A stretch of 62,654 nt of DNA from an uncultured Clostridia bacterium. GTDB taxonomy: Bacteria; Bacillota; Clostridia; Oscillospirales; Oscillospiraceae. Below the pieces are notes generated by a model that was given only the letters and a program-made list of their open reading frames with translations, was not told the origin of the DNA and searched no databases. Below, in pieces: positions 1 through 62,654 of the stretch. Numbering within the stretch: the stretch's first letter is position 1; every line of letters starts with the position of its first letter. The stretch lies in the NCBI GenBank assembly GCA_945915065.1, contig CAMEER010000005.1, positions 1-62,654 of the forward strand. Direction: 5' to 3'. Made by a program: the position numbers and the translations under genes.

Positions 1-230
1 AAAATCACTATGGATTTTTTACTCAAGTGTCCAACTTGATTTTACAATCAACCAATGCTTTTGGATGCTTTCGTCCAAAAGCTGGTCAACGGCTATGGAA
101 ACTGGGCACGTACCAACTGTGGGTACCTGTCAGACGGCGGAGAACGGATCACAGCCGCCGTATCGTCACCGTGGAACGCCTCTCCTCATAAGATGTGTTA
201 GACTCATGCGCGGGGAGGAGGGAACCACAC
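1..230. other. Gene-free leader at the window edge
   Basis: No convincing gene is seen here. Frame 1 is open for 12 codons to a TGA at 37-39, which could be the tail of a gene outside the window but is too short to identify. An 8-bp perfect hairpin lies at 58-81 without a T-run. The rest presumably holds the promoter of the small genes that follow; I could not place a clear one. Confidence 0.4.
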
Positions 231-383
231 ATGAAAGGAAACAGCGAGAAATGCCTGGGAATCTGTGCTCTGGCACTGGGGTTGGGAATTTTTATTGCTG
301 CTGTATTTCCGGTGGGTATACTGATGTTTCTGGTGGCCTTCCTGTTGATTGCCTGTGGAATCGCATGCTTGAAAAGGAGGTAA
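231..383 (+). CDS. Small (50 aa) membrane protein upstream of spoVM
   Basis: The ATG at 231 is preceded by a strong GGAGGAGGG ribosome site at about 214-222. The 50-residue product has a short polar N-terminus with a Cys (about residue 8), then an almost unbroken hydrophobic stretch from about residue 9 to 46 that could form one long or two short membrane helices, and a KRR basic end, suggesting a positive-inside C-terminus. The family is not recognised. Its stop is 6 nt before spoVM, and the spoVM ribosome site AAGGAGG (374-380) lies inside its last codons, so the two are probably co-transcribed and translationally coupled. A sporulation-linked role is an inference from position only. Confidence 0.55.
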   Translation: MKGNSEKCLGICALALGLGIFIAAVFPVGILMFLVAFLLIACGIACLKRR

Positions 384-389
384 GCGGAA

Positions 390-464
390 ATGAAGGTCGT
401 AGTTTGGAAAGCGCCGAGATTGCTGCGAGGTTTGCTGCGGAGTATTTTCGGCATCAAGGAATAA
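390..464 (+). CDS. spoVM: SpoVM-like stage V sporulation peptide (24 aa)
   Basis: The ATG at 390 follows AAGGAGG with 9-nt spacing. The 24-aa product reads MKVVVWKAPRLLRGLLRSIF followed by GIKE. It matches the shape of Bacillus SpoVM: MK start, proline at residue 9, basic residue 10, an amphipathic helix with basic residues on one face, and similar length (26 aa in B. subtilis). In B. subtilis SpoVM binds the positively curved outer forespore membrane and anchors SpoIVA, the base of the spore coat. The next gene encodes a SPOCS/LysM spore protein, which fits. One difference from B. subtilis is Arg where Gly13 normally sits. The identification rests on pattern resemblance, not on a search. Confidence 0.75.
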   Translation: MKVVVWKAPRLLRGLLRSIFGIKE

Positions 465-520
465 ACCGGCAAAAGCCCTCATAAAGTGGACTAACAATAC
501 CGATTGAGAGGGCTGAAGGT

Positions 521-2020
521 ATGGAATTGGGCTTGCAATTTGAAGATATTTTCTGTTATGAATCAACCGCGGGAATTACATCCGCCCATGAGGAATCGCT
601 GGAAACAGCGATCCCGGAGTATTGCCCGGATATCACGCGGATCGTGGATGTCGTGGGGCGTCTGATCATCCGGGAAAAGCTGTTAAACGAGGAACGCTGT
701 ACAATTTCCGGCAGTGTTAAAGTTACAATACTTTACACATCTGAGGAGGTAGTTGGACTTCGCAGTCTGACTATGTCCGTGCCGTTTTCCTGCGTACTGG
801 ATGACCGGGCACTGGATCGGTGCGGCACTGTCTGTGTGGATGGCCGTGTTTTGCTGGCGGAAGCCCGTGCCGTTACATCCCGCAAAGTATACATCAAGGT
901 TCTGCCGGAGATCACAGTGGTGGGATACCGGTCAGTGAAGCGCCGCCTTTGCTGCAGCGTGCAGGAAGAAAGCAGCATACGAAAGCGGTGCTGTAATAGT
1001 AATGTATGTCTTTTGACGGCAATTAGCGAGAAAGGATTTTCCTTCACAAATGATGTCATACTGGAAAATGGCGCACTGCCGGAAGATATACTGATGCATC
1101 GTATGCGCCCTGCCATTCTATCCACGCAACGGCTGGGGAACAAGCTGATGGTAAAAGGGGAAATGTGGTTCTGGGCTCTCTATCGGGGGGAAGACCAGAC
1201 GCTGCATCAGCATGACGCTGTGGTTCCTTTTTCTCAAATTCTGGATGTGGCAGAGTTGCCGGAGGAAGCTGAATATCAGCTTAGCCCGCAGTTGGAGGAG
1301 TGTGATTTACGCATCCTGCGAACAGACGGGGGAAATGGTTTTGGCCTGACAGCCAGAGTGAATATTGTCATTCTGTCCTATCAGAATCGAGCATTACGCT
1401 ATGTCGAGGATCTATACAGCACCCACTTTGACACCGAAGTGGAGCGGCAGGAGATTACATTCCCTTTGATGGCTCCTGTCCATACGGTACAGCAGGAGGC
1501 ACAGCTGCGGCTGGAATTTGAAGGACGGGAACCGTTCATCAGTGTGACCGATGCGGATTGCTCTTCCGCCGAGGTTTTGCCTGCTGAAAACGGTGTGACC
1601 CTGCGGACAACGCTCCACATTCGGCTTCTCTATCTGGATGAATCCGGTACCCCGGTCAGCACAGAACGTACTGCTGAGGTCTGCGCCGGCGTAAAGGAAG
1701 TTGACGGCCCTGTTACGGCTTATTGCAGTGCTGCGCTCTTGCAATTTACCGGCAGTGTCTGTCAGGTGCGTATTCCGGTTTACTTTCTTCTGGGCTGTAT
1801 AGGTGAAGAAACGCTGAGTGGGATCACATCGCTGACCCTGAATGATACAAAACCATTAGATGGCCCCAGCTTGATCCTGTGCCGCATGGGTACATCGGAT
1901 ACGCTATGGGATATCGCCAAGCGATATCAGACAGATGAGGAAGCGATTCGTAACGCGAATCATCTGGATGACGAAGAAAGTATCGGCAACTGTATGCTTC
2001 TGATCCCAAAGGTAAGGTAA
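521..2020 (+). CDS. SPOCS (DUF3794) and LysM domain spore-envelope protein
   Basis: The 499-aa product has the layout of clostridial SPOCS-LysM proteins. There are DUF3794/SPOCS beta-rich repeats: an N-terminal one at about residues 25-140 with the hallmark 'EYCPDITRIVDV', and further copies at about 170-300 and 300-430. A C-terminal LysM follows at about residues 450-498 ('TSDTLWDIAKRYQTD' to 'LLIPKVR'). SPOCS domains occur in spore coat/cortex morphogenesis proteins such as SpoVID, and LysM binds peptidoglycan. The protein therefore probably acts at the spore cortex/coat interface. No signal peptide is visible, consistent with mother-cell cytosolic action. It follows spoVM by 56 nt and ends before a strong terminator. 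The exact role is not known. Confidence 0.85.
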   Translation: MELGLQFEDIFCYESTAGITSAHEESLETAIPEYCPDITRIVDVVGRLIIREKLLNEERCTISGSVKVTILYTSEEVVGLRSLTMSVPFSCVLDDRALDRCGTVCVDGRVLLAEARAVTSRKVYIKVLPEITVVGYRSVKRRLCCSVQEESSIRKRCCNSNVCLLTAISEKGFSFTNDVILENGALPEDILMHRMRPAILSTQRLGNKLMVKGEMWFWALYRGEDQTLHQHDAVVPFSQILDVAELPEEAEYQLSPQLEECDLRILRTDGGNGFGLTARVNIVILSYQNRALRYVEDLYSTHFDTEVERQEITFPLMAPVHTVQQEAQLRLEFEGREPFISVTDADCSSAEVLPAENGVTLRTTLHIRLLYLDESGTPVSTERTAEVCAGVKEVDGPVTAYCSAALLQFTGSVCQVRIPVYFLLGCIGEETLSGITSLTLNDTKPLDGPSLILCRMGTSDTLWDIAKRYQTDEEAIRNANHLDDEESIGNCMLLIPKVR

Positions 2021-2046
2021 AGCAACTCCATACGTACACTGGTCTC

Positions 2047-2071
2047 AAAAGACGCCCTTCGGGCGTCTTTT
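2047..2071 (+). terminator. Intrinsic terminator after SPOCS/LysM gene
   Basis: An 11-bp stem (AAAAGACGCCC / GGGCGTCTTTT) with a TTC loop ends in a short T-run, 26 nt after the stop codon. Confidence 0.9.
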
Positions 2072-2074
2072 GCC

Positions 2075-2103
2075 TTGCTATCCGCAGTAAGACGTGCTAT
2101 GAT
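2075..2103 (+). promoter_or_regulatory. Sigma-A-type promoter of coaX
   Basis: TTGCTA (2075-2080), 17-nt spacer, TATGAT (2098-2103), with a TG one base upstream of the -10 (extended -10). It lies 30 nt before the coaX start. Confidence 0.65.
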
Positions 2104-2132
2104 AAGAAAGAAAAAGGTAAGGAGGGCGCACC

Positions 2133-2906
2133 ATGCTGCTGGCAATCGACATTGGCAATTCCAACATTTCCGTCGGCCTTTTCAGCCGGGAGAGGAAACT
2201 GCATTTTCTGGCTTCTATTGATACAGACCGTCGTAAAACCGCAGATCAGATCAGCATTGATCTGATGAATATTTTCTCGCTGTATGGTTTTGACTTGAAG
2301 GACGTATCCGGTGCCATTTTTTCCAGTGTGGTTCCTCCCATTAATTTTATGATGGAGAAGGCTTTGACCAGATTGTTGGGGAAACCCCCTATGATTGTCG
2401 GACCGGGCGTCAAGACAGGCCTGAACATCCGCATGGAGATCCACAATCAATTGGGCGCTGATCTGGTAGCGGATGCTGTGGCGGCACTGGAAAAATATCC
2501 TGCTCCCATTATCTTGATCGACATGGGAACCGCCACTACAATTTCGTACATCTCTGCCAAACACGCCTATGAGGGTGGCTTGATGTTCCCCGGTGTACGA
2601 CTCTCATTGGACGCCTTATCCGATCATGCCGCACTACTGTCAGATATTTCTTTGCAATACCCCAAGAATCTGATTGGAAAAAACTCGGAAGACTGTATGC
2701 GCAATGGTATCGTTTACGGTACAGCCGGAATGCTGGATGGGATCATTGACCGTATCCGGGAAACCATTCCCGAGGAAACACCTACTATCGTAGCCACCGG
2801 CAATAACGCACCGGTCATTGTGCGCTATTGCCGCAATAAGGTCGTTTACGACAAATATCTGCTGATGGAGGGCCTGTGGGCCATCTACCATAAAAACAGA
2901 GTATAA
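2133..2906 (+). CDS. coaX: Type III pantothenate kinase
   Basis: This enzyme phosphorylates pantothenate with ATP, the first step of coenzyme A synthesis, in the cytosol. The 257-aa length is normal for CoaX. The N-terminal phosphate motif 'AIDIGNSNISVGLF' (residues 4-17) and the second ASKHA motif 'IDMGTATTISYIS' (about 130-142) are intact, and 'GADLVADAVAALEKYPAP' precedes the latter as in the family. The start has AAGGAGG at 7-nt spacing. The gene is monocistronic, with its own promoter and a terminator shared with the convergent pfp gene. Type III kinases are feedback-insensitive to CoA and have a high Km for ATP (family knowledge). Confidence 0.95.
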   Translation: MLLAIDIGNSNISVGLFSRERKLHFLASIDTDRRKTADQISIDLMNIFSLYGFDLKDVSGAIFSSVVPPINFMMEKALTRLLGKPPMIVGPGVKTGLNIRMEIHNQLGADLVADAVAALEKYPAPIILIDMGTATTISYISAKHAYEGGLMFPGVRLSLDALSDHAALLSDISLQYPKNLIGKNSEDCMRNGIVYGTAGMLDGIIDRIRETIPEETPTIVATGNNAPVIVRYCRNKVVYDKYLLMEGLWAIYHKNRV

Positions 2907-2941
2907 AAGAAGTCTCAGGCTCAATGCCTGAGACTTCTTTT
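2905..2941. terminator. Bidirectional terminator between coaX and pfp
   Basis: A 16-bp perfect stem (2905-2920 with 2926-2941) has an A-run on one side and a T-run on the other, so it can terminate both convergent genes. Confidence 0.9.
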
Positions 2942-2950
2942 ACTGATGAG

Positions 2951-4189
2951 TTACTTTACAAGAACTTTTTTCAGACGGGCAAAGCGGGGGAGGGAATCCT
3001 CTTTCGGCAGATCCGGTTCACCCTGGATCAGGGGCAGCGCATACTCGATGAATTGATGGTTCACATAGTTACCGGCTTCATTGATCCATTCACGAGGGAT
3101 TTTTTTCTCTACATTCGCCACTTCCATCAGAGGGATCAGCTTGGTACGGCAGGCGTATTTCCCGTCCTTGATACCACGCTCAAAACCGATCATACGGCCA
3201 TTGATGCCGTTGATGGCGTTTTCCACAGCTACCTTGCCGGCCATGTAGCTCTCCTCAATATCGGTCTCGGAAGCCAGATGTGCGCCGCAGCGCTGCAAAA
3301 GGTTCAGCTCGATACCGCGTACCTTCGCGCTGGTTTCTTCTTTCAGCACCTGCGCCAGAATCGCGGCAAGACCGCCCAGCTGCGCATGACCGAAGCCGTC
3401 ATTGGCGGCAACCTTTGCTTCGGAAACGAAGTCGCCATCGGCATAGTGGATGCCTTCAGACACAGCGACGATGCAGTTGCCCTTTTCTGCATAAACACGC
3501 TTGACGTCATCAATAAAGCTCTGCATGTTAAAATCGATCTCCGGCAGATAGATCAGGTCAGGACCTGCGCCGTGGACACCGGCCAACGCAGAGGCGGCAG
3601 TCAGCCAACCGGCGTGGCGGCCCATGATCTCCATTACCACGATCATGCCTGTATCATAAACGCGGGCGTCCTGGTAGACCTCCATCATTGACGTAGCAAT
3701 ATATTTAGCGGCAGAGGCGTAACCGGGGCAGTGGTCAGTGCCGAACAGGTCGTTGTCAATGGTCTTGGGTACACCCATTACGCGGCATTCATAGCCAACG
3801 GACTGCATATAGTTATTGATCTTATTGCAGGTATCCATAGAATCGTTACCGCCGTTATAGAAGAAGTAACGAACGTTATGCTTCTTAAAGACCTCAAGGA
3901 TACGCTTATAATCGGTGTCATCCACCTCGGGATCGGCAATCTTATAGCGGCAGGAACCCAGGGCAGAGGAGGGGGTATACTTCAACAGCCGCAGTTCCTC
4001 CGGATCCTCCATCCCCATATCAAAAAGGCGGTCATTCAAAACGCCCTTGATGCCATGCTCAGCGCCCAACACCTTGGTGATCACCCCGGACTTCAAGGCG
4101 GTATCAATGACACCGTAAGCGCTGGCATTGATGACGGAAGTGGGGCCTCCGGACTGGCCAATAATGCAGGCTCCTCGCAGTTCATTCAT
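2951..4189 (-). CDS. pfp: PPi-dependent 6-phosphofructokinase
   Basis: Interconverts fructose 6-phosphate and fructose 1,6-bisphosphate, here probably with pyrophosphate as phosphoryl donor, making the step reversible. The 412-aa protein shows the fold's N-terminal 'GQSGGPTSVINAS' (residues 11-23), 'GGNDSMDT' (113-120), 'PKTIDNDL' (141-148) and 'MGRHAGW' (189-195). Asp in the GGxDS motif and Lys in PKTIDND mark PPi-specific enzymes; ATP-dependent enzymes have Gly at both places. It diverges from the aldolase gene fba, its pathway partner, across a palindromic promoter region. Ribosome site GGGAGG precedes the ATG. Assignment of PPi specificity is from motifs only. Confidence 0.93.
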   Translation of the reverse strand: MNELRGACIIGQSGGPTSVINASAYGVIDTALKSGVITKVLGAEHGIKGVLNDRLFDMGMEDPEELRLLKYTPSSALGSCRYKIADPEVDDTDYKRILEVFKKHNVRYFFYNGGNDSMDTCNKINNYMQSVGYECRVMGVPKTIDNDLFGTDHCPGYASAAKYIATSMMEVYQDARVYDTGMIVVMEIMGRHAGWLTAASALAGVHGAGPDLIYLPEIDFNMQSFIDDVKRVYAEKGNCIVAVSEGIHYADGDFVSEAKVAANDGFGHAQLGGLAAILAQVLKEETSAKVRGIELNLLQRCGAHLASETDIEESYMAGKVAVENAINGINGRMIGFERGIKDGKYACRTKLIPLMEVANVEKKIPREWINEAGNYVNHQFIEYALPLIQGEPDLPKEDSLPRFARLKKVLVK

Positions 4190-4220
4190 ATCAATTACCT
4201 CCCAAAAAAATGGAATTTAG

Positions 4221-4265
4221 TGTTTACAACGGGTATTTTACCATGTAAAATACCCGTTGTAAACA
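4221..4265. promoter_or_regulatory. 20-bp perfect inverted repeat holding two face-to-face promoters (pfp/fba)
   Basis: 4221-4240 is the exact reverse complement of 4246-4265, with a 5-nt centre. Each strand reads TTTACA, 17 nt, TAAAAT: plus strand 4223-4228 and 4246-4251, minus strand 4263-4258 and 4240-4235. The minus promoter also has TG one base before its -10. The element could thus fire towards pfp and towards fba from the same DNA, or be an operator for a dimeric regulator, or a hairpin in the fba leader if transcription starts further upstream. Confidence 0.6.
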
Positions 4266-4267
4266 CT

Positions 4268-4296
4268 TTGTACTTGCAAAATAAAAAAAATATGAT
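4268..4296 (+). promoter_or_regulatory. Sigma-A-type promoter of fba
   Basis: TTGTAC (4268-4273), 17-nt spacer, TATGAT (4291-4296); an overlapping alternative is TTGCAA (4274-4279), 16 nt, TACAAT (4296-4301). A 10-bp palindrome GGAACGTTCC sits at 4303-4312, at the expected transcription start, and could be an operator. Confidence 0.6.
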
Positions 4297-4363
4297 ACAA
4301 TGGGAACGTTCCAAACAACAGGTGCATTAAATGCTGTAATATTATTGTGAAGGAGATATGATT

Positions 4364-5302
4364 ATGCCGCTGGTAACTTCTAAAGAAATGTTTGAAAAGG
4401 CCTATCACGGTGGCTATGCCATAGGTGCTTTTAACGTCAACAACATGGAGATCATTCAGGGCATCACTGAGGCTGCGGCCGATCTGAAAGCTCCCCTGAT
4501 TCTTCAGGTATCCAAGGGTGCGCGCGCCTATGCCAACCGTACCTATCTGAAAAAGCTGGTTGAGGCTGCTGTTATTGAAACAGGTCTTCCTATCGTGCTG
4601 CATCTGGATCACGGTGACAGCTTTGAGACCTGCAAGTCCTGCATTGAGGACGGCTTTACCTCTGTGATGATCGACGCCTCCTCCAAGCCTTTCGCGGAAA
4701 ACATCGAGATCACCCGCAAGGTGGTGGAGTATGCCCATGACCACGGCGTTGTCGTGGAAGCGGAGCTGGGCACTCTGGCCGGCATTGAGGATGAAGTCAA
4801 TGTCAGTGCTGAGGATTCCTCTTACACGCATCCCGAGGAGGTGGAGGAGTTCGTGTCCAAGACGGGCTGTGACTCCCTGGCCATTGCCATCGGTACCAGC
4901 CACGGCGCATACAAGTTCAAGCCCGGCACCAAGCCTCAGCTGCGCTTTGACGTGCTGGAGGAAGTCTCCAAGCGCCTGCCCGGTTTCCCCATTGTGCTGC
5001 ACGGATCTTCCTCTGTTCCTCAGGAATTTGTGGAGAAGATCAACAAGTACGGCGGCAATATGCCCGGCGCCATCGGCGTACCGGAAGACCAGCTGCGCAA
5101 GGCAGCCTCCATGTCCGTTTGCAAGATCAATATTGACTCCGATCTGCGTCTTGCCATGACTGCGACAATTCGCGAGCATTTTGCACTGCATCCCGCTGAT
5201 TTTGATCCCCGTCAGTACCTCAAGCCCGCTCGTCAGGCTATCAAGGAAATGGTTGCCCACAAGATCGTGGACGTGCTTGGCTGCGACGGCAAAGCATTCT
5301 AA
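4364..5302 (+). CDS. fba: Class II fructose-bisphosphate aldolase
   Basis: Cleaves fructose 1,6-bisphosphate to two triose phosphates (and the reverse in gluconeogenesis) using a divalent metal. The start at 4364 (MPLVTSKEMF) is preferred over 4358 because AGGAG (4351-4355) is 8 nt away rather than 2. The 312-aa protein has the class II metal-binding 'HLDHGDSFE' (about residues 80-88), 'GTSHGAYKF', the 'LHGSSSVP' phosphate/metal region and 'CKINIDSDLR'. The codon choice looks like that of a highly expressed gene. It is divergent from pfp and followed by a terminator, so it is monocistronic. Confidence 0.95.
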   Translation: MPLVTSKEMFEKAYHGGYAIGAFNVNNMEIIQGITEAAADLKAPLILQVSKGARAYANRTYLKKLVEAAVIETGLPIVLHLDHGDSFETCKSCIEDGFTSVMIDASSKPFAENIEITRKVVEYAHDHGVVVEAELGTLAGIEDEVNVSAEDSSYTHPEEVEEFVSKTGCDSLAIAIGTSHGAYKFKPGTKPQLRFDVLEEVSKRLPGFPIVLHGSSSVPQEFVEKINKYGGNMPGAIGVPEDQLRKAASMSVCKINIDSDLRLAMTATIREHFALHPADFDPRQYLKPARQAIKEMVAHKIVDVLGCDGKAF

Positions 5303-5315
5303 AAAGAGACTCAAT

Positions 5316-5352
5316 AAAAAATATCCGATGCAGATTGCACCGGATATTTTTT
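5316..5352. terminator. Terminator after fba
   Basis: A 12-bp stem (AAAAAATATCCG, 5316-5327, with 5341-5352) is flanked by A- and T-runs. It lies 13 nt after fba and 49 nt past the convergent transketolase stop, so it may serve both. Confidence 0.8.
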
Positions 5353-5400
5353 ATTACTTTTCGGATTTGTAACGGAAAACCTGGTCACCATCCAATTGCC

Positions 5401-6327
5401 TTACAGTGTTTCCTTGATCCGGGCGGCGATCTGGTCAGCGGTAAGACCATATTCACGCAGTACATCGGCTGCCTTGCCGGACTGACCAAACTGGTCATTG
5501 ATGCCGATCTTCCGGAACTTACAGCAGACCTTGCCCATCAGCGCATCGGCCACAGCATCGCCCAGGCCGCCGATCACACTGTGCTCCTCTACGGTGATAA
5601 CGTTGCCGCACTGCTGGGCGTACTTCAGAACGCACTCGGCATCCAATGGCTTGATGGTGTGCATATTGACCACTGTGATCTCGATGCCTTCCGCCGCCAG
5701 CATCTTAGCGGCTTCCAGCGCTTCGTTGACCATTAAACCGCAGGCAAACACCACGGCATCCTTTCCCTCGCGAAGCACATTGGCTTTTCCGATCTGGAAA
5801 GGATAGTCCTCCTCGAACACAGGGGTAGCCAAACGGGCCAAGCGCATATAGACGGGGCCCTGGAACTCGGCCAGCGCAAAAGTGGCCTTACGGGCTTCAT
5901 TGGCATCGGCGGGAACGATAACCGTCATACCGGGGATCATGCGCATCAGTCCGATGTCCTCAACAGATTGATGGCTGCCGCCATCCTCGCCCACGGAAAC
6001 ACCGGCGTGGGAACAGCAGATCTTCACATTGAACTTGGGATACGCAATGGAGTTGCGGATCTGCTCATAGGCTCGGCCGGCTCCGAACATGGCGAACGTG
6101 GAGCAGTAGGGGATCAGTCCCATGGTGGACAATCCGGCCGCAATATTCATCATGTTGGCCTCGGCAATGCCGCAGTCATAAAAGCGGTCAGGGTGGGCGG
6201 CTTTGAAATACTTGGTCATCGTAGCGCCGGCCAGATCGGCATCCAGCACTACGACCTTGTCATTCTGTGCGCCCAAGTCAACCAATGCCTTACCATAGGC
6301 CTCGCGGGTCGCGATTTTTTCACTCAT
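5401..6327 (-). CDS. Transketolase, C-terminal (pyrimidine-binding/C) subunit
   Basis: The 308-aa second half of a split transketolase moves two-carbon units between sugar phosphates in the non-oxidative pentose phosphate pathway. It covers the Pyr domain (about residues 5-180; 'VVVLDADLAGATMTKYF' early, and 'GVSVGEDGGSHQSVEDIGL' typical of transketolase/DXS Pyr domains) and the C-terminal transketolase domain (about 185-305). It begins 3 nt after the N-terminal subunit gene, so the halves are co-translated in a 1:1 operon. Splitting into two genes is common in archaea and clostridia. Confidence 0.93.
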   Translation of the reverse strand: MSEKIATREAYGKALVDLGAQNDKVVVLDADLAGATMTKYFKAAHPDRFYDCGIAEANMMNIAAGLSTMGLIPYCSTFAMFGAGRAYEQIRNSIAYPKFNVKICCSHAGVSVGEDGGSHQSVEDIGLMRMIPGMTVIVPADANEARKATFALAEFQGPVYMRLARLATPVFEEDYPFQIGKANVLREGKDAVVFACGLMVNEALEAAKMLAAEGIEITVVNMHTIKPLDAECVLKYAQQCGNVITVEEHSVIGGLGDAVADALMGKVCCKFRKIGINDQFGQSGKAADVLREYGLTADQIAARIKETL

Positions 6328-6330
6328 ATC

Positions 6331-7140
6331 TCAGCCCTCCAATTCGCGCAGAGCCTGGGCACGCTGCTCCTCGTTGGGAGCCTTGCCATGCCAGCCTGCC
6401 TGATTTTCCATAAAGGACACGCCCTTGCCTTTCACGGTATGCGCCAAAATGCAGCGGGGCTTACCGCTGACCACCGGGGCGCTGAGGGCCTTTTCAATTT
6501 CCTCCAGATCATTGCCGTTGATCTCATAGAAGTCGAAGCCGAAAGCACGCAGTTTAGCAGGCAGATCGCCAAGACTCATTACCTCATCATTGCTTCCGTC
6601 GATCTGCAGGCCGTTGTTGTCAATGATAATGGTCAGATTATCCAGCTTATAGTGATTGGCTGCCATAAAGGCTTCCCAGATCTGGCCTTCCTGGCATTCG
6701 CCGTCGCCCAGGATCGTATAGACCTTGGTATCCTTGCCCAGCTGCTTTGCACCCAGTGCCATACCAACAGCGATGGAGCAGCCCTGGCCCAGAGAGCCCG
6801 TGGACGCATCCACGCCCGGAACCTTTTTGCAGTCAGGATGGCCCTGCAGGATGCTGTGAAGTTGGCGGAAATTTGTAAATTCATCCCGGCTGATGAATCC
6901 CAATTCCGCCAACACCGCATAGTAGCAGGGAGCAGCGTGGCCCTTACTCAGTACGAAACGGTCCCGGTTGGGGTCTTTGGGATTTCGGGGATCAATACGC
7001 ATATGATTGTAGAACACGCTGGTCATCAACTCCACCATGGACAGTGAGCCGCCGGGATGGCCGCTGCCGGCATTGGCGATCATGTTGATGATATCACGGC
7101 GCACCTGCTTACATACGCTGGAAAGTTCTGCCGTATTCAT
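6331..7140 (-). CDS. Transketolase, N-terminal (thiamine-PP-binding) subunit
   Basis: The 269-aa TPP-binding half of the split transketolase. Visible marks are 'NAGSGHPGGSLSMVELM' near residue 22, 'LSKGHAAPCYYA', and the thiamine pyrophosphate/Mg motif 'LGDGECQEGQIWEA', which ends with 'NN' about 30 residues from GDG. It is first in a two-gene operon with the C-terminal half, and GGAGG precedes the ATG. It faces away from the amidase gene across a 175-bp gap carrying a likely promoter. Confidence 0.93.
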   Translation of the reverse strand: MNTAELSSVCKQVRRDIINMIANAGSGHPGGSLSMVELMTSVFYNHMRIDPRNPKDPNRDRFVLSKGHAAPCYYAVLAELGFISRDEFTNFRQLHSILQGHPDCKKVPGVDASTGSLGQGCSIAVGMALGAKQLGKDTKVYTILGDGECQEGQIWEAFMAANHYKLDNLTIIIDNNGLQIDGSNDEVMSLGDLPAKLRAFGFDFYEINGNDLEEIEKALSAPVVSGKPRCILAHTVKGKGVSFMENQAGWHGKAPNEEQRAQALRELEG

Positions 7141-7174
7141 TGAGAAACCTCCATATCAATTTTTTCCAGGCTCT

Positions 7175-7203
7175 ATGTTATATCATTTGCACCGTAAAGT
7201 CAA
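7175..7203 (-). promoter_or_regulatory. Likely promoter of the transketolase operon
   Basis: On the minus strand: TTGACT (7203-7198), 17-nt spacer, TAACAT (7180-7175), 35 nt before the start codon. Confidence 0.5.
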
Positions 7204-7315
7204 TGAACATCACAAAAAGAATCAAGGGAATTGACGTAATCTGTCGGGCATCGTGTGAAAATAAACACGAGACAAACGCAGGATTCATACAATGGAGGGA
7301 GAGGGGAGAAGAAAC

Positions 7316-7816
7316 ATGGAACTGCAGCCTTATCGCCGCGAGGAAGCGGCAGCATATGCACGACACTGGGCATATGGCCGCAATCCCGAATTCTATGATT
7401 ATGAGCGGATAGGCGGCGATTGTACAAACTTTGCGTCTCAATGTATCTACGCAGGAACAGGCGTTATGAACTACACACCGACCTTTGGATGGTACTATAT
7501 TGACGCAGATAACAAAGCTCCGGCGTGGACAGGTGTAGAATATCTGCACAATTTTCTGATTCGTTCAGAAATTTCCCCAGGACCGATATGCACAGTAACG
7601 CAGGATCTGGCAGTAGCAGAACCGGGAGATGTGATCCAGTTGATCTTTGAAGGGGATGTATTTCAACACTCTCCGGTGGTCGTTGTCACAGATGGCAGCG
7701 GACAGCCATCCGGTATTCAAGTCGCGGCCCACAGCTATGACGCTGACTGCCGCCCACTGGATAGTTATACGTATCAGCAATATCGAGTTTTGCATATCTT
7801 GGGTTATTATCGGTAA
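7316..7816 (+). CDS. Amidase-like (Amidase_6 type) small protein
   Basis: The 166-aa product begins MELQPYRREEAAAYA; this ATG has a purine-rich AGGGGAG site and is preferred to the in-frame ATG at 7292. The 'GGDCTNFASQC' segment (residues 33-43) followed by aromatic 'GWYYIDA' is the signature of the putative amidase domain (Amidase_6, NlpC/P60-like cysteine peptidase fold). A later 'HSPVVVVTD' supplies the expected His and 'AAHSYDA' resembles the third segment. Such proteins often sit in spore or cell-wall loci of clostridia; no signal peptide is seen, so action in the cytosol or mother cell is possible. The substrate is unknown. Confidence 0.8.
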   Translation: MELQPYRREEAAAYARHWAYGRNPEFYDYERIGGDCTNFASQCIYAGTGVMNYTPTFGWYYIDADNKAPAWTGVEYLHNFLIRSEISPGPICTVTQDLAVAEPGDVIQLIFEGDVFQHSPVVVVTDGSGQPSGIQVAAHSYDADCRPLDSYTYQQYRVLHILGYYR

Positions 7817-7817
7817 T

Positions 7818-7848
7818 AAAAGTGAGACAGTTAGTCTGTCTCACTTTT
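7818..7848. terminator. Bidirectional terminator between amidase and recombinase genes
   Basis: A 13-bp perfect stem (AAAAGTGAGACAG with CTGTCTCACTTTT) and 5-nt loop; the two convergent genes end on either side. Confidence 0.88.
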
Positions 7849-8862
7849 ATCTTCAATTTTTCCTTTCATTTTCACATGTGACAAGGGATTTGCCTTTGCA
7901 GCAACCCGGAGAGATTCATTGTCAATATGAGTATAGATCTCGGTGGTATTCAAATGCTCATGCCCTAAGACCTCCTGCACGGCTTTTACATCCACACCGT
8001 TTTGCAGCATCAGTGTGGCCGCCGTGTGACGCAGCTTATGACTGGAGTACTGGGTGCTGTCTAATCCAGCCATAGCGAGGTGCTTCTTTACCAGCGAATG
8101 AACCATGGCTCGGCTGATGCGTTGATCACGTTCTGACAGAAACAGAGCATCCCGATCCTTTCCGCTGATAGGGTGCCGAACCGCCAGATAGCGGGACAGC
8201 GCATCCTTGCAGGCGTCGTTCAGGTAAACAATGCGGACTTTATTGCCCTTGCCCAGGACACGCATGGCATCATCCTGAATATCACTGAGATTGAGTCCGA
8301 TCAGTTCAGAAATACGCAGTCCGCAATTGAGAAACAGGGTAATGATGCAGAAATCCCGCTCTTTGTGCTTACCGTCCACAGCGTCCAGCAGGGAAAGGGA
8401 GTCCTGCAGCGTGAGGTAGCGGGGAAGTGCTTTCATTTGCTTGGGAGAGTCAATGTCTTTGCAAGGATTCTCTTCTAAAAGATGTATTTTATTGCATAAA
8501 TAGTTGAAAAATGACCGGATTGTTGCCAATTTTCTTGCGCGGGAAGCAGCGTTCAGACCTTTGTTAGAATTTTCACTATTTTGGTGCTGTGCACGATCCC
8601 GGCTTAAATATGTCATATAGCCGTAGATGTCCGACAGGGAAATCGTTTTGATCAGTTCAAGATCCACATCCATAATATCGATTTGATCAAGCGGAACAGT
8701 GTGCAGCGATGGATCGCGCAGCTGTTTGATATAGCGGAAGAAATTTCGGAGATCAAGGAAGTATTCATCGACAGTGCGCTGCGAGTGCGCCTTAATGGTT
8801 TCATGATAGCTAAGAAAATCCGCTAATATACGAGGTGATTGTGAACGATAATCAATAGCCAT
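7831..8862 (-). CDS. Tyrosine recombinase, XerC/XerD-like
   Basis: The 343-aa recombinase has a SAM-like core-binding N-terminal domain (about residues 10-130) and a catalytic domain (about 150-330). All catalytic residues can be seen: Arg in 'NCGLRISELIGL', Lys in the beta-hairpin 'LGKGNKVR', 'HKLRHTAATLML' (HxxR), 'LGHEHLNTTEIYTH' with His and the nucleophilic Tyr. The start at 8862 (MAIDYRSQS) is used because AAGGAT lies upstream and it matches family length; the open frame runs further. It is probably a chromosome-dimer resolvase, but the inverted and direct repeats in the adjacent gap (9001-9030, 9329-9345) leave a local site-specific recombination role open. Confidence 0.88.
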   Translation of the reverse strand: MAIDYRSQSPRILADFLSYHETIKAHSQRTVDEYFLDLRNFFRYIKQLRDPSLHTVPLDQIDIMDVDLELIKTISLSDIYGYMTYLSRDRAQHQNSENSNKGLNAASRARKLATIRSFFNYLCNKIHLLEENPCKDIDSPKQMKALPRYLTLQDSLSLLDAVDGKHKERDFCIITLFLNCGLRISELIGLNLSDIQDDAMRVLGKGNKVRIVYLNDACKDALSRYLAVRHPISGKDRDALFLSERDQRISRAMVHSLVKKHLAMAGLDSTQYSSHKLRHTAATLMLQNGVDVKAVQEVLGHEHLNTTEIYTHIDNESLRVAAKANPLSHVKMKGKIEDKSETD

Positions 8863-9000
8863 AATGAGAGATCCTTTATCATAGGTTTCGTAAAAAATGA
8901 TATCAGTAAATACGCTTTCTGCGAGGAAGATCGTATCGGCGATCCGTTTGCAAAGCCTCACCGGAAGGGCGGCGGGGAAAGCCGATTTCTTTATGGTTTT

Positions 9001-9030
9001 GATTCAACAAAATAAAAATTTTGTTGAATC
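9001..9030. repeat. 30-bp perfect inverted repeat near the recombinase gene
   Basis: The 13-bp arm GATTCAACAAAAT (9001-9013), four A, and its exact complement (9018-9030). No T-run follows on either strand, so it is not a standard terminator. Its 11-8-11 or 13-4-13 symmetry is that of a tyrosine-recombinase core site. Confidence 0.75.
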
Positions 9031-9294
9031 CAGAGGAGGGGAACCGCGAAACTTGCGAATACGGCGCCCTAAAGGCCCGTATGTTCGTCAATTCTATCCA
9101 TGGTCGTACCTGTGCAGTATCAAAGAATTGAAAACAGGCTCCGCAGTATTGCCTTGCCGATGCCGCCGTAAAGAATCACCGGCAGCGTAAAGTGAAACTC
9201 CGGCAGTTGACGGTAATCTCAATTCTTAAACAGCAGATTGGTTTAGACGATACAACACCTTACCTGCTTGGGATACATTCCCACTTTCATTATA

Positions 9295-9330
9295 TAAAAT
9301 TGCCCAGCGGATAACAAGTCCGCCGGGCAA
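9295..9330 (-). terminator. Intrinsic terminator of the phosphotransbutyrylase gene
   Basis: Read on the minus strand, a 12-bp stem with one mismatch (9330-9319 with 9311-9300, 7-nt loop) is followed by TTTTAT. It lies about 30 nt after the stop codon. Confidence 0.8.
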
Positions 9331-9345
9331 AAATTTTGTTGAATC
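9329..9345. repeat. Second copy of a 17-bp direct repeat (first copy 9014-9030)
   Basis: AAAAATTTTGTTGAATC occurs exactly at 9014-9030 and 9329-9345, 315 bp apart in the same orientation. At this second copy the left arm of the inverted repeat is missing, being replaced by the ptb terminator stem. Confidence 0.75.
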
Positions 9346-9359
9346 GCAATTTCTTTTTG

Positions 9360-10262
9360 TTATGCTTTCAGACACCGCATAACAGCCAACAGAATGGAAT
9401 AATACTTGCTGTCAGGCGTATCAGCGCGGCTGGTGATGATCACCGGGCAGGAAGCGCCGCAAATGGTACTGGCTACCGTCTTTCCGGCAATGTAGGTCAC
9501 AGCCTTGTACAGCACGTTGCCGATCTCAATAAAGGGTACCAGCAGGATATCCGCCTGACCGGCCACCGGATCTTTGATAGACTTATGCTTCACGGACTCC
9601 ATGGAAATAGCACCGTCCAGCGCCAGAGGGCCGGTCACCAGGCAACCGGGAATCCCCCGCTCCTTGATGGCGGCTGCAGTAACGGTAGAGGGCATCTTCT
9701 CGGTAACATTCTCCACAGCGGACAGAATGGCCACCTTGGGGCAGTCGTTGCCCAGCGCCTTGGCCACCGGCAACGCGTTTTCCACGATGCCGATCTGCGT
9801 CTCCACATCGGGAGCAATGTTGATGGCGGCGTCAGTGATCATCACAAAACGTCCTTCATACTCAAAGATGCCCACCTGGCTCACCAGACGGCGTGCGCCT
9901 TCAGGGATCAGACCGGTCTCCCGGTTGAGAATGGCTTTGGCAAAGCTGGAAGTCTGCAGGATACCTTTCATAGGGATGTCCGCCTTCCCTTCCTTCACCA
10001 GCTTGACGGCGATCTTTGCGGCTTCCAGTTCCTCGCCGTCGAAATCCACGATCTCGTAATCCGCTTCGTTCTCGCCCATCTCATGCAGCATGTCAATGAT
10101 GATGTCCTTCTTGCCGATCAAGGTGCCGTCCACCACACCCTTCCGCTTTGCGTGCACAACGGCACTCAGCGCCGGTTCATCATGGGCATTGGCCAATGCA
10201 ATACGCTTTTTCAGGTTTTGACCCAGTACATAAGCTTCCAGTTCTTTAAAATTCGTAAACAT
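9360..10262 (-). CDS. Phosphate butyryltransferase/acetyltransferase family enzyme (copy 1)
   Basis: The 300-aa protein has the PTA_PTB fold throughout, with 'MKGILQTSSFAKAILN' (about residue 100), 'TDAAINIAPD' (about 145), 'VTGPLALDGAIS' (about 210) and 'ADILLVPFIEIGNVLYKA' (about 237-254). These enzymes convert acyl-CoA and phosphate to acyl phosphate and CoA; in butyrate producers the partner kinase Buk then yields ATP. No buk gene is adjacent, so the acyl group is uncertain (butyryl, acetyl or a branched-chain acid). A divergent paralogue lies at 30515-31429. It has its own promoter and terminator. Confidence 0.88.
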   Translation of the reverse strand: MFTNFKELEAYVLGQNLKKRIALANAHDEPALSAVVHAKRKGVVDGTLIGKKDIIIDMLHEMGENEADYEIVDFDGEELEAAKIAVKLVKEGKADIPMKGILQTSSFAKAILNRETGLIPEGARRLVSQVGIFEYEGRFVMITDAAINIAPDVETQIGIVENALPVAKALGNDCPKVAILSAVENVTEKMPSTVTAAAIKERGIPGCLVTGPLALDGAISMESVKHKSIKDPVAGQADILLVPFIEIGNVLYKAVTYIAGKTVASTICGASCPVIITSRADTPDSKYYSILLAVMRCLKA

Positions 10263-10323
10263 GTTTTCTTCCTCCGGATTATTATTTTGATTCCTTCTAT
10301 CTATTCACCATATTTACTTGCTC

Positions 10324-10352
10324 ATTATACACTCCTAGGACAGTAAAAACAA
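10324..10352 (-). promoter_or_regulatory. Promoter of ptb copy 1
   Basis: Minus strand TTGTTT (10352-10347), 17-nt spacer, TATAAT (10329-10324), 62 nt before the start codon. Confidence 0.65.
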
Positions 10353-10458
10353 CTAAATATAAGCGATTTCTCCTCTTATTTCCGCAATAAAATCAGCTCT
10401 TGCCTTTAGGGATGATTTACGGTATACTATAATCACTTTTATTTGGGAGGCTCTTTCT

Positions 10459-10770
10459 ATGCACGGACTCTATTCTTTTATTTTTTGCGGGCTGATCGCT
10501 GTCGGTGGGATTTTGATTATCTCGCTGACCGTGCTGCGAATCGACTGGGCACGTCACCCGGAGAAGTATGCAAAAGACGTTGAAAACTACGAGAAAGAGC
10601 AGTACAGGAAGAAAAAACAACAGGATCAGGAAGCAGCCATTAAACGGGCTAAAGAAAAGGAAAAAGCGAAAAAGCGCCAGCAGCGTGTGGATAAACTGAA
10701 TCATTACCGTGCCATCAACGGAAAAGGCCCGCTGGCTGATAAGAGCAAGGACAGCAAAAAGAAAAAGTAA
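10459..10770 (+). CDS. Small single-pass membrane protein with a charged coiled-coil tail
   Basis: The 103-aa product has a GGGAGG ribosome site 8 nt before ATG. Residues 5-27 form a membrane helix; residues about 30-85 are extremely rich in Lys, Glu and Gln with heptad character ('YEKEQYRKKKQQDQEAAIKR'), and the end is KDSKKKK. It is probably anchored in the membrane with a long basic helix in the cytosol. The family is not recognised, and neither neighbour (Ptb, RadA) suggests a role. A TATAAT at 10428-10433 is a plausible -10. Confidence 0.6.
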   Translation: MHGLYSFIFCGLIAVGGILIISLTVLRIDWARHPEKYAKDVENYEKEQYRKKKQQDQEAAIKRAKEKEKAKKRQQRVDKLNHYRAINGKGPLADKSKDSKKKK

Positions 10771-10782
10771 GCATATATTCAG

Positions 10783-10815
10783 AATCCCGCGGTTCACTAT
10801 GAGCCGCGGGATTTT
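10783..10815. terminator. Terminator between the small membrane protein gene and radA
   Basis: A GC-rich stem (AATCCCGCGG.TC with GA.CCGCGGGATT) is followed by TTTTT on the plus strand. It lies 6 nt from the convergent radA stop, so it may act for both. Confidence 0.85.
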
Positions 10816-10821
10816 TATCAT

Positions 10822-12186
10822 CTATTTCCCTTTCACCAATAATCTGAGCGCCTGAGCGATATTTTCCACCGGCAGCAGCGTCAGACCGGGCAACGGCTTG
10901 AGTTCCCCTGCCCGATGAGCCGGGACCATACACTGGGTAAAGCCCAACCGCTGTACCTCTGACAACCGCTGCTCCAAGTGATTGATGCTGCGTACCTCAC
11001 CGGACAAACCGATCTCCCCTACCGCGGCCATATCATCCGGAACCGCCTTATCCAGATAACTGGAGGCAAGGGCAATGACTGCGGCCAGATCCGCCGCCGG
11101 TTCCTCCAGCGTCAGGCCGCCGATAATGTTCAGATATGTATCACATTGACTGATCTTCAGCCCACCGCGCTTTTCCAGCACCGCCAACAGCATGGAGGCA
11201 CGGTTATAGTCAAATCCATTACTGGAACGCAGCGGCTTGGTGCCGGCAGCAGGCGCCACCAGCGCCTGTACCTCCGCCAAAACCGGCCTTGCGCCCTCCA
11301 TGGCACAGGTCACGCAGGTTCCGGGTGCGTCAGTAGGCCGACCGGACAGCAGCATTTCCGAAGGATTTTCTACTTCCTTTAAGCCGCTGTCCATCATTTC
11401 AAATACGCCGATCTCATTGGTGGTGCCGAAACGATTTTTGGCGGCACGCAGAATGCGATAGGTCATATGCTGGTCGCCCTCAAAATACAGCACACAGTCC
11501 ACCATATGCTCCAGCACTTTCGGACCTGCAATCGCACCTTCTTTATTCACATGGCCAATGACAAAAACCGTGATACCCTGGCTTTTCGCCAGCTGCATAA
11601 GTGTCAAGGTACATTGCTTTACTTGTCCTATTCCACCCGGTATCCCGTCACTTTCTTCATTGTAAAGCGTTTGGATGGAGTCAATGATCAGAACGTCTGG
11701 CTTTTCCTGTTCTACACAGCTGAGAATATCGCCAAGCTGTGTTTCGGACAGTACCAGCAAATTTTCCGTATCCACATGCAGCCGATTGGCGCGCATTTTC
11801 AGTTGACGAGTAGACTCTTCGCCGGAGACATAAAGAACCTTCCACGACTGCCCTAACGTATGGCAGATCTGCAGCATCAGAGTCGATTTTCCAATACCCG
11901 GCGCACCACCTACCAATACCAGCGAGCCCTTGACCGCTCCGCCGCCTAAGACCCGGTTCAATTCGCCTATTCCGGTGGAAAAGCGTATTTCTTCTTCCAA
12001 ATCCAATACTGTAATGGGATATGCCTTTACGATTTTTGCGGCTGAGGGAATCCGAGCACTCCCCTTCCCTTTTTCTGCTTTCTGCTCCACCATGCAGTTC
12101 CACGCACCGCAAACGGGGCATTTCCCTGCCCACTTTGGACTTTCATTGCCGCACTCTGTGCAAAAATATGTTGTCGTTTTTTTCAA
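10822..12186 (-). CDS. radA: DNA repair protein RadA (branch-migration ATPase)
   Basis: RadA is a RecA-like, DnaB-like helicase that processes recombination intermediates. The start is taken as TTG at 12186, which has AAGGTG 6 nt upstream and gives the usual N-terminus MKKTTTYFCTECG; the longer open frame lacks family support. The 454-aa protein has a four-Cys zinc finger (C9, C12, C23, C26), Walker A 'GGAPGIGKST' (about 93-102), the RadA-specific 'KNRFGTTNEIG', and a C-terminal Lon-protease-like domain (about 280-454). It starts 10 nt after the cwlD stop, so the two are one operon; the cwlD stop forms part of its ribosome site. Confidence 0.95.
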   Translation of the reverse strand: MKKTTTYFCTECGNESPKWAGKCPVCGAWNCMVEQKAEKGKGSARIPSAAKIVKAYPITVLDLEEEIRFSTGIGELNRVLGGGAVKGSLVLVGGAPGIGKSTLMLQICHTLGQSWKVLYVSGEESTRQLKMRANRLHVDTENLLVLSETQLGDILSCVEQEKPDVLIIDSIQTLYNEESDGIPGGIGQVKQCTLTLMQLAKSQGITVFVIGHVNKEGAIAGPKVLEHMVDCVLYFEGDQHMTYRILRAAKNRFGTTNEIGVFEMMDSGLKEVENPSEMLLSGRPTDAPGTCVTCAMEGARPVLAEVQALVAPAAGTKPLRSSNGFDYNRASMLLAVLEKRGGLKISQCDTYLNIIGGLTLEEPAADLAAVIALASSYLDKAVPDDMAAVGEIGLSGEVRSINHLEQRLSEVQRLGFTQCMVPAHRAGELKPLPGLTLLPVENIAQALRLLVKGK

Positions 12187-12196
12187 GTATATCACC

Positions 12197-12910
12197 TTAC
12201 CCGTATTGCAGATAGCCGCAGCCAATGGCAACAGCCAATTTCGTTTGGTATACCGGATCCAAAAGCAGCTTCGTTTCACTGCTGTTGCTTAAAAAACCAC
12301 ACTCCACCAAAATTGCCGGGCAGGAAACATGGGCCATAATGTATATATCGCTGCCAATAGGCTTTGAAGCCTTCTCGTTTCCTTGGTTTACGGCGCTGTT
12401 CAGGGATTCCTGAACAAACCGTGCCCGTACATCGCTGGTGGCGGTCTTGCCATAGAACACCTGTGCGCCATGCACTGAAGGGTGTCCCGGCAATGTGTTT
12501 TGGTGGATGCTGATTAGACTTCCCCCGGAAACACTGTTTATCAGTGCTACCCGGTTTTTGGTATCGCTGACCTTTTCCTGCCGTAATGTGGCACTGTCCG
12601 GATCGGCCAAAGATGCCGCACTTGTACGGGTCAGCATTGTTTCACGGCCCATCAATACAAAAAAATCCTGTAGCCGCTGCGCAATGGCCAAGTTGATGCC
12701 GCTTTCCGGAGTTCCGTCCTCTGACACCGCACCGCCATCTGAACCACCGTGACCGGCGTCGAGAATAATCATTTCAGACTTGGAAAGCTCGATGTAGGAC
12801 AAGGCGGCAACAGCAGGTGGTTTTGCATAGAAAGACAGCACAGTCGCCGCTGTCAGCAAAAGCACCACAGAGCCAAGTATCCACTTGCGGCGGATCAGCA
12901 GGATCATCAT
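12197..12910 (-). CDS. cwlD: N-acetylmuramoyl-L-alanine amidase CwlD
   Basis: An Amidase_3 zinc amidase of 237 aa with an N-terminal signal anchor (about residues 9-28). Zinc and catalytic residues are visible: 'ILDAGHGGSDGGA' (about 49-61), Glu in 'PESGINLAIA', 'SLISIHQN' and 'ILVECGFLSN'. CwlD removes the stem peptide from muramic acid so that muramic delta-lactam can form in the spore cortex, which germination enzymes need. The length and single catalytic domain fit CwlD better than vegetative amidases. ATG at 12907 has slightly better ribosome-site spacing than 12910. It is the first gene of a pair with radA. Confidence 0.88.
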   Translation of the reverse strand: MMILLIRRKWILGSVVLLLTAATVLSFYAKPPAVAALSYIELSKSEMIILDAGHGGSDGGAVSEDGTPESGINLAIAQRLQDFFVLMGRETMLTRTSAASLADPDSATLRQEKVSDTKNRVALINSVSGGSLISIHQNTLPGHPSVHGAQVFYGKTATSDVRARFVQESLNSAVNQGNEKASKPIGSDIYIMAHVSCPAILVECGFLSNSSETKLLLDPVYQTKLAVAIGCGYLQYG

Positions 12911-13059
12911 AACACCCCTTTTCGGGACAATCTATGATGATATACTCTCTAATATGCATTGTACCATATCTGCTGCCGAAAATAAATCCCCAGTTTGCTC
13001 CTATCAGCATATACTGGCATGAGCTGAGTATGGCTTATTGATGATAAAGGAGGAACACC

Positions 13060-13632
13060 TTGTTGTATATTGAACAAACTATGGCCAGCAGACCCCCGAT
13101 GGCATCTTCTGAGGTATCTGCTGCCCCTTCTGCGCCGTTTACCCCGTCTACGCCGGCTCCTGCGCCTGCAAGGATGATGCGGGATATGATGGCGGCAAAT
13201 GAATCAAAGTGCACTGGGAAAAATGGCCGCTTACCTGGGTCATGCGCCCCGATGGTCTTTCCCTATGTTCCGATGCAGGGACAAAATCCCCAGCGTTACG
13301 ATAATCGGGAAGCATTGCAGCGCGGTACGCTGTTTCCCGGACTGGATCTCCCCTTTCACCGTGAACTAAAAACACGATTTCCGGCAGCAAATACACACCT
13401 TTCTGAGTTGATGGCACTTGATTTTGCCATTGATGAACTGGGATTATATCTGACGACACACCGTGATGATCAGGAAGCGTTGGCACTCTATTGGAACTAT
13501 ATCCGCCTTGGTCAGGAGGGCAGGAAAAAGTACGAAGAGATGCACGGGCCATTGCTGCAGACCGACATTACCGAAGGATCTTTCAAATGGCTGGACGATC
13601 CATGGCCTTGGGACGAAGGAGGTAACAAGTAA
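13060..13632 (+). CDS. cotJB: CotJA-CotJB fusion, spore coat protein
   Basis: This single 190-aa frame joins two proteins that are separate in Bacillus. Residues about 1-55 are a Pro/Ala/Ser-rich linker; about 62-100 match CotJA ('APMVFPYVPMQ' then 'LQRGTLFPGLDLPF'); about 113-188 match CotJB ('LSELMALDFAIDELGLYL', 'LYWNYIRLGQEGRKKYEE', 'WLDDPWPWD'). Both belong to the cotJ operon, made in the mother cell under sigma-E and assembled in the inner coat. Translation probably starts at TTG 13060, which has AAAGGAGG 6 nt upstream. The stop overlaps the cotJC start by one base. Confidence 0.88.
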   Translation: MLYIEQTMASRPPMASSEVSAAPSAPFTPSTPAPAPARMMRDMMAANESKCTGKNGRLPGSCAPMVFPYVPMQGQNPQRYDNREALQRGTLFPGLDLPFHRELKTRFPAANTHLSELMALDFAIDELGLYLTTHRDDQEALALYWNYIRLGQEGRKKYEEMHGPLLQTDITEGSFKWLDDPWPWDEGGNK

Positions 13633-14228
13633 TGTTTGTGTACGAAAAAAAGCTGCAATACCCGGTTAGAATTTCCAATACCAATCCAAAGCTGGCAGCC
13701 TTGATCATCAGCCAGTATGGTGGCCCTGACGGCGAACTCGGCGCCTCCCTGCGGTATCTGAGTCAGCGCTACTCCATGCCCTATCCGGAGTTGAAAGGAC
13801 TGCTCACCGATATCGGTACAGAGGAACTGGGGCATCTTGAGATGATTGGCACCATTGTCCATCAGCTGACCCGCAACCTCAATGAAGATGATATTAAAAC
13901 CGCCGGTTTTGACGCCTATTTCGTGGATCATACGGCGGGTGTTTATCCCACCGCAGCTTCAGGCTTCCCATGGAACGCCGCCTCTATGGCGGTCAAAGGC
14001 GACCTGATTGCCGACCTGACGGAGGATCTGGCAGCAGAGCAAAAAGCTCGTGTTACCTATGACAACATCCTGCGTTTGTCCGATGATCCGGACGTAAATG
14101 ACGTGATCAAGTTCCTGCGGGCCCGTGAAATCGTCCACTTCCAGCGCTTCGGCGAAGGTCTCCGCCTTGCCAAAGAACGGATGGATGAGAAAAACATTTA
14201 CTATATCAACCCCAGCTTCGACGCATAA
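13632..14228 (+). CDS. cotJC: CotJC, manganese catalase family spore coat protein
   Basis: The 198-aa protein is of the manganese catalase (ferritin-like) family and has the expected carboxylate/His pattern: 'DGELGASLRYLSQRY' (about 33-47), 'DIGTEELGHLEMIGTIVHQL' (about 59-78), 'EDLAAEQKARVTYDNIL' and 'REIVHFQRFGEGL'. Most dimanganese ligands (Glu, GluxxHis) seem to be present, so peroxide removal in the spore coat is plausible. It is co-translated with the CotJA/JB fusion and followed by a terminator. Confidence 0.93.
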   Translation: MFVYEKKLQYPVRISNTNPKLAALIISQYGGPDGELGASLRYLSQRYSMPYPELKGLLTDIGTEELGHLEMIGTIVHQLTRNLNEDDIKTAGFDAYFVDHTAGVYPTAASGFPWNAASMAVKGDLIADLTEDLAAEQKARVTYDNILRLSDDPDVNDVIKFLRAREIVHFQRFGEGLRLAKERMDEKNIYYINPSFDA

Positions 14229-14238
14229 ACGGAAGGCA

Positions 14239-14275
14239 AGGCGGGAGGACGGCGCAACCGGTCTCCCGCCTTTTT
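14239..14275 (+). terminator. Terminator of the cotJ operon
   Basis: A 9-bp GC stem (AGGCGGGAG with CTCCCGCCT) and 15-nt loop, followed by TTTTTG. Confidence 0.85.
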
Positions 14276-14336
14276 GAATATTCAAGAATAATTGAAGTTG
14301 ATTTGAAGAAAACTTGATAACTTCTTATGCCATCTA

Positions 14337-14345
14337 TGCTATAAT
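14337..14345 (+). promoter_or_regulatory. Extended -10 element before the two-component operon
   Basis: TGCTATAAT at 14337-14345 is a perfect extended -10; the nearest -35-like TTGATA (14314-14319) is 20 nt away, which an extended -10 can tolerate. It lies about 38 nt from the start codon. Confidence 0.55.
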
Positions 14346-14383
14346 AACCTTAATATCTCATTCTACCATGCAGGAGGCCATAT

Positions 14384-15055
14384 ATGTTCAAGATTCTGAT
14401 CGCGGAAGATGACAGAGAGCTGCGGCAGTTATTTCAGCATGTGTTGATCAAAAACGGCTATGCGGTCACAGGCGTATCCAACGGTGAAGAGGCAATGGAT
14501 GCCATCGACAAAGGCTATTATGACCTGATTATTTCGGATATCATGATGCCTAAAATGGACGGCTATGCGTTAGTGCGTGCGTTGAGAGAATCTGGCCTAA
14601 CGATCCCGGTCATGATGATTACGGCAAAAGACGCCTTTGACGATATGCGTATGGGGTTTCTCTCCGGCAGTGATGACTATATGGTCAAACCCATAAACGT
14701 AAATGAGATGGTTCTTCGTGTGGGGGCGCTGCTGCGGCGGGCACAGCTGGCCAATGAACGGCGGCAGGTCATTGGCGGCACCGTTTTGGAGTGTGATTCC
14801 TTGTCGGTACACACTGATAAGGAAACGATGACTTTGCCGCAGAAGGAATTTATGCTGCTGTATAAAATGGTCTCGTTTCCGGGACGTATCTTCACACGCC
14901 AGCAGCTGATGGACGATATCTGGGGGTATAGCTCAGAATCCGATACCCATACGGTAGATGTTCACATTGGCCGTCTCAGAGAACGATTCAGAGACAATCC
15001 GGATTTTAAGATCGTCACAATGCGGGGCGTAGGGTACAAGGTGGTGAAACAGTGA
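14384..15055 (+). CDS. OmpR/PhoB-family response regulator
   Basis: A 223-aa cytosolic DNA-binding regulator. The receiver domain (about residues 1-115) has the acidic pocket 'AEDDREL' (8-14), phospho-acceptor Asp52 in 'IISDIMMPKMDG', and Lys in 'DYMVKPIN'. The C-terminal winged helix (about 128-222) has 'LPQKEFMLLYKMV', 'TRQQLMDDIWGY' and 'HTVDVHIGRLRERF'. It overlaps the kinase gene by 4 nt. The signal and target genes are unknown; the acyltransferase/glycosyltransferase genes downstream lie beyond a terminator. Confidence 0.93.
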   Translation: MFKILIAEDDRELRQLFQHVLIKNGYAVTGVSNGEEAMDAIDKGYYDLIISDIMMPKMDGYALVRALRESGLTIPVMMITAKDAFDDMRMGFLSGSDDYMVKPINVNEMVLRVGALLRRAQLANERRQVIGGTVLECDSLSVHTDKETMTLPQKEFMLLYKMVSFPGRIFTRQQLMDDIWGYSSESDTHTVDVHIGRLRERFRDNPDFKIVTMRGVGYKVVKQ

Positions 15056-16080
15056 AAAGAGAGCTTGCACCCAAAATAACGCTCCGGGTCAGATTCTTCC
15101 TGTTCTGCATGGCAGAATTTATCGTGGTTGTGCTGCTGTCGGAACTGGCGGGATGGCTGCTTCAACGGTACCTGGGCATTACCTTGGATATTCCCATCTA
15201 TGTCTGGGCGATTTTGTTCAGCGTGATCTTCGGCGGTGCCATCACCAACTACATTACTCATTCTTTCATAGATCCTATTACGCACCTGGGCAATGCCATG
15301 AAAGAAGTAGCTGGCGGCAATTTTCAGGTAACCGTTTCCTGTACCAGCAAGTTGAAAGAGGTAAAGGATATCTATGATAGTTTCAATCTGATGGTCAAAG
15401 AGCTGGGCGCGACGGAGACACTGCAAACAGATTTTATTTCCAATGTTTCTCACGAGTTCAAAACACCGATCAACGCCATTGAAGGTTACGCCTCCCTCCT
15501 GCAGGAGCATCAGCAAACGCAGGAGGAGCAGAATGAATACATCGAAAAAATCCTTTTTAATACGCGCCGACTTTCCTCTCTGACCGGAAATATTTTGCTG
15601 CTGTCCAAAATCAATACCCAGTCCATCAAGCCGCAGCGCACTTCCTTCCGCCTTGATGAACAGGTGCGGCAGGCAATTTTGGCATTGGAGCAAAAATGGA
15701 CTGAAAAGAATATTGATCTTGATGTGGAACTGGACAAGATCCAGTACTCCGGATATAAATCCCTGTTGTTCCATGTGTGGACCAACTTGATCGACAACGC
15801 CATCAAGTTTGATCCCCCAGACGGTATGATATGCCTGCGGATGCGGCAGTCCGGCGGCAGCGTCATCTTCACTATCGAGGACAACGGGCCGGGGATCAAT
15901 CCGGAGGAGCAGGAGCGAATCTTTCACAAATTTTATCAGAGCGACAGTTCACGGAAAATGGACGGCAATGGACTTGGTCTCTCACTGGTCAAGCAGATCG
16001 TGGAGCTCAGCGGCGGTGCGGTCTGCGTTGAAAATCTGCCAGAGGCGGGATGCCGGTTCACGGTGCAGCTCCCCTTGTGA
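15052..16080 (+). CDS. Membrane sensor histidine kinase
   Basis: The 342-aa kinase starts with GTG inside GTGA, overlapping the regulator stop. It has two membrane helices (about residues 13-38 and 47-70) separated by only about 10 residues, so almost no extracellular sensor domain; HAMP at about 70-122; the HisKA dimerisation segment with phospho-acceptor His134 in 'SNVSHEFKTPINAIEG'; and an HATPase_c domain (N box 'NLIDNAIKF', 'DNGPGI', 'GNGLGLSLVKQIV'). The tiny periplasmic loop suggests sensing of membrane stress or an intramembrane partner. It resembles intramembrane-sensing kinases in shape only. Confidence 0.92.
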   Translation: MKRELAPKITLRVRFFLFCMAEFIVVVLLSELAGWLLQRYLGITLDIPIYVWAILFSVIFGGAITNYITHSFIDPITHLGNAMKEVAGGNFQVTVSCTSKLKEVKDIYDSFNLMVKELGATETLQTDFISNVSHEFKTPINAIEGYASLLQEHQQTQEEQNEYIEKILFNTRRLSSLTGNILLLSKINTQSIKPQRTSFRLDEQVRQAILALEQKWTEKNIDLDVELDKIQYSGYKSLLFHVWTNLIDNAIKFDPPDGMICLRMRQSGGSVIFTIEDNGPGINPEEQERIFHKFYQSDSSRKMDGNGLGLSLVKQIVELSGGAVCVENLPEAGCRFTVQLPL

Positions 16081-16092
16081 TCATATCTCCCG

Positions 16093-16127
16093 AAAACGAT
16101 CTCGGCCTTTACAGGCGAGATCGTTTT
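16093..16127 (+). terminator. Terminator of the two-component operon
   Basis: AAAACGATCTCG pairs with CGAGATCGTTTT across an 11-nt loop and is followed by T residues, 12 nt after the kinase stop. Confidence 0.85.
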
Positions 16128-16254
16128 TCCTGTCATTCACGGAAACGTCAACAATTCTTGAGATTGATTTGATACTCAGTTGCGGTTTTCCTTTTAAAAT
16201 AAGGCAAAAGATGGAACACTATGCAGTAGAAATACCGCGGGAGGAGGACATCCG

Positions 16255-16740
16255 ATGAAGTTCCTGCGCTGCGCTCTGTATCTGGCAATCACGGGGATTA
16301 TCGCTTTTGTCATAGGGCGTATTGTGCCTAAATCATGGTTTCAGGAGAACAGATTCCCCTATCGCTGCTATCCGGCGGAGCAGAAGCTATATCGTGCGCT
16401 GCATATAAAGGCGTGGCAAAGCAAAGTGCCGGACATGAGCCGAATCTTCCCCGCGCTAATGCCTGCCAAAAAACTGACGGCCGACACCTTTTCCAATCTA
16501 CAGGGAATGATTCAGGAGACCTGTGTGGCAGAAATGATCCATTCTCTTCTGTCCCTGACCGGCCTTGCCTGCCTTGCGATCTGGCCGGGCGCCGGCGGTA
16601 TCATTCTTACATTAGTCTATATCCTTTTGGGAAATCTGCCGTTCATCATGATCCAGCGGTACAACCGTCCGCGCCTGCAAAAGCTTCTGGCTATGCAGCG
16701 CCGAAAAAATGAAAGGAAGGTCGATCCATGCGTACTCTGA
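16255..16740 (+). CDS. CrtO-like membrane acyltransferase (glycosyl-diaponeurosporenoate acyltransferase family)
   Basis: A 161-aa membrane protein with helices at about residues 5-24, 92-110 and 113-132. The segment between them has 'RFPYRCYPAEQKLYRALHIK' and 'AWQSKVPDMSR', the pattern of the family that includes staphylococcal CrtO (acylation of a glycosylated carotenoid). No carotenoid genes are present here, so the acceptor is probably a different glycolipid. Its end overlaps the next gene, a diacylglycerol-type glycosyltransferase, by 13 nt, which suggests that the pair makes and acylates a membrane glycolipid. That is inference. Confidence 0.7.
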   Translation: MKFLRCALYLAITGIIAFVIGRIVPKSWFQENRFPYRCYPAEQKLYRALHIKAWQSKVPDMSRIFPALMPAKKLTADTFSNLQGMIQETCVAEMIHSLLSLTGLACLAIWPGAGGIILTLVYILLGNLPFIMIQRYNRPRLQKLLAMQRRKNERKVDPCVL

Positions 16741-17870
16741 TATTGAGCTGCAATACCGGCGAAGGTCACAATTCCTGCGCCAAAGCCATACAAGAGACAT
16801 ATGCGGCTCATGACGAGACATGTGATATTGTCGATGCCCTGCAATTTATCTCAAAAAGAGCATCCCGTTTCATCTCCGGCTGGCATAGCCGCATTTACCG
16901 CTATGCGCCGAAGCTGTACAAAGCCGGTTATCACAGCGCAGAAGAGCGCACTTCGGTTTTCAGAGAAGGCACTACTGTTTACCGCTATCTCACCTCCGGT
17001 TCGGAAAAGCTGTATCATTTTATTCTGAATGGCGGGTATGACAGGATTATCTGCACCCATGTGTTTCCCGCACTGGCGCTGAGCGCCATGTTGAAGCATC
17101 ATCCCATGCCATTGGTCACAGGCTTTGTCTCTACCGATTATACCTGCAGTCCCAGTGTGGAAAAGTCCGACCTGGACTACTATTTTATTCCTGATGCCTC
17201 GCTCGTGGACGAGTTTGTCCGGTGCGGGGTGCCTCGGGAAAGACTCATTGCCTGTGGTATGCCGGTAAGACGAGCTTTTTACCAGCATACAGACAAGGCA
17301 GCCGCAAAAAGGGAATTGGGAATACCGGTTGAGCACCAGCATCTTTTGCTGATGTGCGGCAGTATTGGCTGCGGCCCCATCAAGGAGCTGGCAGAGGAGC
17401 TTTCGATTCGCCTTACCGCCCAGCAGGAGTTGACCATTGTCTGCGGCGCCAACGAGGAACTATTTGCAAAGCTGGAAAAGCTTTTTGGTCTTGATCCCCG
17501 TATCCATATCCATGGTATGGTGGATTATGTGCCGTTGTTGCTGCACAGTGCCGATCTGTTTCTGACGAAACCCGGAGGCCTGAGTACTTCCGAGGCGGCA
17601 GTCTGCGGCGTGCCGATGCTTCTTATGGATACCGTTGCCGGCTGCGAAGGCCACAATCTGGACTTTTTCCTGCGCCAAGGCATTGCGGTGACCGCCGATA
17701 CACCCAAGCTGCTGGCTGATACCGCCATGGCCCTTCTGGCTGACCCCGAGCGGCTGCAAATGATGACCCGCGCAGCCAGACAGCGGAAAGGCGACACACC
17801 CTCCGAAACCATTTACGCATTTCTGCATCGTCAAAAAAAGCAATTGCCCCATGAAGCACAATATGCGTAA
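16728..17870 (+). CDS. MGDG synthase/UgtP-like glycosyltransferase
   Basis: A 380-aa GT28-type glycosyltransferase. The N-terminus 'LILSCNTGEGHNSCAKAI' and the segment with 'DRIICTHVFPALALS' match the MGDG-synthase N-terminal domain, and the C-terminal domain (about 190-370) ends with 'TKPGGLSTSEAAVCGVPMLL' and 'CEGHNLDFF', the UDP-sugar site of this class. Such enzymes add glucose or galactose to diacylglycerol at the inner membrane face, giving glycolipids that anchor lipoteichoic acid or tune the membrane. It is translationally coupled to the upstream acyltransferase-like gene. Confidence 0.87.
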   Translation: MRTLILSCNTGEGHNSCAKAIQETYAAHDETCDIVDALQFISKRASRFISGWHSRIYRYAPKLYKAGYHSAEERTSVFREGTTVYRYLTSGSEKLYHFILNGGYDRIICTHVFPALALSAMLKHHPMPLVTGFVSTDYTCSPSVEKSDLDYYFIPDASLVDEFVRCGVPRERLIACGMPVRRAFYQHTDKAAAKRELGIPVEHQHLLLMCGSIGCGPIKELAEELSIRLTAQQELTIVCGANEELFAKLEKLFGLDPRIHIHGMVDYVPLLLHSADLFLTKPGGLSTSEAAVCGVPMLLMDTVAGCEGHNLDFFLRQGIAVTADTPKLLADTAMALLADPERLQMMTRAARQRKGDTPSETIYAFLHRQKKQLPHEAQYA

Positions 17871-17899
17871 CTGTTGCAATTTTCTTTCCGGTACAAATA

Positions 17900-17932
17900 G
17901 AAGAAGCGTCTGCGAAAAGCAGACGCTTCTTC
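17900..17932. terminator. Bidirectional terminator between glycosyltransferase and sortase genes
   Basis: A 14-bp perfect stem (GAAGAAGCGTCTGC and complement) with GAAAA loop between convergent genes. Confidence 0.9.
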
Positions 17933-17951
17933 TTGTTTGATCATAATAACA

Positions 17952-18815
17952 TCAGCTAATAGGCGTCAGAGCGCCGATCACGACATAGCGGGCGTCAGAA
18001 AATTCATAGGAGCAGGTAGACAATGTTACTGTTTTGCCCGTAGGAACACCGATATTGGCCTTAAAATCAGATTTAGCGGCCATAGCCTCCAGCTGAGCCT
18101 GCGTCAGAGACGTGCTGTAGATCTCGTCGTCATGCTCGCAGACAAAGCCGGCAAACAGCTCCAGCTTGTAATTCTGGCTGGGCGTGTAGATATACATGTA
18201 AGGATGGGCGGCATAGTAGTTCTTGTCCGTGTGATAGTTGCGCAGACCTGCAAACATCATGCCGGTTTTCATATTATGTCCGTAAATAATGGTATTGCCA
18301 TCAGAGAAAGAGCCACTGTTGAGCTCCTCAATAAAAATACTGCCGTTATTATTGGTATTGCCCTGACTGTCATGGACCAGATAGTAGTCGTTTCCTTTGC
18401 CATGCTGGATCACATACTTGATCTTGGTATTGGCACAGTAGATATAACCGACCACGTCAGGATAGTCCGCAATCAGCTTATCAAAATCCACAGTAATGCT
18501 CTCAGGATCAGGCTCTACCGTATTCGCGTTATCCCCCGAACTGTCTGTAGTATTGTTGTCCCTAACAGGCGTTGTATACTCCTCTTCCAGTGTCTGCTGC
18601 TGCTGAGATGCATCAGCCTGCTGCTTGAAGTAGCTGATGATCTTTGCGGCAGAAAACACCAGCACGCCCAACAAGACCAGCAGAATCACATAGTATACTA
18701 CCCTGCTCTGCTTTTTTTTGCGTCGGCTGCTGCGTCTGCCACCGCTTCTGCTGCCGCCGGCACGCTTACCGCCTTCGGGGTATTCATGGTAATTATCATG
18801 TGTAGTATTGTTCAT
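17952..18815 (-). CDS. srtB: Class B sortase
   Basis: A membrane-anchored transpeptidase that attaches surface proteins to peptidoglycan. The start at 18815 (MNNTTHDNYH) has AAGGAGG upstream. The 287-aa protein has a polar, Arg/Lys/Gly-rich cytosolic tail (1-38), a membrane helix (about 39-58), a Thr/Asp/Asn-rich linker, and the sortase B barrel (about 105-285) with catalytic His180 in 'IIYGHNM', Cys268 in 'TLSTCSYEF' and Arg276 in 'DARYVV'. No LPXTG/NPQTN-type substrate is encoded nearby, so the cargo lies elsewhere. Confidence 0.92.
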   Translation of the reverse strand: MNNTTHDNYHEYPEGGKRAGGSRSGGRRSSRRKKKQSRVVYYVILLVLLGVLVFSAAKIISYFKQQADASQQQQTLEEEYTTPVRDNNTTDSSGDNANTVEPDPESITVDFDKLIADYPDVVGYIYCANTKIKYVIQHGKGNDYYLVHDSQGNTNNNGSIFIEELNSGSFSDGNTIIYGHNMKTGMMFAGLRNYHTDKNYYAAHPYMYIYTPSQNYKLELFAGFVCEHDDEIYSTSLTQAQLEAMAAKSDFKANIGVPTGKTVTLSTCSYEFSDARYVVIGALTPIS

Positions 18816-18842
18816 CAAACAAGCCTCCTTGTCGTCTTTGCT

Positions 18843-18871
18843 ATTGTAGCAGATTGCGTTCATCTTTGCAA
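18843..18871 (-). promoter_or_regulatory. Promoter of srtB
   Basis: Minus strand TTGCAA (18871-18866), 17-nt spacer ending in TGC (extended -10), TACAAT (18848-18843). Confidence 0.65.
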
Positions 18872-18890
18872 GCCGTATTCGAAATTTCCC

Positions 18891-18919
18891 TTTACTTAGC
18901 AGAACGAATGAGATAGAAT
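18891..18919 (+). promoter_or_regulatory. Promoter of the threonine aldolase gene
   Basis: TTTACT (18891-18896), 17-nt spacer, TAGAAT (18914-18919), 38 nt before the start codon and back to back with the srtB promoter. Confidence 0.6.
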
Positions 18920-18956
18920 AGTGTCAGAAAAACTTTTGTAAAAAAGGAGTATCCCC

Positions 18957-19994
18957 ATGATCTATTTTAACAGTGATTATCTGGAAGGCGCACATAGTGC
19001 GATTATGGCGCGCCTGATGGAAACCAACATGATGCAGACCATTGGCTACAGCGAGGATGAGATCTGTGCTTCTGCCCGGGAGAAGATCAAGGCGGCATGT
19101 CATGCGCCTGACGCCGATGTACATTTTTTGGTAGGTGGCACCCAGACCAATACCACTGTGATCGCATCCATCCTGCGTCCCTGGCAGGGCGTGCTGTCTG
19201 CCGTCACCGGCCACATCAACTGCCATGAAACCGGCGCCATCGAATCCACCGGTCACAAGGTCATCACCCTCCCCACGGATAACGGAAAGATCACTGCCAA
19301 GCAGATCGCCGACTATGTTGAGTGGCACAAGCACGATGAATCCACCGAGCATATCGTACAGCCCGGTATGGTCTATATTTCTCAGCCCACAGAGACCGGT
19401 ATGCTATACAGCAAGGCGGAGTTGACGGAGATATACGATACCTGCCGCGCCTACGGTCTGCCCCTGTTTGTGGATGGGGCTCGTCTGGGATACGGTTTGG
19501 TATGCGATGCCAACGACGTGACGCTGCCGGAGCTGGCACGGCTGTGCGACGTATTTTACATCGGCGGTACCAAGGTAGGCGCGCTGTTCGGGGAAGCCGT
19601 GGTCATTATGAATCCGGCGCTGAAGAAGGACTTCCGCTTTATGATGAAGCAGCGCGGCGGTATGTTGGCCAAGGGCCGTCTGCTGGGTATCCAGTTCGAC
19701 ACACTGTTTACCGACGATCTGTATTTCAAGATTGCCCGCAATGCCATTGATATGGCGTTCCAGATCCGGGAGATTTTTGTTTCCAACGGCTATCCCCTGC
19801 TGTTCGACTCCCCCACGAACCAACAGTATCCCATCATTCCCGACGAGGAGCTGGCGATCCTGGGTAAAGAGTTCGGCTATGAGTACTGGACTCGGGTGGA
19901 CGAGACACACTCCGGCGTTCGTTTCTGCGGCAGCTGGGCCACCAAGCAGGAACATGTGGACGCGCTGCGCATGGCCGTTCAGGCACTGAAATAA
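18957..19994 (+). CDS. Low-specificity threonine aldolase (PLP enzyme)
   Basis: Cleaves threonine or allo-threonine to glycine and acetaldehyde. The 345-aa protein is a fold-type I PLP enzyme with 'FLVGGTQTNTTVIAS' (about 57-71), PLP-ring-stacking and Asp region 'LFVDGARLGYGL' (Asp173) and the PLP lysine K206 in 'YIGGTKVGALFGEA'. The ribosome site AAGGAG precedes ATG. It is monocistronic between its own promoter and a terminator. The family (beta-eliminating lyase group) also includes other amino-acid lyases, so the exact substrate is not certain. Confidence 0.85.
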   Translation: MIYFNSDYLEGAHSAIMARLMETNMMQTIGYSEDEICASAREKIKAACHAPDADVHFLVGGTQTNTTVIASILRPWQGVLSAVTGHINCHETGAIESTGHKVITLPTDNGKITAKQIADYVEWHKHDESTEHIVQPGMVYISQPTETGMLYSKAELTEIYDTCRAYGLPLFVDGARLGYGLVCDANDVTLPELARLCDVFYIGGTKVGALFGEAVVIMNPALKKDFRFMMKQRGGMLAKGRLLGIQFDTLFTDDLYFKIARNAIDMAFQIREIFVSNGYPLLFDSPTNQQYPIIPDEELAILGKEFGYEYWTRVDETHSGVRFCGSWATKQEHVDALRMAVQALK

Positions 19995-20014
19995 TAGTCC
20001 TGATATATAGACGC

Positions 20015-20053
20015 AAAACCAGCGCCAAAGGTTTCACCTTTGACGCTGGTTTT
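20015..20053. terminator. Terminator between threonine aldolase gene and the 101-aa protein gene
   Basis: A long stem (AAAACCAGCG.CAAAGG with CCTTTG.CGCTGGTTTT) has T residues downstream on the plus strand. Its right edge touches the stop codon of the convergent gene. Confidence 0.85.
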
Positions 20054-20358
20054 CAAATTTTTTTCACTGAGATATCACATATTTGAACTTTGACGCCTTT
20101 CTTTTCCGCAAAGTCGGCAGCTTTTTCAAGGATCAGACTGCGCTTTTTGGTAACCAACTCAGCCAAAAACTGATCCCTCTCATCCTGGTTCTTTTGGGAT
20201 AAGAATTTGTGTACCGCTTTCAGCAGGTCTTCTTTCTTCCCGGCAATCTTCCCTATCAGCCCGCCTTTAGCGGCCAATCTGTCTGATACCAACGGTACTA
20301 CCAGATCTGCCACGTCGTCATAATCTAAATCGGAGAGCAGGATCTTAACCTCCAGCAT
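20053..20358 (-). CDS. Conserved-looking 101-aa cytosolic protein of unknown function
   Basis: The product (MLEVKILLSDLDYDD...) is not recognised. It is predicted mostly helical, without signal or membrane segment. It starts with a short beta-like stretch and an acidic patch (SDLDYDDVADL), has a Gly/Lys loop 'AKGGLIGKIAGKKEDLLKA' in the middle, and ends in a beta-strand 'GVKVQICDISVKKI'. A good promoter (20392-20420) and AGGGG ribosome site support it as a real gene. It stands alone between ltaE-like and pckA genes. Confidence 0.65.
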   Translation of the reverse strand: MLEVKILLSDLDYDDVADLVVPLVSDRLAAKGGLIGKIAGKKEDLLKAVHKFLSQKNQDERDQFLAELVTKKRSLILEKAADFAEKKGVKVQICDISVKKI

Positions 20359-20391
20359 ATGATTGTTCCCCTTTTCTCTGCTTTTTCCTCA

Positions 20392-20420
20392 TAGGTACCA
20401 TATATTTCCCTGTCTGTCAA
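20392..20420 (-). promoter_or_regulatory. Promoter of the 101-aa protein gene
   Basis: Minus strand consensus TTGACA (20420-20415), 17-nt spacer ending TGG (extended -10), TACCTA (20397-20392). Confidence 0.6.
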
Positions 20421-20432
20421 TACGTATCAGCT

Positions 20433-20467
20433 AAAAATACCGGAAGCCAATGGCTTCCGGTATTTTT
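20433..20467 (-). terminator. Terminator of pckA
   Basis: A 17-bp perfect stem (AAAAATACCGGAAGCCA and its complement, 1-nt centre) has A/T runs at both ends; it lies about 40 nt after the pckA stop. Confidence 0.85.
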
Positions 20468-20506
20468 ATTCAGTAAATCTTTTGCGGCGCAATGCTCGTT
20501 TTTTCC

Positions 20507-22072
20507 TTACGCCTTGGGACCGGCAGCCACCACTTCCTCGCTCATGTGGGTGTACTTCTTGAAGTTCTCCACAAAGCTGGCGGCCAGCTTCTTGCAGCTT
20601 GCCTCATAAGCAGCCTTATCCTCCCAGGTATTGGCCGGAATCAGCAGCTCGGAGGGCACACCTTCGATAGAGGTAGGCACCTTTACGCCGAAGGTAGGAT
20701 CCGTGACAAACTCGCTCTTCTCGATCTCGCCGGTGAGGGCGGCGGTGACCATGGCGCGGGTATAGCTGAGCTTCATACGCTTGCCGGTACCGTTCCAACC
20801 GGTATTGACCAGATACACCTTGGCGCCGGACTTCTCCACCTTATCTGCCAGCATGGCAGCATATACGGAGGGATCCAGCGGCAGGAAGGGCTCGCCAAAG
20901 CAGGTGGAGAACGTAGGCACCGGCTCGGTAACGCCGATCTCCGTACCGGCTACCTTGGAGGTAAAGCCGGAGACGAAATAGTACATGGCCTGATTCTTAT
21001 CCAGCTTGCTGATGGGAGGCAGTACGCCGTAAGCGTCAGCGGTCAGGAAAATGACGGTCTTGGGAACACTGGGGCTCATGCCGGACAGCTCGGCATTGGG
21101 AATATACTCCACGGGATAGCCCACGCGGGAGTTGACGGCCAGAGAGTCGTCATCAAAGTCAAACTCGCGGGTCTCAGGATCCATCACGACATTTTCCACC
21201 AGGGAGCCGAACTTGATGGCGTTATAGATCTCAGGCTCACCCTCGGGAGACAGGTTAATGCACTTGGCATAGCAGCCGCCTTCAAAGTTGAACACAGAGT
21301 CATCTGCCCAGCCGTGCTCATCGTCACCGATCAGCATACGGTTGGGGTCGGCAGACAGCGTAGTCTTACCGGTGCCGGACAGGCCAAAGAACACAGCGCT
21401 GTCACCGTCCTTGCCGATATTGGCAGAGCAGTGCATGGGGAACACACCCATCTTAGGCAGCACATAGTTCATCACGGAGAATACGGACTTCTTGATCTCG
21501 CCGGCATACTGGGTGCCGCAGATGACCACCTCGCGTGCTTCATAGTCCACCAGAATGGCGGCCTCAGAGCGGGTACCGTCGATCTCGGGGATGCACTTGA
21601 AGCCGGGCGCGGCAATGATGGTGTAGTCCTCATGGAAGTCCTTCAGCTGCTCACAAGAAGGACGGCGCAGCAGCTGGTGGATAAACAGGTTCTGGCTGGC
21701 CAGCTCATTCACAATGCGGAACGCCTTGGTATACTTGGGATCGGCGCCGGCAAAACCGTCGAAAATAAAGATTTCCTTGCCTTGCAGATAAGCGACGACC
21801 TTAGCGCGAATGGCGTCAAACTTGGCCTTCTCGATGGGACGGTTCACCTTGCCCCACGCAATATCGTCATGGACGGCGGGTGTGTCAACGATAAACTTAT
21901 CGTTGGCGCTGCGGCCGGTGTATTTACCGGTCTTGACCACCAGCGCGCCGGTATTGGACAGTGTACCCTCACCGCGGCGCAATGCGTGCTCGGTCAACTG
22001 TGCAGGCGTCAAATTACGATAGATGGCCTTGGCATTAATGATGCCCAGCTTTTCCAGTCCGTAAGTTTCCAT
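20507..22072 (-). CDS. pckA: Phosphoenolpyruvate carboxykinase (ATP)
   Basis: Interconverts oxaloacetate + ATP and PEP + CO2 + ADP. In fermenting anaerobes it can run either for gluconeogenesis or for CO2 fixation to oxaloacetate. The ATG at 22072 (METYGLEKLG) is chosen because AGGAGG is 8 nt upstream; the frame also has a TTG at 22078. The 521-aa protein has the P-loop 'GLSGTGKTTLS' (230-240), 'GDDEHGW' (249-255), the substrate-binding 'RSEAAILVDYEAREVVICGT' stretch and 'KMGVFPMHCSANIG' with metal-binding residues. It is monocistronic. Confidence 0.96.
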   Translation of the reverse strand: METYGLEKLGIINAKAIYRNLTPAQLTEHALRRGEGTLSNTGALVVKTGKYTGRSANDKFIVDTPAVHDDIAWGKVNRPIEKAKFDAIRAKVVAYLQGKEIFIFDGFAGADPKYTKAFRIVNELASQNLFIHQLLRRPSCEQLKDFHEDYTIIAAPGFKCIPEIDGTRSEAAILVDYEAREVVICGTQYAGEIKKSVFSVMNYVLPKMGVFPMHCSANIGKDGDSAVFFGLSGTGKTTLSADPNRMLIGDDEHGWADDSVFNFEGGCYAKCINLSPEGEPEIYNAIKFGSLVENVVMDPETREFDFDDDSLAVNSRVGYPVEYIPNAELSGMSPSVPKTVIFLTADAYGVLPPISKLDKNQAMYYFVSGFTSKVAGTEIGVTEPVPTFSTCFGEPFLPLDPSVYAAMLADKVEKSGAKVYLVNTGWNGTGKRMKLSYTRAMVTAALTGEIEKSEFVTDPTFGVKVPTSIEGVPSELLIPANTWEDKAAYEASCKKLAASFVENFKKYTHMSEEVVAAGPKA

Positions 22073-22118
22073 TTGCAAATCCTCCTATTATAATTTGTAG
22101 ATCGTTCACACTGTAGTT

Positions 22119-22148
22119 GAATTATACCATACATTTGGGACAAATAAC
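22119..22148 (-). promoter_or_regulatory. Promoter of pckA
   Basis: Minus strand TTGTTA (22148-22143), 18-nt spacer ending TGG (extended -10), TATAAT (22124-22119). Confidence 0.65.
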
Positions 22149-22224
22149 AATCCTTTTTTCTAATTTTCCCAAAAAAATTTTTGATGTCAGAAAAAATTTG
22201 TATGGCTGGTCAATAGAATTTTCC

Positions 22225-23007
22225 CTACCTTGCCAGATGCAGAATAGCCTCCAGAACGCCACCGCCCACAGCAAGCGCTTTATCGGAAGCACTGTAACAG
22301 TATTCCACTTTACACCGTGGATCTACGTCGCCGGACTTCATCCCTTTGTGAACCGGCGTCCCATCTGCTAACAAGCCTCGCAAAACACCGTCAATGGTGC
22401 AGCACATGGGGTTTCCGTTTACCGTTCCGGCCACATCCCCGGCCTTGACCTGTGCGCCGATCTCCAATTCCGCGTGAAAAATACCGTCATCCGGCGCGCG
22501 CAAGACCCGCTCGCCGGCGTAGCCGCCGATCAGACCGGGAATATTGGTATTCGGCAGCGCACTTCCTTCATAGATCACCCGGCCAAGCGTATGGCCTCGC
22601 ATGGTCTCCACCACCGCGTGGCAGTCCTCCCCTGCCGTGAAGCCGGGGCCAATGCCGATTACCACAGGAGCGTCTGTGAGCGCAGTGCCAAGATTTCGCT
22701 TGGCGAGAATCGCGTCTACCAATGCGTTGGGGCATAGCGCCTTGCGGCAATCGCATTGCGGATCAGCCAAAACCGGAATGTCACCCTGTGCCATGATCTG
22801 TTCCGCTGCAGCACAGTCCTCCGCAAACACTGCCCGAACCCCTTCCACTGTTGTCTCACCGTGGACGATTGCCTGAGAAAAACAGACGGTGCGCCGAATG
22901 GCCGTTGGACGAGACAGATCCGTCATCACGACCTGAAAGCGCGCCCGATAAAGCCGAAGAGCGATCCCTGTCGCAATATCGCCGGCGCCGCGGATCAATA
23001 TACGCAT
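22225..23007 (-). CDS. yqeB: YqeB/EF2563-family accessory protein of selenium-dependent molybdenum hydroxylases
   Basis: The start at 23007 (MRILIRGAGDIATG) has AAGGAGGGGG upstream and gives the family N-terminus. The 260-aa protein starts with a nucleotide-binding-like 'IRGAGDIATGIALRL', has a Cys-containing 'DPQCDCRKALCPNALVDAIL' segment and 'VVIGIGPGFTAGEDCHAVVE', all typical of this family. These genes accompany selenium-dependent xanthine dehydrogenase-like enzymes and help mature or supply their labile selenium/molybdenum cofactor; the exact chemistry is not known. A ModE-like regulator lies divergently 100 bp upstream, supporting the molybdenum link. Confidence 0.85.
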   Translation of the reverse strand: MRILIRGAGDIATGIALRLYRARFQVVMTDLSRPTAIRRTVCFSQAIVHGETTVEGVRAVFAEDCAAAEQIMAQGDIPVLADPQCDCRKALCPNALVDAILAKRNLGTALTDAPVVIGIGPGFTAGEDCHAVVETMRGHTLGRVIYEGSALPNTNIPGLIGGYAGERVLRAPDDGIFHAELEIGAQVKAGDVAGTVNGNPMCCTIDGVLRGLLADGTPVHKGMKSGDVDPRCKVEYCYSASDKALAVGGGVLEAILHLAR

Positions 23008-23061
23008 GATAATCCCCCTCCTTCCCATCTTTCCCATGAGGATAACACTTCCGTCGTGGAT

Positions 23062-23102
23062 AGTCAATCCTGACTTGACTTTTTTGCTGTTCCTGTTAGA
23101 AT
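23062..23102. promoter_or_regulatory. Divergent yqeB/modE-like promoter region with inverted repeat
   Basis: Plus strand: TTGACT (23075-23080), 16-nt spacer, TAGAAT (23097-23102), only 6 nt before the ATG of the regulator. AGTCAA (23062-23067) and TTGACT (23075-23080) form an inverted repeat with a 7-nt centre, and the left arm is itself a minus-strand -35 with TATCCT 17 nt on (23044-23039) facing yqeB. The repeat may be an operator for the regulator. Confidence 0.55.
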
Positions 23103-23108
23103 AGCATT

Positions 23109-23462
23109 ATGAAGGAATTAAGGTACAATTTATCCTGCCGTCTGTTTACTGATTCGAAGTGCTTCGGTCCCGGCATTGCGCAGCTGCTGCATCGTGTGGA
23201 GCGGCTTCATTCCTTGCGCGCTGCGGCGGCCGAGATGGAGATGGCTTATTCCAAAGCGTGGACCATTGTGAAGAATTCTGAAAACGCGCTGGGGTTTAAG
23301 CTTCTGTCCACCACTACCGGTGGAAAACACGGCGGCGGCGCGACGCTGACACCCGAAGGCACTGCTTTTTTGCGGGCGTATGATGAATTCTGCGGAAAGC
23401 TGAATCAATATGGCGACAGAATCTTTACAGAAACCTTTGAAGTATTTCTTCAGAATCAATAA
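23109..23462 (+). CDS. ModE-like winged-helix regulator (DNA-binding domain only)
   Basis: The 117-aa protein matches the N-terminal DNA-binding half of ModE and related LysR-type winged helices: 'CFGPGIAQLLHRVERLHSLR' (about 18-37), helix-turn-helix 'AAAAEMEMAYSKAWTIVKNS' (about 38-57), wing 'TTGGKHGGGATLTPEGTAFL'. The molybdate-binding MOP domains of full ModE are missing. It probably controls molybdoenzyme genes, including the divergent yqeB. There is no Shine-Dalgarno and the -10 ends 6 nt before ATG, so the mRNA is probably leaderless. Confidence 0.85.
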   Translation: MKELRYNLSCRLFTDSKCFGPGIAQLLHRVERLHSLRAAAAEMEMAYSKAWTIVKNSENALGFKLLSTTTGGKHGGGATLTPEGTAFLRAYDEFCGKLNQYGDRIFTETFEVFLQNQ

Positions 23463-23480
23463 GCGATAGCAAATTATAAT

Positions 23481-23520
23481 AAGAAACAGTCCGCTTTCAT
23501 CAAAAAGCGGACTGTTTCTT
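23481..23520. terminator. Bidirectional terminator between regulator and HAD genes
   Basis: A 17-bp perfect stem (23481-23497 with 23504-23520), six-base loop, A/T runs on both sides. Confidence 0.9.
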
Positions 23521-23529
23521 TATTATGTA

Positions 23530-24180
23530 TCATTCTTTTTCGATCCACTCCTTGACCTGAAGCAGAGAGTCAAAGACCCCGACGGTTTTTTGCAAAGTTT
23601 CAACACTGGGCCGAACCATATCGGGGACGCACACCACCGGTATATGTGCTGCTGCGGCGGCCTGTACGCCTGCTTCGCTATCCTCCATAATGAGAGTATC
23701 TTCCGCCGCAATACCTGTTTTGCTGAGGGCTTTCAAAAAAATATCCGGGGCCGGTTTTCCATTGGTGACCTCCGGCGCATAGGTAAACATGTTAAAGTAC
23801 TCTACAACGTGATTTTGCTTGAGAATCGTCAAAGCGCGTTCCTCAAGACTGGATGTGGCAAGAGAGATCATACAGCCGCGCTCTTTCAAAAAAGAGAGCA
23901 GTTCGAGCGCACCCTTCTTTAAAGGAATTCCCCGCCGGATATACTCACCGTCGATCTCACTGGCCAGACGCAGCCCTTCCGTGACACTGATGGGAAGCCC
24001 ATACTCCTCGATTACATCCGTCATATTGCGCAGAACCGGCCGGCCGCTGTATTTTTCGGCATAGTGTGCCAGTGAAAAGTCATACCCGTAAGGGCGAAGG
24101 ATATCGCAATAAATACGATACGCAACGATCTCGCTGTCAATAAGCAGACCGTCCAGATCAAAGATTACAGATTGCAGCAT
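23530..24180 (-). CDS. HAD-superfamily phosphatase (beta-phosphoglucomutase-like subfamily)
   Basis: A 216-aa cytosolic hydrolase with HAD motif I 'VIFDLDGLLIDSE' (Asp8, Asp10), a helical cap (about 17-85), motif II 'SLATSS' (about 105), motif III Lys in 'NGKPAPDIF' and motif IV 'LIMEDSEAGVQAA'. It removes phosphate from, or isomerises, a small phosphorylated sugar; the substrate cannot be read from sequence. It is the last gene after the iron-uptake genes (29 nt downstream of the Cys-rich peptide) and is probably co-transcribed. Confidence 0.87.
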   Translation of the reverse strand: MLQSVIFDLDGLLIDSEIVAYRIYCDILRPYGYDFSLAHYAEKYSGRPVLRNMTDVIEEYGLPISVTEGLRLASEIDGEYIRRGIPLKKGALELLSFLKERGCMISLATSSLEERALTILKQNHVVEYFNMFTYAPEVTNGKPAPDIFLKALSKTGIAAEDTLIMEDSEAGVQAAAAAHIPVVCVPDMVRPSVETLQKTVGVFDSLLQVKEWIEKE

Positions 24181-24209
24181 ATTTCTCCTTTTCGTAAACC
24201 GAGCCTGCG

Positions 24210-24359
24210 CTACTTTTTCTTTTTTTCACAGTTGCCTGCACAGCAGGAACAGTCGCCGCGGCAGCAATCAGATTTGCCGCAATGCCGCCGGTAGACACGC
24301 ACCGCCATGATCACCGCAGCAGCAAGCAGCAGTAGTACCAGAATCGTGGGCAGATTCAT
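24210..24359 (-). CDS. FeoB-associated Cys-rich membrane protein
   Basis: This 49-aa protein starts at an ATG sharing its A with the feoB stop TGA (one-base overlap). Residues 3-22 form a membrane helix; the tail has six cysteines in 'CGKSDCCRGDCSCCAGNC', then KKKK. Such small Cys-rich proteins regularly follow feoB in Firmicutes and are thought to assist Fe2+ transfer at the inner face of the channel (family context; mechanism not proven). The tight coupling predicts production with FeoB. Confidence 0.88.
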   Translation of the reverse strand: MNLPTILVLLLLAAAVIMAVRVYRRHCGKSDCCRGDCSCCAGNCEKKKK

Positions 24360-26737
24360 CAGGCCACCCCCAGCAGAAGCAATACCGTCCTTAACAGACA
24401 AGCGCAAACCCATGCGATGGCACACTGCATCAAAACCATACAGGCTGCCCATTTGCCGCCCAATTCACGACGGACTGAGGCAATGGCCGCTATGCAGGGG
24501 GTATACAGCAGGCAAAATACCAAAAGGGAACCGGCGGCGCCTACCGTGAGCAGCGAGGTGATGCCCTCCCCCACCAGTACGGTCAACGTAGAAACAACGC
24601 TTTCCTTGGCGATAAAACCGGTGATCAGCGCAGTAGAGATCCGCCAGTCGCCAAAGCCCAGCGGCTTAAAGAAGGGCGCTATGTAACTGGCCAGCAGCGC
24701 CAGAATACTGTTTTGGGAATCCTGCACGATCTGAAAATGCAAATCAAAGGTTTGCAGGAACCAGATCACGATAGTGGCGAGAAAAATCACCGTAAAGGCC
24801 CGCTGCAAAAAGTCCTTGGCCTTATCCCACAGGAGCTGTCCCACGTTTTTCAGACCCGGCATACGGTAGTTGGGCAGTTCCATCACAAACGGAACTGCTT
24901 CGCCACGAAACAGGGTGCTTTTAAAGATCAGCGCCACAAGAATACCGACGGCAATTCCCAGGAAATAAAGCCCTACCATGATCATTCCGCCATGTCCGGG
25001 GAAAAACGCGGCTGTAAAAAAGCCATAGATCGGCAGCTTTGCCGAACAGCTCATAAACGGGGTCAGCAGGATCGTCATTCTGCGGTCGCGCGCCGAGGGC
25101 AGTGTGCGGCTGGCCATGACACCGGGAACGGTACAGCCGAAGCCAATCAGCATGGGTACGATGCTGCGGCCGGAAAGGCCGATCTTTCGCAGCAGCTTAT
25201 CCATGACAAAGGCCACACGGGCCATGTAGCCGGTATCCTCCAACAGGGACAGGAAGAAAAACAGCGTAACGATGATAGGCAGAAAACTCAGCACACTGCC
25301 CACACCGTTAAACACACCGTCAATGACCAGAGCCCGCACTGCTTCGTTTACTTCCCACGACACCAATGCATTGCTGACGATCACGGTGAGCCATGCGATG
25401 GCTGTTTCCAATAGTCCCTGCAGCCATGCCCCGATAACGTTGAAGGTCAGGAAAAACACCAGTCCCATAATGCCGATAAAGGCCGGGATAGCCGTGTATT
25501 TTCCCGTAAGGAACCGGTCGATCTTCTGGCTGCGAAGATGCTCGCGGCTTTCGTGGGGCTTGACCACCGTAGCGTCTACCAATTCCTTGATGAAAGCAAA
25601 GCGCATGTCCGCAATGGCCGCGGCGCGGTCAAGCCCACGTTCCGTTTCCATTTGCACAATGATGTGTTCCAGCATCTCCTGTTCGTTTTTATCAAGGGCC
25701 AGCGCGTCCATCACCCGTTGGTCACCCTCCACCAGTTTCGTGGCGGCGAAGCGAACAGGGATCCCGGCCGCTTTGGCGTGGTCGTCGATCAAATGCATGA
25801 TCGCGTGAAGGCAGCGATGCACCGCGCCGCCGTGATCGTTCATATCACAGAAATCAGTCCGGCCGGGTTTTTCCTGATACTTGGCCACATGCAGCGCATG
25901 ACGCGCCAGTTCATCCACACCCTCGTTCTTGGCTGCGGAAATGGGAACCACAGGGATACCCAGCATGGCCTCCATCTCATTGATGCGGATCGACCCGCCA
26001 TTGCCCCGTACCTCGTCCATCATATTCAGCGCCAGCACCATAGGAATATCCAACTCCAGCAGCTGCATGGTCAGATACAGGTTGCGCTCAATATTGGTGG
26101 CATCCACAATATTGATGATACCTGTCGGTTTCTCATTGATGATAAACTGCCGGGTGACGATCTCCTCATTGGTATAAGGCGACATGGAATAGATGCCGGG
26201 CAGATCCGTGAGCTCCGTATTGGGATATTCCCGGATACCACCGCTCTTGCGGTCCACTGTCACGCCCGGGAAGTTGCCCACATGCTGATTTGAGCCGGTC
26301 AGTTGATTGAACAGTGTTGTCTTGCCGCAGTTCTGATTGCCGGCCAGTGCAAAAGTCAAAGTAACCCCTTCCGGAAGCGGATGTTCCCCTTCTTTTTCGT
26401 GATACCGGCCGCCTTCGCCCAAACCGGGATGCTCACAGTTCACACAGGGTTCTGCTGCTGACGGCAGCACCTCCGATTTTCGCTGTTGATCCTTGATGGG
26501 TATGATCTCTATTTTTGCCGCATCCGCCAGGCGCAGCGTCAACTCATAGCCATGGATGCGCAATTCCATCGGGTCACCCATGGGGGCAAATTTGACCAGG
26601 GTTACGTCCGCGCCGGGAATCAGCCCCATGTCCAGAAAATGTTGGCGCAAGGCTCCCTCTCCGCCCACAGTTGTTATCTGTGCGGACTGGCCGATCTCAA
26701 GCGTATCCAGAGTCATCGTTTTCTCTTGCAATACCAT
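24359..26737 (-). CDS. feoB: Ferrous iron transporter FeoA-FeoB fusion
   Basis: The 792-aa protein starts at 26737 (MVLQEKTMTL; AAAGG 8 nt upstream). Residues about 7-80 are a FeoA SH3-like domain ('QHFLDMGLIPGADVTLV'); a short linker with 'CVNCEHPG' follows; then the FeoB GTPase (G1 'AGNQNCGKTT', G2 'NFPGVTVDRKSG', G3 'DLPGIYS', G4 'NMMD', G5 'SAAKN'), helical domain, and the membrane part with Gate motifs ('IGFGCTVPGVMA', 'SCSAKLPIYGF'). It imports Fe2+ across the inner membrane. In most bacteria FeoA is a separate protein; here it is fused at the N-terminus. Confidence 0.95.
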   Translation of the reverse strand: MVLQEKTMTLDTLEIGQSAQITTVGGEGALRQHFLDMGLIPGADVTLVKFAPMGDPMELRIHGYELTLRLADAAKIEIIPIKDQQRKSEVLPSAAEPCVNCEHPGLGEGGRYHEKEGEHPLPEGVTLTFALAGNQNCGKTTLFNQLTGSNQHVGNFPGVTVDRKSGGIREYPNTELTDLPGIYSMSPYTNEEIVTRQFIINEKPTGIINIVDATNIERNLYLTMQLLELDIPMVLALNMMDEVRGNGGSIRINEMEAMLGIPVVPISAAKNEGVDELARHALHVAKYQEKPGRTDFCDMNDHGGAVHRCLHAIMHLIDDHAKAAGIPVRFAATKLVEGDQRVMDALALDKNEQEMLEHIIVQMETERGLDRAAAIADMRFAFIKELVDATVVKPHESREHLRSQKIDRFLTGKYTAIPAFIGIMGLVFFLTFNVIGAWLQGLLETAIAWLTVIVSNALVSWEVNEAVRALVIDGVFNGVGSVLSFLPIIVTLFFFLSLLEDTGYMARVAFVMDKLLRKIGLSGRSIVPMLIGFGCTVPGVMASRTLPSARDRRMTILLTPFMSCSAKLPIYGFFTAAFFPGHGGMIMVGLYFLGIAVGILVALIFKSTLFRGEAVPFVMELPNYRMPGLKNVGQLLWDKAKDFLQRAFTVIFLATIVIWFLQTFDLHFQIVQDSQNSILALLASYIAPFFKPLGFGDWRISTALITGFIAKESVVSTLTVLVGEGITSLLTVGAAGSLLVFCLLYTPCIAAIASVRRELGGKWAACMVLMQCAIAWVCACLLRTVLLLLGVA

Positions 26738-26782
26738 ATTCGTGCCTTTCCATTGCTCTGTCAGTTCTTTTGCTATCCTGTT

Positions 26783-26811
26783 AGTGTACCGTAATCTTTT
26801 GCCGCCGTCAA
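26783..26811 (-). promoter_or_regulatory. Promoter of the feo operon
   Basis: Minus strand TTGACG (26811-26806), 17-nt spacer, TACACT (26788-26783), 46 nt before the FeoAB start. No clear Fur box was recognised. Confidence 0.6.
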
Positions 26812-26839
26812 GTCGTTTTTGACAGGGTAAACAAACGGT

Positions 26840-26875
26840 AAAACGAACGGAAAACTGCAAATTCTCCGTTCGTTT
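26840..26875 (-). terminator. Terminator of the SCIFF/decarboxylase/phosphatase operon
   Basis: A 12-bp stem (AAAACGAACGGA with its complement, 12-nt loop) followed on the minus strand by TTTT, 11 nt after the phosphatase stop. Confidence 0.8.
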
Positions 26876-26886
26876 TCATCCTTGTA

Positions 26887-27348
26887 TTATATTCTTTTCT
26901 TCGTTAATTTTTTCAGCAGGCTGCGGCAGCCGATTTCTATATCGCGCCACGCTGCGTCAAAGTCTCCGGTATACCATGGATCAGCCACATCGTGAGGATG
27001 CGCCGTGCCGTCCAGAAGCAAATGCATCTTCCCTTCCGGATCGCCGCCGCAGATCCGCTGCATATTCCGCAAATTCGCTTTCTCCATGCCGATCAACAGA
27101 TCGTAATAGCTATAGTCCTCAGCACAGAGCTGTCTGGCAGTTTTTCCTTTGCAGCTGATACCGTGTTCCGCCAGCTTCTGCCGTGCGGGAGGATATACAG
27201 GGTTTCCGACCTCTTCGCGGCTGGTAGCAGCGGAGGCAATCTCAAACTGATCCGCTTCCCCTGCCTTTCTTACCATATCCTTCATGACAAACTCCGCCAT
27301 TGGGCTGCGGCAGATATTGCCCAGGCATATAAACAGGATCCTCGTCAT
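26887..27348 (-). CDS. Low-molecular-weight protein-tyrosine phosphatase
   Basis: A 153-aa cytosolic phosphatase with the N-terminal P-loop 'CLGNICRS' (Cys8 nucleophile, Arg14) and C-terminal general acid in 'DVADPWYTGDFD'. Family members dephosphorylate tyrosine (or arginine) in protein targets, often exopolysaccharide kinases. No cognate kinase is nearby. It is the last gene of the run scfA-scfB-decarboxylase-phosphatase, 21 nt after the decarboxylase. Confidence 0.92.
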   Translation of the reverse strand: MTRILFICLGNICRSPMAEFVMKDMVRKAGEADQFEIASAATSREEVGNPVYPPARQKLAEHGISCKGKTARQLCAEDYSYYDLLIGMEKANLRNMQRICGGDPEGKMHLLLDGTAHPHDVADPWYTGDFDAAWRDIEIGCRSLLKKLTKKRI

Positions 27349-27369
27349 AGCTGCTCCTTATCTATTGTT

Positions 27370-28707
27370 CTATTCCTTGATCACGGCACAGCCCGCAACG
27401 CTATAATACCGCAGGCAATCCACCACATGTTGGTCGATCCGCTCACCGCAGACGGCCAGCGGAATGGCGGGCGGGCAGCTGATGGCCGCTGCCGCTGAGA
27501 TACGGCCGAGACAATCCCCGATGGGCAGCGTTTCGCTTTCAGAAAGCAACGCCTGATGTGGCTTTATCGCCATATCCGGGCGCGGAACGCATGGCGGAAG
27601 CTCCGTGATGGGTTCCGACCGTTTCAGGCTGCACAGTGTTTTCTCGAGATGCCGCAGCGACCCGGCGCTGTTTTCCGGCGACAGCATCAATACCACATGA
27701 TCCGGGTCATAAAACTCCGGATAGATGCCGTTTTCCTCCAAAATTTCGGCGATCTGCACTCCGGTATAGCCGAACGGCTTCGGACACAGGGTGATCTTCA
27801 GCGGCTCGTCTCCGGTCATAGCATACCCGTGGCCTGTAAGCCGCTGCACCAGCGTTTCCTTCTCCGGCAGAAATCCCACCAGTGCAGCGCGAAATGCCGT
27901 CATGCGATCGTTAGCCGCATCCAGCGACTGCAAAATCAGATAGGAGGGGCTGCTGGAGCCAAACAGGGACATGGACACCTTTGCCTGCTGTGCCAAGGTC
28001 GAAGGCGCATCGTAGGAAATATGCAGATACGCGCCGCCGGTAATGACCGGCAGCGTTTTATGCGCCGAATCGCAGCAAAGATCCGCTCCCAGATCTATGG
28101 GATGGCGGGACTGCGGCAGGAATTTCAAATACGCGCCGTGGGCGTTGTCCACCAGCAGAAGTACCCCTGCCTGATGGCAGACCTCTGCAATCGCCTGTAT
28201 ATCCAGCGTGTTCCCCAAATAGTCCGGGCTGGTAAGATATACCGCCACAGGTTTTTTCCCGCTGTTTTGCAGCGCGCTTTTCACCTGCGCCGCTGTAATG
28301 GGACAGCTGATATAGGAGTCGTTATTCTCCGGGTAAAGCCAGCAGATATCAATATCCAGCAGTGCGGCGGCATTGATAAAAGCCTTGTGGGCGTTGCGTC
28401 CGGCCAATATACAGGGGGCTTCTCCTTTCGACACGGCATACCGGGCAGAAAGATGCAGCATGGTTTGGATGCACAGCGTAGAGCCCCCTGTGGAATAGAT
28501 CGTATGAGCGCCGAATAACGCGCCGGCCTGTGCCTCGCTTTCGGCAATAATACCGGAGGCCGTAAACAACTCATCCGCCCCGTCGATCTCCGTAATATCG
28601 TAAGGCTCAAAGCCCAGCACCGGCACGCCCTTGTGCCCCGGCATGTGGAAACGGGCAGGCTCAGACTGCGTATACCACCGGACAAAATCGCAGATGGGGG
28701 TGCTCAT
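27370..28707 (-). CDS. Orn/Lys/Arg decarboxylase family PLP enzyme
   Basis: A 445-aa fold-type I PLP enzyme of the major Orn/Lys/Arg decarboxylase family, short form as in Bacillus SpeA/YaaO. Visible are the family N-terminus 'RFHMPGHKGVP', 'STGGSTLCIQ' (about 72-81), 'VDNAHGAYL' (186-194) and the PLP lysine K217 in 'DSAHKTLP'. It decarboxylates a basic amino acid to a polyamine precursor (agmatine, cadaverine or putrescine); the substrate cannot be decided. It overlaps the end of the SCIFF maturase gene by 4 nt (ATGA), so the two are translationally coupled. Confidence 0.88.
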   Translation of the reverse strand: MSTPICDFVRWYTQSEPARFHMPGHKGVPVLGFEPYDITEIDGADELFTASGIIAESEAQAGALFGAHTIYSTGGSTLCIQTMLHLSARYAVSKGEAPCILAGRNAHKAFINAAALLDIDICWLYPENNDSYISCPITAAQVKSALQNSGKKPVAVYLTSPDYLGNTLDIQAIAEVCHQAGVLLLVDNAHGAYLKFLPQSRHPIDLGADLCCDSAHKTLPVITGGAYLHISYDAPSTLAQQAKVSMSLFGSSSPSYLILQSLDAANDRMTAFRAALVGFLPEKETLVQRLTGHGYAMTGDEPLKITLCPKPFGYTGVQIAEILEENGIYPEFYDPDHVVLMLSPENSAGSLRHLEKTLCSLKRSEPITELPPCVPRPDMAIKPHQALLSESETLPIGDCLGRISAAAAISCPPAIPLAVCGERIDQHVVDCLRYYSVAGCAVIKE

Positions 28708-30089
28708 TCCGCCGCTCCCAATTCACGGGCCACAGCCACCATAACGGCACACTCGATCCGTTTGCGGAACAAATCACAGCCCTGCTGGTACACACCCCGC
28801 ACGGAGCCTGTGGCATGATAGGCGTTGGCGGCGCAGCCGCCGGAGCAGTACAGCCGTGCCCAGCAATCCCGGCACTCCTGCCGGGCATAAACGTTGCAGG
28901 AAGCAAATTCCTCCTGAATGGCGTGATTGCTGACGCCGTTCCATATATCGCCCAGTTTGAATTTCTCCTCCCCCACAAACTGATGGCAGGGATACAGATC
29001 ACCCCACGGCGTCACCGCCATGTACTCCGTTCCCGAGCCGCAGCCGGAAATACGCTTATAGATACAGGGGCCTCCCTTCAGATCGATCATATAATGATAA
29101 AAGGTAAAGGGTTTTCCGTCCTTGTCCCGCTGCAGCATCAGCTCCGCCAGTTTTTCATACTGCTCCATAACCACCGCTTTGTCTGCTTCTGTCAAAGCGG
29201 CAGGATCTCCGGCAGCGGCCACCACCGGCTCCATGCTCAGTTCGGAAAAGCCCAGATCCAGCATGGTCTTGATGTCCTCGAGAAAATCAGGGTTGGCATG
29301 GGTAAACGTACCGCGCATATAGTAGTTCTTTCCCTCACGGGCCGCCACCAGCTTCTGGAACTTGGGAACGATTTTTTCCCAACTTCCGTTTCCGGCATAG
29401 TCCACACGGTAGCGGTCGTGTACCTCCTTGCGTCCATCAAGGCTCAGCACCACATTGCTCATCTCACGGTTGACGAAATCGATCACATCATCGTCGATCA
29501 ACACGCCATTTGTTGTTAATGTAAAGCGGAAATGCTTGTCTTTCTCTTTTTCGATGCTGCGGGCATAGGCAACCAGCCGCTTGACCACGTCGAAGTTCAT
29601 CAGCGGCTCGCCGCCGAAAAAGTCCACCTCCAGATTGTGGCGGGACCCGGAGTGCTCCACCAAAAAGTCCAGCGCACGCTTGCCCACCTCAAAAGGCATC
29701 AGCGCACGATCACCATGGTATTTTCCCTGACTGGCAAAGCAGTAGGAGCAATTGAGATTGCAGGTGTGGGCAATGTGCAGGCAAAGCGCCTTGATCACGC
29801 CGGAGGTCTTGGCCTTCAACTCGCCCGCCATGGGGGCAAAGGAATCCTCGGTGAACAGCTTTCCCGCCGCTTTCAGCCGGGCGATCTGGTCGTAACATTC
29901 GCCGATCTCATCGGGCGTCACACCGTCTGTGCCCTGATACTTTTCCCACAGTTTTTCAATAATGGCGTCACGGCGCTCTGTTTCAAACAGCGCGATCACG
30001 TCGTAAGCCAGTTCGTCCACGGCATGTACCGAACCGGAGCAAATGTCCAGTACAATGTTATAACCGCCTAATTGATATTGATGAATCAT
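28704..30089 (-). CDS. scfB: SCIFF peptide thioether maturase (radical SAM, SPASM)
   Basis: The 461-aa radical SAM enzyme forms a thioether crosslink in the SCIFF precursor encoded just upstream. An N-terminal RiPP recognition-like region (about 1-95) binds the leader; the radical SAM cluster motif CxxxCxxC is 'CNLNCSYC' (C110, C114, C117), with 'FFGGEPLMNF' following. The C-terminal SPASM region has the Cys set including 'CGSGTEYMAVTPWGDLYPC' and 'CSGGCAANAYHATG' for two auxiliary [4Fe-4S] clusters. It lies 63 nt after scfA, with a terminator-like hairpin between. Confidence 0.95.
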   Translation of the reverse strand: MIHQYQLGGYNIVLDICSGSVHAVDELAYDVIALFETERRDAIIEKLWEKYQGTDGVTPDEIGECYDQIARLKAAGKLFTEDSFAPMAGELKAKTSGVIKALCLHIAHTCNLNCSYCFASQGKYHGDRALMPFEVGKRALDFLVEHSGSRHNLEVDFFGGEPLMNFDVVKRLVAYARSIEKEKDKHFRFTLTTNGVLIDDDVIDFVNREMSNVVLSLDGRKEVHDRYRVDYAGNGSWEKIVPKFQKLVAAREGKNYYMRGTFTHANPDFLEDIKTMLDLGFSELSMEPVVAAAGDPAALTEADKAVVMEQYEKLAELMLQRDKDGKPFTFYHYMIDLKGGPCIYKRISGCGSGTEYMAVTPWGDLYPCHQFVGEEKFKLGDIWNGVSNHAIQEEFASCNVYARQECRDCWARLYCSGGCAANAYHATGSVRGVYQQGCDLFRKRIECAVMVAVARELGAAE

Positions 30090-30105
30090 CGTTTTTCCCT
30101 CACGC

Positions 30106-30133
30106 TAAAAATGCCGCCCGACAGGGGCGGCAT
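30106..30133 (-). terminator. Internal terminator/attenuator between SCIFF precursor and maturase
   Basis: Minus strand stem ATGCCGCCC/GGGCGGCAT (30133-30125 with 30119-30111) followed directly by TTTT. It sits 20 nt after the precursor stop and 17 nt before the maturase start, so it would let many short precursor transcripts accumulate per maturase transcript. Confidence 0.8.
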
Positions 30134-30152
30134 CATAGTTTCAAGTACCCGT

Positions 30153-30302
30153 TTACTTGCTTTCCTTCTTTTCGCAAGCCTGATTGGCAATACCGCAGCT
30201 GGTCTTGCAGGCAGACTGGCAGGAAGTCTGGCACTCGCCGCAGCCACCCTTCTTGGCGCTCTCGCAAAGGTCACGAGTCTCGATAGTGTTAATGTGCTTC
30301 AT
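30153..30302 (-). CDS. scfA: SCIFF (six-cysteine) ranthipeptide precursor, 49 aa
   Basis: The short frame from ATG 30302 (GGGAGG upstream) has the conserved leader start 'MKHINTIETRDLCESAKKGG' and the core with six closely spaced cysteines, 'CGECQTSCQSACKTSC' plus one near the end, ending KKESK. Counting the leader Cys13, seven-plus Cys are present. SCIFF peptides are near-universal in Clostridia and belong to the ranthipeptides (Cys to non-alpha-carbon thioether); a role in quorum-type signalling and in sporulation/solvent control has been proposed. Its cognate maturase is next in the operon. Confidence 0.95.
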   Translation of the reverse strand: MKHINTIETRDLCESAKKGGCGECQTSCQSACKTSCGIANQACEKKESK

Positions 30303-30335
30303 GGTAAAATGTCCTCCCATTGATTATCTGATAAA

Positions 30336-30364
30336 GTTATATCACACTGCCGTTCGGTTGTCAA
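30336..30364 (-). promoter_or_regulatory. Strong promoter of the SCIFF operon
   Basis: Minus strand consensus TTGACA (30364-30359), 17-nt spacer ending TGA (extended -10), TATAAC (30341-30336). Confidence 0.75.
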
Positions 30365-30429
30365 TCAAAGTCTATTATTTTGGCAAAAAGCAGTTTACAA
30401 AATATTTCATTGAATGCTTCGGTTTACCG

Positions 30430-30458
30430 TTGACGATAGCCATCGAACGTTGTATAAT
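30430..30458 (+). promoter_or_regulatory. Promoter of ptb copy 2
   Basis: TTGACG (30430-30435), 17-nt spacer, TATAAT (30453-30458), 56 nt before the start codon. Confidence 0.75.
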
Positions 30459-30514
30459 GTCAAATGTAACCATAATTATCAGATCACTTCACAGATAATC
30501 AGGAGGAAATGTAC

Positions 30515-31429
30515 ATGATCAACACCATCAATGGAATCTTAGAAGCTGCCAAGGGTGGCAAAACCGGTGTCATCGCCGTAGCCGCTGCCCACGACCAGCC
30601 GGTCATTGAGGCCGTGGTGGAAGCCCGCAAGGAGGGCATCGCCACTCCCATTCTGGTGGGCCATGTGGATGAGATCCGCACCATGCTGTCCGGTCTGGGC
30701 GAAAATCCTGACGAGTATCAGATTATTGCCGGCGACAGCGATACCGACTGCGCCGCCAAGGCCGTGGCGCTGTGCGCTGATGGCAAGGCCAATTTCCTGA
30801 TGAAGGGCATTCTGGGCACCGCCGACCTGATGCGCGCCGTGTTCAATAAGGAGTGCGGTCTGCGTACCAGCCACCTGACCACCCACTGCATGTTCTATGA
30901 GATCCCCGCCTATGGCAAGATGGTAATCCTTACCGACGGCGGCGTCAACACCTTCCCCGATCTGGACAAGAAAGCCGAAATTCTGGAAAATGCCGCCATG
31001 GTACTGCAAGCACTGGGCTATGAGACGATCAACGCCGCCTGCATCTGCGGCGCGGAGGTGGTCAACCCCAAGATCCAGTCCACCGTGGACGCCGACGCCC
31101 TGGCCCATATGACCGAGCGCTGGAGCAAGTACAACATGAACGTGTGCGGCCCTGTGGCGCTGGATCTGGCCGTCAGCAAAGAGGCCTGCCATCACAAGCA
31201 CTACACCGCTCCCGGCGCCGGCGACGCGGACATCCTGCTGGTACCCAACTATGAGGTAGGCAACGGCATCGGCAAGGCCGCTTCCCTGTTCGGGCACGCC
31301 AAAAACGCCGGCATCATTCTGGGTGCCAAGGTGCCTATCGTGCTGGTGTCCCGTTCTGACAGTGCCGAGTCCAAGCTGGCTTCCATCGCCGCCGGCAGCG
31401 TACTGGCGCAGCGAATGAATTTAAATTGA
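30515..31429 (+). CDS. Phosphate butyryltransferase/acetyltransferase family enzyme (copy 2)
   Basis: The ATG at 30515 is preferred (AGGAGG 8 nt upstream; 2 nt for 30509). The 304-aa protein shares the PTA_PTB landmarks with copy 1: 'NFLMKGILGTADLMRAVFN', 'VILTDGGVNTFPD', 'CGPVALDLAVSKEA' and 'ADILLVPNYEVGNGIGKAAS'. The two copies differ at most positions, so they probably serve different acyl groups. The C-rich, biased codon use and near-consensus promoter suggest high expression. No acyl kinase gene is adjacent. It ends without a clear terminator before the aminotransferase promoter. Confidence 0.87.
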   Translation: MINTINGILEAAKGGKTGVIAVAAAHDQPVIEAVVEARKEGIATPILVGHVDEIRTMLSGLGENPDEYQIIAGDSDTDCAAKAVALCADGKANFLMKGILGTADLMRAVFNKECGLRTSHLTTHCMFYEIPAYGKMVILTDGGVNTFPDLDKKAEILENAAMVLQALGYETINAACICGAEVVNPKIQSTVDADALAHMTERWSKYNMNVCGPVALDLAVSKEACHHKHYTAPGAGDADILLVPNYEVGNGIGKAASLFGHAKNAGIILGAKVPIVLVSRSDSAESKLASIAAGSVLAQRMNLN

Positions 31430-31491
31430 GTCGGCAAAAGGTTTCGTTTGTGTAAAAAAAACGTCAATTCAGAGATTTCTTTGATAATTAC

Positions 31492-31520
31492 TTGACAATC
31501 TAAGGAAGCCCCCGTATAGT
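31492..31520 (+). promoter_or_regulatory. Near-consensus promoter of the aminotransferase gene
   Basis: TTGACA (31492-31497), 17-nt spacer, TATAGT (31515-31520). Confidence 0.8.
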
Positions 31521-31586
31521 AATAGTTGGTCACGCATACGTTTGAGCCGTATGCGCAAAATAAGGAAAAAAAGAGGAGCTATTATC

Positions 31587-32777
31587 ATGGTCAATCAGGA
31601 ATACTACAATTTGGGTACCGCCCCCTCCGTCATCCGTCAGCTGTTCGCCTATGGTCTGGAACAGGCTAAGGTTGTCGGCCCTGAGAAAGTTTATGACTAT
31701 TCTCTGGGAAATCCCAGCATTCCCGCCCCCAAGAAGGTCAACGAGTCCATCAAGAAAATCGTGGACGAGACGGATTCCATCAAGCTGCATGGCTATTCCA
31801 TGGCACCCGGCTTTGAGGAGGCCCGTGCCGCCGTTGCCAAGGATCTGGCTGCGCGCTTCGGTCTGGAGGTAAAGGCCAGCGAGCTGTTCTTCACCTGCGG
31901 TGCCGCTCCCGCTCTGATCTCCATCATCAAGGCCCTGCTCGTGGATGCCGATTCCGAGATTATGGCGATCGCCCCCTTCTTCCCCGAGTATCGCCCCTTT
32001 GTAACGGCCAACGGCGGCAAGCTGGTGGTGGTGCCCGCTGATACCAAGGCTTTCCAGATTCATCTGGACGCTGTTGAGGAGCGTATTACCAAGCATACTC
32101 AGGCGATCATTGTCAACTCCCCCAACAACCCCTCCGGCGTTGTGTATACCGAGGAGACTCTGAAGGGTCTGGCTGCCCTGCTGGAGCGCAAGAGCGCCGA
32201 GTACGGTCATCCCATCTACATCATTGCTGACGAGCCTTACCGTGAATTGGTATACGGCGGTGTCAAGGTTCCCTTCATCCCCTGCCTCTACAAGAACACC
32301 ATCGTCTGCTACTCCTATTCCAAGTCCCTGTCCCTGCCCGGTGAGCGTATCGGTTATGTCTATGTTCCCGGCTTTGCTGACGACAGCCACGAGGTATACG
32401 CCGCCATCGCCGGCGCTGCCCGCATCATGGGCCATGTCTGCCCTCCGACTCTGATGCAGAAGGTCATCGAGCTGTGCGCTGAGGAGCGGCCTGATCTGGT
32501 GGCTTACGATGAAAACCGCAATCTGCTGTACAACAGCCTGACCGAGATGGGCTATGAGTGCGCCAAGCCCGACGGTGCTTTCTATCTGTTTGTCAAGGCC
32601 CCCAACGGTGACGCCAACGCTTTCTCTGAGAAGGCCAAGCTGGAGCACAACCTTCTGGTGGTGCCTGCTGACGGCTTCGGCTGCCCCGGCTTCTTCCGCC
32701 TGAGCTATTGCGTGTCCAATGACATGATCCGCCGCAGCCTGCCCGCCTTCAAGGCCATGATTGAATCCTACAAGTAA
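31587..32777 (+). CDS. Class I/II pyridoxal-phosphate aminotransferase
   Basis: The start at 31587 (MVNQEYYNLG) follows GAGGAG. The 396-aa enzyme has the aspartate-aminotransferase fold: 'LGNPSIPAP' early, PLP-phosphate region 'TCGAAPALISI' (103-113), 'NSPNNPSGVVY' (177-187), 'IADEPYRE' (213-220; Asp215) and the PLP lysine K246 in 'SYSKSLSLPGERIG', plus 'FFRLSYCVSND' holding the substrate-carboxylate Arg. Codon bias and the promoter suggest strong expression. Candidate substrates are aspartate, alanine or other 2-oxo acids; the neighbouring AsnA uses aspartate, but that is weak evidence. Confidence 0.9.
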   Translation: MVNQEYYNLGTAPSVIRQLFAYGLEQAKVVGPEKVYDYSLGNPSIPAPKKVNESIKKIVDETDSIKLHGYSMAPGFEEARAAVAKDLAARFGLEVKASELFFTCGAAPALISIIKALLVDADSEIMAIAPFFPEYRPFVTANGGKLVVVPADTKAFQIHLDAVEERITKHTQAIIVNSPNNPSGVVYTEETLKGLAALLERKSAEYGHPIYIIADEPYRELVYGGVKVPFIPCLYKNTIVCYSYSKSLSLPGERIGYVYVPGFADDSHEVYAAIAGAARIMGHVCPPTLMQKVIELCAEERPDLVAYDENRNLLYNSLTEMGYECAKPDGAFYLFVKAPNGDANAFSEKAKLEHNLLVVPADGFGCPGFFRLSYCVSNDMIRRSLPAFKAMIESYK

Positions 32778-32794
32778 GAGATACCTTTGCTGAA

Positions 32795-32828
32795 TTGCCG
32801 CATCCACAAGGATGCGGCAATTTTTTTT
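32795..32828 (+). terminator. Terminator of the aminotransferase gene
   Basis: An 11-bp perfect stem (TTGCCGCATCC and complement), ACAA loop, followed by eight T. Confidence 0.95.
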
Positions 32829-32851
32829 ATCATATTTAGGCGTTTTTTCTC

Positions 32852-32880
32852 TTGCCATACAGGAAATGCTTCGCTATAAT
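32852..32880 (+). promoter_or_regulatory. Promoter of asnA
   Basis: TTGCCA (32852-32857), 17-nt spacer, TATAAT (32875-32880). Confidence 0.7.
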
Positions 32881-32914
32881 AGATTCCATATTTTTATGAA
32901 AGAGGTGCTAAGGC

Positions 32915-33925
32915 ATGAGTAAGGTTTTCATTCCTGCCGGTTACAAAACGCCGCTGTCTGTCTACGAAATGCAGCGTGCTATCGAGTTTATTAAGAGTAA
33001 CTTTCAGGTCAATTTGGGGCAGGCGCTGAATCTGCGCCGGGTCTCCGCTCCTCTGTTCGTCCGTGAGGATTCCGGTTTGAATGATAACCTGAATGGTGTG
33101 GAGCGTCCTGTTTCTTTTGATATCCCCGATGTGGGGGCTAACGGTCAGGTGGTCCACTCTCTGGCCAAGTGGAAGCGTCTGGCGCTGAAGCGTTATGAGT
33201 TCAACGTGGGCAAGGGCCTGTTTACCGATATGAACGCCATTCGCCGCGACGAAGAAGTGGATAACCTCCACTCTGTCTATGTGGATCAGTGGGACTGGGA
33301 AAAGGTGATTTCCCGGGAGGACCGCAATGTGAACTATCTGAAACAGACCGTCCGCTTGATTGTCGGCGCTGTTGCTGAGACCAACGATGCTCTGCAGATC
33401 GCTTTCCCCAGTCTGCATACTCAGATCGACCGTGAGGTCTATTTTGTGACCACGCAGGAGTTGGAGGATCGCTGGCCTGATCTGACGCCGAAGGAGCGTG
33501 AAAACGCGATCTGCCGCGAGCATCATACCGTGTTCCTGATGCAGATCGGTGATAACCTGAAGCGTTCCGGCAAGCCCCATGACGGCCGCGCCCCTGACTA
33601 TGATGACTGGTCGCTGAACGGCGATATTCTGCTGTATAACCCGCTGCTGGACAGCGCTTTTGAGATCTCCTCCATGGGTATCCGTGTGGACGAGGCCTCC
33701 ATGGATTATCAGCTGAACGCCTGCGGCTGCAATGAGCGCCGTGAACTGCCTTTCCACAAGATGCTGCTGAATGGCGAACTGCCCCTGACCATCGGCGGCG
33801 GTATCGGACAGTCCCGTTTGTGTATGATCATGATCGGCACCTGCCATATCGGTGAGGTGCAGGCCAGCCTTTGGGATAAGGAAACCGAACAGGTTTGTGC
33901 AGACGCCGGCATCATGCTGCTGTAA
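32915..33925 (+). CDS. asnA: Aspartate--ammonia ligase (asparagine synthetase A)
   Basis: Makes asparagine from aspartate, ammonia and ATP in the cytosol. The 336-aa length is normal. The class II aaRS-like fold is recognisable in 'YEMQRAIEFIKSNFQ', 'RRVSAPLFVREDSGLNDNLN', 'LHSVYVDQWDWEKVI', 'FEISSMGIRVDEASM' and the motif-3-like 'LTIGGGIGQSRLCMIMIG' with its ATP-binding Arg. It has its own promoter and a terminator shared with the convergent DivIVA-like gene, so it is monocistronic. Confidence 0.96.
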   Translation: MSKVFIPAGYKTPLSVYEMQRAIEFIKSNFQVNLGQALNLRRVSAPLFVREDSGLNDNLNGVERPVSFDIPDVGANGQVVHSLAKWKRLALKRYEFNVGKGLFTDMNAIRRDEEVDNLHSVYVDQWDWEKVISREDRNVNYLKQTVRLIVGAVAETNDALQIAFPSLHTQIDREVYFVTTQELEDRWPDLTPKERENAICREHHTVFLMQIGDNLKRSGKPHDGRAPDYDDWSLNGDILLYNPLLDSAFEISSMGIRVDEASMDYQLNACGCNERRELPFHKMLLNGELPLTIGGGIGQSRLCMIMIGTCHIGEVQASLWDKETEQVCADAGIMLL

Positions 33926-33943
33926 AGGTATTCTACATGACAC

Positions 33944-33981
33944 AAAAAGGAAGGTTTTGCAAATGCAAAACCTTCCTTTTT
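33944..33981. terminator. Bidirectional terminator between asnA and DivIVA-like gene
   Basis: An 18-bp perfect stem (33944-33961 with 33964-33981, 2-nt centre) with A5/T5 ends. Confidence 0.9.
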
Positions 33982-33991
33982 ATACGGTCTG

Positions 33992-34585
33992 CTACTGCAG
34001 CGTATCTTCCAGATTCTGGAGTGTTTCCAGCATTTCATCAAAACCGGAAAGATCGTTGTTTGCCAGGATATCCTCCGCACGGCGCACATCCTGAAGAAGC
34101 GTCTCATTCATATTGGCATACCGACTGCGCTGCGTCTGGCACCACGCCCGCTGTGCGTTAATACACTGATGCAGCTTGGCAAACGCCTCTTTGCGAAACT
34201 CCTCTGTGCGGCGATGGGCGCTGATCTCAATATCTGCAATATGTTCCTTCAAATGGGCATATTCATCTGCGGCGGCATGTAAAGATTCGTTTTCCTGACG
34301 CAGTGCTTCATTGTGCGCCGTCAGTTCTGCAACTCTGTCTTGTGCATCCATGAGCTGTTTTTGTAACGCTTCCTGCTCCATTTCCTCCCGCTGATGCTGC
34401 TTTGTTTGTGTATGCAGGGTACGAAGCGCTGATTCGATTCTTTCATTATCTTCTTTTAATTTGGCGTTTTCGCTCTCCAGCGCCTCAATTCGCTCCTGTG
34501 ATTCCTTTGCAGATTTTTCAATATAGCTAATCACGTCCTCACGGTCAAAACCGCCAAACACGCAAGTTTTAAAATTAGTACTCAT
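33992..34585 (-). CDS. DivIVA-like coiled-coil protein
   Basis: The start at 34585 (MSTNFKTCVF) has GGGAGGG upstream. The 197-aa protein begins with a DivIVA-like membrane-targeting segment 'FGGFDREDVISYIEK', followed by a continuous coiled coil (about residues 25-130; many Glu/Lys/Gln heptads) and a second helical region ('QRAWCQTQRSRYANMNETLL'). DivIVA proteins bind curved membrane at poles or septa and recruit division, wall or sporulation factors. The match is to domain style; the partner is not known. It has its own promoter. Confidence 0.75.
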   Translation of the reverse strand: MSTNFKTCVFGGFDREDVISYIEKSAKESQERIEALESENAKLKEDNERIESALRTLHTQTKQHQREEMEQEALQKQLMDAQDRVAELTAHNEALRQENESLHAAADEYAHLKEHIADIEISAHRRTEEFRKEAFAKLHQCINAQRAWCQTQRSRYANMNETLLQDVRRAEDILANNDLSGFDEMLETLQNLEDTLQ

Positions 34586-34627
34586 GCTGCACTTCCCTCC
34601 CACGAGAATTTATCTTTATTGCTTAAT

Positions 34628-34656
34628 ACGATACCATAAATCCACGGAATTGACAA
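34628..34656 (-). promoter_or_regulatory. Promoter of the DivIVA-like gene
   Basis: Minus strand TTGTCA (34656-34651), 17-nt spacer ending TGG (extended -10), TATCGT (34633-34628). Confidence 0.55.
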
Positions 34657-34689
34657 CCCGGAAAAAATCAAAAAAAGAAAAAATACCTC

Positions 34690-34718
34690 TTGCTTTTTGC
34701 AAATTTATATGGTAATAT
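34690..34718 (+). promoter_or_regulatory. Promoter of tRNA-Arg
   Basis: TTGCTT (34690-34695), 17-nt spacer ending TGG, TAATAT (34713-34718), 22 nt before the mature 5' end. Confidence 0.6.
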
Positions 34719-34740
34719 AATTAAGTCGTCTGAAGAACAT

Positions 34741-34817
34741 GCGCCGTTAGCTCAGCTGGATAGAGCGTCTGGCTACGGACCAGAAGGCCGGGGGTTCGAA
34801 TCCCTCACGGCGTGCCA
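34741..34817 (+). tRNA. tRNA-Arg (anticodon ACG)
   Basis: A complete 77-nt cloverleaf with encoded CCA. The acceptor GCGCCGT pairs with ACGGCGT (G-U at 1-72); the D arm has TAGCTCAGCTGGATAGAG; anticodon stem TCTGG/CCAGA encloses the loop CTACGGA with anticodon ACG at 34775-34777; the T arm has GGGTTCGAATCCC. A34 is expected to be edited to inosine by TadA to read CGU, CGC and CGA. Confidence 0.97.
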
Positions 34818-34858
34818 AAACACCGCGTACCTGTCGGGTACGCGGTGTTTTGTTTTTT
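34818..34858 (+). terminator. Terminator of tRNA-Arg
   Basis: A 14-bp perfect stem (AAACACCGCGTACC and complement) starting right after CCA, followed by TTGTTTTTTT-like T-rich sequence. Confidence 0.92.
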
Positions 34859-34986
34859 TGGTAAGATCATTCTAAGGTGTTATTGCACCGCACAGCAGCC
34901 TGTCTGACAGTTGTCGTCATTCCTTTTCTTTCCCGTATCTCCTCCCATCCAATTCTTCTGTACCGCAGCCAGTGCATTACATATTG

Positions 34987-35017
34987 AAAAAGCAGATGCT
35001 TCATACATCTGCTTTTT
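34987..35017 (-). terminator. Terminator of the xse-ispA run
   Basis: A 12-bp perfect stem (AAAAAGCAGATG and complement, 7-nt loop); on the minus strand it ends in TTTTT, a few bases after the ispA stop. Confidence 0.88.
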
Positions 35018-35023
35018 ACTCTT

Positions 35024-35893
35024 TTATTTGGTTCGCCCCACCATATGGTCAGCCAGTTCCCACAGGAACATGTGATCCGACCAGTTGGCCACGGCAGACT
35101 TGGCCGTCTCCGTGCAGCGCTCCACCTCCCTGGCGCAGCCGTCAAGCCCCAGCACATCCACAAAAGTGACCTTGCCCTCTTCCCTATCGGAGCCAATGGG
35201 CTTGCCAAACACCGCAGCGTCGCCCACCACATCCAGCATATCGTCCCGGATCTGAAATGCCCGTCCGATACCGTCGGCGTAAGTCAACGCCTGTGAGCGC
35301 ATTCCGGCGTTCATCTTGGCCGCCACACAGCCCAGTTCCACCGCACCGGAGATCATCATACCGGTCTTGAGGCGGTTCAGCTGTGTCAGTCCTTCCGCAT
35401 CATTCACGTCATATACGGTGTCCAGCACCTGACCACCCACCATACCGTCGGCGCCGCAGGCACGCACCAAGACCCGCAGAGCCTCCAGACGTGTATCGGC
35501 GGACAGCATGGGTGCATCCAAAATCAGCCGGAATGCCTCCGGCTGCAGGGCGTCACCCGCCAGAACGGCCAACGTCTCGCCGAAGGCTTTGTGGCAGGTC
35601 GGCTTGCCCCGCCGCAGGTCATCGTCGTCCATGCAGGGCAGATCGTCGTGAATGAGGCTGTAATTATGCACCAGCTCCAGCGCGCAGGCAAAGGGCAGCG
35701 CCAGATGCCAGTCGATGCCGCCCAAGCGGGCAAACTCCAGCGTCAGCACCGGGCGGATACGCTTACCACCGCCCAGAATCGCGTAGCGCATGGCCTCATA
35801 CAGCTTGCCATAGGCCACGTCCCGAGTGAACAGGCCATTCAGATAGCCCTCGATCGCCTGCTGGTATTCCTTGTATCTTGCTTCGTAATCCAT
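35024..35893 (-). CDS. ispA: Farnesyl diphosphate synthase (polyprenyl synthetase)
   Basis: Condenses IPP with DMAPP/GPP to farnesyl-PP, the precursor of undecaprenyl lipid carriers. The 289-aa protein has the first Asp-rich motif 'DDLPCMDDDDLRRGKP', the second 'QIRDDMLDVVGD', and 'GGGKRIRPVL' for IPP binding near residue 37. It starts 1 nt after the xseB stop, in the common clostridial order nusB-xseA-xseB-ispA. Confidence 0.95.
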   Translation of the reverse strand: MDYEARYKEYQQAIEGYLNGLFTRDVAYGKLYEAMRYAILGGGKRIRPVLTLEFARLGGIDWHLALPFACALELVHNYSLIHDDLPCMDDDDLRRGKPTCHKAFGETLAVLAGDALQPEAFRLILDAPMLSADTRLEALRVLVRACGADGMVGGQVLDTVYDVNDAEGLTQLNRLKTGMMISGAVELGCVAAKMNAGMRSQALTYADGIGRAFQIRDDMLDVVGDAAVFGKPIGSDREEGKVTFVDVLGLDGCAREVERCTETAKSAVANWSDHMFLWELADHMVGRTK

Positions 35894-35894
35894 A

Positions 35895-36125
35895 TTATTC
35901 CTCGCTTAAAAAATCACTTTCCACCGGCGCGCCGTCAGGTCCCTTCATCAGCTTGACCACCTGCTGCTCCGCCTTATCCAGTTCACTCCGGCAAAGGCCC
36001 ACCAGCTTGGTGCCCTCTTCAAACAGCTTCAGGGAGTCGCCCAGCTGTGCGTCGCCCTTTTCCAGCTTGCTGACAATCTCCTCCAGCCTGGCCATGTTTT
36101 CCTCAAACGTCTTTTTTGCCGCCAT
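35895..36125 (-). CDS. xseB: Exodeoxyribonuclease VII small subunit
   Basis: A 76-aa helical protein; 'TFEENMARLEEIVSKLEKGD' and 'LGDSLKLFEEGTKLVGLCR' are the family hallmark. Several copies coat the helical arm of XseA to give exonuclease VII, which degrades single-stranded DNA in repair. It is 3 nt from xseA and 1 nt from ispA. Confidence 0.95.
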   Translation of the reverse strand: MAAKKTFEENMARLEEIVSKLEKGDAQLGDSLKLFEEGTKLVGLCRSELDKAEQQVVKLMKGPDGAPVESDFLSEE

Positions 36126-36128
36126 ATG

Positions 36129-37343
36129 TCACGCCTCCTTACCGTCAATGGTACGTTCCACCGTGCAGTCCAGTGCACCCTGCCCCAGCTGCACATGTAT
36201 TTTGTCGCCTGCCGCCGCCTGACGGCTCGTCCGCAGCACTGTGCCGTCCGCCGCCTGAACCATGGCGTAACCCCGGCCCAGTACCTTCAGCGGACTGAGA
36301 GCGTCCAGCGATGCCGCCAGCGCGGCAAATTGCTGCTGCCGCGCGCCCAACTGCCGGTGAGCCGTCAGTCCCAACCGCTGCTGCACACTGTCCAGCTGCA
36401 TCCGTCGGTCCTCAATAAAGGCCATGGGATCGGTCAGCACTCGCTTGGCGGCCAGCGCTTTCAACTGCCTGTCCGCTTTTTCCAAGGCGTTCAGCGTCCC
36501 CTGTGCCATAGCACGACCAACACTGTCCAACTTTTTGCGCAGCTCCACCTGATCCGGCACGGCGATTTCCGCCGCGTTGGAGGGCGTGGATGCTCGTCGA
36601 TCCGCCACAAAATCGGAGATGGTCACGTCAGGTTCATGGCCTACGGCGGAGATGACCGGGATCTCCGAGGCGTAGATGGCCCGGGCTACCCGTTCGTCAT
36701 TAAAGGCCCACAGATCCTCGATGGATCCGCCGCCCCGGCCCACGATCAGCACGTCCGCCAACCGCCAGCGGTTGGCGTAGCGAATGGCGCCCACGATCTC
36801 CGGCGGCGCCTCCACACCCTGCACCCGCACCGGCAGCAGCAACACCTTGGCAATGGGATAGCGCCGCCGCAGAATGCGGATTATGTCATGTACCGCCGCA
36901 CCCGCCGATGAGGTAACGATGGCAATGCGTTCAGGGTACGGCGGCAGCGGCTTTTTGTGGGCGGGGTCAAACAGTCCCTCCCGGTTCAGCTTTTCTTTCA
37001 ATTGCTCAAAGGCAACATACAAGTCGCCAATGCCGTCCGCCGATAGCGACGTACAGTACAGCTGATACGCGCCGTCCCGGGGATAGACGCTGATGCGTCC
37101 GCCGACGATCACCTGCATTCCGCTCTCCGGCCGGAACCGCAGCTTCCCCGCGCTGCTCCGGAACATGACGCAGCGGATGGCACTTTCACCGTCCTTCAGG
37201 GTAAAGTAATGGTGTCCGGAGGGGTATATCTTGTAGTTGGACAGCTCGCCGCGAATCAACAGCTCGTTAAGCTGCGGCACGTCGTCGATGATCTGTTTGA
37301 TATATTGGTTGACTTCCGTCACGCTGAAAACGCGCTGTTCCAT
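36129..37343 (-). CDS. xseA: Exodeoxyribonuclease VII large subunit
   Basis: The 404-aa catalytic subunit has an N-terminal OB fold (about 1-100; 'VFSVTEVNQYIKQII' and 'RGELSNYKIYPSGHHYFTLKD'), a catalytic domain (about 120-320; 'ERIAIVTSSAGAAVHDI', 'RGGGSIEDLWAFNDE', 'VGHEPDVTISDFVADRRA' typical), and a long coiled-coil arm that binds XseB. It follows a terminator after nusB, so part of its transcription is probably read-through. Confidence 0.95.
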   Translation of the reverse strand: MEQRVFSVTEVNQYIKQIIDDVPQLNELLIRGELSNYKIYPSGHHYFTLKDGESAIRCVMFRSSAGKLRFRPESGMQVIVGGRISVYPRDGAYQLYCTSLSADGIGDLYVAFEQLKEKLNREGLFDPAHKKPLPPYPERIAIVTSSAGAAVHDIIRILRRRYPIAKVLLLPVRVQGVEAPPEIVGAIRYANRWRLADVLIVGRGGGSIEDLWAFNDERVARAIYASEIPVISAVGHEPDVTISDFVADRRASTPSNAAEIAVPDQVELRKKLDSVGRAMAQGTLNALEKADRQLKALAAKRVLTDPMAFIEDRRMQLDSVQQRLGLTAHRQLGARQQQFAALAASLDALSPLKVLGRGYAMVQAADGTVLRTSRQAAAGDKIHVQLGQGALDCTVERTIDGKEA

Positions 37344-37355
37344 GGCTCCTCCTGT

Positions 37356-37381
37356 AAAAAAGGCAGGGCCTCCGCCCTGCC
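37356..37381 (-). terminator. Terminator between nusB and xseA
   Basis: Minus strand stem GGCAGGGC/GCCCTGCC (37381-37374 with 37369-37362) followed by TTTTTT, 16 nt after the nusB stop and 13 nt before xseA. It splits nusB from the xse genes. Confidence 0.88.
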
Positions 37382-37396
37382 CTCCGATTTGGCCGC

Positions 37397-37846
37397 TTAT
37401 TCCTTGACCTCCTGCCGCAGGAAACTGCCCAGAATGCCGTTGACAAACTTCGCCGTTTCCGGCTCGTCATACTTGCGGGTCAGCTCCACCGCCTCATTGA
37501 TGGCGACGCCGTGAGGAATATCCGGCATGTACATGATTTCGTACATGGCCAGCCGCATAATCGCGGAGGCCACCAGTGAAATACGCTCAAAGCGCCATCC
37601 CTTGGCGTACTTTTCAATGTAGGTATCCAGTTCGGCGGCATGCTCCGCCACGCCGGAAACCAGACGGCGGATATAACTCTCCTGCTTGGCATTGGGCAGC
37701 TGCGCATACAGCTCACACTCAGGCGCCAGCTCCGCAAATTTCTCGTCGGACAGGTACTGATCCAGGAAATCCCCGATGGGCAGATCGGTAAAGCTCAGTT
37801 CAAACGCCAGATGCATGGCGATCTCACGGGCGGTATTGCGTGTCAT
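37397..37846 (-). CDS. nusB: Transcription antitermination factor NusB
   Basis: A 149-aa all-helical RNA-binding protein that acts with NusE (S10) in rRNA antitermination. 'TAREIAMHLAFELSF' starts the fold, and the C-terminal 'GVAINEAVELTRKYDEPETA' with 'KFVNGILGSFLR' is the family signature. It lies 24 nt after the Asp23-like gene, probably under the same promoter at 38274-38302. Confidence 0.95.
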   Translation of the reverse strand: MTRNTAREIAMHLAFELSFTDLPIGDFLDQYLSDEKFAELAPECELYAQLPNAKQESYIRRLVSGVAEHAAELDTYIEKYAKGWRFERISLVASAIMRLAMYEIMYMPDIPHGVAINEAVELTRKYDEPETAKFVNGILGSFLRQEVKE

Positions 37847-37870
37847 ATTCTTCTCTCTCTTTTTCTCCGT

Positions 37871-38230
37871 TTAGTTGAAGCTGATGCCGCCCACATGGAT
37901 ATTCACGGTGGATACGGGATATCCGGTGGTACTCTCCAGCGCCTGATATACGGCGTTTTGTGCTTTCTTGGCCACCTCGCCGATGGTGCAGCCGTAACGC
38001 ACCGTGATGAATACGTTTACCATGATGGCTTCGCCGTCCATCTCTACCCGGACCCCCCGGGATGTCATTTTCTTCCCGCCCATGAAATCCGATACATTGG
38101 CGCTCATCAGGCCGGTCACGTTTTCCACCTCCAGCACGGCGGCAGATGCGATGGACGCCACCACCTCTTCCGAAATCTGGATGGTGCCCAATTCCTCCTG
38201 ATGGCTCATATACTCTTTATTTTCAGGCAT
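37871..38230 (-). CDS. Asp23/Gls24 family envelope-stress protein
   Basis: A 119-aa protein with the Asp23/Gls24 core: 'GTIQISEEVVASIASAAVLE' (about 12-31), 'SRGVRVEMDGEAIMVNVFIT' and 'VKKAQNAV'-like helix ending 'VSTVNIHVGGISF'. Members such as YqhY and Asp23 associate with the cell envelope; this one sits in the standard clostridial place just before nusB, next to lipid and wall functions. Confidence 0.92.
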   Translation of the reverse strand: MPENKEYMSHQEELGTIQISEEVVASIASAAVLEVENVTGLMSANVSDFMGGKKMTSRGVRVEMDGEAIMVNVFITVRYGCTIGEVAKKAQNAVYQALESTTGYPVSTVNIHVGGISFN

Positions 38231-38273
38231 AACGTTTGCGTCTCCTTGTAAATAATCTCATTCGTACAAATCA

Positions 38274-38302
38274 GTATACCATTTCTATGAGGAAATTACA
38301 AC
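38274..38302 (-). promoter_or_regulatory. Promoter of the asp23-nusB genes
   Basis: Minus strand TTGTAA (38302-38297), 17-nt spacer ending TGG, TATACT (38279-38274). It lets these housekeeping genes be expressed independently of the sporulation operon upstream. Confidence 0.65.
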
Positions 38303-38308
38303 AACAAT

Positions 38309-38857
38309 TTACTGATCCGCTTCCATGATTTTGATCTGCCCGGCAGTATACTGGGTTTCATTGATCACGATGTCCTTGATCCGGGCCACGTCAGTAGCCG
38401 TCAGTCCCTCCTCGCCGGAGGCCACTACCACACTGCAGGAATCCGAACCCATGAACACCACACAGTCGGCATAGCCCTTGGCCGTCACCAGATTCTCGAT
38501 CTGAGACTCCGCCACCGTGTAGCCTGCCAGCACCTGCAGCGTCTGACTGGCCTCGTTGCACACATCCTCCGTGGCGTTTTCGTCTATCTCCGCCTCCTGC
38601 AGCATGCTGATGGCGCTGTCCCTGGCCTGCTTGCGGCTCAGCCGCGCCGTGGCAAAGTAGTCATTCTCCGCGGCGTCATTCGTCACAGATACGCCTTCAC
38701 CGTTCTCATTGACCAGCGTGGCCTGCCCCAGGATCTTGTCAGTCTCCGCCACATTGTCGGCATAGCGCCAGTTCAGGTACACGGATGCTCCCACCAGCAC
38801 CAGTACCGCCAACACTACCGCCGGCCGTTTCCAGTTCTTCTTCCATTGGATCTTCAT
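38309..38857 (-). CDS. spoIIIAH: Stage III sporulation protein AH
   Basis: A 182-aa bitopic protein: basic N-terminus, membrane helix (about 12-28, 'AVVLAVLVLVGASVYL'), then an extracytoplasmic domain with the YscJ/FliF-like ring-building motif (about 80-180). SpoIIIAH in the mother-cell membrane binds SpoIIQ of the forespore to form the feeding-tube channel. Last gene of the spoIIIA operon. Confidence 0.93.
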   Translation of the reverse strand: MKIQWKKNWKRPAVVLAVLVLVGASVYLNWRYADNVAETDKILGQATLVNENGEGVSVTNDAAENDYFATARLSRKQARDSAISMLQEAEIDENATEDVCNEASQTLQVLAGYTVAESQIENLVTAKGYADCVVFMGSDSCSVVVASGEEGLTATDVARIKDIVINETQYTAGQIKIMEADQ

Positions 38858-38899
38858 GCTTTTGCCCTCCTGCTTTCCGCTATATTTTTCCTGCTATAT

Positions 38900-39400
38900 T
38901 CATTTCCATTGCACCACTGTAATCTTATCGCTGCCCAGTCCTGTCAGCACTGACACCGTCTGGATCACCGCCAAATGGACGCTGCTGTCACCCGCGCCCT
39001 GACACACCACCACCGCGCCCTGATACACCGGATAGGTCTGCTCCGTCACCACTACCTCCTCATAGCCGCTGCCCCGGTTCAGCGTCACCACATCCCGGTC
39101 CTGCCGGTTCTCCGTGTCCCGCAGGCTGGTGCTGCGGTTCTCCGCCAATTGCAGGGACGATCCGCTTTTCAGCGTGAGCATCACCTCTACCTGTCCCACA
39201 CCCCGGATCCGGCCCAGCAGCCGTTCCAGCCGCTGCTCCGTCTCCGCCAGTGAGTAGGCCTCGGATACATTTACCGGCTCCGTCGTATCCTGCTGCTCTT
39301 TACCGCCGGAGGGCAGCAGCATCAGCACCACGCCCACCAGCGCCACCAGCGCCACATATTTGTACTTTTTTACATAGGATATGAGCTTCTCCTTCGCCAT
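38900..39400 (-). CDS. spoIIIAG: Stage III sporulation protein AG
   Basis: The ATG at 39400 has GGAG 8 nt upstream; a GTG at 39409 overlapping the spoIIIAF stop is the alternative. The 166-aa protein has a membrane helix at about 15-31 and a ring-forming extracytoplasmic domain ('LERLLGRIRGVGQVEVMLTL' and the end 'VAVIQTVSVLTGLGSDKI'-like part). SpoIIIAG forms a large ring in the mother-cell/forespore channel (family knowledge). Confidence 0.92.
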   Translation of the reverse strand: MAKEKLISYVKKYKYVALVALVGVVLMLLPSGGKEQQDTTEPVNVSEAYSLAETEQRLERLLGRIRGVGQVEVMLTLKSGSSLQLAENRSTSLRDTENRQDRDVVTLNRGSGYEEVVVTEQTYPVYQGAVVVCQGAGDSSVHLAVIQTVSVLTGLGSDKITVVQWK

Positions 39401-39405
39401 ATGTC

Positions 39406-39876
39406 TCACTCCGTTTCCTGCCAGCGCTGGTGCATCTCATCGATCCCCAAATCGGTCCGGATGATCTGCGAAAGCGCTGTATTCTTTGGAATGTCCAGCG
39501 TCACCTCCACCGGAAAGGGCACGCCATCGCGTACCTGACAGGTCACCTCCGGGTGGCATACAACACCCAGCTGCGCCGCTTTTTCTGAAATATATGCGGC
39601 GGTCTCCTCTTGTATGAGCGTTTCCATCTCCTGTTGGTTGGCAGCGGTATATGTCTCCGTCTGCTGCTGAATGGTTCGCTCCCACCCCTCATATTGCAGA
39701 TGCAGTTCCCCCGGTGCCAACGCCAGCAGGGGGCGGACCACTACCAACAGCATCACAAGACCGCCGGTGCATTTGGCAATGGTCAGCAGCGCCCCTTTGG
39801 GTACCAATGCGTACAATATGGACAGCGCCATAGCCGCCGCCATAATGCCAAACAGCCACGTCCGGAAAATACTCAT
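39406..39876 (-). CDS. spoIIIAF: Stage III sporulation protein AF
   Basis: A 156-aa protein with two N-terminal membrane helices (about 5-25 and 29-50; 'MAAAMALSILYALVPKG' and 'GGLVMLLVVVRPLLALAP') and a soluble C-terminal ring-building domain. It overlaps the spoIIIAE end by 4 nt. Part of the SpoIIIA-SpoIIQ complex. Confidence 0.92.
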   Translation of the reverse strand: MSIFRTWLFGIMAAAMALSILYALVPKGALLTIAKCTGGLVMLLVVVRPLLALAPGELHLQYEGWERTIQQQTETYTAANQQEMETLIQEETAAYISEKAAQLGVVCHPEVTCQVRDGVPFPVEVTLDIPKNTALSQIIRTDLGIDEMHQRWQETE

Positions 39877-40967
39877 GGAATCACCACCGATACAGAAGAT
39901 GTAATGGAGATCAGCAGCAGCAGCGCACAGCTTCCTACCATCCCCAGCACCAGGCCAAAGGCGCTGCCCAGCGCGTTGATCAGCTCCACCAGCGTGCCGT
40001 TTCCGGCGGTGCCTGCCAGAAAGGCGGTGAGCTTATAGAGCAGATATTGTACCGCCATCCGGAGAAACGGCGTCAGGCAGGTGGCCAACACTGCCAACAT
40101 TCCGAAAATTCCTACCGAATTCTTTAAAAGTCCGGCACCGGACAACACACTGCCGCTGGCCTGCGAGATGATACCGCCCACCACCGGAACCGCCGTTGAG
40201 ATCACGGTGCGGGTCATTTGCAGCGCCAGAGCATCTGCGGAAGTTGAGGCCGCCCCGGTCATGGTAAGGTAGCCGGTAAACAGCACCAGTGAGCCGGTCA
40301 GCGCCCATGTCACCACTTTTTTGATGCCGTCCGCGACTCTTTTCAGCGGGTCACCGGGCAGCATGGCATTGGCGGAAGCTGCCGCCACATAGAAATATAC
40401 CAATGGCAGTAAGACATTGCGGATCAGTGACAGCAGAAGGTCGGCAAAAAACACCGTGGCCACCTGCCGCACGCCGGCCGAAACGATGCCGCCGCTGGCC
40501 GCCACCGCTGCCGCCAGCGTGGGCAGCAATGCCTTGCCCAGCACGTCCAGCTGTTCCATTGTCTCCGTTCCGGCGCCCATCATGGTCTGTACGTCCCCTG
40601 CCGCCGTCATGGTGATGACCAGAACAAAGGACAAGGGCAAAAAATTGGCCGGAATAGGATGCTCCGCCGCCTGAAAACTGCCCTCTGCCACACCGTACAG
40701 CAGGACCGTTCCCAGCAGTACCACCATCACCCGCAGACTGCTGCGGAAATTGGCAGCCAGCAGATCACAGGCTTTATCCCACAGCCGGGCGAGTCCCTCA
40801 GACAGCGTACCACTGTCGGCGGTATCCTCCCCCAATTGCTCCAGCAATTCCTGTGCATCAGGTGATAAGGCATCGTCTACCGTTTCAGGCAGCGCAGCCC
40901 ATGTAAAAACGGTACATAACCACAGGATATGGACCCCAATAACGGCGGTTATGACCCCCTTTTTCAC
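39873..40967 (-). CDS. spoIIIAE: Stage III sporulation protein AE
   Basis: A 364-aa polytopic membrane protein with an N-terminal signal-like helix and about six to eight further helices from about residue 80. The start is taken as GTG 40967 (MKKGVITAVIGVHIL): GGAGG lies 7 nt upstream and it overlaps the spoIIIAD stop by 4 nt (GTGA), whereas the in-frame ATG at 40991 would overlap by 28 nt. SpoIIIAE is the probable permease-like core of the SpoIIIA export complex. Confidence 0.92.
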   Translation of the reverse strand: MKKGVITAVIGVHILWLCTVFTWAALPETVDDALSPDAQELLEQLGEDTADSGTLSEGLARLWDKACDLLAANFRSSLRVMVVLLGTVLLYGVAEGSFQAAEHPIPANFLPLSFVLVITMTAAGDVQTMMGAGTETMEQLDVLGKALLPTLAAAVAASGGIVSAGVRQVATVFFADLLLSLIRNVLLPLVYFYVAAASANAMLPGDPLKRVADGIKKVVTWALTGSLVLFTGYLTMTGAASTSADALALQMTRTVISTAVPVVGGIISQASGSVLSGAGLLKNSVGIFGMLAVLATCLTPFLRMAVQYLLYKLTAFLAGTAGNGTLVELINALGSAFGLVLGMVGSCALLLLISITSSVSVVIP

Positions 40968-41350
40968 ATCAATCCCTCCAGCATCCGCCACGCGGCCCGA
41001 AACAGGGGCAATGACACCAGTATAGCGGCAAAGGCCCCGGCGATTTCCACCAGGCTTGCCATGGCTCCTTCCCCCGCATCACGGCACAGCGCGCCGCCAA
41101 CGCGGCTGATGAGGGCGATGGCGACCGTTTTCAGCAGTGGAACGAACAGTTCCACAGACAGGCCGCCCCAGTCCAGCAGTTCCCGCAGGGAGGATGTGAC
41201 CTCCTCCAATCCCCGGGCCAGCGCCGTCAGCACCACAACGCACACTGCCAGTGCCAGAAGCAGCGCCGTGTCAGGGCTTGTCTTTTTTAAAAGCGCTGTC
41301 AGCAGCGCGCCCAACAGGCACACCGCTGCGATTTTTGCCGCCGTTTCCAT
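40964..41350 (-). CDS. spoIIIAD: Stage III sporulation protein AD
   Basis: A 128-aa protein with about four membrane helices ('METAAKIAAVCLLGALLTALL' region first) and the family segment 'RELLDWGGLSVELFVPLLK'. Coupled by overlap to spoIIIAC and spoIIIAE. A membrane component of the SpoIIIA channel. Confidence 0.92.
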   Translation of the reverse strand: METAAKIAAVCLLGALLTALLKKTSPDTALLLALAVCVVVLTALARGLEEVTSSLRELLDWGGLSVELFVPLLKTVAIALISRVGGALCRDAGEGAMASLVEIAGAFAAILVSLPLFRAAWRMLEGLM

Positions 41351-41544
41351 TACAGGGAAAACAGCCGTTTTACCAGATCGAACAGGTCGCTGATTTGCTG
41401 CAAAAGCATCATCAGCACCACGATCAGACCTGCCAGTGTGGTCAGCAGCGCCTGTTCATCCCGGCCGGAGCGCACCAGTATCAGATTCAGAACCGCCACC
41501 AGAATCCCGATGGCGGCGATCTTGAAGATCAGATCCACATCCAT
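41350..41544 (-). CDS. spoIIIAC: Stage III sporulation protein AC
   Basis: A 64-aa protein with two membrane helices; 'MDVDLIFKIAAIGILVAVLN' followed by 'SGRDEQALLTTLAGLIVVLM' is the typical SpoIIIAC sequence. Its stop shares a base with the spoIIIAD start. Confidence 0.93.
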   Translation of the reverse strand: MDVDLIFKIAAIGILVAVLNLILVRSGRDEQALLTTLAGLIVVLMMLLQQISDLFDLVKRLFSL

Positions 41545-41554
41545 GCTTTTCCCC

Positions 41555-42034
41555 TCACATCAGTAAAATGATCAACAGTCCCGCTCCGGACAGCGCTCCA
41601 GCCAGCCACAGCTTCGTTCCCTGCCGCTGTTCCTGCCGGCGGCGCTGACAGCAGTCCTTCAACTGACGGGCGGTATACAGCAGCACGGCAGTCAGCTTTT
41701 CCTCATCGCCGGTCAGCTCCAGCGCCGTCAGCAGTTCGCTGCCTACCGGAAGAGTGGAAAACAGGTGATACCACGCCTTTTCCAGTGGTATGCCCTGCCG
41801 CAGCTGTTTCTCTATTTTTTGAAAGTACGGCCCCGCCAGCGGGTATCGTTCCAAAGATGCCAAGATGTCCGGCATTGCCATCCGCTTCCAGCGGATGGCG
41901 GCGGCCATGGCATCCAGTGCTGCCGCCAGTTCCTGCAGCAGCTGCGTCTGCCGCTTTCTGGTCCGCAGCTGCGCCGTAAAGACCCACAGAGCCGACGCCG
42001 CGATAAAGGCCGCTCCCAACAGCTTTCCCGTCAC
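41555..42034 (-). CDS. spoIIIAB: Stage III sporulation protein AB
   Basis: A 159-aa protein with a membrane helix at each end (about 3-21 and 143-159) and a helical cytosolic middle ('RTRKRQTQLLQELAAALDAM'), related to the GspF/T2SS inner-membrane platform. It overlaps spoIIIAA by 4 nt. Confidence 0.92.
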   Translation of the reverse strand: MTGKLLGAAFIAASALWVFTAQLRTRKRQTQLLQELAAALDAMAAAIRWKRMAMPDILASLERYPLAGPYFQKIEKQLRQGIPLEKAWYHLFSTLPVGSELLTALELTGDEEKLTAVLLYTARQLKDCCQRRRQEQRQGTKLWLAGALSGAGLLIILLM

Positions 42035-42954
42035 AGTGCTGACACCTGATAGCAGCGCTCCCCGCCATGGCGTGTGATAATCACCGCTTTTTCAAATACC
42101 TTCAGCTTCAGCAGCTGGGAAAACAGCGGCTTGCGCTTCAGCTCCTCCACATCTGCCGCGTGGATGGTGGCCAGCAGCGCCACGCCGCAGTTGGCGGCCG
42201 CCGCCATGGCGTACAGGTCCTCCCGGACGGTGATCTCGTCCACGGCGATGATCTGCGGGTTGGCGGCACGCAGCAGAATGGGGATTCCCTTCGCTTTCGG
42301 GCAGCCGTCCAACACATCCGTATGACAGCCTACCGCCAGTTGGGGTACACCCCGATGCATTCCGGCGATCTCGCCTCGCTCATCCACCACTGCCACCCGC
42401 TGGGCGGCATGGAGCGCTGCGCCATCGGACAGACTGCGGATCATGTCCCGCAGCAGCGTGGTCTTGCCCAGTCCCGGTGGTGAGAGCAGCACGGTGGAGC
42501 AGAACCGTTCCCCCTCCCAAAGCTGCGGCAGCACCGTGTCGGACAGTCCCTCCTGTTCCCTTCCGATGCGGATGCAGACAGAGGACAGATCTCTCAGATT
42601 GCGGCTGTCACCCTCCCGCAGCACCACCGTGCCGCATACCCCCACACGGAAGCCGCCGGGCGCTGTCAGGTATCCCTGCGCCAACGTGTCAGTGACGGCG
42701 TAGCGGGAGTAGCCTGTCACCAGATCGCACAGCTGCTCCAGATCTGCCTGGGACACCCTCAGCAGAGGCTGCTCCTGAGAGGGCCAGACCTCCCCTTCCG
42801 GCAGCAGCACCGTCATAGGCTGTCCGGTTCGCAGACGCAGTTCCTCCGCCAGCACCTTTTGATGATCCGGTAATTGCCGGGCCAGCCGCTGCCATTTGGG
42901 CGGCAGCAGCAGCACCGCCTGTTCATATCGTGAGATGGCGTATCGCTCGTCCAT
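42031..42954 (-). CDS. spoIIIAA: Stage III sporulation protein AA (secretion-type ATPase)
   Basis: A 307-aa cytosolic ATPase related to type II/IV secretion ATPases, essential in the mother cell for the SpoIIIA complex. Walker A 'PPGLGKTTLLRDMIRSL' (about 159-175), an acidic 'VAVVDERGEIAGM' box (Walker B-like) and 'IIAVDEITVREDL' are visible. First gene of the spoIIIAA-AH operon, behind a sigma-E-type promoter and the terminator of the upstream gene. Confidence 0.95.
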   Translation of the reverse strand: MDERYAISRYEQAVLLLPPKWQRLARQLPDHQKVLAEELRLRTGQPMTVLLPEGEVWPSQEQPLLRVSQADLEQLCDLVTGYSRYAVTDTLAQGYLTAPGGFRVGVCGTVVLREGDSRNLRDLSSVCIRIGREQEGLSDTVLPQLWEGERFCSTVLLSPPGLGKTTLLRDMIRSLSDGAALHAAQRVAVVDERGEIAGMHRGVPQLAVGCHTDVLDGCPKAKGIPILLRAANPQIIAVDEITVREDLYAMAAAANCGVALLATIHAADVEELKRKPLFSQLLKLKVFEKAVIITRHGGERCYQVSAL

Positions 42955-42983
42955 CCGACCACTTCCCTGTTGTTTGATACTCC

Positions 42984-43012
42984 ACTGTATGATGGCTTGT
43001 TCGGGGATATGA
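42984..43012 (-). promoter_or_regulatory. Sigma-E-type promoter of the spoIIIA operon
   Basis: Minus strand -35 TCATATC (43012-43006), 14-nt spacer, -10 CATACAGT (42991-42984), the latter a full match to the Bacillus sigma-E -10 CATACAnT and the former 6/7 to the -35. The operon is sigma-E-dependent in Bacillus, so position and sequence agree. Confidence 0.75.
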
Positions 43013-43015
43013 CAA

Positions 43016-43051
43016 CAAAAAACACGCCCTTGCCCAGTGACAAGAGCGTGT
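43016..43051 (-). terminator. Terminator of the hprK-dnaE-DUF4364 run
   Basis: Minus strand stem (43051-43041 with 43032-43022; one mismatch) followed by TTTTTTG, 25 nt after the DUF4364 stop. Confidence 0.8.
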
Positions 43052-43075
43052 GTCGGTATCGTTTTTTATCAGCTG

Positions 43076-43597
43076 TTATCCGCCGTACAGTGCCGTCACC
43101 AGCTGGGAATAGATCTGCTCCGGATTATTTCTGAAACGCTGGGCCAGATCCTCGGCCATCTCCCGGGTGGCCACCATGAGCTGCAGGCGCATAACATTGT
43201 CCACATCGTCGCTGAGGCTCAGCTCCACGGTATAAGTGCCGTTTTCCCGGCGCTCCACCTGCGCCCGGACCTGCGCCCGGCGTACCAGCTCCTGCCGGTG
43301 GGCGGCGATTAGCCTGTCCGCCTTCATGCGGACGGAATAGGGCAGGCCGGATTGACAGATCTCGCTGTTTTTCAGCCCCTTAGGTGTGATGGCATACTGC
43401 TGACGTTCATTGATGCGCAGATGATCGGTCTTGACCAGCTCATTGAGACACTGGGAAAAATCGAAATAGTCGATGCCGTCGTCGATCATGGTGAGCGCCT
43501 GTATATCGCTCAGCGGCATGGGTTCCGCTACACCGGCGGTCACATAGAGAATCAGAAATTTGATCTCCAGCTTGTCACGGATAAAGCCAACGCTCAT
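43076..43597 (-). CDS. DUF4364 family protein
   Basis: A 173-aa cytosolic protein. The N-terminal half looks like a winged helix ('IKFLILYVTAGVAEPMPLSD', 'DYFDFSQCLNELVKTDHLRI', 'YAITPKGLKNSEIC'), the C-terminal half is a beta-rich DUF4364 domain ('RENGTYTVELSLSDDVDNVM'). It may be a transcription regulator; function is not established. It comes 63 nt after dnaE, and before the spoIIIA operon's terminator. Confidence 0.82.
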   Translation of the reverse strand: MSVGFIRDKLEIKFLILYVTAGVAEPMPLSDIQALTMIDDGIDYFDFSQCLNELVKTDHLRINERQQYAITPKGLKNSEICQSGLPYSVRMKADRLIAAHRQELVRRAQVRAQVERRENGTYTVELSLSDDVDNVMRLQLMVATREMAEDLAQRFRNNPEQIYSQLVTALYGG

Positions 43598-43660
43598 AGC
43601 ATCACGCTCCCTTCCCTTTTCATGATACGGAAATTGTGCTCATTTGTCAACATGGACAGG

Positions 43661-46600
43661 TCAGCCCTCCCGCACCACTACATTTTCCTCTCCCAGCCAC
43701 TGGCGGCACTCCGCCAGCAGCGCCGGATGGTACAGGCATTTCCCTGCCAGCAGCTTACCGGTGTCGGCAAGGCGGATCTTCACCGGGGTCTCCCCCTCAA
43801 ACATGGTCATCACCAGACGGATATGACGGAACGCCACACTATCCATACCGGGAACGCGCAGGAAGATGGCCGCTGCCTTCTTTTCCGCAGGCTGCGCCGA
43901 TATGGGGGGGACGGCCTTGGTGTCCAACGGATACAGGGTATCACACATGATCTGGGGCGGTTTTTCGTCCCGCACCGACAGCCGCCCCTTCACGATGACC
44001 GGCGTATTGACCGCCATGTAGCTGCCGCACTGCTCGATGGTACGGCTGAAGCACAGCAATTCAATGGAGGAAACCTCGTCTTCCACCACCACATAGGCCA
44101 TGAGGGTGTTGTTTTTGGTGGTGCGGGTCCGGTTGGAGGTGACGATGCCGGCCACGGTGACGTTCTGCCCGTCGGCATAGCGGGCAGGCCCGCCCTCGGC
44201 AGAAAAGTCCTCCAGAATATCGTGGATCGGTACCGCGCCGGCAGCACGGGCAGCGGCACGATAGTCATTCATGGGGTGGCCGCTGAGATACAGGCCCGTG
44301 GTCTCCTTTTCCATAAACATCCGCTCGGTGGCGGTATACTCCGGCACTTCAGGCAGGTGGATGGCAGCCGCCTGTTCACCGTTTCCGGCGGCCATGCCGA
44401 ACATATCCAGCTGCCCCTCCACGTTGACCTTGCGGCTGCCGGCAATGGCGTCCAGCACCTTTTCGTAGACCTGCATCAATTGGGAACGGTAGGCGCCCAT
44501 GGTATCGAACGCTCCGGCCTTGATGAGATTCTCCACAGCCCGCTTATTCATGTCACCGCAGTCGAACATCCGCTCGCAAAAATCCTGGAATGAGGTAAAC
44601 AGGCCGCCCTTGTCCCGCTCGCGCACCAGCGCCTGAATGAAGCCCCGGCCGATGTTCTTAATGGCCACAAGGCCGAAGCGGATGCCGCCCTCCTCCACCG
44701 TGAAACCGTCGTAGGAACAGTTCACATCCGGCGGCAGCAGGGCGATGCCGCACTCGCGGCACTCGGCAATATATTCCGCCACCTTGTCGGAGTTGTCCAG
44801 CACGGAGGTCAGCAGCGCCGCCATATACTCCTTGGTATAGTGGCACTTGAAATACGCCGTCTGATAGGCCACCACCGCGTAGCTGACGGCGTGAGCCTTG
44901 TTGAAGGCATAGTTGGCAAAATCATAGATCTCGTCGTAAATGGCCTGTGCCGTGGCTTCCGGGATGCCGTTGGCCACGCAGCCCCGGATATTCCGTGCCG
45001 CATCGCCGTGGAGGAACGCCTCCCGCTCCCGCTCCACGTCCTTGGCCTTCTTCTTGGACATGGCACGGCGCACCATATCCGCCTGTCCCAGCGAATAGCC
45101 CGCCAGCTCCTGAAAGATCTTGATGACCTGCTCCTGATAGACGATGCAGCCGTAGGTGCCTGACAGGATCGGCTTCAAAGACGGGTGTTTGTACGTCACC
45201 AGCTTGGGATCATGCTTGCATGCGATAAACCGGGGAATGGATTCCATGGGGCCGGGGCGGTACAGTGCTATGATAGCAGTGATGTCCTCAATAGACTGGG
45301 GCTTCAGGCCCAGACACACACCGGTCATGCCGGTGGACTCCATCTGGAACACGCCGGAGGTACGGCCCTCCGTCAGCATCTGAAAGACCTCCGGATCGTC
45401 CATGGGGATCTTCTCCAGATCGAAGTCCGGTTCATACCGGCGCACCATCTTCACCGCATCTGCCAGCACCGTCAGGTTGCGCAGGCCCAGAAAGTCCATT
45501 TTCAGCAGGCCCAGCTCCTCCAGCGTGATCATGTTATACTGGCAGACAATGGATTCGTCGTTACGGGCCAGCGGTACATACTCGTACACAGGCAATCGGG
45601 TGATGACCACGCCGGCGGCGTGGGTGGAGGCGTGGCGGGGCATTCCCTCCAGCGCCTTGGCGGTGTCGATGAGTTTTCTCACCCGTTCATCGGACTCATA
45701 GAGGTCGGACAGCTGCTTGGACAGCCGCAGCGCGTCATCCAGCGTGATATGCAGCGCGCCGGGTCCGGAGGGCACCAGCTTGGCCACCACGTCCACCTCG
45801 GCATAGGTCATATTCAGCGCACGGCCCACATCACGGATGGCACCCCGAGCCGCCATAGTACCGAAGGTGACGATCTGGGCCACATGGTCGTCGCCGTACT
45901 TGCGGCGGACATACTCCACCACCTCACCCCGGCGGGTATCGCCGAAATCCATATCAATATCCGGCATGGACACACGCTCCGGGTTCAGGAAACGCTCAAA
46001 GTACAGCTGATACTGCATGGGATCGATGTCGGTGATATGCAGGCAGTAGGCCACCATGGAGCCGGCGGCACTGCCGCGGCCGGGACCGACGGGGATGCCC
46101 GCCTCACGGGCATAGCGCACAAAGTCAGACACGATGAGGAAATAGTCCGTAAAGCCCATCTTCTCGATCATGGCCAGTTCATATTCCAGCTGCTGCCGGT
46201 AATCCGGCTTCTCATTGCCGTAGCGCTGGGCAAAGCCCTCATTGCACAGCTTGCGCAGATAGGTGGGGGAATCGTAGCCGGGAGGCAGCTTGAATTCCGG
46301 TAAATGGTATTTTCCGAAGGTAAATTCCAGCTGGCAGCGATCCGCGATGCGTTGGGTGTTCTCCACAGCCTCCGGGTAGCCGGAGAACAGGGCCTCCATT
46401 TCCTCCGTGGAGCGGAGGTAGAAGTTCCGGGGTTCGTAGCGCATCCGGTTTTCATCGTCCACGTTCTTGCCGGTCTGGATGCACAGCAGCACGTCATGGC
46501 TCTCGGCATCCTCCCGGCGGAGGTAGTGGGCATCGTTGGTGCACACCAGCGGGATGCCGGTCTCATTGTGCATTCGCAGCAGGGCACGGTTGACGGTAGT

Positions 46601-47146
46601 CTGGTCCGCAATGCCGTGATCCTGCAGTTCCAAATAGAAATTGTCCTTCCCCAGAATGTCCTGCAGTTCCAGCGCATAGGCCTTGGCTCCATCGTAGTCG
46701 CCGTTCAGAATGCGGCGGGGAATTTCACCGGCAAGGCACGCAGACAGGCCAATCAGCCCCTCGCTGTGGGCGCGGAGCAGGTCAAGGTCGATGCGGGGCC
46801 TGATGTAAAACCCCTCGATATACGCCTGTGACACCATGTAGGACAGGTTGCGGTAACCGGTCTCGTTCTTGCACAGCAGCACCAGATGACGGGATTCGGC
46901 GTCAAACTCGTGCTGCTTGTCCAGACGGGTGCGGCGGGCCACATACACCTCGCAGCCGATGACGGGGTGAACCCCTTCCGCTTTACAGGCGCGGTAGAAG
47001 TCAATGACACCGTACATGGCGCCGTGGTCGGTGATGGCGCAGGCAGTCTGCCCCATCTCTTTGACCAGCTTGGGCAGGTCACGGATGCGGCAGGCGCCGT
47101 CTAACAGGCTATACTCTGTATGGACGTGGAGGTGGACAAAGGACAT
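43661..47146 (-). CDS. dnaE: DNA polymerase III alpha subunit (DnaE-type)
   Basis: The start at 47146 (MSFVHLHVHTEYS) follows GGAGG. The 1161-aa replicative polymerase has a PHP domain (about 1-205; 'HLHVHTEYSLLDG', 'AITDHGAMYG', metal-type His residues retained), a polymerase core with 'GPGRGSAAGSMVAYCL' and the catalytic 'PDIDMDFGDTRRG', the tandem HhH region, and a C-terminal OB fold (about 985-1070; 'VTVAGIVTSNRTRTTKNNT'). In Firmicutes DnaE extends primers before PolC takes over. It starts 1 nt after the Cys-cluster protein gene, hence is translationally coupled. Confidence 0.96.
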   Translation of the reverse strand: MSFVHLHVHTEYSLLDGACRIRDLPKLVKEMGQTACAITDHGAMYGVIDFYRACKAEGVHPVIGCEVYVARRTRLDKQHEFDAESRHLVLLCKNETGYRNLSYMVSQAYIEGFYIRPRIDLDLLRAHSEGLIGLSACLAGEIPRRILNGDYDGAKAYALELQDILGKDNFYLELQDHGIADQTTVNRALLRMHNETGIPLVCTNDAHYLRREDAESHDVLLCIQTGKNVDDENRMRYEPRNFYLRSTEEMEALFSGYPEAVENTQRIADRCQLEFTFGKYHLPEFKLPPGYDSPTYLRKLCNEGFAQRYGNEKPDYRQQLEYELAMIEKMGFTDYFLIVSDFVRYAREAGIPVGPGRGSAAGSMVAYCLHITDIDPMQYQLYFERFLNPERVSMPDIDMDFGDTRRGEVVEYVRRKYGDDHVAQIVTFGTMAARGAIRDVGRALNMTYAEVDVVAKLVPSGPGALHITLDDALRLSKQLSDLYESDERVRKLIDTAKALEGMPRHASTHAAGVVITRLPVYEYVPLARNDESIVCQYNMITLEELGLLKMDFLGLRNLTVLADAVKMVRRYEPDFDLEKIPMDDPEVFQMLTEGRTSGVFQMESTGMTGVCLGLKPQSIEDITAIIALYRPGPMESIPRFIACKHDPKLVTYKHPSLKPILSGTYGCIVYQEQVIKIFQELAGYSLGQADMVRRAMSKKKAKDVEREREAFLHGDAARNIRGCVANGIPEATAQAIYDEIYDFANYAFNKAHAVSYAVVAYQTAYFKCHYTKEYMAALLTSVLDNSDKVAEYIAECRECGIALLPPDVNCSYDGFTVEEGGIRFGLVAIKNIGRGFIQALVRERDKGGLFTSFQDFCERMFDCGDMNKRAVENLIKAGAFDTMGAYRSQLMQVYEKVLDAIAGSRKVNVEGQLDMFGMAAGNGEQAAAIHLPEVPEYTATERMFMEKETTGLYLSGHPMNDYRAAARAAGAVPIHDILEDFSAEGGPARYADGQNVTVAGIVTSNRTRTTKNNTLMAYVVVEDEVSSIELLCFSRTIEQCGSYMAVNTPVIVKGRLSVRDEKPPQIMCDTLYPLDTKAVPPISAQPAEKKAAAIFLRVPGMDSVAFRHIRLVMTMFEGETPVKIRLADTGKLLAGKCLYHPALLAECRQWLGEENVVVREG

Positions 47147-47147
47147 A

Positions 47148-47597
47148 TCACTGTGCCTCCAGCTCGTCCAGCATGCCGCACAACAGCTCCACACCGGAGA
47201 CCACCAGCAAACGGCAATGCTGGGTCACGCCTAGTTCCCGGGCAATATCTGTTCCCTCAATCCCTGGCTCGGCCAGCAGCTCGCGGCAATTCAGCTGGTG
47301 GAAACGCTGCCGGAAGCGGCTCTGGAACTCGTTGACCAGCTGAGTGGCGCGCTTTTTCCCCTCAGGGCCATTTTCCAGCGTACTGGGATAGGCCATGCCC
47401 AGTACCGTCACACAGGCGCTGACCACACCGCAAACGCCGCCATAGCGCATACCGCCGCCGAAGCCGCTGGCAAGCGCGATGCTCTGCTCCTCGGTAAAGC
47501 CGGTGATATCCGTGAACGCCGCCAGCACACTCTGGCCGCAGTTCAGGCCTTTTTCGTGGTATTCCATTGCTTTTTGGCATCTTTCCCGCGTTGTCAT
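47148..47597 (-). CDS. C_GCAxxG_C_C family Cys-rich protein
   Basis: A 149-aa helical protein with the family cysteine pattern: 'NCGQSVLAAF' (Cys19-20 region), 'ASGFGGGMRYGGVCGVVSAC' (about 43-62), 'LNCREL' and 'QHCRLLVVSGVELLCGML'. Members are thought to bind a metal or Fe-S cluster, or act in redox chemistry; none here is proven. It overlaps the whiA stop by 4 nt and is one base from dnaE, which is a surprisingly tight link to replication and chromosome-related genes. Confidence 0.8.
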   Translation of the reverse strand: MTTRERCQKAMEYHEKGLNCGQSVLAAFTDITGFTEEQSIALASGFGGGMRYGGVCGVVSACVTVLGMAYPSTLENGPEGKKRATQLVNEFQSRFRQRFHQLNCRELLAEPGIEGTDIARELGVTQHCRLLVVSGVELLCGMLDELEAQ

Positions 47598-48502
47598 GAT
47601 AGTTTCCGCGCCTCCTCCATGATCTTTCGTATCCGATGGTTCAAACAGGATTTACTGATGGGTGGGTCAAACAGTGCCGCCAGCTGAGCCAGCGGCAGCT
47701 CCGGATTCTGCATCCGAAGACGGGCCGTCTCCTGTATCTTTTCGGGCAGCTTTTCCAGCTGTCCGTGCCGTTTCAGTGTTTCGATGGCCTCCTGCTGGGC
47801 GGCCACCGCGTCCAGCGTCTTGTTAACGTTGGCCATATCGCAGTTCATGGCACGATTGGCGCCGTTTCGGATCTCCTTGTCCACCTTGGCGGTCATGATC
47901 TCGGTGGCGGCCACCGGCGCGCCCAGCATGGTCAGCAAATCCTCAATATGTTCAGACTGCTTGAAGTAAATGACCGCGCTGCCGCTGCGCATCACGCTGC
48001 GGGGCATAAAGCCCATTTCCTGCAAAAGAGCCGATACCTCCCGGCTGGCCTGAACATGGGAGGTGGACAACTCCAGATGATAGCGTTTTTCCGGATCGGT
48101 GACGCTGCCTCCGGCCAGAAACGCCCCCCGCAGGAACGCCGTGCGGCAGCAGTCCTCCTCCAGCAGGGCAAAGTTCACATGCAGCACCAGCGACTGGCGG
48201 GGATCATAGCCCAGTGTGTCCACGATGCGGCGGAGCTTTTCCGCTTCGGTGATCTGAAACACCAGCTTGCTGCCGGGCAATTCGTCCGAGGGCTGGCGGT
48301 CAAACTTCACGCCGAAGGCTCGGTGGAACAGTCGGGGCAGCCGGGCGGCAAACTCCGGATTCTCCGTAATGATACGCACCTCCCGCATAGTGAAGGTATT
48401 GCAGTACAGCAATACGCCGTAGCATTCGGCCCGGGCACAGCACAGCCGCTGCACCGCTGTGCGGCACAGCTCAGACTTTGCCTTGAACGAAAACGACTGC
48501 AT
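47594..48502 (-). CDS. whiA: WhiA sporulation/division regulator
   Basis: A 302-aa protein with a degenerate LAGLIDADG homing-endonuclease-like N-terminal region ('FLRGAFLAGGSVTDPEKRYH') and a C-terminal helix-turn-helix ('LPLAQLAALFDPPISKSCLN', 'HRIRKI'). In Bacillus WhiA affects division and chromosome segregation; in Streptomyces it regulates sporulation. It is in the conserved rapZ-yvcK-whiA cluster, 13 nt after yvcK. Confidence 0.95.
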   Translation of the reverse strand: MQSFSFKAKSELCRTAVQRLCCARAECYGVLLYCNTFTMREVRIITENPEFAARLPRLFHRAFGVKFDRQPSDELPGSKLVFQITEAEKLRRIVDTLGYDPRQSLVLHVNFALLEEDCCRTAFLRGAFLAGGSVTDPEKRYHLELSTSHVQASREVSALLQEMGFMPRSVMRSGSAVIYFKQSEHIEDLLTMLGAPVAATEIMTAKVDKEIRNGANRAMNCDMANVNKTLDAVAAQQEAIETLKRHGQLEKLPEKIQETARLRMQNPELPLAQLAALFDPPISKSCLNHRIRKIMEEARKLS

Positions 48503-48515
48503 GGGCTTTCCTCCT

Positions 48516-49526
48516 TCATGTGGGGTCTTTCTCTGAATACGTCTCGTAAATGCGCATCAGTTCATGCGCCAGATGGCCGGGATTATGGCGCACCAGTCCG
48601 TTCTCCAGACTGGCTAACGGACGCTGGATCAGCTCCACGCCCAGGGCACGGCATTTCTCCGTGTCGCAGTGGATGGGCTCCGCTCCCTCCCGTGCGTAGC
48701 GGCGGGCGATCGTCTCCGGGATAGGCATGGAGTTGGTCAGGCACAGGCGGAACAATCCCGGATAGCTGTGATGGAACAACGCCTGTATGTGGTCGGAAAC
48801 GGTATAGCCCTCCGTCTCCCCTTCCTGCGTCATCACATTGCAGACATACAACTTAATGGCCTTAGACTCCCGAATAGCATCAGCAATACCGTCCACCAGC
48901 AGATTGGGGATAATGCTGGTATAGAGACTTCCGGGGGCCAGCACGATCATGTCAGCGTCCAGAATGGCCTCCACTGCCGCGTCCAGCGCCTTGGGATGCT
49001 CCGGCAGCAGGCGCACACTGCGGATGCGGCAGTCCTGCTCTTTCTTACAATAGAAAATGCGGGATTCTCCCAGCACGGTGGCCCCGTTCTCAAAGGTGGC
49101 CTCCAGCTGGATGTTCTCATTGGTCACAGGCAGCACACGGCCGGTGATGGCCAGTACCTTGCTCAGGCCCGCCACCGCCTTGTCAAAGCTGGGCATGATA
49201 TCGTTCAGCGCCGCCAGCAGCAGGTTGCCCAGACTCTGGCCCGCCAGCGAGCCGTCTGCAAACCGGTAGGCCATCAACTGGCCCATCAACGGCTCACAGT
49301 TGGCCAGAGATTGCAGGCAATTGCGGATATCGCCGGGAGCCGCCATGCCCAAGTCCTGCCGCAGCATTCCGGTGCTGCCACCGTCATCCGCCACAGTAAC
49401 GATGGCGGTGATGTTGCGGGTATACAGCTTCAGACCCCGCAGCAAGGTACTCAATCCGGTTCCGCCGCCGATGCCCACAATTTTGGGGCCGTTTTCCGGC
49501 GGGATATGATATAGGTAATGAGGCAT
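48516..49526 (-). CDS. yvcK: YvcK/GlmR family gluconeogenesis and wall-precursor regulator
   Basis: A 336-aa CofD-like protein ('KIVGIGGGTGLSTLLRGLK' at about 14-32; 'VTVADDGGSTGMLRQDLG'; 'LAPGSLYTSIIPNLLVDGI'). In Bacillus it binds UDP-GlcNAc and steers carbon to wall synthesis via GlmS, and is needed on gluconeogenic sources. It fits with murB, rapZ and hprK beside it. Confidence 0.94.
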   Translation of the reverse strand: MPHYLYHIPPENGPKIVGIGGGTGLSTLLRGLKLYTRNITAIVTVADDGGSTGMLRQDLGMAAPGDIRNCLQSLANCEPLMGQLMAYRFADGSLAGQSLGNLLLAALNDIMPSFDKAVAGLSKVLAITGRVLPVTNENIQLEATFENGATVLGESRIFYCKKEQDCRIRSVRLLPEHPKALDAAVEAILDADMIVLAPGSLYTSIIPNLLVDGIADAIRESKAIKLYVCNVMTQEGETEGYTVSDHIQALFHHSYPGLFRLCLTNSMPIPETIARRYAREGAEPIHCDTEKCRALGVELIQRPLASLENGLVRHNPGHLAHELMRIYETYSEKDPT

Positions 49527-49558
49527 AAAACCGTCACTTCTTTCCGCGTTTCCCTCTG

Positions 49559-50416
49559 TCAGCGGGAAATGTCCCGATGGCTCTCCGTTACGTCGAAGCC
49601 GACGTCCGTCAGCTCCTGCGCCAGCGCGTGGGCCACCGCCACGCTGCGGTGATGCCCGCCGGTGCAGCCCACGGAGATCACCAGCACGGTCTTGCCCTCC
49701 TGATTATAGAGAGGCAGCAGAAACCGCAGCATGCTTTTCAGCTTCTCCATGAACTCCCCCGTCTGGGGAAAGGAAAACACATAGTCCCGAACCGCCGCGT
49801 CCAGCCCTGTGCCGTGCTTTAGCTCCGGCACATAGTAGGGATTGGGCAGAAAGCGCACGTCAAACACCAGATCCGACTCCATGGGCAGTCCATGCTTAAA
49901 GCCGAAGGACATCACATCCACATGAATCCCCTGCCGGTCCTTCTCACGGCCAAACAGATTCAAAAGCTCGCTGCGCAGCTTCCCTACTGAAAAGGCGGAG
50001 GTATCCAGTACATAGTCGGCATGATCCCGCACCGGCTGCAGCATCTGCCGCTCCAGCATCACAGCCTGTTCGATGCTGCGTCCCTCCGCCGACAGCGGAT
50101 GGGCGCGGCGTGTCTCTTTATACCGGTTGATAATGGCGGCGTTATCCGCGTCCAGAAACAGCAGACGGCAATTCACATCCGTGCGTTTCAGCCGCTCCAG
50201 CGCAGCAATCAGCAGATCAAAGGGCTCTCCCGCCCGGACATCGTACACCAGCGCCACCCGGTCATAATGGCCGTGGGACACGGCGCAGAACTCGGCAAAC
50301 TTCACCATCATCTCTGCCGGGAGATTGTCCACGATATAGTAGCCGATATCCTCCAGAATAGAGGCGGCGCGGCTTTTACCGCTGCCGCTCAGGCCTGTAA
50401 TGATCAGTATTTCCAT
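49559..50416 (-). CDS. rapZ: RapZ/YvcJ nucleotide-binding protein
   Basis: A 285-aa P-loop protein (Walker A 'GLSGSGKSRA', residues 8-17; 'YDVRAGEPFDLL') with the C-terminal RapZ domain ('DVMSFGFKHGLPMESDLVFD', 'VGCTGGHHRSVAVAHAL'). In E. coli RapZ is an RNA-binding adaptor controlling GlmS; in Firmicutes (YvcJ) it hydrolyses GTP and affects competence. Between murB and yvcK. Confidence 0.95.
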   Translation of the reverse strand: MEILIITGLSGSGKSRAASILEDIGYYIVDNLPAEMMVKFAEFCAVSHGHYDRVALVYDVRAGEPFDLLIAALERLKRTDVNCRLLFLDADNAAIINRYKETRRAHPLSAEGRSIEQAVMLERQMLQPVRDHADYVLDTSAFSVGKLRSELLNLFGREKDRQGIHVDVMSFGFKHGLPMESDLVFDVRFLPNPYYVPELKHGTGLDAAVRDYVFSFPQTGEFMEKLKSMLRFLLPLYNQEGKTVLVISVGCTGGHHRSVAVAHALAQELTDVGFDVTESHRDISR

Positions 50417-50430
50417 AGCTTCTCCCCTGT

Positions 50431-51345
50431 TCAGCCAACGATGCGCACTTCCGGCTCCAGCATTACGCCGGAGATTTCCTTGACCCGGCGCTGTACCTCC
50501 GCCATCAGAGCCAGTACATCTTCACAGGTGGCGCCGCCGGTATTGATGACAAAGCCCGCGTGCTTTTCCGAAACCTGCGCGCCGCCCATGGTCAGCCCCT
50601 TGCAGCCGGCTTCCTCTATCAGGCGGCCCGCAAAACGCCCCTCCGGCCGCTTGAAGGTACTGCCGGCGCTGGGGTATTCCAGCGGCTGAGACGCTTTGCG
50701 CCGGGCCATCAGATCCTCCATACGGCCACGGATGGCGGCAGGATCGCCCTTTTGCAGAGCAAACACCGCGTACAGCGCCACCGCGTCGGGATGGTCGGTC
50801 AGCAGGCTGCGGCGATAGCCAAAATCCATGGCATGACAGGGAATATACTTTACACCTTCTTCAGGAAACAGCACACTGACGCCCTCAATAACCTGCGCCA
50901 TCTCACCGCCGTACGCGCCGGCGTTCATGCACACCGCGCCGCCTACGCTGCCGGGAATGCCGTGGGCAAATTCCAGTCCCGTCAGGCTCTGCTGGCAGGC
51001 AAAATTGGCCACCCGTGCCAGCGACGCACCGGCGCCGGCCCTGATGTGCCCTTCGCCGGTCAGTTCGATGCCGTCCATGTCACGGGTGTTGATGATCAGG
51101 CGATCCACCTGACCGTCAGGAAACAGCAGATTGGTGCCGTTGCCCATAATATAGGGCCGTGCGCCGCACTGGACGGCAAAATTCAACAGCAGCACCAGCT
51201 GCTCGCTGTTCCGGGGAAAAGCCATCCGCCGGGCCGGGCCACCAATGCGGAAGGAAGTGTGCTTTGCCAGCGGTTCCTCCGCCATCATCGGCAGATCGGG
51301 CAAGTAGTCCCGCAGTTGTTCGTCCAAAAGCTCATACCAAAGCAT
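50431..51345 (-). CDS. murB: UDP-N-acetylenolpyruvoylglucosamine reductase
   Basis: Reduces UDP-GlcNAc-enolpyruvate to UDP-MurNAc with NADPH and FAD. The 304-aa type II (Gram-positive) enzyme shows 'KHTSFRIGGPARRMAFPRN' and 'NGTNLLFPDG' for FAD, 'GIPGSVGGAVCMNAGAYGGE', 'DFGYRRSLL' and the catalytic Ser in 'PSAGSTFKRPEG', with the Glu in 'LEPEVRIVG' at the end. 14 nt upstream of rapZ. Confidence 0.95.
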   Translation of the reverse strand: MLWYELLDEQLRDYLPDLPMMAEEPLAKHTSFRIGGPARRMAFPRNSEQLVLLLNFAVQCGARPYIMGNGTNLLFPDGQVDRLIINTRDMDGIELTGEGHIRAGAGASLARVANFACQQSLTGLEFAHGIPGSVGGAVCMNAGAYGGEMAQVIEGVSVLFPEEGVKYIPCHAMDFGYRRSLLTDHPDAVALYAVFALQKGDPAAIRGRMEDLMARRKASQPLEYPSAGSTFKRPEGRFAGRLIEEAGCKGLTMGGAQVSEKHAGFVINTGGATCEDVLALMAEVQRRVKEISGVMLEPEVRIVG

Positions 51346-51370
51346 GAAGCGCCTCCCAAATCATTGTTTT

Positions 51371-52336
51371 TCAAATCATTCGCTTGTTCTTACCCAACAG
51401 CGCCGCGCCGATGACACCGGCGTCGTTGCCCAATTCCGCCTTGACGATCCGGGTCATTTTGTCATAGTTGCAGGGCAGGCTGTGGGCCGCTACCTGACGG
51501 CGCAGGGGCAGCAGCAGCTGTTCATCCGACTCATTGCTGACGCCACCGCCGATTGCCAGTGTATCCGGCTGGAAAATGTTGATAATATTGACGATTCCCA
51601 CGGTGAGATATCGGATGTATTGGTCACAGACCTGCTGCCCTATCTCACAGCCCTGACGGGCGGCGATAAAGGCAGACTGGCCGGACACATGGCCGTCGTT
51701 CTCCGCAATGACGCGGGCCAAAATACTGTCGGGATGCTCTGACAGTGCTCTGGCCGTTTGGCGCTTGAGGGCGTTGGCGGAGGCATACTGCTCCCAACAG
51801 CCACGGCGGCCACAGGGACATTCCTCGCCGTTCATCTCAATGGACATGTGCCCCACCTCACCGGCCATGCCGTTGGAGCCGTGGAAAATCTTTCCGTTAT
51901 GGACGATGCCGCCGCCCACACCGGTACCCAGCGTGACGGTGATAAAGCGCTTGCTGCCCCGGCCGCCGCCCACATAGTACTCCGCCAAAGCCGCGCAGTT
52001 GGCGTCGTTTTCTATGTACAGGGGCAAATCGCTGAGCTGATGGAATAGCCGCCTTAGCGGCACATTGCGCAAAGGAAGATTGCAGGTATACAGAATGGAA
52101 CCGCCGCGAATCTCCACGGCGCCGGGACAGCCCACACCAATAGAGACAATATCCTCTAAGCCGCAGCCGAAATCATGGCACAGGTCCATGCTCAAGACGT
52201 GGATCGTCCAGGCCAGCGCCGCCGGATCGGCGATGCCCGCTACCTTCATTTTGCGGGTGGCCAGCAACCGGCCCGTCTCATCCACCAAACCTGCCTTTAA
52301 GTTGGTCCCGCCAATATCTATGCCGATATAATTCAT
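51371..52336 (-). CDS. glcK: ROK family glucokinase
   Basis: Phosphorylates glucose to glucose 6-phosphate with ATP. The 321-aa protein has the ATP motif 'IGIDIGGTNLKAGLVDETG' (4-22), 'YIENDANCAALAEY', and the ROK zinc signature 'CPCGRRGCWEQYASANAL' preceded by 'GEVGHMSIEMNG', with the ExGH His. It overlaps the hprK stop by 4 nt. Specificity within ROK kinases cannot be fixed from motifs, but location beside hprK supports glucose. Confidence 0.9.
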   Translation of the reverse strand: MNYIGIDIGGTNLKAGLVDETGRLLATRKMKVAGIADPAALAWTIHVLSMDLCHDFGCGLEDIVSIGVGCPGAVEIRGGSILYTCNLPLRNVPLRRLFHQLSDLPLYIENDANCAALAEYYVGGGRGSKRFITVTLGTGVGGGIVHNGKIFHGSNGMAGEVGHMSIEMNGEECPCGRRGCWEQYASANALKRQTARALSEHPDSILARVIAENDGHVSGQSAFIAARQGCEIGQQVCDQYIRYLTVGIVNIINIFQPDTLAIGGGVSNESDEQLLLPLRRQVAAHSLPCNYDKMTRIVKAELGNDAGVIGAALLGKNKRMI

Positions 52337-53292
52337 ACAATATTTCCGTTCTGCTGAATCATGGCATCCAGCTTACTGTCGAACTGGGTCACAAAATCCC
52401 GGCCAGAGTTATAACCGTACTTCATCTGCCGGTTCTTCATGGTGGCGATCTCCACGATACCGGCCAGATTTCGGCCGGGACGCACCGGGATGGTCACCAC
52501 GGGCAGCGATACATCCAGCAGCGTATAGCGCTCTTCCCCCAGGCCCAGACGGTCATAGAATTTGCCGTCCTGCCATTGCTCCAGCTGGATCACAAGGTCG
52601 ATCTCCGTCTCGAACTGCACCGCACCCATGCCGAACAGCTGCTGCACGTCGATGACGCCCACACCGCGGATCTCAATGTAGTGGCGTATCAGTTCCGGAG
52701 CCGTACCGTGGAGGGTATCTGAAATACGACGAATCTCCACCGCGTCATCCGCCACCAGCTGGTGACCGCGCTTGAGCAGCTCAATGGCCGTCTCACTTTT
52801 GCCGATACCGCTGTCGCCAAGGATCAGCACACCCTGGCCGTAAATATTCATCAGCACGCCGTGGCGGGTGATTTGGGGCGCCAGTGCATTGTTGAGATAG
52901 TCAATGATATGACTGGTGGCGTCTACCGTATCACTTGCAGTACGCAACAGGGTACGGCCATGCTTCTGGGCCATTTCCAGCAGTTCAGAGAATACCTCCA
53001 GATTGCGGGAGATGATCATGGCGGGAAAGCTGTAGCTCATCAGGCGGTTAAACACCCGTGTCCGTTCCTCTGTGGACATGCGGGAAAGAAAACGCATCTC
53101 GCTCTTGCCCAGGATCAGAAGCCGCTTGGTGTCAAAATAATCATAAAACCCCACCAATTGCAGCGAGGGACGGAACACATCCGAAACGGTGATCACGCAG
53201 GTGTCGTAGTCGCTGCCCTTGCAGAGAATTTCCATATGAAAGTATTCCGCCAGCTTTTTGACGCTGGCAGGGGTACGTTTCACTTTTTCCAT
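52333..53292 (-). CDS. hprK: HPr kinase/phosphorylase
   Basis: Phosphorylates HPr Ser46 when glycolytic intermediates are high and reverses it with Pi, setting CcpA-based catabolite repression. The start at 53292 (MEKVKRTPAS) has GAGGAG 9 nt upstream. The 319-aa protein has the N-terminal lobe (1-130), the P-loop 'GDSGIGKSETAIELLKRG' (159-176), the HprK signature 'IRGVGVIDVQQLFGMGAV' and 'VRPGRNLAGIVEIATM'. First gene of a co-directional run reaching dnaE. Confidence 0.95.
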   Translation of the reverse strand: MEKVKRTPASVKKLAEYFHMEILCKGSDYDTCVITVSDVFRPSLQLVGFYDYFDTKRLLILGKSEMRFLSRMSTEERTRVFNRLMSYSFPAMIISRNLEVFSELLEMAQKHGRTLLRTASDTVDATSHIIDYLNNALAPQITRHGVLMNIYGQGVLILGDSGIGKSETAIELLKRGHQLVADDAVEIRRISDTLHGTAPELIRHYIEIRGVGVIDVQQLFGMGAVQFETEIDLVIQLEQWQDGKFYDRLGLGEERYTLLDVSLPVVTIPVRPGRNLAGIVEIATMKNRQMKYGYNSGRDFVTQFDSKLDAMIQQNGNIV

Positions 53293-53335
53293 GGCTTGTC
53301 GCTCCTCAAATTCTATTGATAACAATACAGTTTAT

Positions 53336-53364
53336 ATTATACCGTATTCACAGGGTTTTCGCAA
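53336..53364 (-). promoter_or_regulatory. Promoter of the hprK run
   Basis: Minus strand TTGCGA (53364-53359), 17-nt spacer, TATAAT (53341-53336), 44 nt before the hprK start. Back to back with the rpmB promoter. No other clear promoter was seen until after dnaE, so it may serve up to nine genes. Confidence 0.65.
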
Positions 53365-53407
53365 CTTTCCCGCTTGAAAATTTTTTCAGTTTTTTGTCAA
53401 ATAATGC

Positions 53408-53436
53408 TTGCAATTTACCGCAACTTCTGGTATGAT
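53408..53436 (+). promoter_or_regulatory. Promoter of rpmB
   Basis: TTGCAA (53408-53413), 17-nt spacer ending TGG (extended -10), TATGAT (53431-53436). Confidence 0.7.
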
Positions 53437-53495
53437 AACTACTGCTTGCGAAACGACTGCAAGTATGATGTTACGACAGCAAGGAGGTGCAACGG

Positions 53496-53684
53496 ATGGC
53501 TAAGTGCGAGTTCTGCGATAAGGGCGTGACCTTCGGTATCAAGGTTTCCCACTCTCATCGTCGTTCCAATCGTCCCTGGAAGCCCAACGTCAAGCGCGTA
53601 AAGGCTTTGATCAATGGTACGCCTCGCCATGTGTATGTTTGTACCCGGTGCCTGCGTTCCGGTAAAGTTACCCGCGCGATCTGA
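53496..53684 (+). CDS. rpmB: 50S ribosomal protein L28
   Basis: The 62-aa ribosomal protein starts at 53496 with AAGGAGG 8 nt upstream. 'MAKCEFCDKGVTFG', 'VSHSHRRSNRPWKPNVKRV' and 'VYVCTRCLRSGKV' are the L28 sequence; the two CxxC pairs make this the zinc-binding (C+) form, not the zinc-free paralogue used in zinc limitation. Followed by two terminators in tandem. Confidence 0.97.
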   Translation: MAKCEFCDKGVTFGIKVSHSHRRSNRPWKPNVKRVKALINGTPRHVYVCTRCLRSGKVTRAI

Positions 53685-53690
53685 ATGAGC

Positions 53691-53722
53691 AAAAGCTCTG
53701 TGGAACTTCCGCAGAGCTTTTT
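53691..53722 (+). terminator. First terminator after rpmB
   Basis: A 10-bp stem (AAAAGCTCTG with CAGAGCTTTT) followed by T residues, 6 nt after the stop. Confidence 0.88.
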
Positions 53723-53739
53723 TCATAGCAAAATAGGTG

Positions 53740-53781
53740 CCAGCCCTGCGGTATTTCTCACGTCCGCAGGGCTGGTTTTTT
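53740..53781 (+). terminator. Second, tandem terminator after rpmB
   Basis: A 12-bp perfect GC-rich stem (CCAGCCCTGCGG and complement, 12-nt loop) followed by TTTTTT on the plus strand, immediately before the convergent gene's stop. It probably insulates rpmB from the minus-strand genes. Confidence 0.88.
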
Positions 53782-53782
53782 C

Positions 53783-54217
53783 TTACCGTTCCGGATCCCA
53801 AGAAGCGCGGTCACGCACCGCACTGCTGTCGAAGGTTCTGCTGCCCCGGCGCTCAAAACTCAGGTAGCGGGTGCCCTGAAAGGTCAGCTCGCCGAAATCC
53901 CCCTCAGCCATCATGCCGTATTCCCGACCGCTCACATGCAGTTCCATTCGGTCACCGCTGGCCACCTGAAAGGTAACATAATAGGTCGAGGAGGTAGAGG
54001 TATGCATGGCCCCGTTATCGCCAGTGTTGTGGTGATGCACATTTGTGTTCTGGCGTTTGGACACTACCGTGGCCTCCACCGTCAGGCGCGGGGAATGGTT
54101 ATTCTTATTCCATGCGCGGATCCCCTTCACTGCCGTGATGAGGAAAAACACGATGAAGATGCCGAACATCAGGAAAAAGATCACCTGAAACGCGCCGAAT
54201 CCAAAGCTAAATCCCAT
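53783..54217 (-). CDS. DUF2500 family membrane protein
   Basis: A 144-aa protein with one N-terminal membrane helix (about 8-30; 'FFLMFGIFIVFFLITAV'), a short basic stretch, and a beta-rich soluble domain (about 45-130; 'LTVEATVVSKRQNTN', 'YYVTFQVASGDRMELHVSG', 'GDFGELTFQGTRYLSFER') matching DUF2500. Function unknown. It follows pcrA by 126 bp with a hairpin in between. Confidence 0.82.
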   Translation of the reverse strand: MGFSFGFGAFQVIFFLMFGIFIVFFLITAVKGIRAWNKNNHSPRLTVEATVVSKRQNTNVHHHNTGDNGAMHTSTSSTYYVTFQVASGDRMELHVSGREYGMMAEGDFGELTFQGTRYLSFERRGSRTFDSSAVRDRASWDPER

Positions 54218-54293
54218 AGTTGTTCCTCTCTTTCTGCCATCAGGGGTGGTCTTTCCTTACTATTTTACCGTCTTTTCACCGGCTTGTCCATCA

Positions 54294-54333
54294 ACTTCAG
54301 ATTGCGGAGGGGCACTTTTCCGCAATCTGAAGT
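54294..54333. repeat. 15-bp perfect inverted repeat between pcrA and the DUF2500 gene
   Basis: ACTTCAGATTGCGGA (54294-54308) and its exact complement (54319-54333) with a 10-nt loop. Neither strand has a T-run after the stem, so it is not a normal intrinsic terminator; it starts 10 nt after the pcrA stop on the minus strand. Confidence 0.7.
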
Positions 54334-54343
54334 TTACAAGGTT

Positions 54344-56812
54344 TTACTCCTTGGTCAGGTGCCGCATGGCAGCCTTCAGCATCAGTTTTTTGGTCCCTAC
54401 ATTGTCGAAGGCTACTTCGATCAGCGCATCGCCGCCCATGGGGCGCACCGACAGCACCAGTCCGTGGCCAAAGGCGGTATGCGTCACACTCTCGCCGGCC
54501 TTCAGCTCCAGCAGAGGACCGCTCTCCCGCTTCGGTGCCGCAGCCGTATATGCAGGCTTCTTCACCGCAGGTCGGGCCGTCGCTACGCCATCAGACGAGT
54601 ACGATGTCACAGCGCTGCGGCCTGCGTAGCTTCCGCCAAAGCTACCAAAGCCGCCGGCATCGTCGTTATAATCGTCGCTCCAGTGGCGCTCGGCACGAGG
54701 CTCCGGTTTGCCGATCCACTGGCTGTTTTCCTCCGGGATCTCCTCCAGAAAGCGGGAGGGCATAGTCGGCGTGGTGCGGCCGAACAGCATGCGCTGCCTG
54801 GCATGGGTCATAGTCAGGTGCTCTCTGGCACGGGTCATAGCCACATAGCACAGCCGACGCTCCTCTTCCATCTCCTCTTCATCGCCCATGGCGCGGTTGC
54901 CGGGGAACAGGCCATCCTCCATGCCCACCACAAATACCTCCGGGAATTCCAGCCCCTTGGCACTGTGCATGGTCATCAGCACCACGCAGTTTTCACTCTC
55001 CTCAGTGCTGTCCAGATCGGTATACAGTGCCACCTCATCCAGAAAACCCGACAGGGAGGGATCGTCCGGCTGGTTGTCCAGAAAGGCGTGGATGCTGGAG
55101 GCCAGCTCCTGCACGTTTTCCAAACGTCCCCGACTCTCCATATCATTCTTCTCCGTCAGCATCGCAATGTAGCCGCTGCGGTTGCAGACAAATTCGTAAA
55201 ACTCCGGCAAGGGCAATTCCCCTGCTTTAGCCCGCATTTCCTCCATCAATGCTGTGAAGGTCTCCAGCCTTACAGACGCCGTTTTCAATTCCGGATAGGC
55301 CGAGGCATGGCAAAAGATCTCATATAAGGGCACCCCCTGCTCCGTGGCAAGGATCTGGGCTTTATCCACCGTGGCCGCACCAATCTTGCGGGAGGGAACA
55401 TTGACGATGCGCCGCAGGCGCAGATCATCGGCGGGGTTATTGATGACACACAGATACGCCAGCATATCCTTGATCTCAGCCCGATCAAAGAACTTCATAC
55501 CGCCGATGATCTTATAGGGAACACCGCTGCGCTTGAAGGCATATTCCAGCGCGTTGGATTGGGCATTCATACGGTAGAGCACCGCGTGATCCCGCCAGTT
55601 CATACCGCGGTTGTAGTTCATCATGATCTGCCCCACCACGAAATTGGCCTCGTCGCCTTCGTTGAAATTGGTCTTGATGAGCACTTTGTCTCCGGTGCCG
55701 TTGCGCGTCCACAATGTCTTGCCCTTTCGGCCCTGATTATGGCGGATGACGGCGTTGGCGGCATCCAGAATATTCTGGGTGGAACGGTAGTTCTGCTCCA
55801 GACGGATCGTGCGCACGCCCCGATACTGTTTTTCAAAGCTGAGGATATTCTCGATATTGGCGCCGCGGAACCGGTAGATGCTCTGATCGTCATCGCCCAC
55901 CACACAGATGTTGCGATATCCTCCCGCCAGTAAACTGGTCAGCAGGTATTGCAGATGGTTGGTGTCCTGATACTCGTCCACCAGCACATAGCGGAACTTC
56001 CGCTGATAGTACTCCCGCACCTCCGGGCAGCTTTGCAGCAGCTGTACGGTCAATAAAATGATATCGTCAAAGTCCAGTGCGTTGGCATCGCGCAGTTTCT
56101 TTGCGTAAAGTGAATACACTTTACTAATCCGAGTCTTTCGCCAATCGTTGTTCTTTTCCCAATACGCACGGAAATCCTCCGGCAGCAGCATCTCGTCCTT
56201 TGCCCGGGAAATAACCGATACGATCTCCCGAACCGGGAAAGTCTTTTCATCCAGATCCAGTTCCTTAAGACAGTCCTTGACCACGCGTTTGCTGTCATCC
56301 GTATCATAGATGGTAAAATCTTTGGAATAGCCGATCTGCTCGATATCCCGCCGCAGGATGCGGACACAGGCAGAGTGGAACGTAGACGCCCATACGTCCC
56401 GGGCCTCCTCCCCCAGCATCCGCTCCAAACGCTCCTTCAGTTCATTGGCTGCCTTATTGGTGAAGGTAATGGCCAGCACCTCCCACGGACGGGCAGGCTC
56501 TAACGCACACAGATACTGCATCAGGGGACGCTGCTCCGGTGTGGGGTGGGCCGCATATTCCTCCAGAAACGCCACTTCATCCTCTGAAATAGGAATAGGG
56601 ATCTCATCTGTGTCGCTGCCGCGGCCGTACCGCAGCAGATTGGCCACCCGGTGAATCAGCACCGTAGTTTTTCCGCTGCCCGCTCCGGCCAGCAGCAACA
56701 GCGGTCCTTCCGTGGCCATCACGCCCTGCTGCTGCATGTCATTCAAGTGGGCGTAATCCACAGCGATCGCCTGCCGCCGTGCATGGATAAATCTCTGTTC
56801 CAGTTCCGTCAT
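54344..56812 (-). CDS. pcrA: ATP-dependent DNA helicase PcrA/UvrD
   Basis: A 3'-5' superfamily 1 helicase for repair and replication-fork clearance. The start at 56812 (MTELEQRFIH) follows GGGGAG at 8 nt. The 822-aa protein has Q motif 'LNDMQQQGV', Walker A 'LLAGAGSGKTTVL', Ia 'AITFTNKAANELKERL', II 'VDEYQDTN', III 'VGDDDQSIYRFRGA', IV 'LEQNYRST', V 'LMTMHSAKGLEF' and VI 'VAMTRAREHL', and a C-terminal Tudor-like end ('VTHTAFGHGLVLSV') after a low-complexity linker. It is divergent from a LexA-boxed repair operon. Confidence 0.95.
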   Translation of the reverse strand: MTELEQRFIHARRQAIAVDYAHLNDMQQQGVMATEGPLLLLAGAGSGKTTVLIHRVANLLRYGRGSDTDEIPIPISEDEVAFLEEYAAHPTPEQRPLMQYLCALEPARPWEVLAITFTNKAANELKERLERMLGEEARDVWASTFHSACVRILRRDIEQIGYSKDFTIYDTDDSKRVVKDCLKELDLDEKTFPVREIVSVISRAKDEMLLPEDFRAYWEKNNDWRKTRISKVYSLYAKKLRDANALDFDDIILLTVQLLQSCPEVREYYQRKFRYVLVDEYQDTNHLQYLLTSLLAGGYRNICVVGDDDQSIYRFRGANIENILSFEKQYRGVRTIRLEQNYRSTQNILDAANAVIRHNQGRKGKTLWTRNGTGDKVLIKTNFNEGDEANFVVGQIMMNYNRGMNWRDHAVLYRMNAQSNALEYAFKRSGVPYKIIGGMKFFDRAEIKDMLAYLCVINNPADDLRLRRIVNVPSRKIGAATVDKAQILATEQGVPLYEIFCHASAYPELKTASVRLETFTALMEEMRAKAGELPLPEFYEFVCNRSGYIAMLTEKNDMESRGRLENVQELASSIHAFLDNQPDDPSLSGFLDEVALYTDLDSTEESENCVVLMTMHSAKGLEFPEVFVVGMEDGLFPGNRAMGDEEEMEEERRLCYVAMTRAREHLTMTHARQRMLFGRTTPTMPSRFLEEIPEENSQWIGKPEPRAERHWSDDYNDDAGGFGSFGGSYAGRSAVTSYSSDGVATARPAVKKPAYTAAAPKRESGPLLELKAGESVTHTAFGHGLVLSVRPMGGDALIEVAFDNVGTKKLMLKAAMRHLTKE

Positions 56813-56849
56813 ATTGTGCGCTCCCCTATCCCTTGTGGTGTTTTTTCCT

Positions 56850-56878
56850 ATTGTAATACAAAATCCTGTCCCGGTCAA
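56850..56878 (-). promoter_or_regulatory. Promoter of pcrA
   Basis: Minus strand TTGACC (56878-56873), 17-nt spacer, TACAAT (56855-56850), 38 nt before the start. A partial LexA-like half-site (56897-56910) lies about 20 bp upstream of its -35. Confidence 0.65.
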
Positions 56879-56917
56879 CAGCTACCGTAAATCTTAGAAA
56901 TTTTGTTCGATTTTCTC

Positions 56918-56946
56918 TTGACAGAAACGTTTGTTCGATGTATAAT
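56918..56946 (+). promoter_or_regulatory. Consensus promoter of the SOS repair cassette
   Basis: TTGACA (56918-56923), 17-nt spacer, TATAAT (56941-56946): both hexamers perfect. The spacer is occupied by a LexA box, so strong transcription is expected only when LexA is cleaved. Confidence 0.85.
56924..56937. promoter_or_regulatory. LexA (SOS) box
   Basis: GAAACGTTTGTTCG; its complement CGAACAAACGTTTC satisfies every position of the Bacillus LexA/DinR consensus CGAACRNRYGTTYC. It sits between the -35 and -10 of the cassette promoter. Two degenerate relatives flank it (56897-56910, and 56952-56965 starting CGAACAAAA), each keeping one good half. Confidence 0.85.
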
Positions 56947-56982
56947 GCATATCGAACAAAAATTCTATTGGAGGTTCCTGTT

Positions 56983-57105
56983 ATGGCTACTATTGGGTAT
57001 GTAATTGTAATTCTGGGAGCGATGTCCGTTTCCGTAAATCTGATGCACCTGATCGACCGACTGGAACGGCCGCGCCGCAGTCAGCGCCGCCGTAATGCTG
57101 CCTGA
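56983..57105 (+). CDS. 40-aa SOS-controlled membrane microprotein
   Basis: The ATG at 56983 has GGAGG at 8-nt spacing. The product is MATIGYVIVILGAMSVSVNL followed by MHLIDRLERPRRSQRRRNAA: one membrane helix (about 4-23), then a very basic tail (seven Arg in the last 16 residues), so N-out/C-in topology is likely. It is first behind the LexA-controlled promoter and ends 3 nt before the radical SAM gene. Family not recognised. Its size, single helix and SOS control recall SOS cell-division inhibitors such as SidA and YneA, but there is no sequence match to claim. Confidence 0.7.
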   Translation: MATIGYVIVILGAMSVSVNLMHLIDRLERPRRSQRRRNAA

Positions 57106-57108
57106 GTC

Positions 57109-58377
57109 ATGGATCTTCTGGAAAAGCTGACCATTCTGTCGGATGCCGCCAAATACGACGCCGCCTGTACATCCAGCGGGGTCAAGCGTAAGTTTCAGCC
57201 CGGGAAGATCGGCAACACTTCCTCTTCTATTGCAGGCTGCTGTCACAGCTTTTCCGCCGACGGACGCTGCATCACGCTGTTGAAGGTATTGATGACCAAC
57301 AGCTGCGTTTACGACTGCAAATATTGTGTCAACCGGCGCTCCAACGATACCCGTCGTGCTGCTTTTACGCCCCGTGAGCTGGCGGAACTGACCATCGGCT
57401 TTTATCGACGGAATTATATTGAGGGGCTTTTTCTTTCCTCCGGTGTGATGCGCAATGCTGACTACACTACCGAGCAAATGATCCGTGCCCTACAGATCCT
57501 GCGGCAGGAATACGGCTTTAATGGGTACATTCATGCAAAAGCCATCCCCGGCACATCTCCGGAATTGGTGCAGCAGTTGGGCCTTTTGGCTGACCGCATG
57601 AGTGTCAACATCGAGCTGCCCTCCCAGCAGGGATTACAGCTGCTTGCTCCCGATAAAACAAGGGAAGCTATCCTGCGGCCTATGGGACTGATCCGCGACA
57701 GGGTATTGGAAAACCGTCAGGAATTGGTCAAATATAAGCACGCCCCGTCCTTTTCTCCGGCAGGACAGAGCACCCAGCTGATCGTGGGAGCGACGCAAGA
57801 CACCGACCGGCACATTCTGCATCTGACAGAGGCACTTTATCAGAAATATCGTCTCAAACGAGTGTTTTACTCTGCCTATGTTCCGGTAGTAGAAAACAGT
57901 CTCCTGCCCTCTCTGGATACCAAGCCGCCGCTGCTGCGGGAGCATCGGCTCTATCAGGCAGACTGGCTGCTGCGGTTTTATGGTTTTCGTGCCTCCGAGT
58001 TGTTGGATGAGGCTCATCCGGACTTCAATCCACAGCTGGATCCCAAATGCAGTTGGGCGGTTGCCCATTTGGAGCAATTTCCTGTGGAGATCATGCGAGC
58101 AGAATATGAAACGCTGCTGCGGATTCCGGGTATCGGTCCGACCAGTGCCAAGCGTATCCTCTCAGCCCGGCGTACCACACATCTGCGGCTTGAGGATCTG
58201 AAAAAGCTGGGGGTGGTCGTTAAGCGGGCACAGTATTTCCTTCTCTGTGATGGTCACGCCGCGCCCGGGCTGCGGTTCTCCCCTTCCACTATCGTGCAGC
58301 AGCTGGAGGCCGTAGAACGAGGGTCGTTGCCAGAAAGTGAGATGCAGCAGCTATCTTTATTTGACGCAGCGGGGTGA
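57109..58377 (+). CDS. Radical SAM protein of the putative DNA modification/repair family
   Basis: A 422-aa cytosolic enzyme. The radical SAM cluster motif is 'CVYDCKYCVNRRSND' (C66, C70, C73), preceded by extra cysteines ('CTSSGVKRKFQPGK' at 20, 'AGCCHSFSADGRC'), and the barrel runs to about 300. The C-terminus has a helix-hairpin-helix DNA-binding segment ('LLRIPGIGPTSAKRILSARR', about 337-356). This fits the family annotated as DNA modification/repair radical SAM linked to uracil-DNA glycosylase-like partners; the reaction is unknown. LexA control and the HhH support action on DNA. Overlaps the next gene by 4 nt. Confidence 0.88.
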   Translation: MDLLEKLTILSDAAKYDAACTSSGVKRKFQPGKIGNTSSSIAGCCHSFSADGRCITLLKVLMTNSCVYDCKYCVNRRSNDTRRAAFTPRELAELTIGFYRRNYIEGLFLSSGVMRNADYTTEQMIRALQILRQEYGFNGYIHAKAIPGTSPELVQQLGLLADRMSVNIELPSQQGLQLLAPDKTREAILRPMGLIRDRVLENRQELVKYKHAPSFSPAGQSTQLIVGATQDTDRHILHLTEALYQKYRLKRVFYSAYVPVVENSLLPSLDTKPPLLREHRLYQADWLLRFYGFRASELLDEAHPDFNPQLDPKCSWAVAHLEQFPVEIMRAEYETLLRIPGIGPTSAKRILSARRTTHLRLEDLKKLGVVVKRAQYFLLCDGHAAPGLRFSPSTIVQQLEAVERGSLPESEMQQLSLFDAAG

Positions 58378-59261
58378 ACAGTGTGGCATGGAGAGATGTG
58401 GTTTTTCAATATGACGGCACTTTTGAAGGTTTTCTGTGCTGCGTGTTTGAGAGCTATGTGCATAAAGAATTCCCCATTGCTTTTTCCGGCAATGAGGAAT
58501 GTTGGTCGCTGTATGAGGTGCGCTATGTGGTGACAGAGCGAGAGCATGCCCGCCGTGTATACGACAGTATTTTGCGGCGTTCCAAAGGCGCAGCGGATGT
58601 AGTGCGGCGCGGGTTTCTCACCTGTCTGCCGGAAAAGGAATCCCGATTATATGCCGTGATTCAAAAGCTATATGAGGAGGGCGCCGGTTTTCTGCACAAT
58701 ATTTCTGATCCGGTGTACTACCCCGTTGCCAAAGCCCTTCGTCACCTGAGCGGTGAGTTGGAAAAATTGCGGGGCTTTGTTCGTTTTTCAGATTACAAGG
58801 GCGTTCTGGGGGCGGAGATCGAACCAAAAAATCGGGTTTTACCCCTGCTGCGAAAGCACTTCTGTGACCGATACGCCAATGAGGCGTTTTTTATATATGA
58901 CCGAACCAACAAAGAATTGTTGGTTTATGCCAACAGTCACTCCCGCCTTCTTACAGTGGACAGTCTGCAGTTGTCGCTGCCCGGTGAAGAAGAGGTGCAG
59001 TTTCGCAGGTTATGGAAACAATTCTATGAAACCATTGCTATCCAAGAACGGTATAATCCCCGGTGTCAGAACACGTTTATGCCAAAGCGGTATCGCGGCA
59101 CTATGACAGAGTTTTTGCCGGACGACTATGAAGCACAACAAAAAGGCGTCAATCCGCCAGCAGCTTGCGCAGCTTTTCCAAGCCCCTGTGTTCCAAACGG
59201 GAAATCTGAACCTGCGATACTCCCACGATCCGGGCTGTCTGCTCCTGAGTCAGCCCCTTGA
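58374..59261 (+). CDS. Companion DNA-metabolism protein (TIGR03915/DUF4130-like)
   Basis: A 295-aa protein starting with GTG in GTGA (GTG 58383 is an alternative). 'VFQYDGTFEGFLCCVFESY' (about 10-28) and 'FVRFSDYKGVLGAEIEPKNR' (about 134-153) followed by 'FCDRYANEAFFIYDRTN' are the family landmarks; some relatives carry a C-terminal uracil-DNA glycosylase domain, absent here. It always travels with the radical SAM gene. Odd feature: the family core ends around 'MPKRYRGTMTEF' (about residue 247), and the last ~37 residues, Pro/Ser-rich, are read from the antisense strand of sigF, a 113-bp convergent overlap. Confidence 0.85.
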   Translation: MNSVAWRDVVFQYDGTFEGFLCCVFESYVHKEFPIAFSGNEECWSLYEVRYVVTEREHARRVYDSILRRSKGAADVVRRGFLTCLPEKESRLYAVIQKLYEEGAGFLHNISDPVYYPVAKALRHLSGELEKLRGFVRFSDYKGVLGAEIEPKNRVLPLLRKHFCDRYANEAFFIYDRTNKELLVYANSHSRLLTVDSLQLSLPGEEEVQFRRLWKQFYETIAIQERYNPRCQNTFMPKRYRGTMTEFLPDDYEAQQKGVNPPAACAAFPSPCVPNGKSEPAILPRSGLSAPESAP

Positions 59262-59853
59262 AAAAGCGCAGGAGAATGGTCATCTTTTCTTTTTCCGGGA
59301 GCGTATCAATGGCCTCCCGCAAGGCTATGCTCTCCACAAGGCGCTCTTCCTCTGCATCCGTACCTAATGTCGATTCCAGTGTCAAGCCCTCTGCAGTTTC
59401 CTGCTGCAGCGATTCCGGAGCCACAGTGGCAAGGTCAATATTGGCAATTTCCTCTACTGTCATTCCGGTGGCCTCTGACAGCTCGGACAGGTGGGCCTCC
59501 CGACCCAACTGATGCCGCAGTTTTTCCCTTGCCGACCAGAGGGTCTGGCCCTTTTCCCGGATGGTGCGGCCTACTTTGATGGCGCCATCATCTCGAAGAA
59601 AGCGTCGAATCTCACCGGAGATTTTGGGCACGGCGTAGGTGGAAAACTGGGTACCGTAATTGAGATCAAACCCTTTTACTGCCTTGATAAAACCGATACA
59701 TCCCAGCTGATAGAGGTCATCCGTTTCTACACCGCAGCCGTAATACCGCTTGACAATGGACCAGATCAGTCCACTGTTCTCTGTCAGCACCTGCTGGCAT
59801 GCCTCGTCGTCTCCCCCCTGCGCCCGTTCCAGCAGCGCAAACATCTCGCTCAT
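59149..59853 (-). CDS. sigF: Sporulation sigma factor SigF
   Basis: The first forespore-specific sigma factor, 234 aa. Region 2 ('DDLYQLGCIGFIKAVKGFDL', 'FSTYAVPKISGEIRRFLRDD', about 45-85), region 3 (about 95-135) and region 4 ('LPEKEKMTILLRFFKGLTQE', 'VGVSQVQISRLEHRGLEKL') are complete. It overlaps spoIIAB by 4 nt and is held inactive by SpoIIAB until SpoIIAA is dephosphorylated. Its 3' 113 bp are overlapped by the convergent SOS cassette gene; no terminator for sigF is visible there. Confidence 0.95.
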   Translation of the reverse strand: MSEMFALLERAQGGDDEACQQVLTENSGLIWSIVKRYYGCGVETDDLYQLGCIGFIKAVKGFDLNYGTQFSTYAVPKISGEIRRFLRDDGAIKVGRTIREKGQTLWSAREKLRHQLGREAHLSELSEATGMTVEEIANIDLATVAPESLQQETAEGLTLESTLGTDAEEERLVESIALREAIDTLPEKEKMTILLRFFKGLTQEQTARIVGVSQVQISRLEHRGLEKLRKLLAD

Positions 59854-60290
59854 CGCTTGATTCTGGCAGAGATGCGCCGACGCATCGTAACGGTGGTACC
59901 ACGACCCGATGTTGACTTGACAGTCAGGCGGTCCATAAAGCTCTCCATAATGGTAAAGCCCATGCCGCTGCGCTCTTCCCCGCCAGTGGTAAACAGCGGC
60001 TGTCGAGCCTGCTGAATATCCTCAATTCCTTTTCCCCAGTCGCGGACAGTAATCTCTATCGTATTATTTTCCAGAAGTTTCAGTTTCATCACGATTTTTC
60101 CCAACTGGTCAGGATATCCATGAACAATGGCATTTGTGACCGCTTCACTGACAGCCGTTTTGATATCCCCCAATTCATCCAGTGTGGGATCCAGCTGAGC
60201 CGCAAAGCCGGCTGCCGCTACACGGGCAAATCCCTCGTTGCTGCTGCGACTGAGAAATTCCAATGTCACATAGTTTTCCATGCGCTGCAT
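59850..60290 (-). CDS. spoIIAB: Anti-sigma F factor (SpoIIAB kinase)
   Basis: The start at 60290 (MQRMENYVTL) has AGGAG at 8-nt spacing and yields 146 aa, the family length; the longer frame lacks support. The GHKL kinase motifs are present: N box 'VSEAVTNAIVHGYPD', G1 'VRDWGKGIEDI', lid 'PLFTTGGEERSGMGFTIMES'. It binds SigF and phosphorylates SpoIIAA. Unlike in Bacillus, where the genes abut, there are 97 nt between spoIIAA and this start. Confidence 0.94.
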   Translation of the reverse strand: MQRMENYVTLEFLSRSSNEGFARVAAAGFAAQLDPTLDELGDIKTAVSEAVTNAIVHGYPDQLGKIVMKLKLLENNTIEITVRDWGKGIEDIQQARQPLFTTGGEERSGMGFTIMESFMDRLTVKSTSGRGTTVTMRRRISARIKR

Positions 60291-60387
60291 ATGTATACTC
60301 CTCTCATATCGATATTTCTTTTGATGATTGACTATTGGGGCGACATTGTCTCCCCGGTACGCTGCTATATGATTGCTATCCATCACA

Positions 60388-60699
60388 CTATTGGATCGTC
60401 ATCATGCGTCCGACTCCTGCGGCTTCCAATACTTTTTTTGGTTGGGATGCAACATGCTGCAGTTTGACACAGCCGCCCAATTCTCTCATGCGCTGCCAAC
60501 CCCGCAGGGCCACAGCAATGCCGGCGCTGTCCATAAAGGTAACGCCGCTGAAATCCAGCACCAATTCCGCAGGCAGTGTGGCTTCGATCTCCCGTTCCAG
60601 CTTTGTCAACAGGCCACGGGCTCCATGGTGATCCAATTCTCCTTTTAATTGCAGTTCCAGAACTCTCTCCCGACAAGTGGCAGTCACTTCCATTTTCAT
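60388..60699 (-). CDS. spoIIAA: Anti-anti-sigma factor SpoIIAA
   Basis: A 103-aa STAS-domain protein. The phospho-acceptor serine is in 'DFSGVTFMDSAGIAVALRGW' (about residue 57). Unphosphorylated, it displaces SigF from SpoIIAB in the forespore. First gene of the spoIIAA-spoIIAB-sigF operon; ribosome site AAGGAG precedes the ATG. A sigma-H promoter is expected in 60700-60760 but I could not place one with correct spacing. Confidence 0.94.
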   Translation of the reverse strand: MKMEVTATCRERVLELQLKGELDHHGARGLLTKLEREIEATLPAELVLDFSGVTFMDSAGIAVALRGWQRMRELGGCVKLQHVASQPKKVLEAAGVGRMMTIQ

Positions 60700-60726
60700 G
60701 CTCCTTTTATATGTTCTACATGTACT

Positions 60727-60751
60727 GACATGCCGCAGGCATGTCCTTTTT
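60727..60751 (+). other. Hairpin upstream of the spoIIA operon
   Basis: GACATGCC-GCA-GGCATGTC followed on the plus strand by CTTTTT. On the plus strand it resembles a terminator but no plus-strand gene precedes it; on the minus strand it lies within the expected promoter region of spoIIAA, so the palindrome could also be a protein-binding site. Confidence 0.4.
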
Positions 60752-60761
60752 ATTTCATGGC

Positions 60762-60803
60762 AAAAAAATAATCACCGCAGAGAAATCTCTCTACGGTGAT
60801 TAT
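60762..60803 (-). terminator. Terminator downstream of valS
   Basis: Minus strand stem (ATAATCACCG with CGGTGATTAT, plus an inner GAGA/TCTC pairing) followed by TTTTTTT. It lies about 150 nt after the valS stop; no gene was recognised in that 150-nt stretch (60804-60950). Confidence 0.88.
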
Positions 60804-60950
60804 ACGGGATTTATTATGCGCTTTTGCACGAAATTCGCCGACGAAACGGATAAATCAAAGATTTATGGCCTTGCCTGTGTGCCGAAGTGTTCTGCTCTCG
60901 GGAAACCAACCCATTTGGAGGCAAAAACGCGCAAGACAATGGGACTATCC

Positions 60951-62654
60951 TTATAACTTCATAGCGGCAGCGGATTCCTCCAGCTTGGCGATCAAGGCAC
61001 GGGCCTTATCAGCTTTTTCACGCTCGGCATTAACAACGTTTTCCGGTGCGCGGGAAGTGAAAGACTCGTTAGCCAATTTGGCTTCAATGCGCTTGAGGTT
61101 ATCCTCAGCCTTGGCCTTCTCCTTGGCGATACGTTCCAGCTCAGCGTCAATATCGACCAACTCCGCCAACGGCAGATAGATATTGGCATCGTGAGTCACC
61201 ACAGTGACCATGCCCTTCAGGTCAGACGGCGCTTTGTCTGTGACTGTCACCTCGCTTGCATAGGCCATACGGGTAATGAAGTGTTTACCCACCTCATAGG
61301 TCTCAGGACGGCGGGTCACCAAAATCAACTGCGCCTTCTTGGAAGGCGGCACGTTCATCTCGGAACGGCGGGCGCGGACGGCGGTGATGGCATCCTTCAC
61401 ATTTTCCATATCGGACTCCGCCTGTGGGAAGTGCAGGGCCTCCTGATAGGTCGGCCATGCCGCGCGGATCAGGAAATCGCCTTCGTGGGGCAGCGCCTGC
61501 CAGATCTCCTCAGTGATAAAGGGCATGAAGGGGTGCAGCAACTCCAGAATACGCAGCAGCACATAGCACAGCACGTTTTCGGCTGCCAGCTTCGCCCCGG
61601 CGTCTTCGCCGTTGAGGCGGGTCTTGGTCAGCTCGATATACCAGTCGCAATAGGTGTCCCAGATGAAATCATAGATTTTGGCGGACGCCACACCCAACTC
61701 AAAGGCATCCATGTTCTCTGTCACTTCACGGATCAGCGTGTTCAGCTTGCTGAGGACCCATTTGTCCTCCAGCTCCAGCTTTTCCGGCAGCTCCACTTTG
61801 TCAATGGTAAGATTCATCATAACAAAGCGACTGGCGTTCCAGATCTTGTTGGCAAAGTTACGCATGGCCTCGCATTTTTCCACGAAGAAACGCATATCGT
61901 TGCCGGGGCTGTTGCCGGTGATCAGGTTAAAGCGCAGCGCGTCGGCGCCGTAATTCTCCGCCATCTCCAGCGGATCGATGCCGTTGCCCAGCGACTTGGA
62001 CATTTTGCGGCCCTTATCATCCCGCACAAGGCCATGGATGAGCACCGTTTTGAAGGGCTCCTTCTTCATCTGCTCCATGCCGGAGAAGATCATACGGGCC
62101 ACCCAGAAGAAAATGATATCGTAGCCGGTGACCAGCACAGAGGTGGGGTACCAGTAGTTCAGGTCGGCGGCATCCAGATCAGGCCAGCCCAGCGTGGAGA
62201 AAGGCCACAGGGCGGAGCTGAACCAGGTATCCAGCACGTCCTCCTCACGGGTCAGATGGGTACATCCGCACTTTTCGCACTTGGTGGGATCCTCGCGGCT
62301 GACATTGATATGGCCGCACTCGTCACAGTACCACGCGGGGATCTGGTGGCCCCACCACAGCTGGCGGGAAATGCACCAGTCATGAACGTTTTCCATCCAG
62401 TTGATATAGGTCTTGGTGAAACGCTCCGGCACAAACTTGACGGTACCGTCCTCTACCACGCGGATAGCCTCTTTGGCAAGAGGTGCCATTTTCACGAACC
62501 ACTGGGCGGAGATCAGAGGTTCCACGTCGTTATGGCAGCGGTAGCAGGTACCCACGTTGTGGCTGTAAGGCTCGGTCTTAACCAGATAGCCGGCGGCGTC
62601 CAGATCCTCCACAATGGCCTTGCGGCACTCGTAGCGATCCATTCCCTGATACTT
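60951..62654 (-). CDS. valS: Valyl-tRNA synthetase, C-terminal part (cut by window edge)
   Basis: About 567 residues of the 3' part are present; the reading frame stays open to the window end, so the N-terminus with the HIGH motif lies outside. Visible are the connective-peptide editing region end and zinc-like 'CDECGHINVSREDPTKCEKC', 'LIHGLVRDDKGRKMSKSLGN' with the KMSKS loop, the class I anticodon-binding helices ('WVLSKLNTLIREVTENMDAF', 'TRLNGEDAGAK') and the C-terminal coiled-coil arm (about the last 70 residues) typical of ValRS. It charges tRNA-Val. Confidence 0.96.
   Translation of the reverse strand, partial: KYQGMDRYECRKAIVEDLDAAGYLVKTEPYSHNVGTCYRCHNDVEPLISAQWFVKMAPLAKEAIRVVEDGTVKFVPERFTKTYINWMENVHDWCISRQLWWGHQIPAWYCDECGHINVSREDPTKCEKCGCTHLTREEDVLDTWFSSALWPFSTLGWPDLDAADLNYWYPTSVLVTGYDIIFFWVARMIFSGMEQMKKEPFKTVLIHGLVRDDKGRKMSKSLGNGIDPLEMAENYGADALRFNLITGNSPGNDMRFFVEKCEAMRNFANKIWNASRFVMMNLTIDKVELPEKLELEDKWVLSKLNTLIREVTENMDAFELGVASAKIYDFIWDTYCDWYIELTKTRLNGEDAGAKLAAENVLCYVLLRILELLHPFMPFITEEIWQALPHEGDFLIRAAWPTYQEALHFPQAESDMENVKDAITAVRARRSEMNVPPSKKAQLILVTRRPETYEVGKHFITRMAYASEVTVTDKAPSDLKGMVTVVTHDANIYLPLAELVDIDAELERIAKEKAKAEDNLKRIEAKLANESFTSRAPENVVNAEREKADKARALIAKLEESAAAMKL

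Follow-up and report, generated by a model that had tools for sequence, protein, structure and literature searches.

Three candidate LexA operators and a conserved predicted membrane microprotein precede a radical SAM/DUF4130 gene pair in a clade of Oscillospiraceae

The closest described relatives of the locus reported here are gene pairs for which control by LexA has been predicted. The CAC3343-CAC3344 operon of Clostridium acetobutylicum was predicted to be LexA-controlled from footprinting combined with expression data (PMC3828012), and the COG1573-COG4277 operons of Bacteroidetes are predicted to be under SOS control (PMC8565304). DUF4130 itself has been described as a predicted enzyme related to mutagenesis, found in association with SplB-like radical SAM proteins and uracil-DNA glycosylases (UDGs) (PMC3765255). 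The parts of this literature that treat the TIGR03916/DUF4130 pair assign it no reaction. COG4277 we take to be the HhH/radical SAM family.

Here we analyse a stretch of 62,654 nucleotides from an uncultured bacterium of the Oscillospiraceae (the window), in which a gut bacterium appears, judging from its DNA, to switch on this poorly understood repair enzyme pair upon DNA damage. A first-pass annotation had placed a LexA-controlled cassette at 56883-59261, and its architecture is real: the promoter, the LexA box, a 40-aa reading frame, a radical SAM/HhH gene and a companion gene were all confirmed. All three genes lie on the plus strand. The microprotein gene (56983-57105) encodes 40 aa with one TM-like hydrophobic segment and an Arg-rich C-terminal tail, and is preceded by the Shine-Dalgarno sequence GGAGG (56970-56974). 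The radical SAM gene (57109-58377; 422 aa) has no Shine-Dalgarno sequence of its own, and the companion gene (58374-59261; 295 aa) ends the operon. The ORF coordinates reproduce the tight junctions claimed earlier, a gap of 3 nt between the microprotein and radical SAM genes and an overlap of 4 nt between the radical SAM and DUF4130 genes.

The promoter (56918-56946, plus strand), identified from its letters and from an alignment of 23 loci, carries TTGACA at 56918-56923 and TATAAT at 56941-56946 around a 17-nt spacer; with 12 of 12 consensus letters it had rightly been called perfect. The Firmicute LexA box has the 14-letter consensus CGAACRNRYGTTYC, and the full match reported for the spacer (operator 2) is indeed there, since 56924-56937, read on the minus strand, is CGAACAAACGTTTC. 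A LexA-type operator thus overlaps the promoter, as expected of a LexA regulon member. The flanking sequences had been described as degenerate half-sites, a view that we revise: measured against the LexA box of B. subtilis, GAACN4GTTC, GAAATTTTGTTC upstream of the -35 element (operator 1, 56897-56908) and GAACAAAAATTC downstream of the -10 element (operator 3, 56954-56965), neither assigned a strand, each match at 7 of 8 positions. The three-site array, spaced at about 28 and 29 bp, recurs in 21 of the 24 microprotein-bearing loci, the window's own (L108) included, with every dyad at 6/8 or better, a level expected at random in 2-3% per box. At this threshold operator 2 is found in all 24, operator 3 in 23 (28-29 bp from operator 2) and operator 1 in 21 (27-29 bp from operator 2). 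Two loci (L125 and L130) have no operator 1; the third miss, L008, was scored out of register although its site is visible in the promoter alignment, and the same scoring accounts for the single missing operator 3.

A lone exact 14-mer per genome is without significance by itself, and CGAACAAACGTTTC is the sole exact consensus match in the source genome (1.71 Mb, 80.85% complete). Near matches show no excess: the variant with one wrong last letter was found 98 times against 132 expected, and GAACN4GTTC with one mismatch occurs over the window at chance level (19 found, 19.08 expected). The motif owes its significance to its position in the promoter, to the restriction of GAACAWRYGTT in the same genome to lexA and the radical SAM operon, and to conservation. 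The site upstream of the organism's lexA, GAACAAATGTTG, has two mismatches to the 14-letter consensus. Across the genus, all 12 lexA genes (from 12 of 13 genomes) are preceded by a GAACA-type core, nine times GAACAAATGTT and once each GAACATATGTT, GAACATCTGTT and GAACAGTTGTT, while GAACAWRYGTTY stands at the radical SAM operon promoter in eight of the 13 genomes. The possibility that the host LexA recognises a different motif had been raised; the genus lexA genes carry the same core as the operon.

The wider comparison used 179 radical SAM loci, reduced to 170 by removal of nine duplicates; one further locus had too little upstream DNA for the 250-bp counts, which rest on 169. A dyad of at least 7/8 lies within 250 bp upstream of the radical SAM gene in 147 of these, against a shuffle mean of 12.0 and against 29 loci with such a dyad inside the gene, which is chance or codon use. 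Complete (8/8) dyads were found in 79 loci (shuffle mean 0.8; none inside the gene), unrelated dyads reach the 7/8 threshold in 7-18 of the 169, and 22 loci have no upstream dyad at that threshold. For the stricter 12-mer GAACRNRYGTTY, 88 of the 169 loci have a copy no more than 250 bp from the radical SAM gene; its two matches in the source genome, one at the operon promoter and one within a reading frame, are fewer than the 12 of the reversed control. The 12-mer undercounts because sister loci without the microprotein have looser dyads, and the 7/8 count is therefore given too. Conservation of the LexA box ahead of radical SAM orthologues, proposed earlier as a check, is thus borne out. LexA control of the operon is strongly supported by sequence; as a new claim it does not stand, since such control of the pair has already been predicted in print. 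Because dyads precede the gene in so many loci, SOS control seems to predate the microprotein.

Both enzyme assignments hold. The radical SAM protein scores 654.7 bits against TIGR03916 (rSAM_link_UDG; cut-off 343.5), the only NCBIfam model to reach E 0.001, no spore photoproduct lyase family model attaining that level; the cysteines of its CxxxCxxC motif (C66, C70 and C73) are invariant in 27 aligned rows. Its C-terminal HhH is matched by HHH_5 (2.3e-4) and HHH (4.3e-4), both under the Pfam gathering score, and its best solved-structure match is a ComEA-like HhH piece (E 3e-4). The companion protein exceeds the cut-offs of TIGR03915 (200.7 bits; cut-off 112.25) and of Pfam DUF4130 (150.4 bits against 27; E 4.8e-44), and no solved structure matches it at E<=1. 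A DUF4130 gene lies downstream of the radical SAM gene in 163 of the 170 loci. For the places over cut-off, G249 was left out of the 100.

The microprotein is a conserved, newly recognised gene as judged from comparison of the loci. It is present in 24 of the 170, all from one clade of Oscillospiraceae, and its members are separated by a clean homology gap (E <=5.1e-8, against >=2.9 for the rest). In the five lowest-dN pairs among those listed dN/dS is 0.04-0.28, and pN/pS is 0.41 in frame against 1.14 and 1.17 in the shifted frames; the homology gap, close-pair selection and the frame control together rule out a spurious ORF, in keeping with the new microprotein of the first-pass annotation. 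The selection signal is noisy: dN/dS has a median of 0.55 over 253 pairs and is below 1 in 91%, and it is 0.73-1.55 in 9 of the 14 lowest-dS pairs listed, which are diverged and have about 29 synonymous sites each. The hydrophobic segment, an invariant G12 and the basic tail are kept across members. Pfam and NCBIfam contain no match to the window's microprotein, and neither detects a C-terminal LysM domain in it. The expectation that a small membrane ORF would precede the radical SAM family was correct for this clade and failed for the other 146 loci; given this absence the microprotein is not required for basic function, and it looks like a later addition, restricted to a single clade among the sampled loci.

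No radical SAM gene that follows a microprotein has a Shine-Dalgarno sequence (0 of 24 loci, against 107 of 146 without the microprotein), implying that translation of the two genes is coupled. The microprotein itself has a Shine-Dalgarno sequence in 23 of 23 loci counted (L133, whose start was misplaced, was omitted here and from the promoter alignment; with the start corrected it has GGGGG instead of GGAGG), and 1-21 nt separate its stop from the radical SAM start. The loss could also be simply a consequence of the small ORF landing before the radical SAM gene. Folding gave no sign of RNA structure in the leader (z-score 0.98), and Rfam returned no match.

In 400 family genomes, all 28 strong microprotein matches, nine of them in genomes new to the set, sit directly before the radical SAM gene, without a Shine-Dalgarno sequence there; the Pusillibacter faecalis cassette retains a GGAGG, placed 14 nt upstream of the radical SAM start. 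A further 28 matches are weaker. Among the 20 of these that were fetched, 19 lack a LexA-like site (<=2 mismatches, 200 bp) and one has a two-mismatch site, which rules out a link of the microprotein to DNA damage wherever it occurs. These paralogues adjoin plasmid/ICE-like genes, a DNA methylase or aminotransferases; the nine neighbours tried in Pfam, a minority of the total, gave HTH, DnaB, S24 repressor, DNA C5-methylase, aminotransferase and FMN-binding matches, and two gave none. Five of 22 microprotein members weakly resemble phrog_19190, a phage family of unknown function (best E 5.8e-5); with only this weak match and an empty tblastn search of one member against a phage collection, a phage origin was rejected.

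Upstream lies a divergent pcrA-like helicase gene (54344-56812, minus strand), its start taken as the ATG at 56812 although a longer open frame reaches 56878. Its best model, TIGR01073, scores 848.1 bits, under the cut-off of 911.2. A separate promoter-like site for this gene (56878-56850, minus strand) is clear of the operators. The divergent pcrA noted earlier is thus present as a pcrA-like gene, and sharing of the region is not essential, as a pcrA match is missing there from five of the 24 microprotein loci. At the other end, a convergent SigF-type sigma factor gene (59149-59853, minus strand) overlaps the operon by 113 nt, and an overlap of 80-119 nt is found in 21 of the 24 loci. Beyond spoIIAA, the window contains a terminator-like site; in eight relatives such sites lie beyond spoIIAA in four and earlier in five, and one has none. 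Long SOS antisense over the whole spoIIA operon is speculative, only four of the eight having a site beyond spoIIAA.

The explanation that we favour, with a probability of roughly 0.7, is a LexA-repressed SOS operon of a translationally linked repair pair and a membrane-partner microprotein. LexA bound at all three operators, which lie ahead of the -35 element, within the spacer and past the -10 element, would block RNA polymerase, and its cleavage upon DNA damage would release a single mRNA. Ribosomes would load at the microprotein's strong Shine-Dalgarno sequence, reinitiate at the start codon of the radical SAM gene and pass into the DUF4130 gene via the 4-nt overlap, which would keep the amounts of the products linked. 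Most likely, the DUF4130 protein and the radical SAM/HhH enzyme would bind DNA that is damaged or modified and would act on a base lesion by radical chemistry. For the microprotein we predict membrane insertion, the Arg-rich tail facing the cytoplasm; it would most likely be a partner that brings the repair activity, or a damage signal, to the membrane.

The most serious competitor, though a doubtful one, casts the microprotein as a brake on cell division under SOS control, of the YneA/SosA/SidA kind, whose TM helix would hold FtsW or another late divisome protein, the promoter being merely shared with the repair pair. Small membrane proteins that are induced in the SOS response and inhibit division are described for several bacteria in the relevant parts of two reports (PMC13396833, PMC9578287); size class, single TM-like segment and LexA-type control agree, and the gene divergent from lexA resembles secG, not yneA, by reading of its translation. 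Against this stand the lack of LysM or any other known Pfam or NCBIfam domain, the weaker paralogues without LexA sites among plasmid/ICE-like, DNA methylase or aminotransferase genes, and a translational linkage to a repair enzyme tighter than a division inhibitor would need. A toxin-like role, in which the microprotein would be a small membrane peptide acting like TisB to slow metabolism while DNA is damaged, would fit the LexA-type control, the TM-like segment and the weak phrog_19190 resemblance, yet the placement tight before a repair enzyme and the lack of any Rfam RNA (described families only) on either strand make it very unlikely.

That the microprotein is mainly a translated leader, carrying the ribosome binding site and setting radical SAM translation while its amino acids are secondary, would fit the Shine-Dalgarno pattern, the short gaps and the dN/dS values near or above 1 in many diverged pairs. 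The low dN/dS of the closest pairs, the frame control, the retained segment, G12 and basic tail, and the unstructured leader without an Rfam match argue otherwise, and we consider it rather improbable. The promoter dyads might themselves be chance matches or sites of another regulator, as the single exact 14-mer, the chance-level near matches and the sparse 12-mer would allow; dyad conservation, the same kind of core at lexA and the LexA predictions made for such genes in the portions of the literature concerned render this scarcely credible. Going beyond our preferred reading of a LexA-repressed operon with a membrane partner, a quite unlikely extension sees a compact DNA-damage checkpoint, in which the SOS microprotein and the radical SAM enzyme tie repair to the membrane or divisome, SOS transcription into the sigF-type gene hinders entry into sporulation, and the microprotein family, drawn from a larger one also seen beside mobile-element-like genes, forms a novel class of SOS effectors.

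LexA-type sites in most sampled loci, together with the apparent clade-specific tie of the pair's translation to the microprotein, a defined promoter and a named isolate, Pusillibacter faecalis MM59, offer a handle on which lesion the pair acts on and on why a membrane protein is co-produced with it in one gut clade. Predicted LexA control of the pair is already known; the conserved microprotein is new. To our knowledge, the inhibitors YneA, SosA and SidA are not coupled to a repair enzyme. They are, in the sections of the reports that describe them, small SOS-controlled membrane proteins, the type predicted here, and YneA has a LysM domain whereas none was found in the microprotein by Pfam and NCBIfam (PMC13396833, PMC9578287). 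The passages on DUF4130 and its SplB-like and UDG associates neither mention a microprotein nor assign a reaction (PMC3765255). CAC3343-CAC3344, likened here by its description, has predicted LexA control in common with our locus, and the text on that operon names no microprotein (PMC3828012). The Bacteroidetes COG1573-COG4277 operons, in the part of the study that covers them, have other LexA motifs and a uracil-DNA glycosylase protein as the partner, in place of the free DUF4130 protein encoded here (PMC8565304).

The region 56883-59261 holds a plus-strand operon together with its directly read promoter, with TTGACA at 56918-56923 and TATAAT at 56941-56946 (plus strand), a 17-nt spacer and agreement with consensus at 12/12 positions. 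As the first-pass annotation had proposed, the spacer holds a LexA box (operator 2, 56924-56937), which on the minus strand reads CGAACAAACGTTTC and fully matches the Firmicute LexA consensus. The sites on either side had been called degenerate half-sites; both are present but are not half-sites, operator 1 before the -35 element (56897-56908, GAAATTTTGTTC) and operator 3 after the -10 element (56954-56965, GAACAAAAATTC) each matching 7/8 positions of the GAACN4GTTC dyad. A GGAGG Shine-Dalgarno sequence, also read directly, lies between operator 3 and a 40-aa microprotein ORF (56983-57105), and a 3-nt gap separates this from the radical SAM gene (57109-58377; TIGR03916, 654.7 bits against an NCBIfam cut-off of 343.5), which overlaps the DUF4130 gene (58374-59261; TIGR03915, 200.7 bits against 112.25) by 4 nt. 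Pfam recognises Radical_SAM and DUF4130 in the pair, with HhH matches below threshold.

The lone 14-mer match is, on its own, no more than chance, near matches to the LexA box occurring over the window at chance level. On regulation the first-pass annotation was correct, and the case is stronger than it claimed. We gathered 179 radical SAM loci (170 distinct), namely 80 named stretches, the best among 583 confirmed, and 99 from a set of 300 Oscillospiraceae genomes, of which 117 match at E<=0.001 and 100 over the cut-off. Rather than being drawn at random, the sample consists of near relatives of the window's gene and of members of one family. The DUF4130 gene follows in 163/170 loci, and three of the seven exceptions lie where a contig or stretch ends. 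A dyad of at least 7/8 lies within 250 bp upstream in 147/169 loci, compared with a shuffle mean of 12.0 (maximum 18), 29 inside the gene and 7-18 for unrelated dyads; a perfect dyad does so in 79/169, against 0.8 in shuffles, 0 inside the gene and 0-3 for unrelated dyads. Paenibacillus, Sporomusa, Pelosinus, Desulfosporosinus and Anaerotruncus are represented among the sampled loci with upstream dyads. In the 24 loci that encode a microprotein homologue, all have operator 2 (at least 6/8), 21 have operator 1 at 27-29 bp from it and 23 have operator 3 at 28-29 bp, the chance of such a site being 2-3% per box; the promoter alignment took in 23 loci. One locus (L008), with a truly weak operator 2, was scored out of register and is counted as lacking operators 1 and 3.

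The organism's own LexA motif agrees: the window's genome (1.71 Mb in size and 80.85% complete) has exactly two GAACAWRYGTT sites, one in the lexA promoter and the other at the radical SAM operon, and the reversed control gives one. The stricter GAACRNRYGTTY has two sites, one at the operon and one within a reading frame (reversed control 12), and does not fit this genome's lexA site. A GAACA-type core stands upstream of all 12 genus lexA genes found (12/13 genomes), in the form GAACAAATGTT at nine. In the 13 genus genomes GAACAWRYGTTY yields 24 rows, or 23 distinct sites, versus 12 for its reversed control; nine, spread over 8/13 genomes, are at the radical SAM operon promoter, 12 of the remaining 14 fall within open frames of at least 70 aa by mechanical count, and one of the 14 has close by a truncated gene resembling a Y-family polymerase (24.4 bits to a DNA polymerase IV model, far under cut-off). 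The 150 bp read around the recA start of this genome (L002, 1330-1480) hold no LexA-like core; transcription of recA may begin further upstream.

The microprotein ORF ahead of the radical SAM gene is a feature of some loci: searching every upstream frame with a profile detects it in 24/170 (E<=5.1e-8, 10 of them seeds of the profile; next match E 2.9) and not in the remaining 146. These loci are confined to one part of a 168-row tree built by a quick method, where presence requires 3 changes, which can be read as a single gain with two losses, versus 22.8 in shuffles; well-supported branches force at least 2. A search of 400 family genomes gives matches (E<=0.01) in 35, and the 28 strong matches (E<=2.3e-13), one per genome, all directly precede the radical SAM gene; an order-wide draw of 394 genomes gave six (E<=0.001), all Oscillospiraceae. 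The window's microprotein has no Pfam or NCBIfam match, and 5/22 members show weak similarity to an uncharacterised phage family. Its features are a hydrophobic segment, an invariant G12 and an LMRLIDRLDxP-like motif (22 rows), with a basic tail of net charge +1 to +6 in 24/24; paralogue tails (n=16) span -6 to +6, all tails being delimited by position. These weaker paralogues lie elsewhere in the same genomes (L224-L243), with identified neighbours including DnaB/HTH genes, a DNA C5-methylase and aminotransferases, and 19/20 have no LexA-like site. Among the pairs listed, the five with the lowest dN have dN/dS of 0.04, 0.07, 0.16, 0.25 and 0.28, and the other nine of the 14 with the lowest dS have 0.73-1.55; the median over 253 pairs is 0.55, with 91% below 1. 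For five genes of equal length, the in-frame pN/pS is 0.41 versus 1.14 and 1.17 out of frame, and codon position 3 is the most variable. Pusillibacter faecalis MM59 has the same cassette, in which the microprotein ORF bears a hypothetical-protein annotation (WP_256315625.1). Ten records labelled phage and two viral contigs contain the radical SAM gene as well (L270, L271 and L273 among these); L273 (MT839858.1), labelled phage or viral, includes the microprotein and, on our reading, resembles bacterial DNA of stool origin.

The microprotein's own Shine-Dalgarno sequence is present in 23/23 loci counted, and its stop lies 1-21 nt before the radical SAM start (24 loci), which has a Shine-Dalgarno sequence of at least 4 nt in 0/24 microprotein loci versus 107/146 without the microprotein. 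Of 12 near loci that lack the microprotein, nine have one. The start likewise lacks one in all 28 strong matches, ten of them from genomes outside the first set (nine new, G302 being the same record as L010). In P. faecalis the final codons of the microprotein contain a GGAGG, 14 nt ahead of the radical SAM start. The overall pattern suggests a transfer of ribosome loading to the microprotein ORF, and falls short of proof of coupling.

The divergent gene, first annotated as pcrA, is pcrA-like in the window (TIGR01073, 848.1 bits, under its 911.2 cut-off) and carries a promoter-like site of its own on the far side of operator 1; pcrA diverges in 19/24 microprotein loci, and the other five have no match there and keep the microprotein with the radical SAM gene. 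Downstream, a convergent SigF-type sigma gene is found in 22/24 (no match in two within the stretch examined), with a DUF4130 overlap of 80-119 nt in 21 of these and of 12 nt in the remaining one; the window's own tail-to-tail overlap is 113 nt (59149-59261). Since an overlap of 80-119 nt occurs in 21/24, SOS transcripts may extend into sigF in antisense orientation. It is not special to the microprotein, because four loci without it share the convergent gene (overlaps 128, 24, 60 and -50 nt). The window's sigma gene scores under the SigF cut-offs, SpoIIAB exceeds its own, and the third gene passes the cut-off for a general anti-sigma antagonist and falls under that of SpoIIAA; a terminator-like site (60727-60745, plus strand) lies just past spoIIAA, as in 4/8 relatives. 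On another contig the genome encodes a uracil-DNA glycosylase domain (L279, G000:C1:130782-131285) related to TIGR03914 (139.9 bits, under 189.95).

The enzyme pair is predicted to act on DNA from its HhH, the cluster cysteines C66/C70/C73 (CxxxCxxC) and three further cysteines, C20, C45 and C54, invariant in 27/27 aligned rows, which might hold a second metal cluster. LexA bound to the spacer and both promoter flanks would block transcription, and its cleavage upon DNA damage would free the promoter. By the positive-inside rule, the positive residues that follow the microprotein's hydrophobic segment would place its tail in the cytoplasm. The main rival is that the microprotein could, by analogy, be a division brake like YneA or SidA, and SOS membrane division inhibitors have been described (PMC13396833, PMC9578287). 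We favour a putative partner or tether role, since microprotein production seems tied to the enzyme.

In the open-access literature on the enzyme pair, LexA regulons and SOS small membrane proteins, no title or passage among the matches listed concerns the microprotein. SOS control of the radical SAM/DUF4130 pair has already been predicted in print. Published work infers SOS control for COG1573-COG4277 operons of Bacteroidetes (PMC8565304). DUF4130 has been linked with SplB-like radical SAM proteins and UDGs (PMC3765255), the Streptomyces LexA regulon includes a radical SAM protein of unstated family (PMC9380542), and a C. difficile lexA operator has the same GAACAAATGTTT core (PMC4234289). 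New here are the microprotein and its conservation across the clade, the geometry of three operators, and the Shine-Dalgarno switch.
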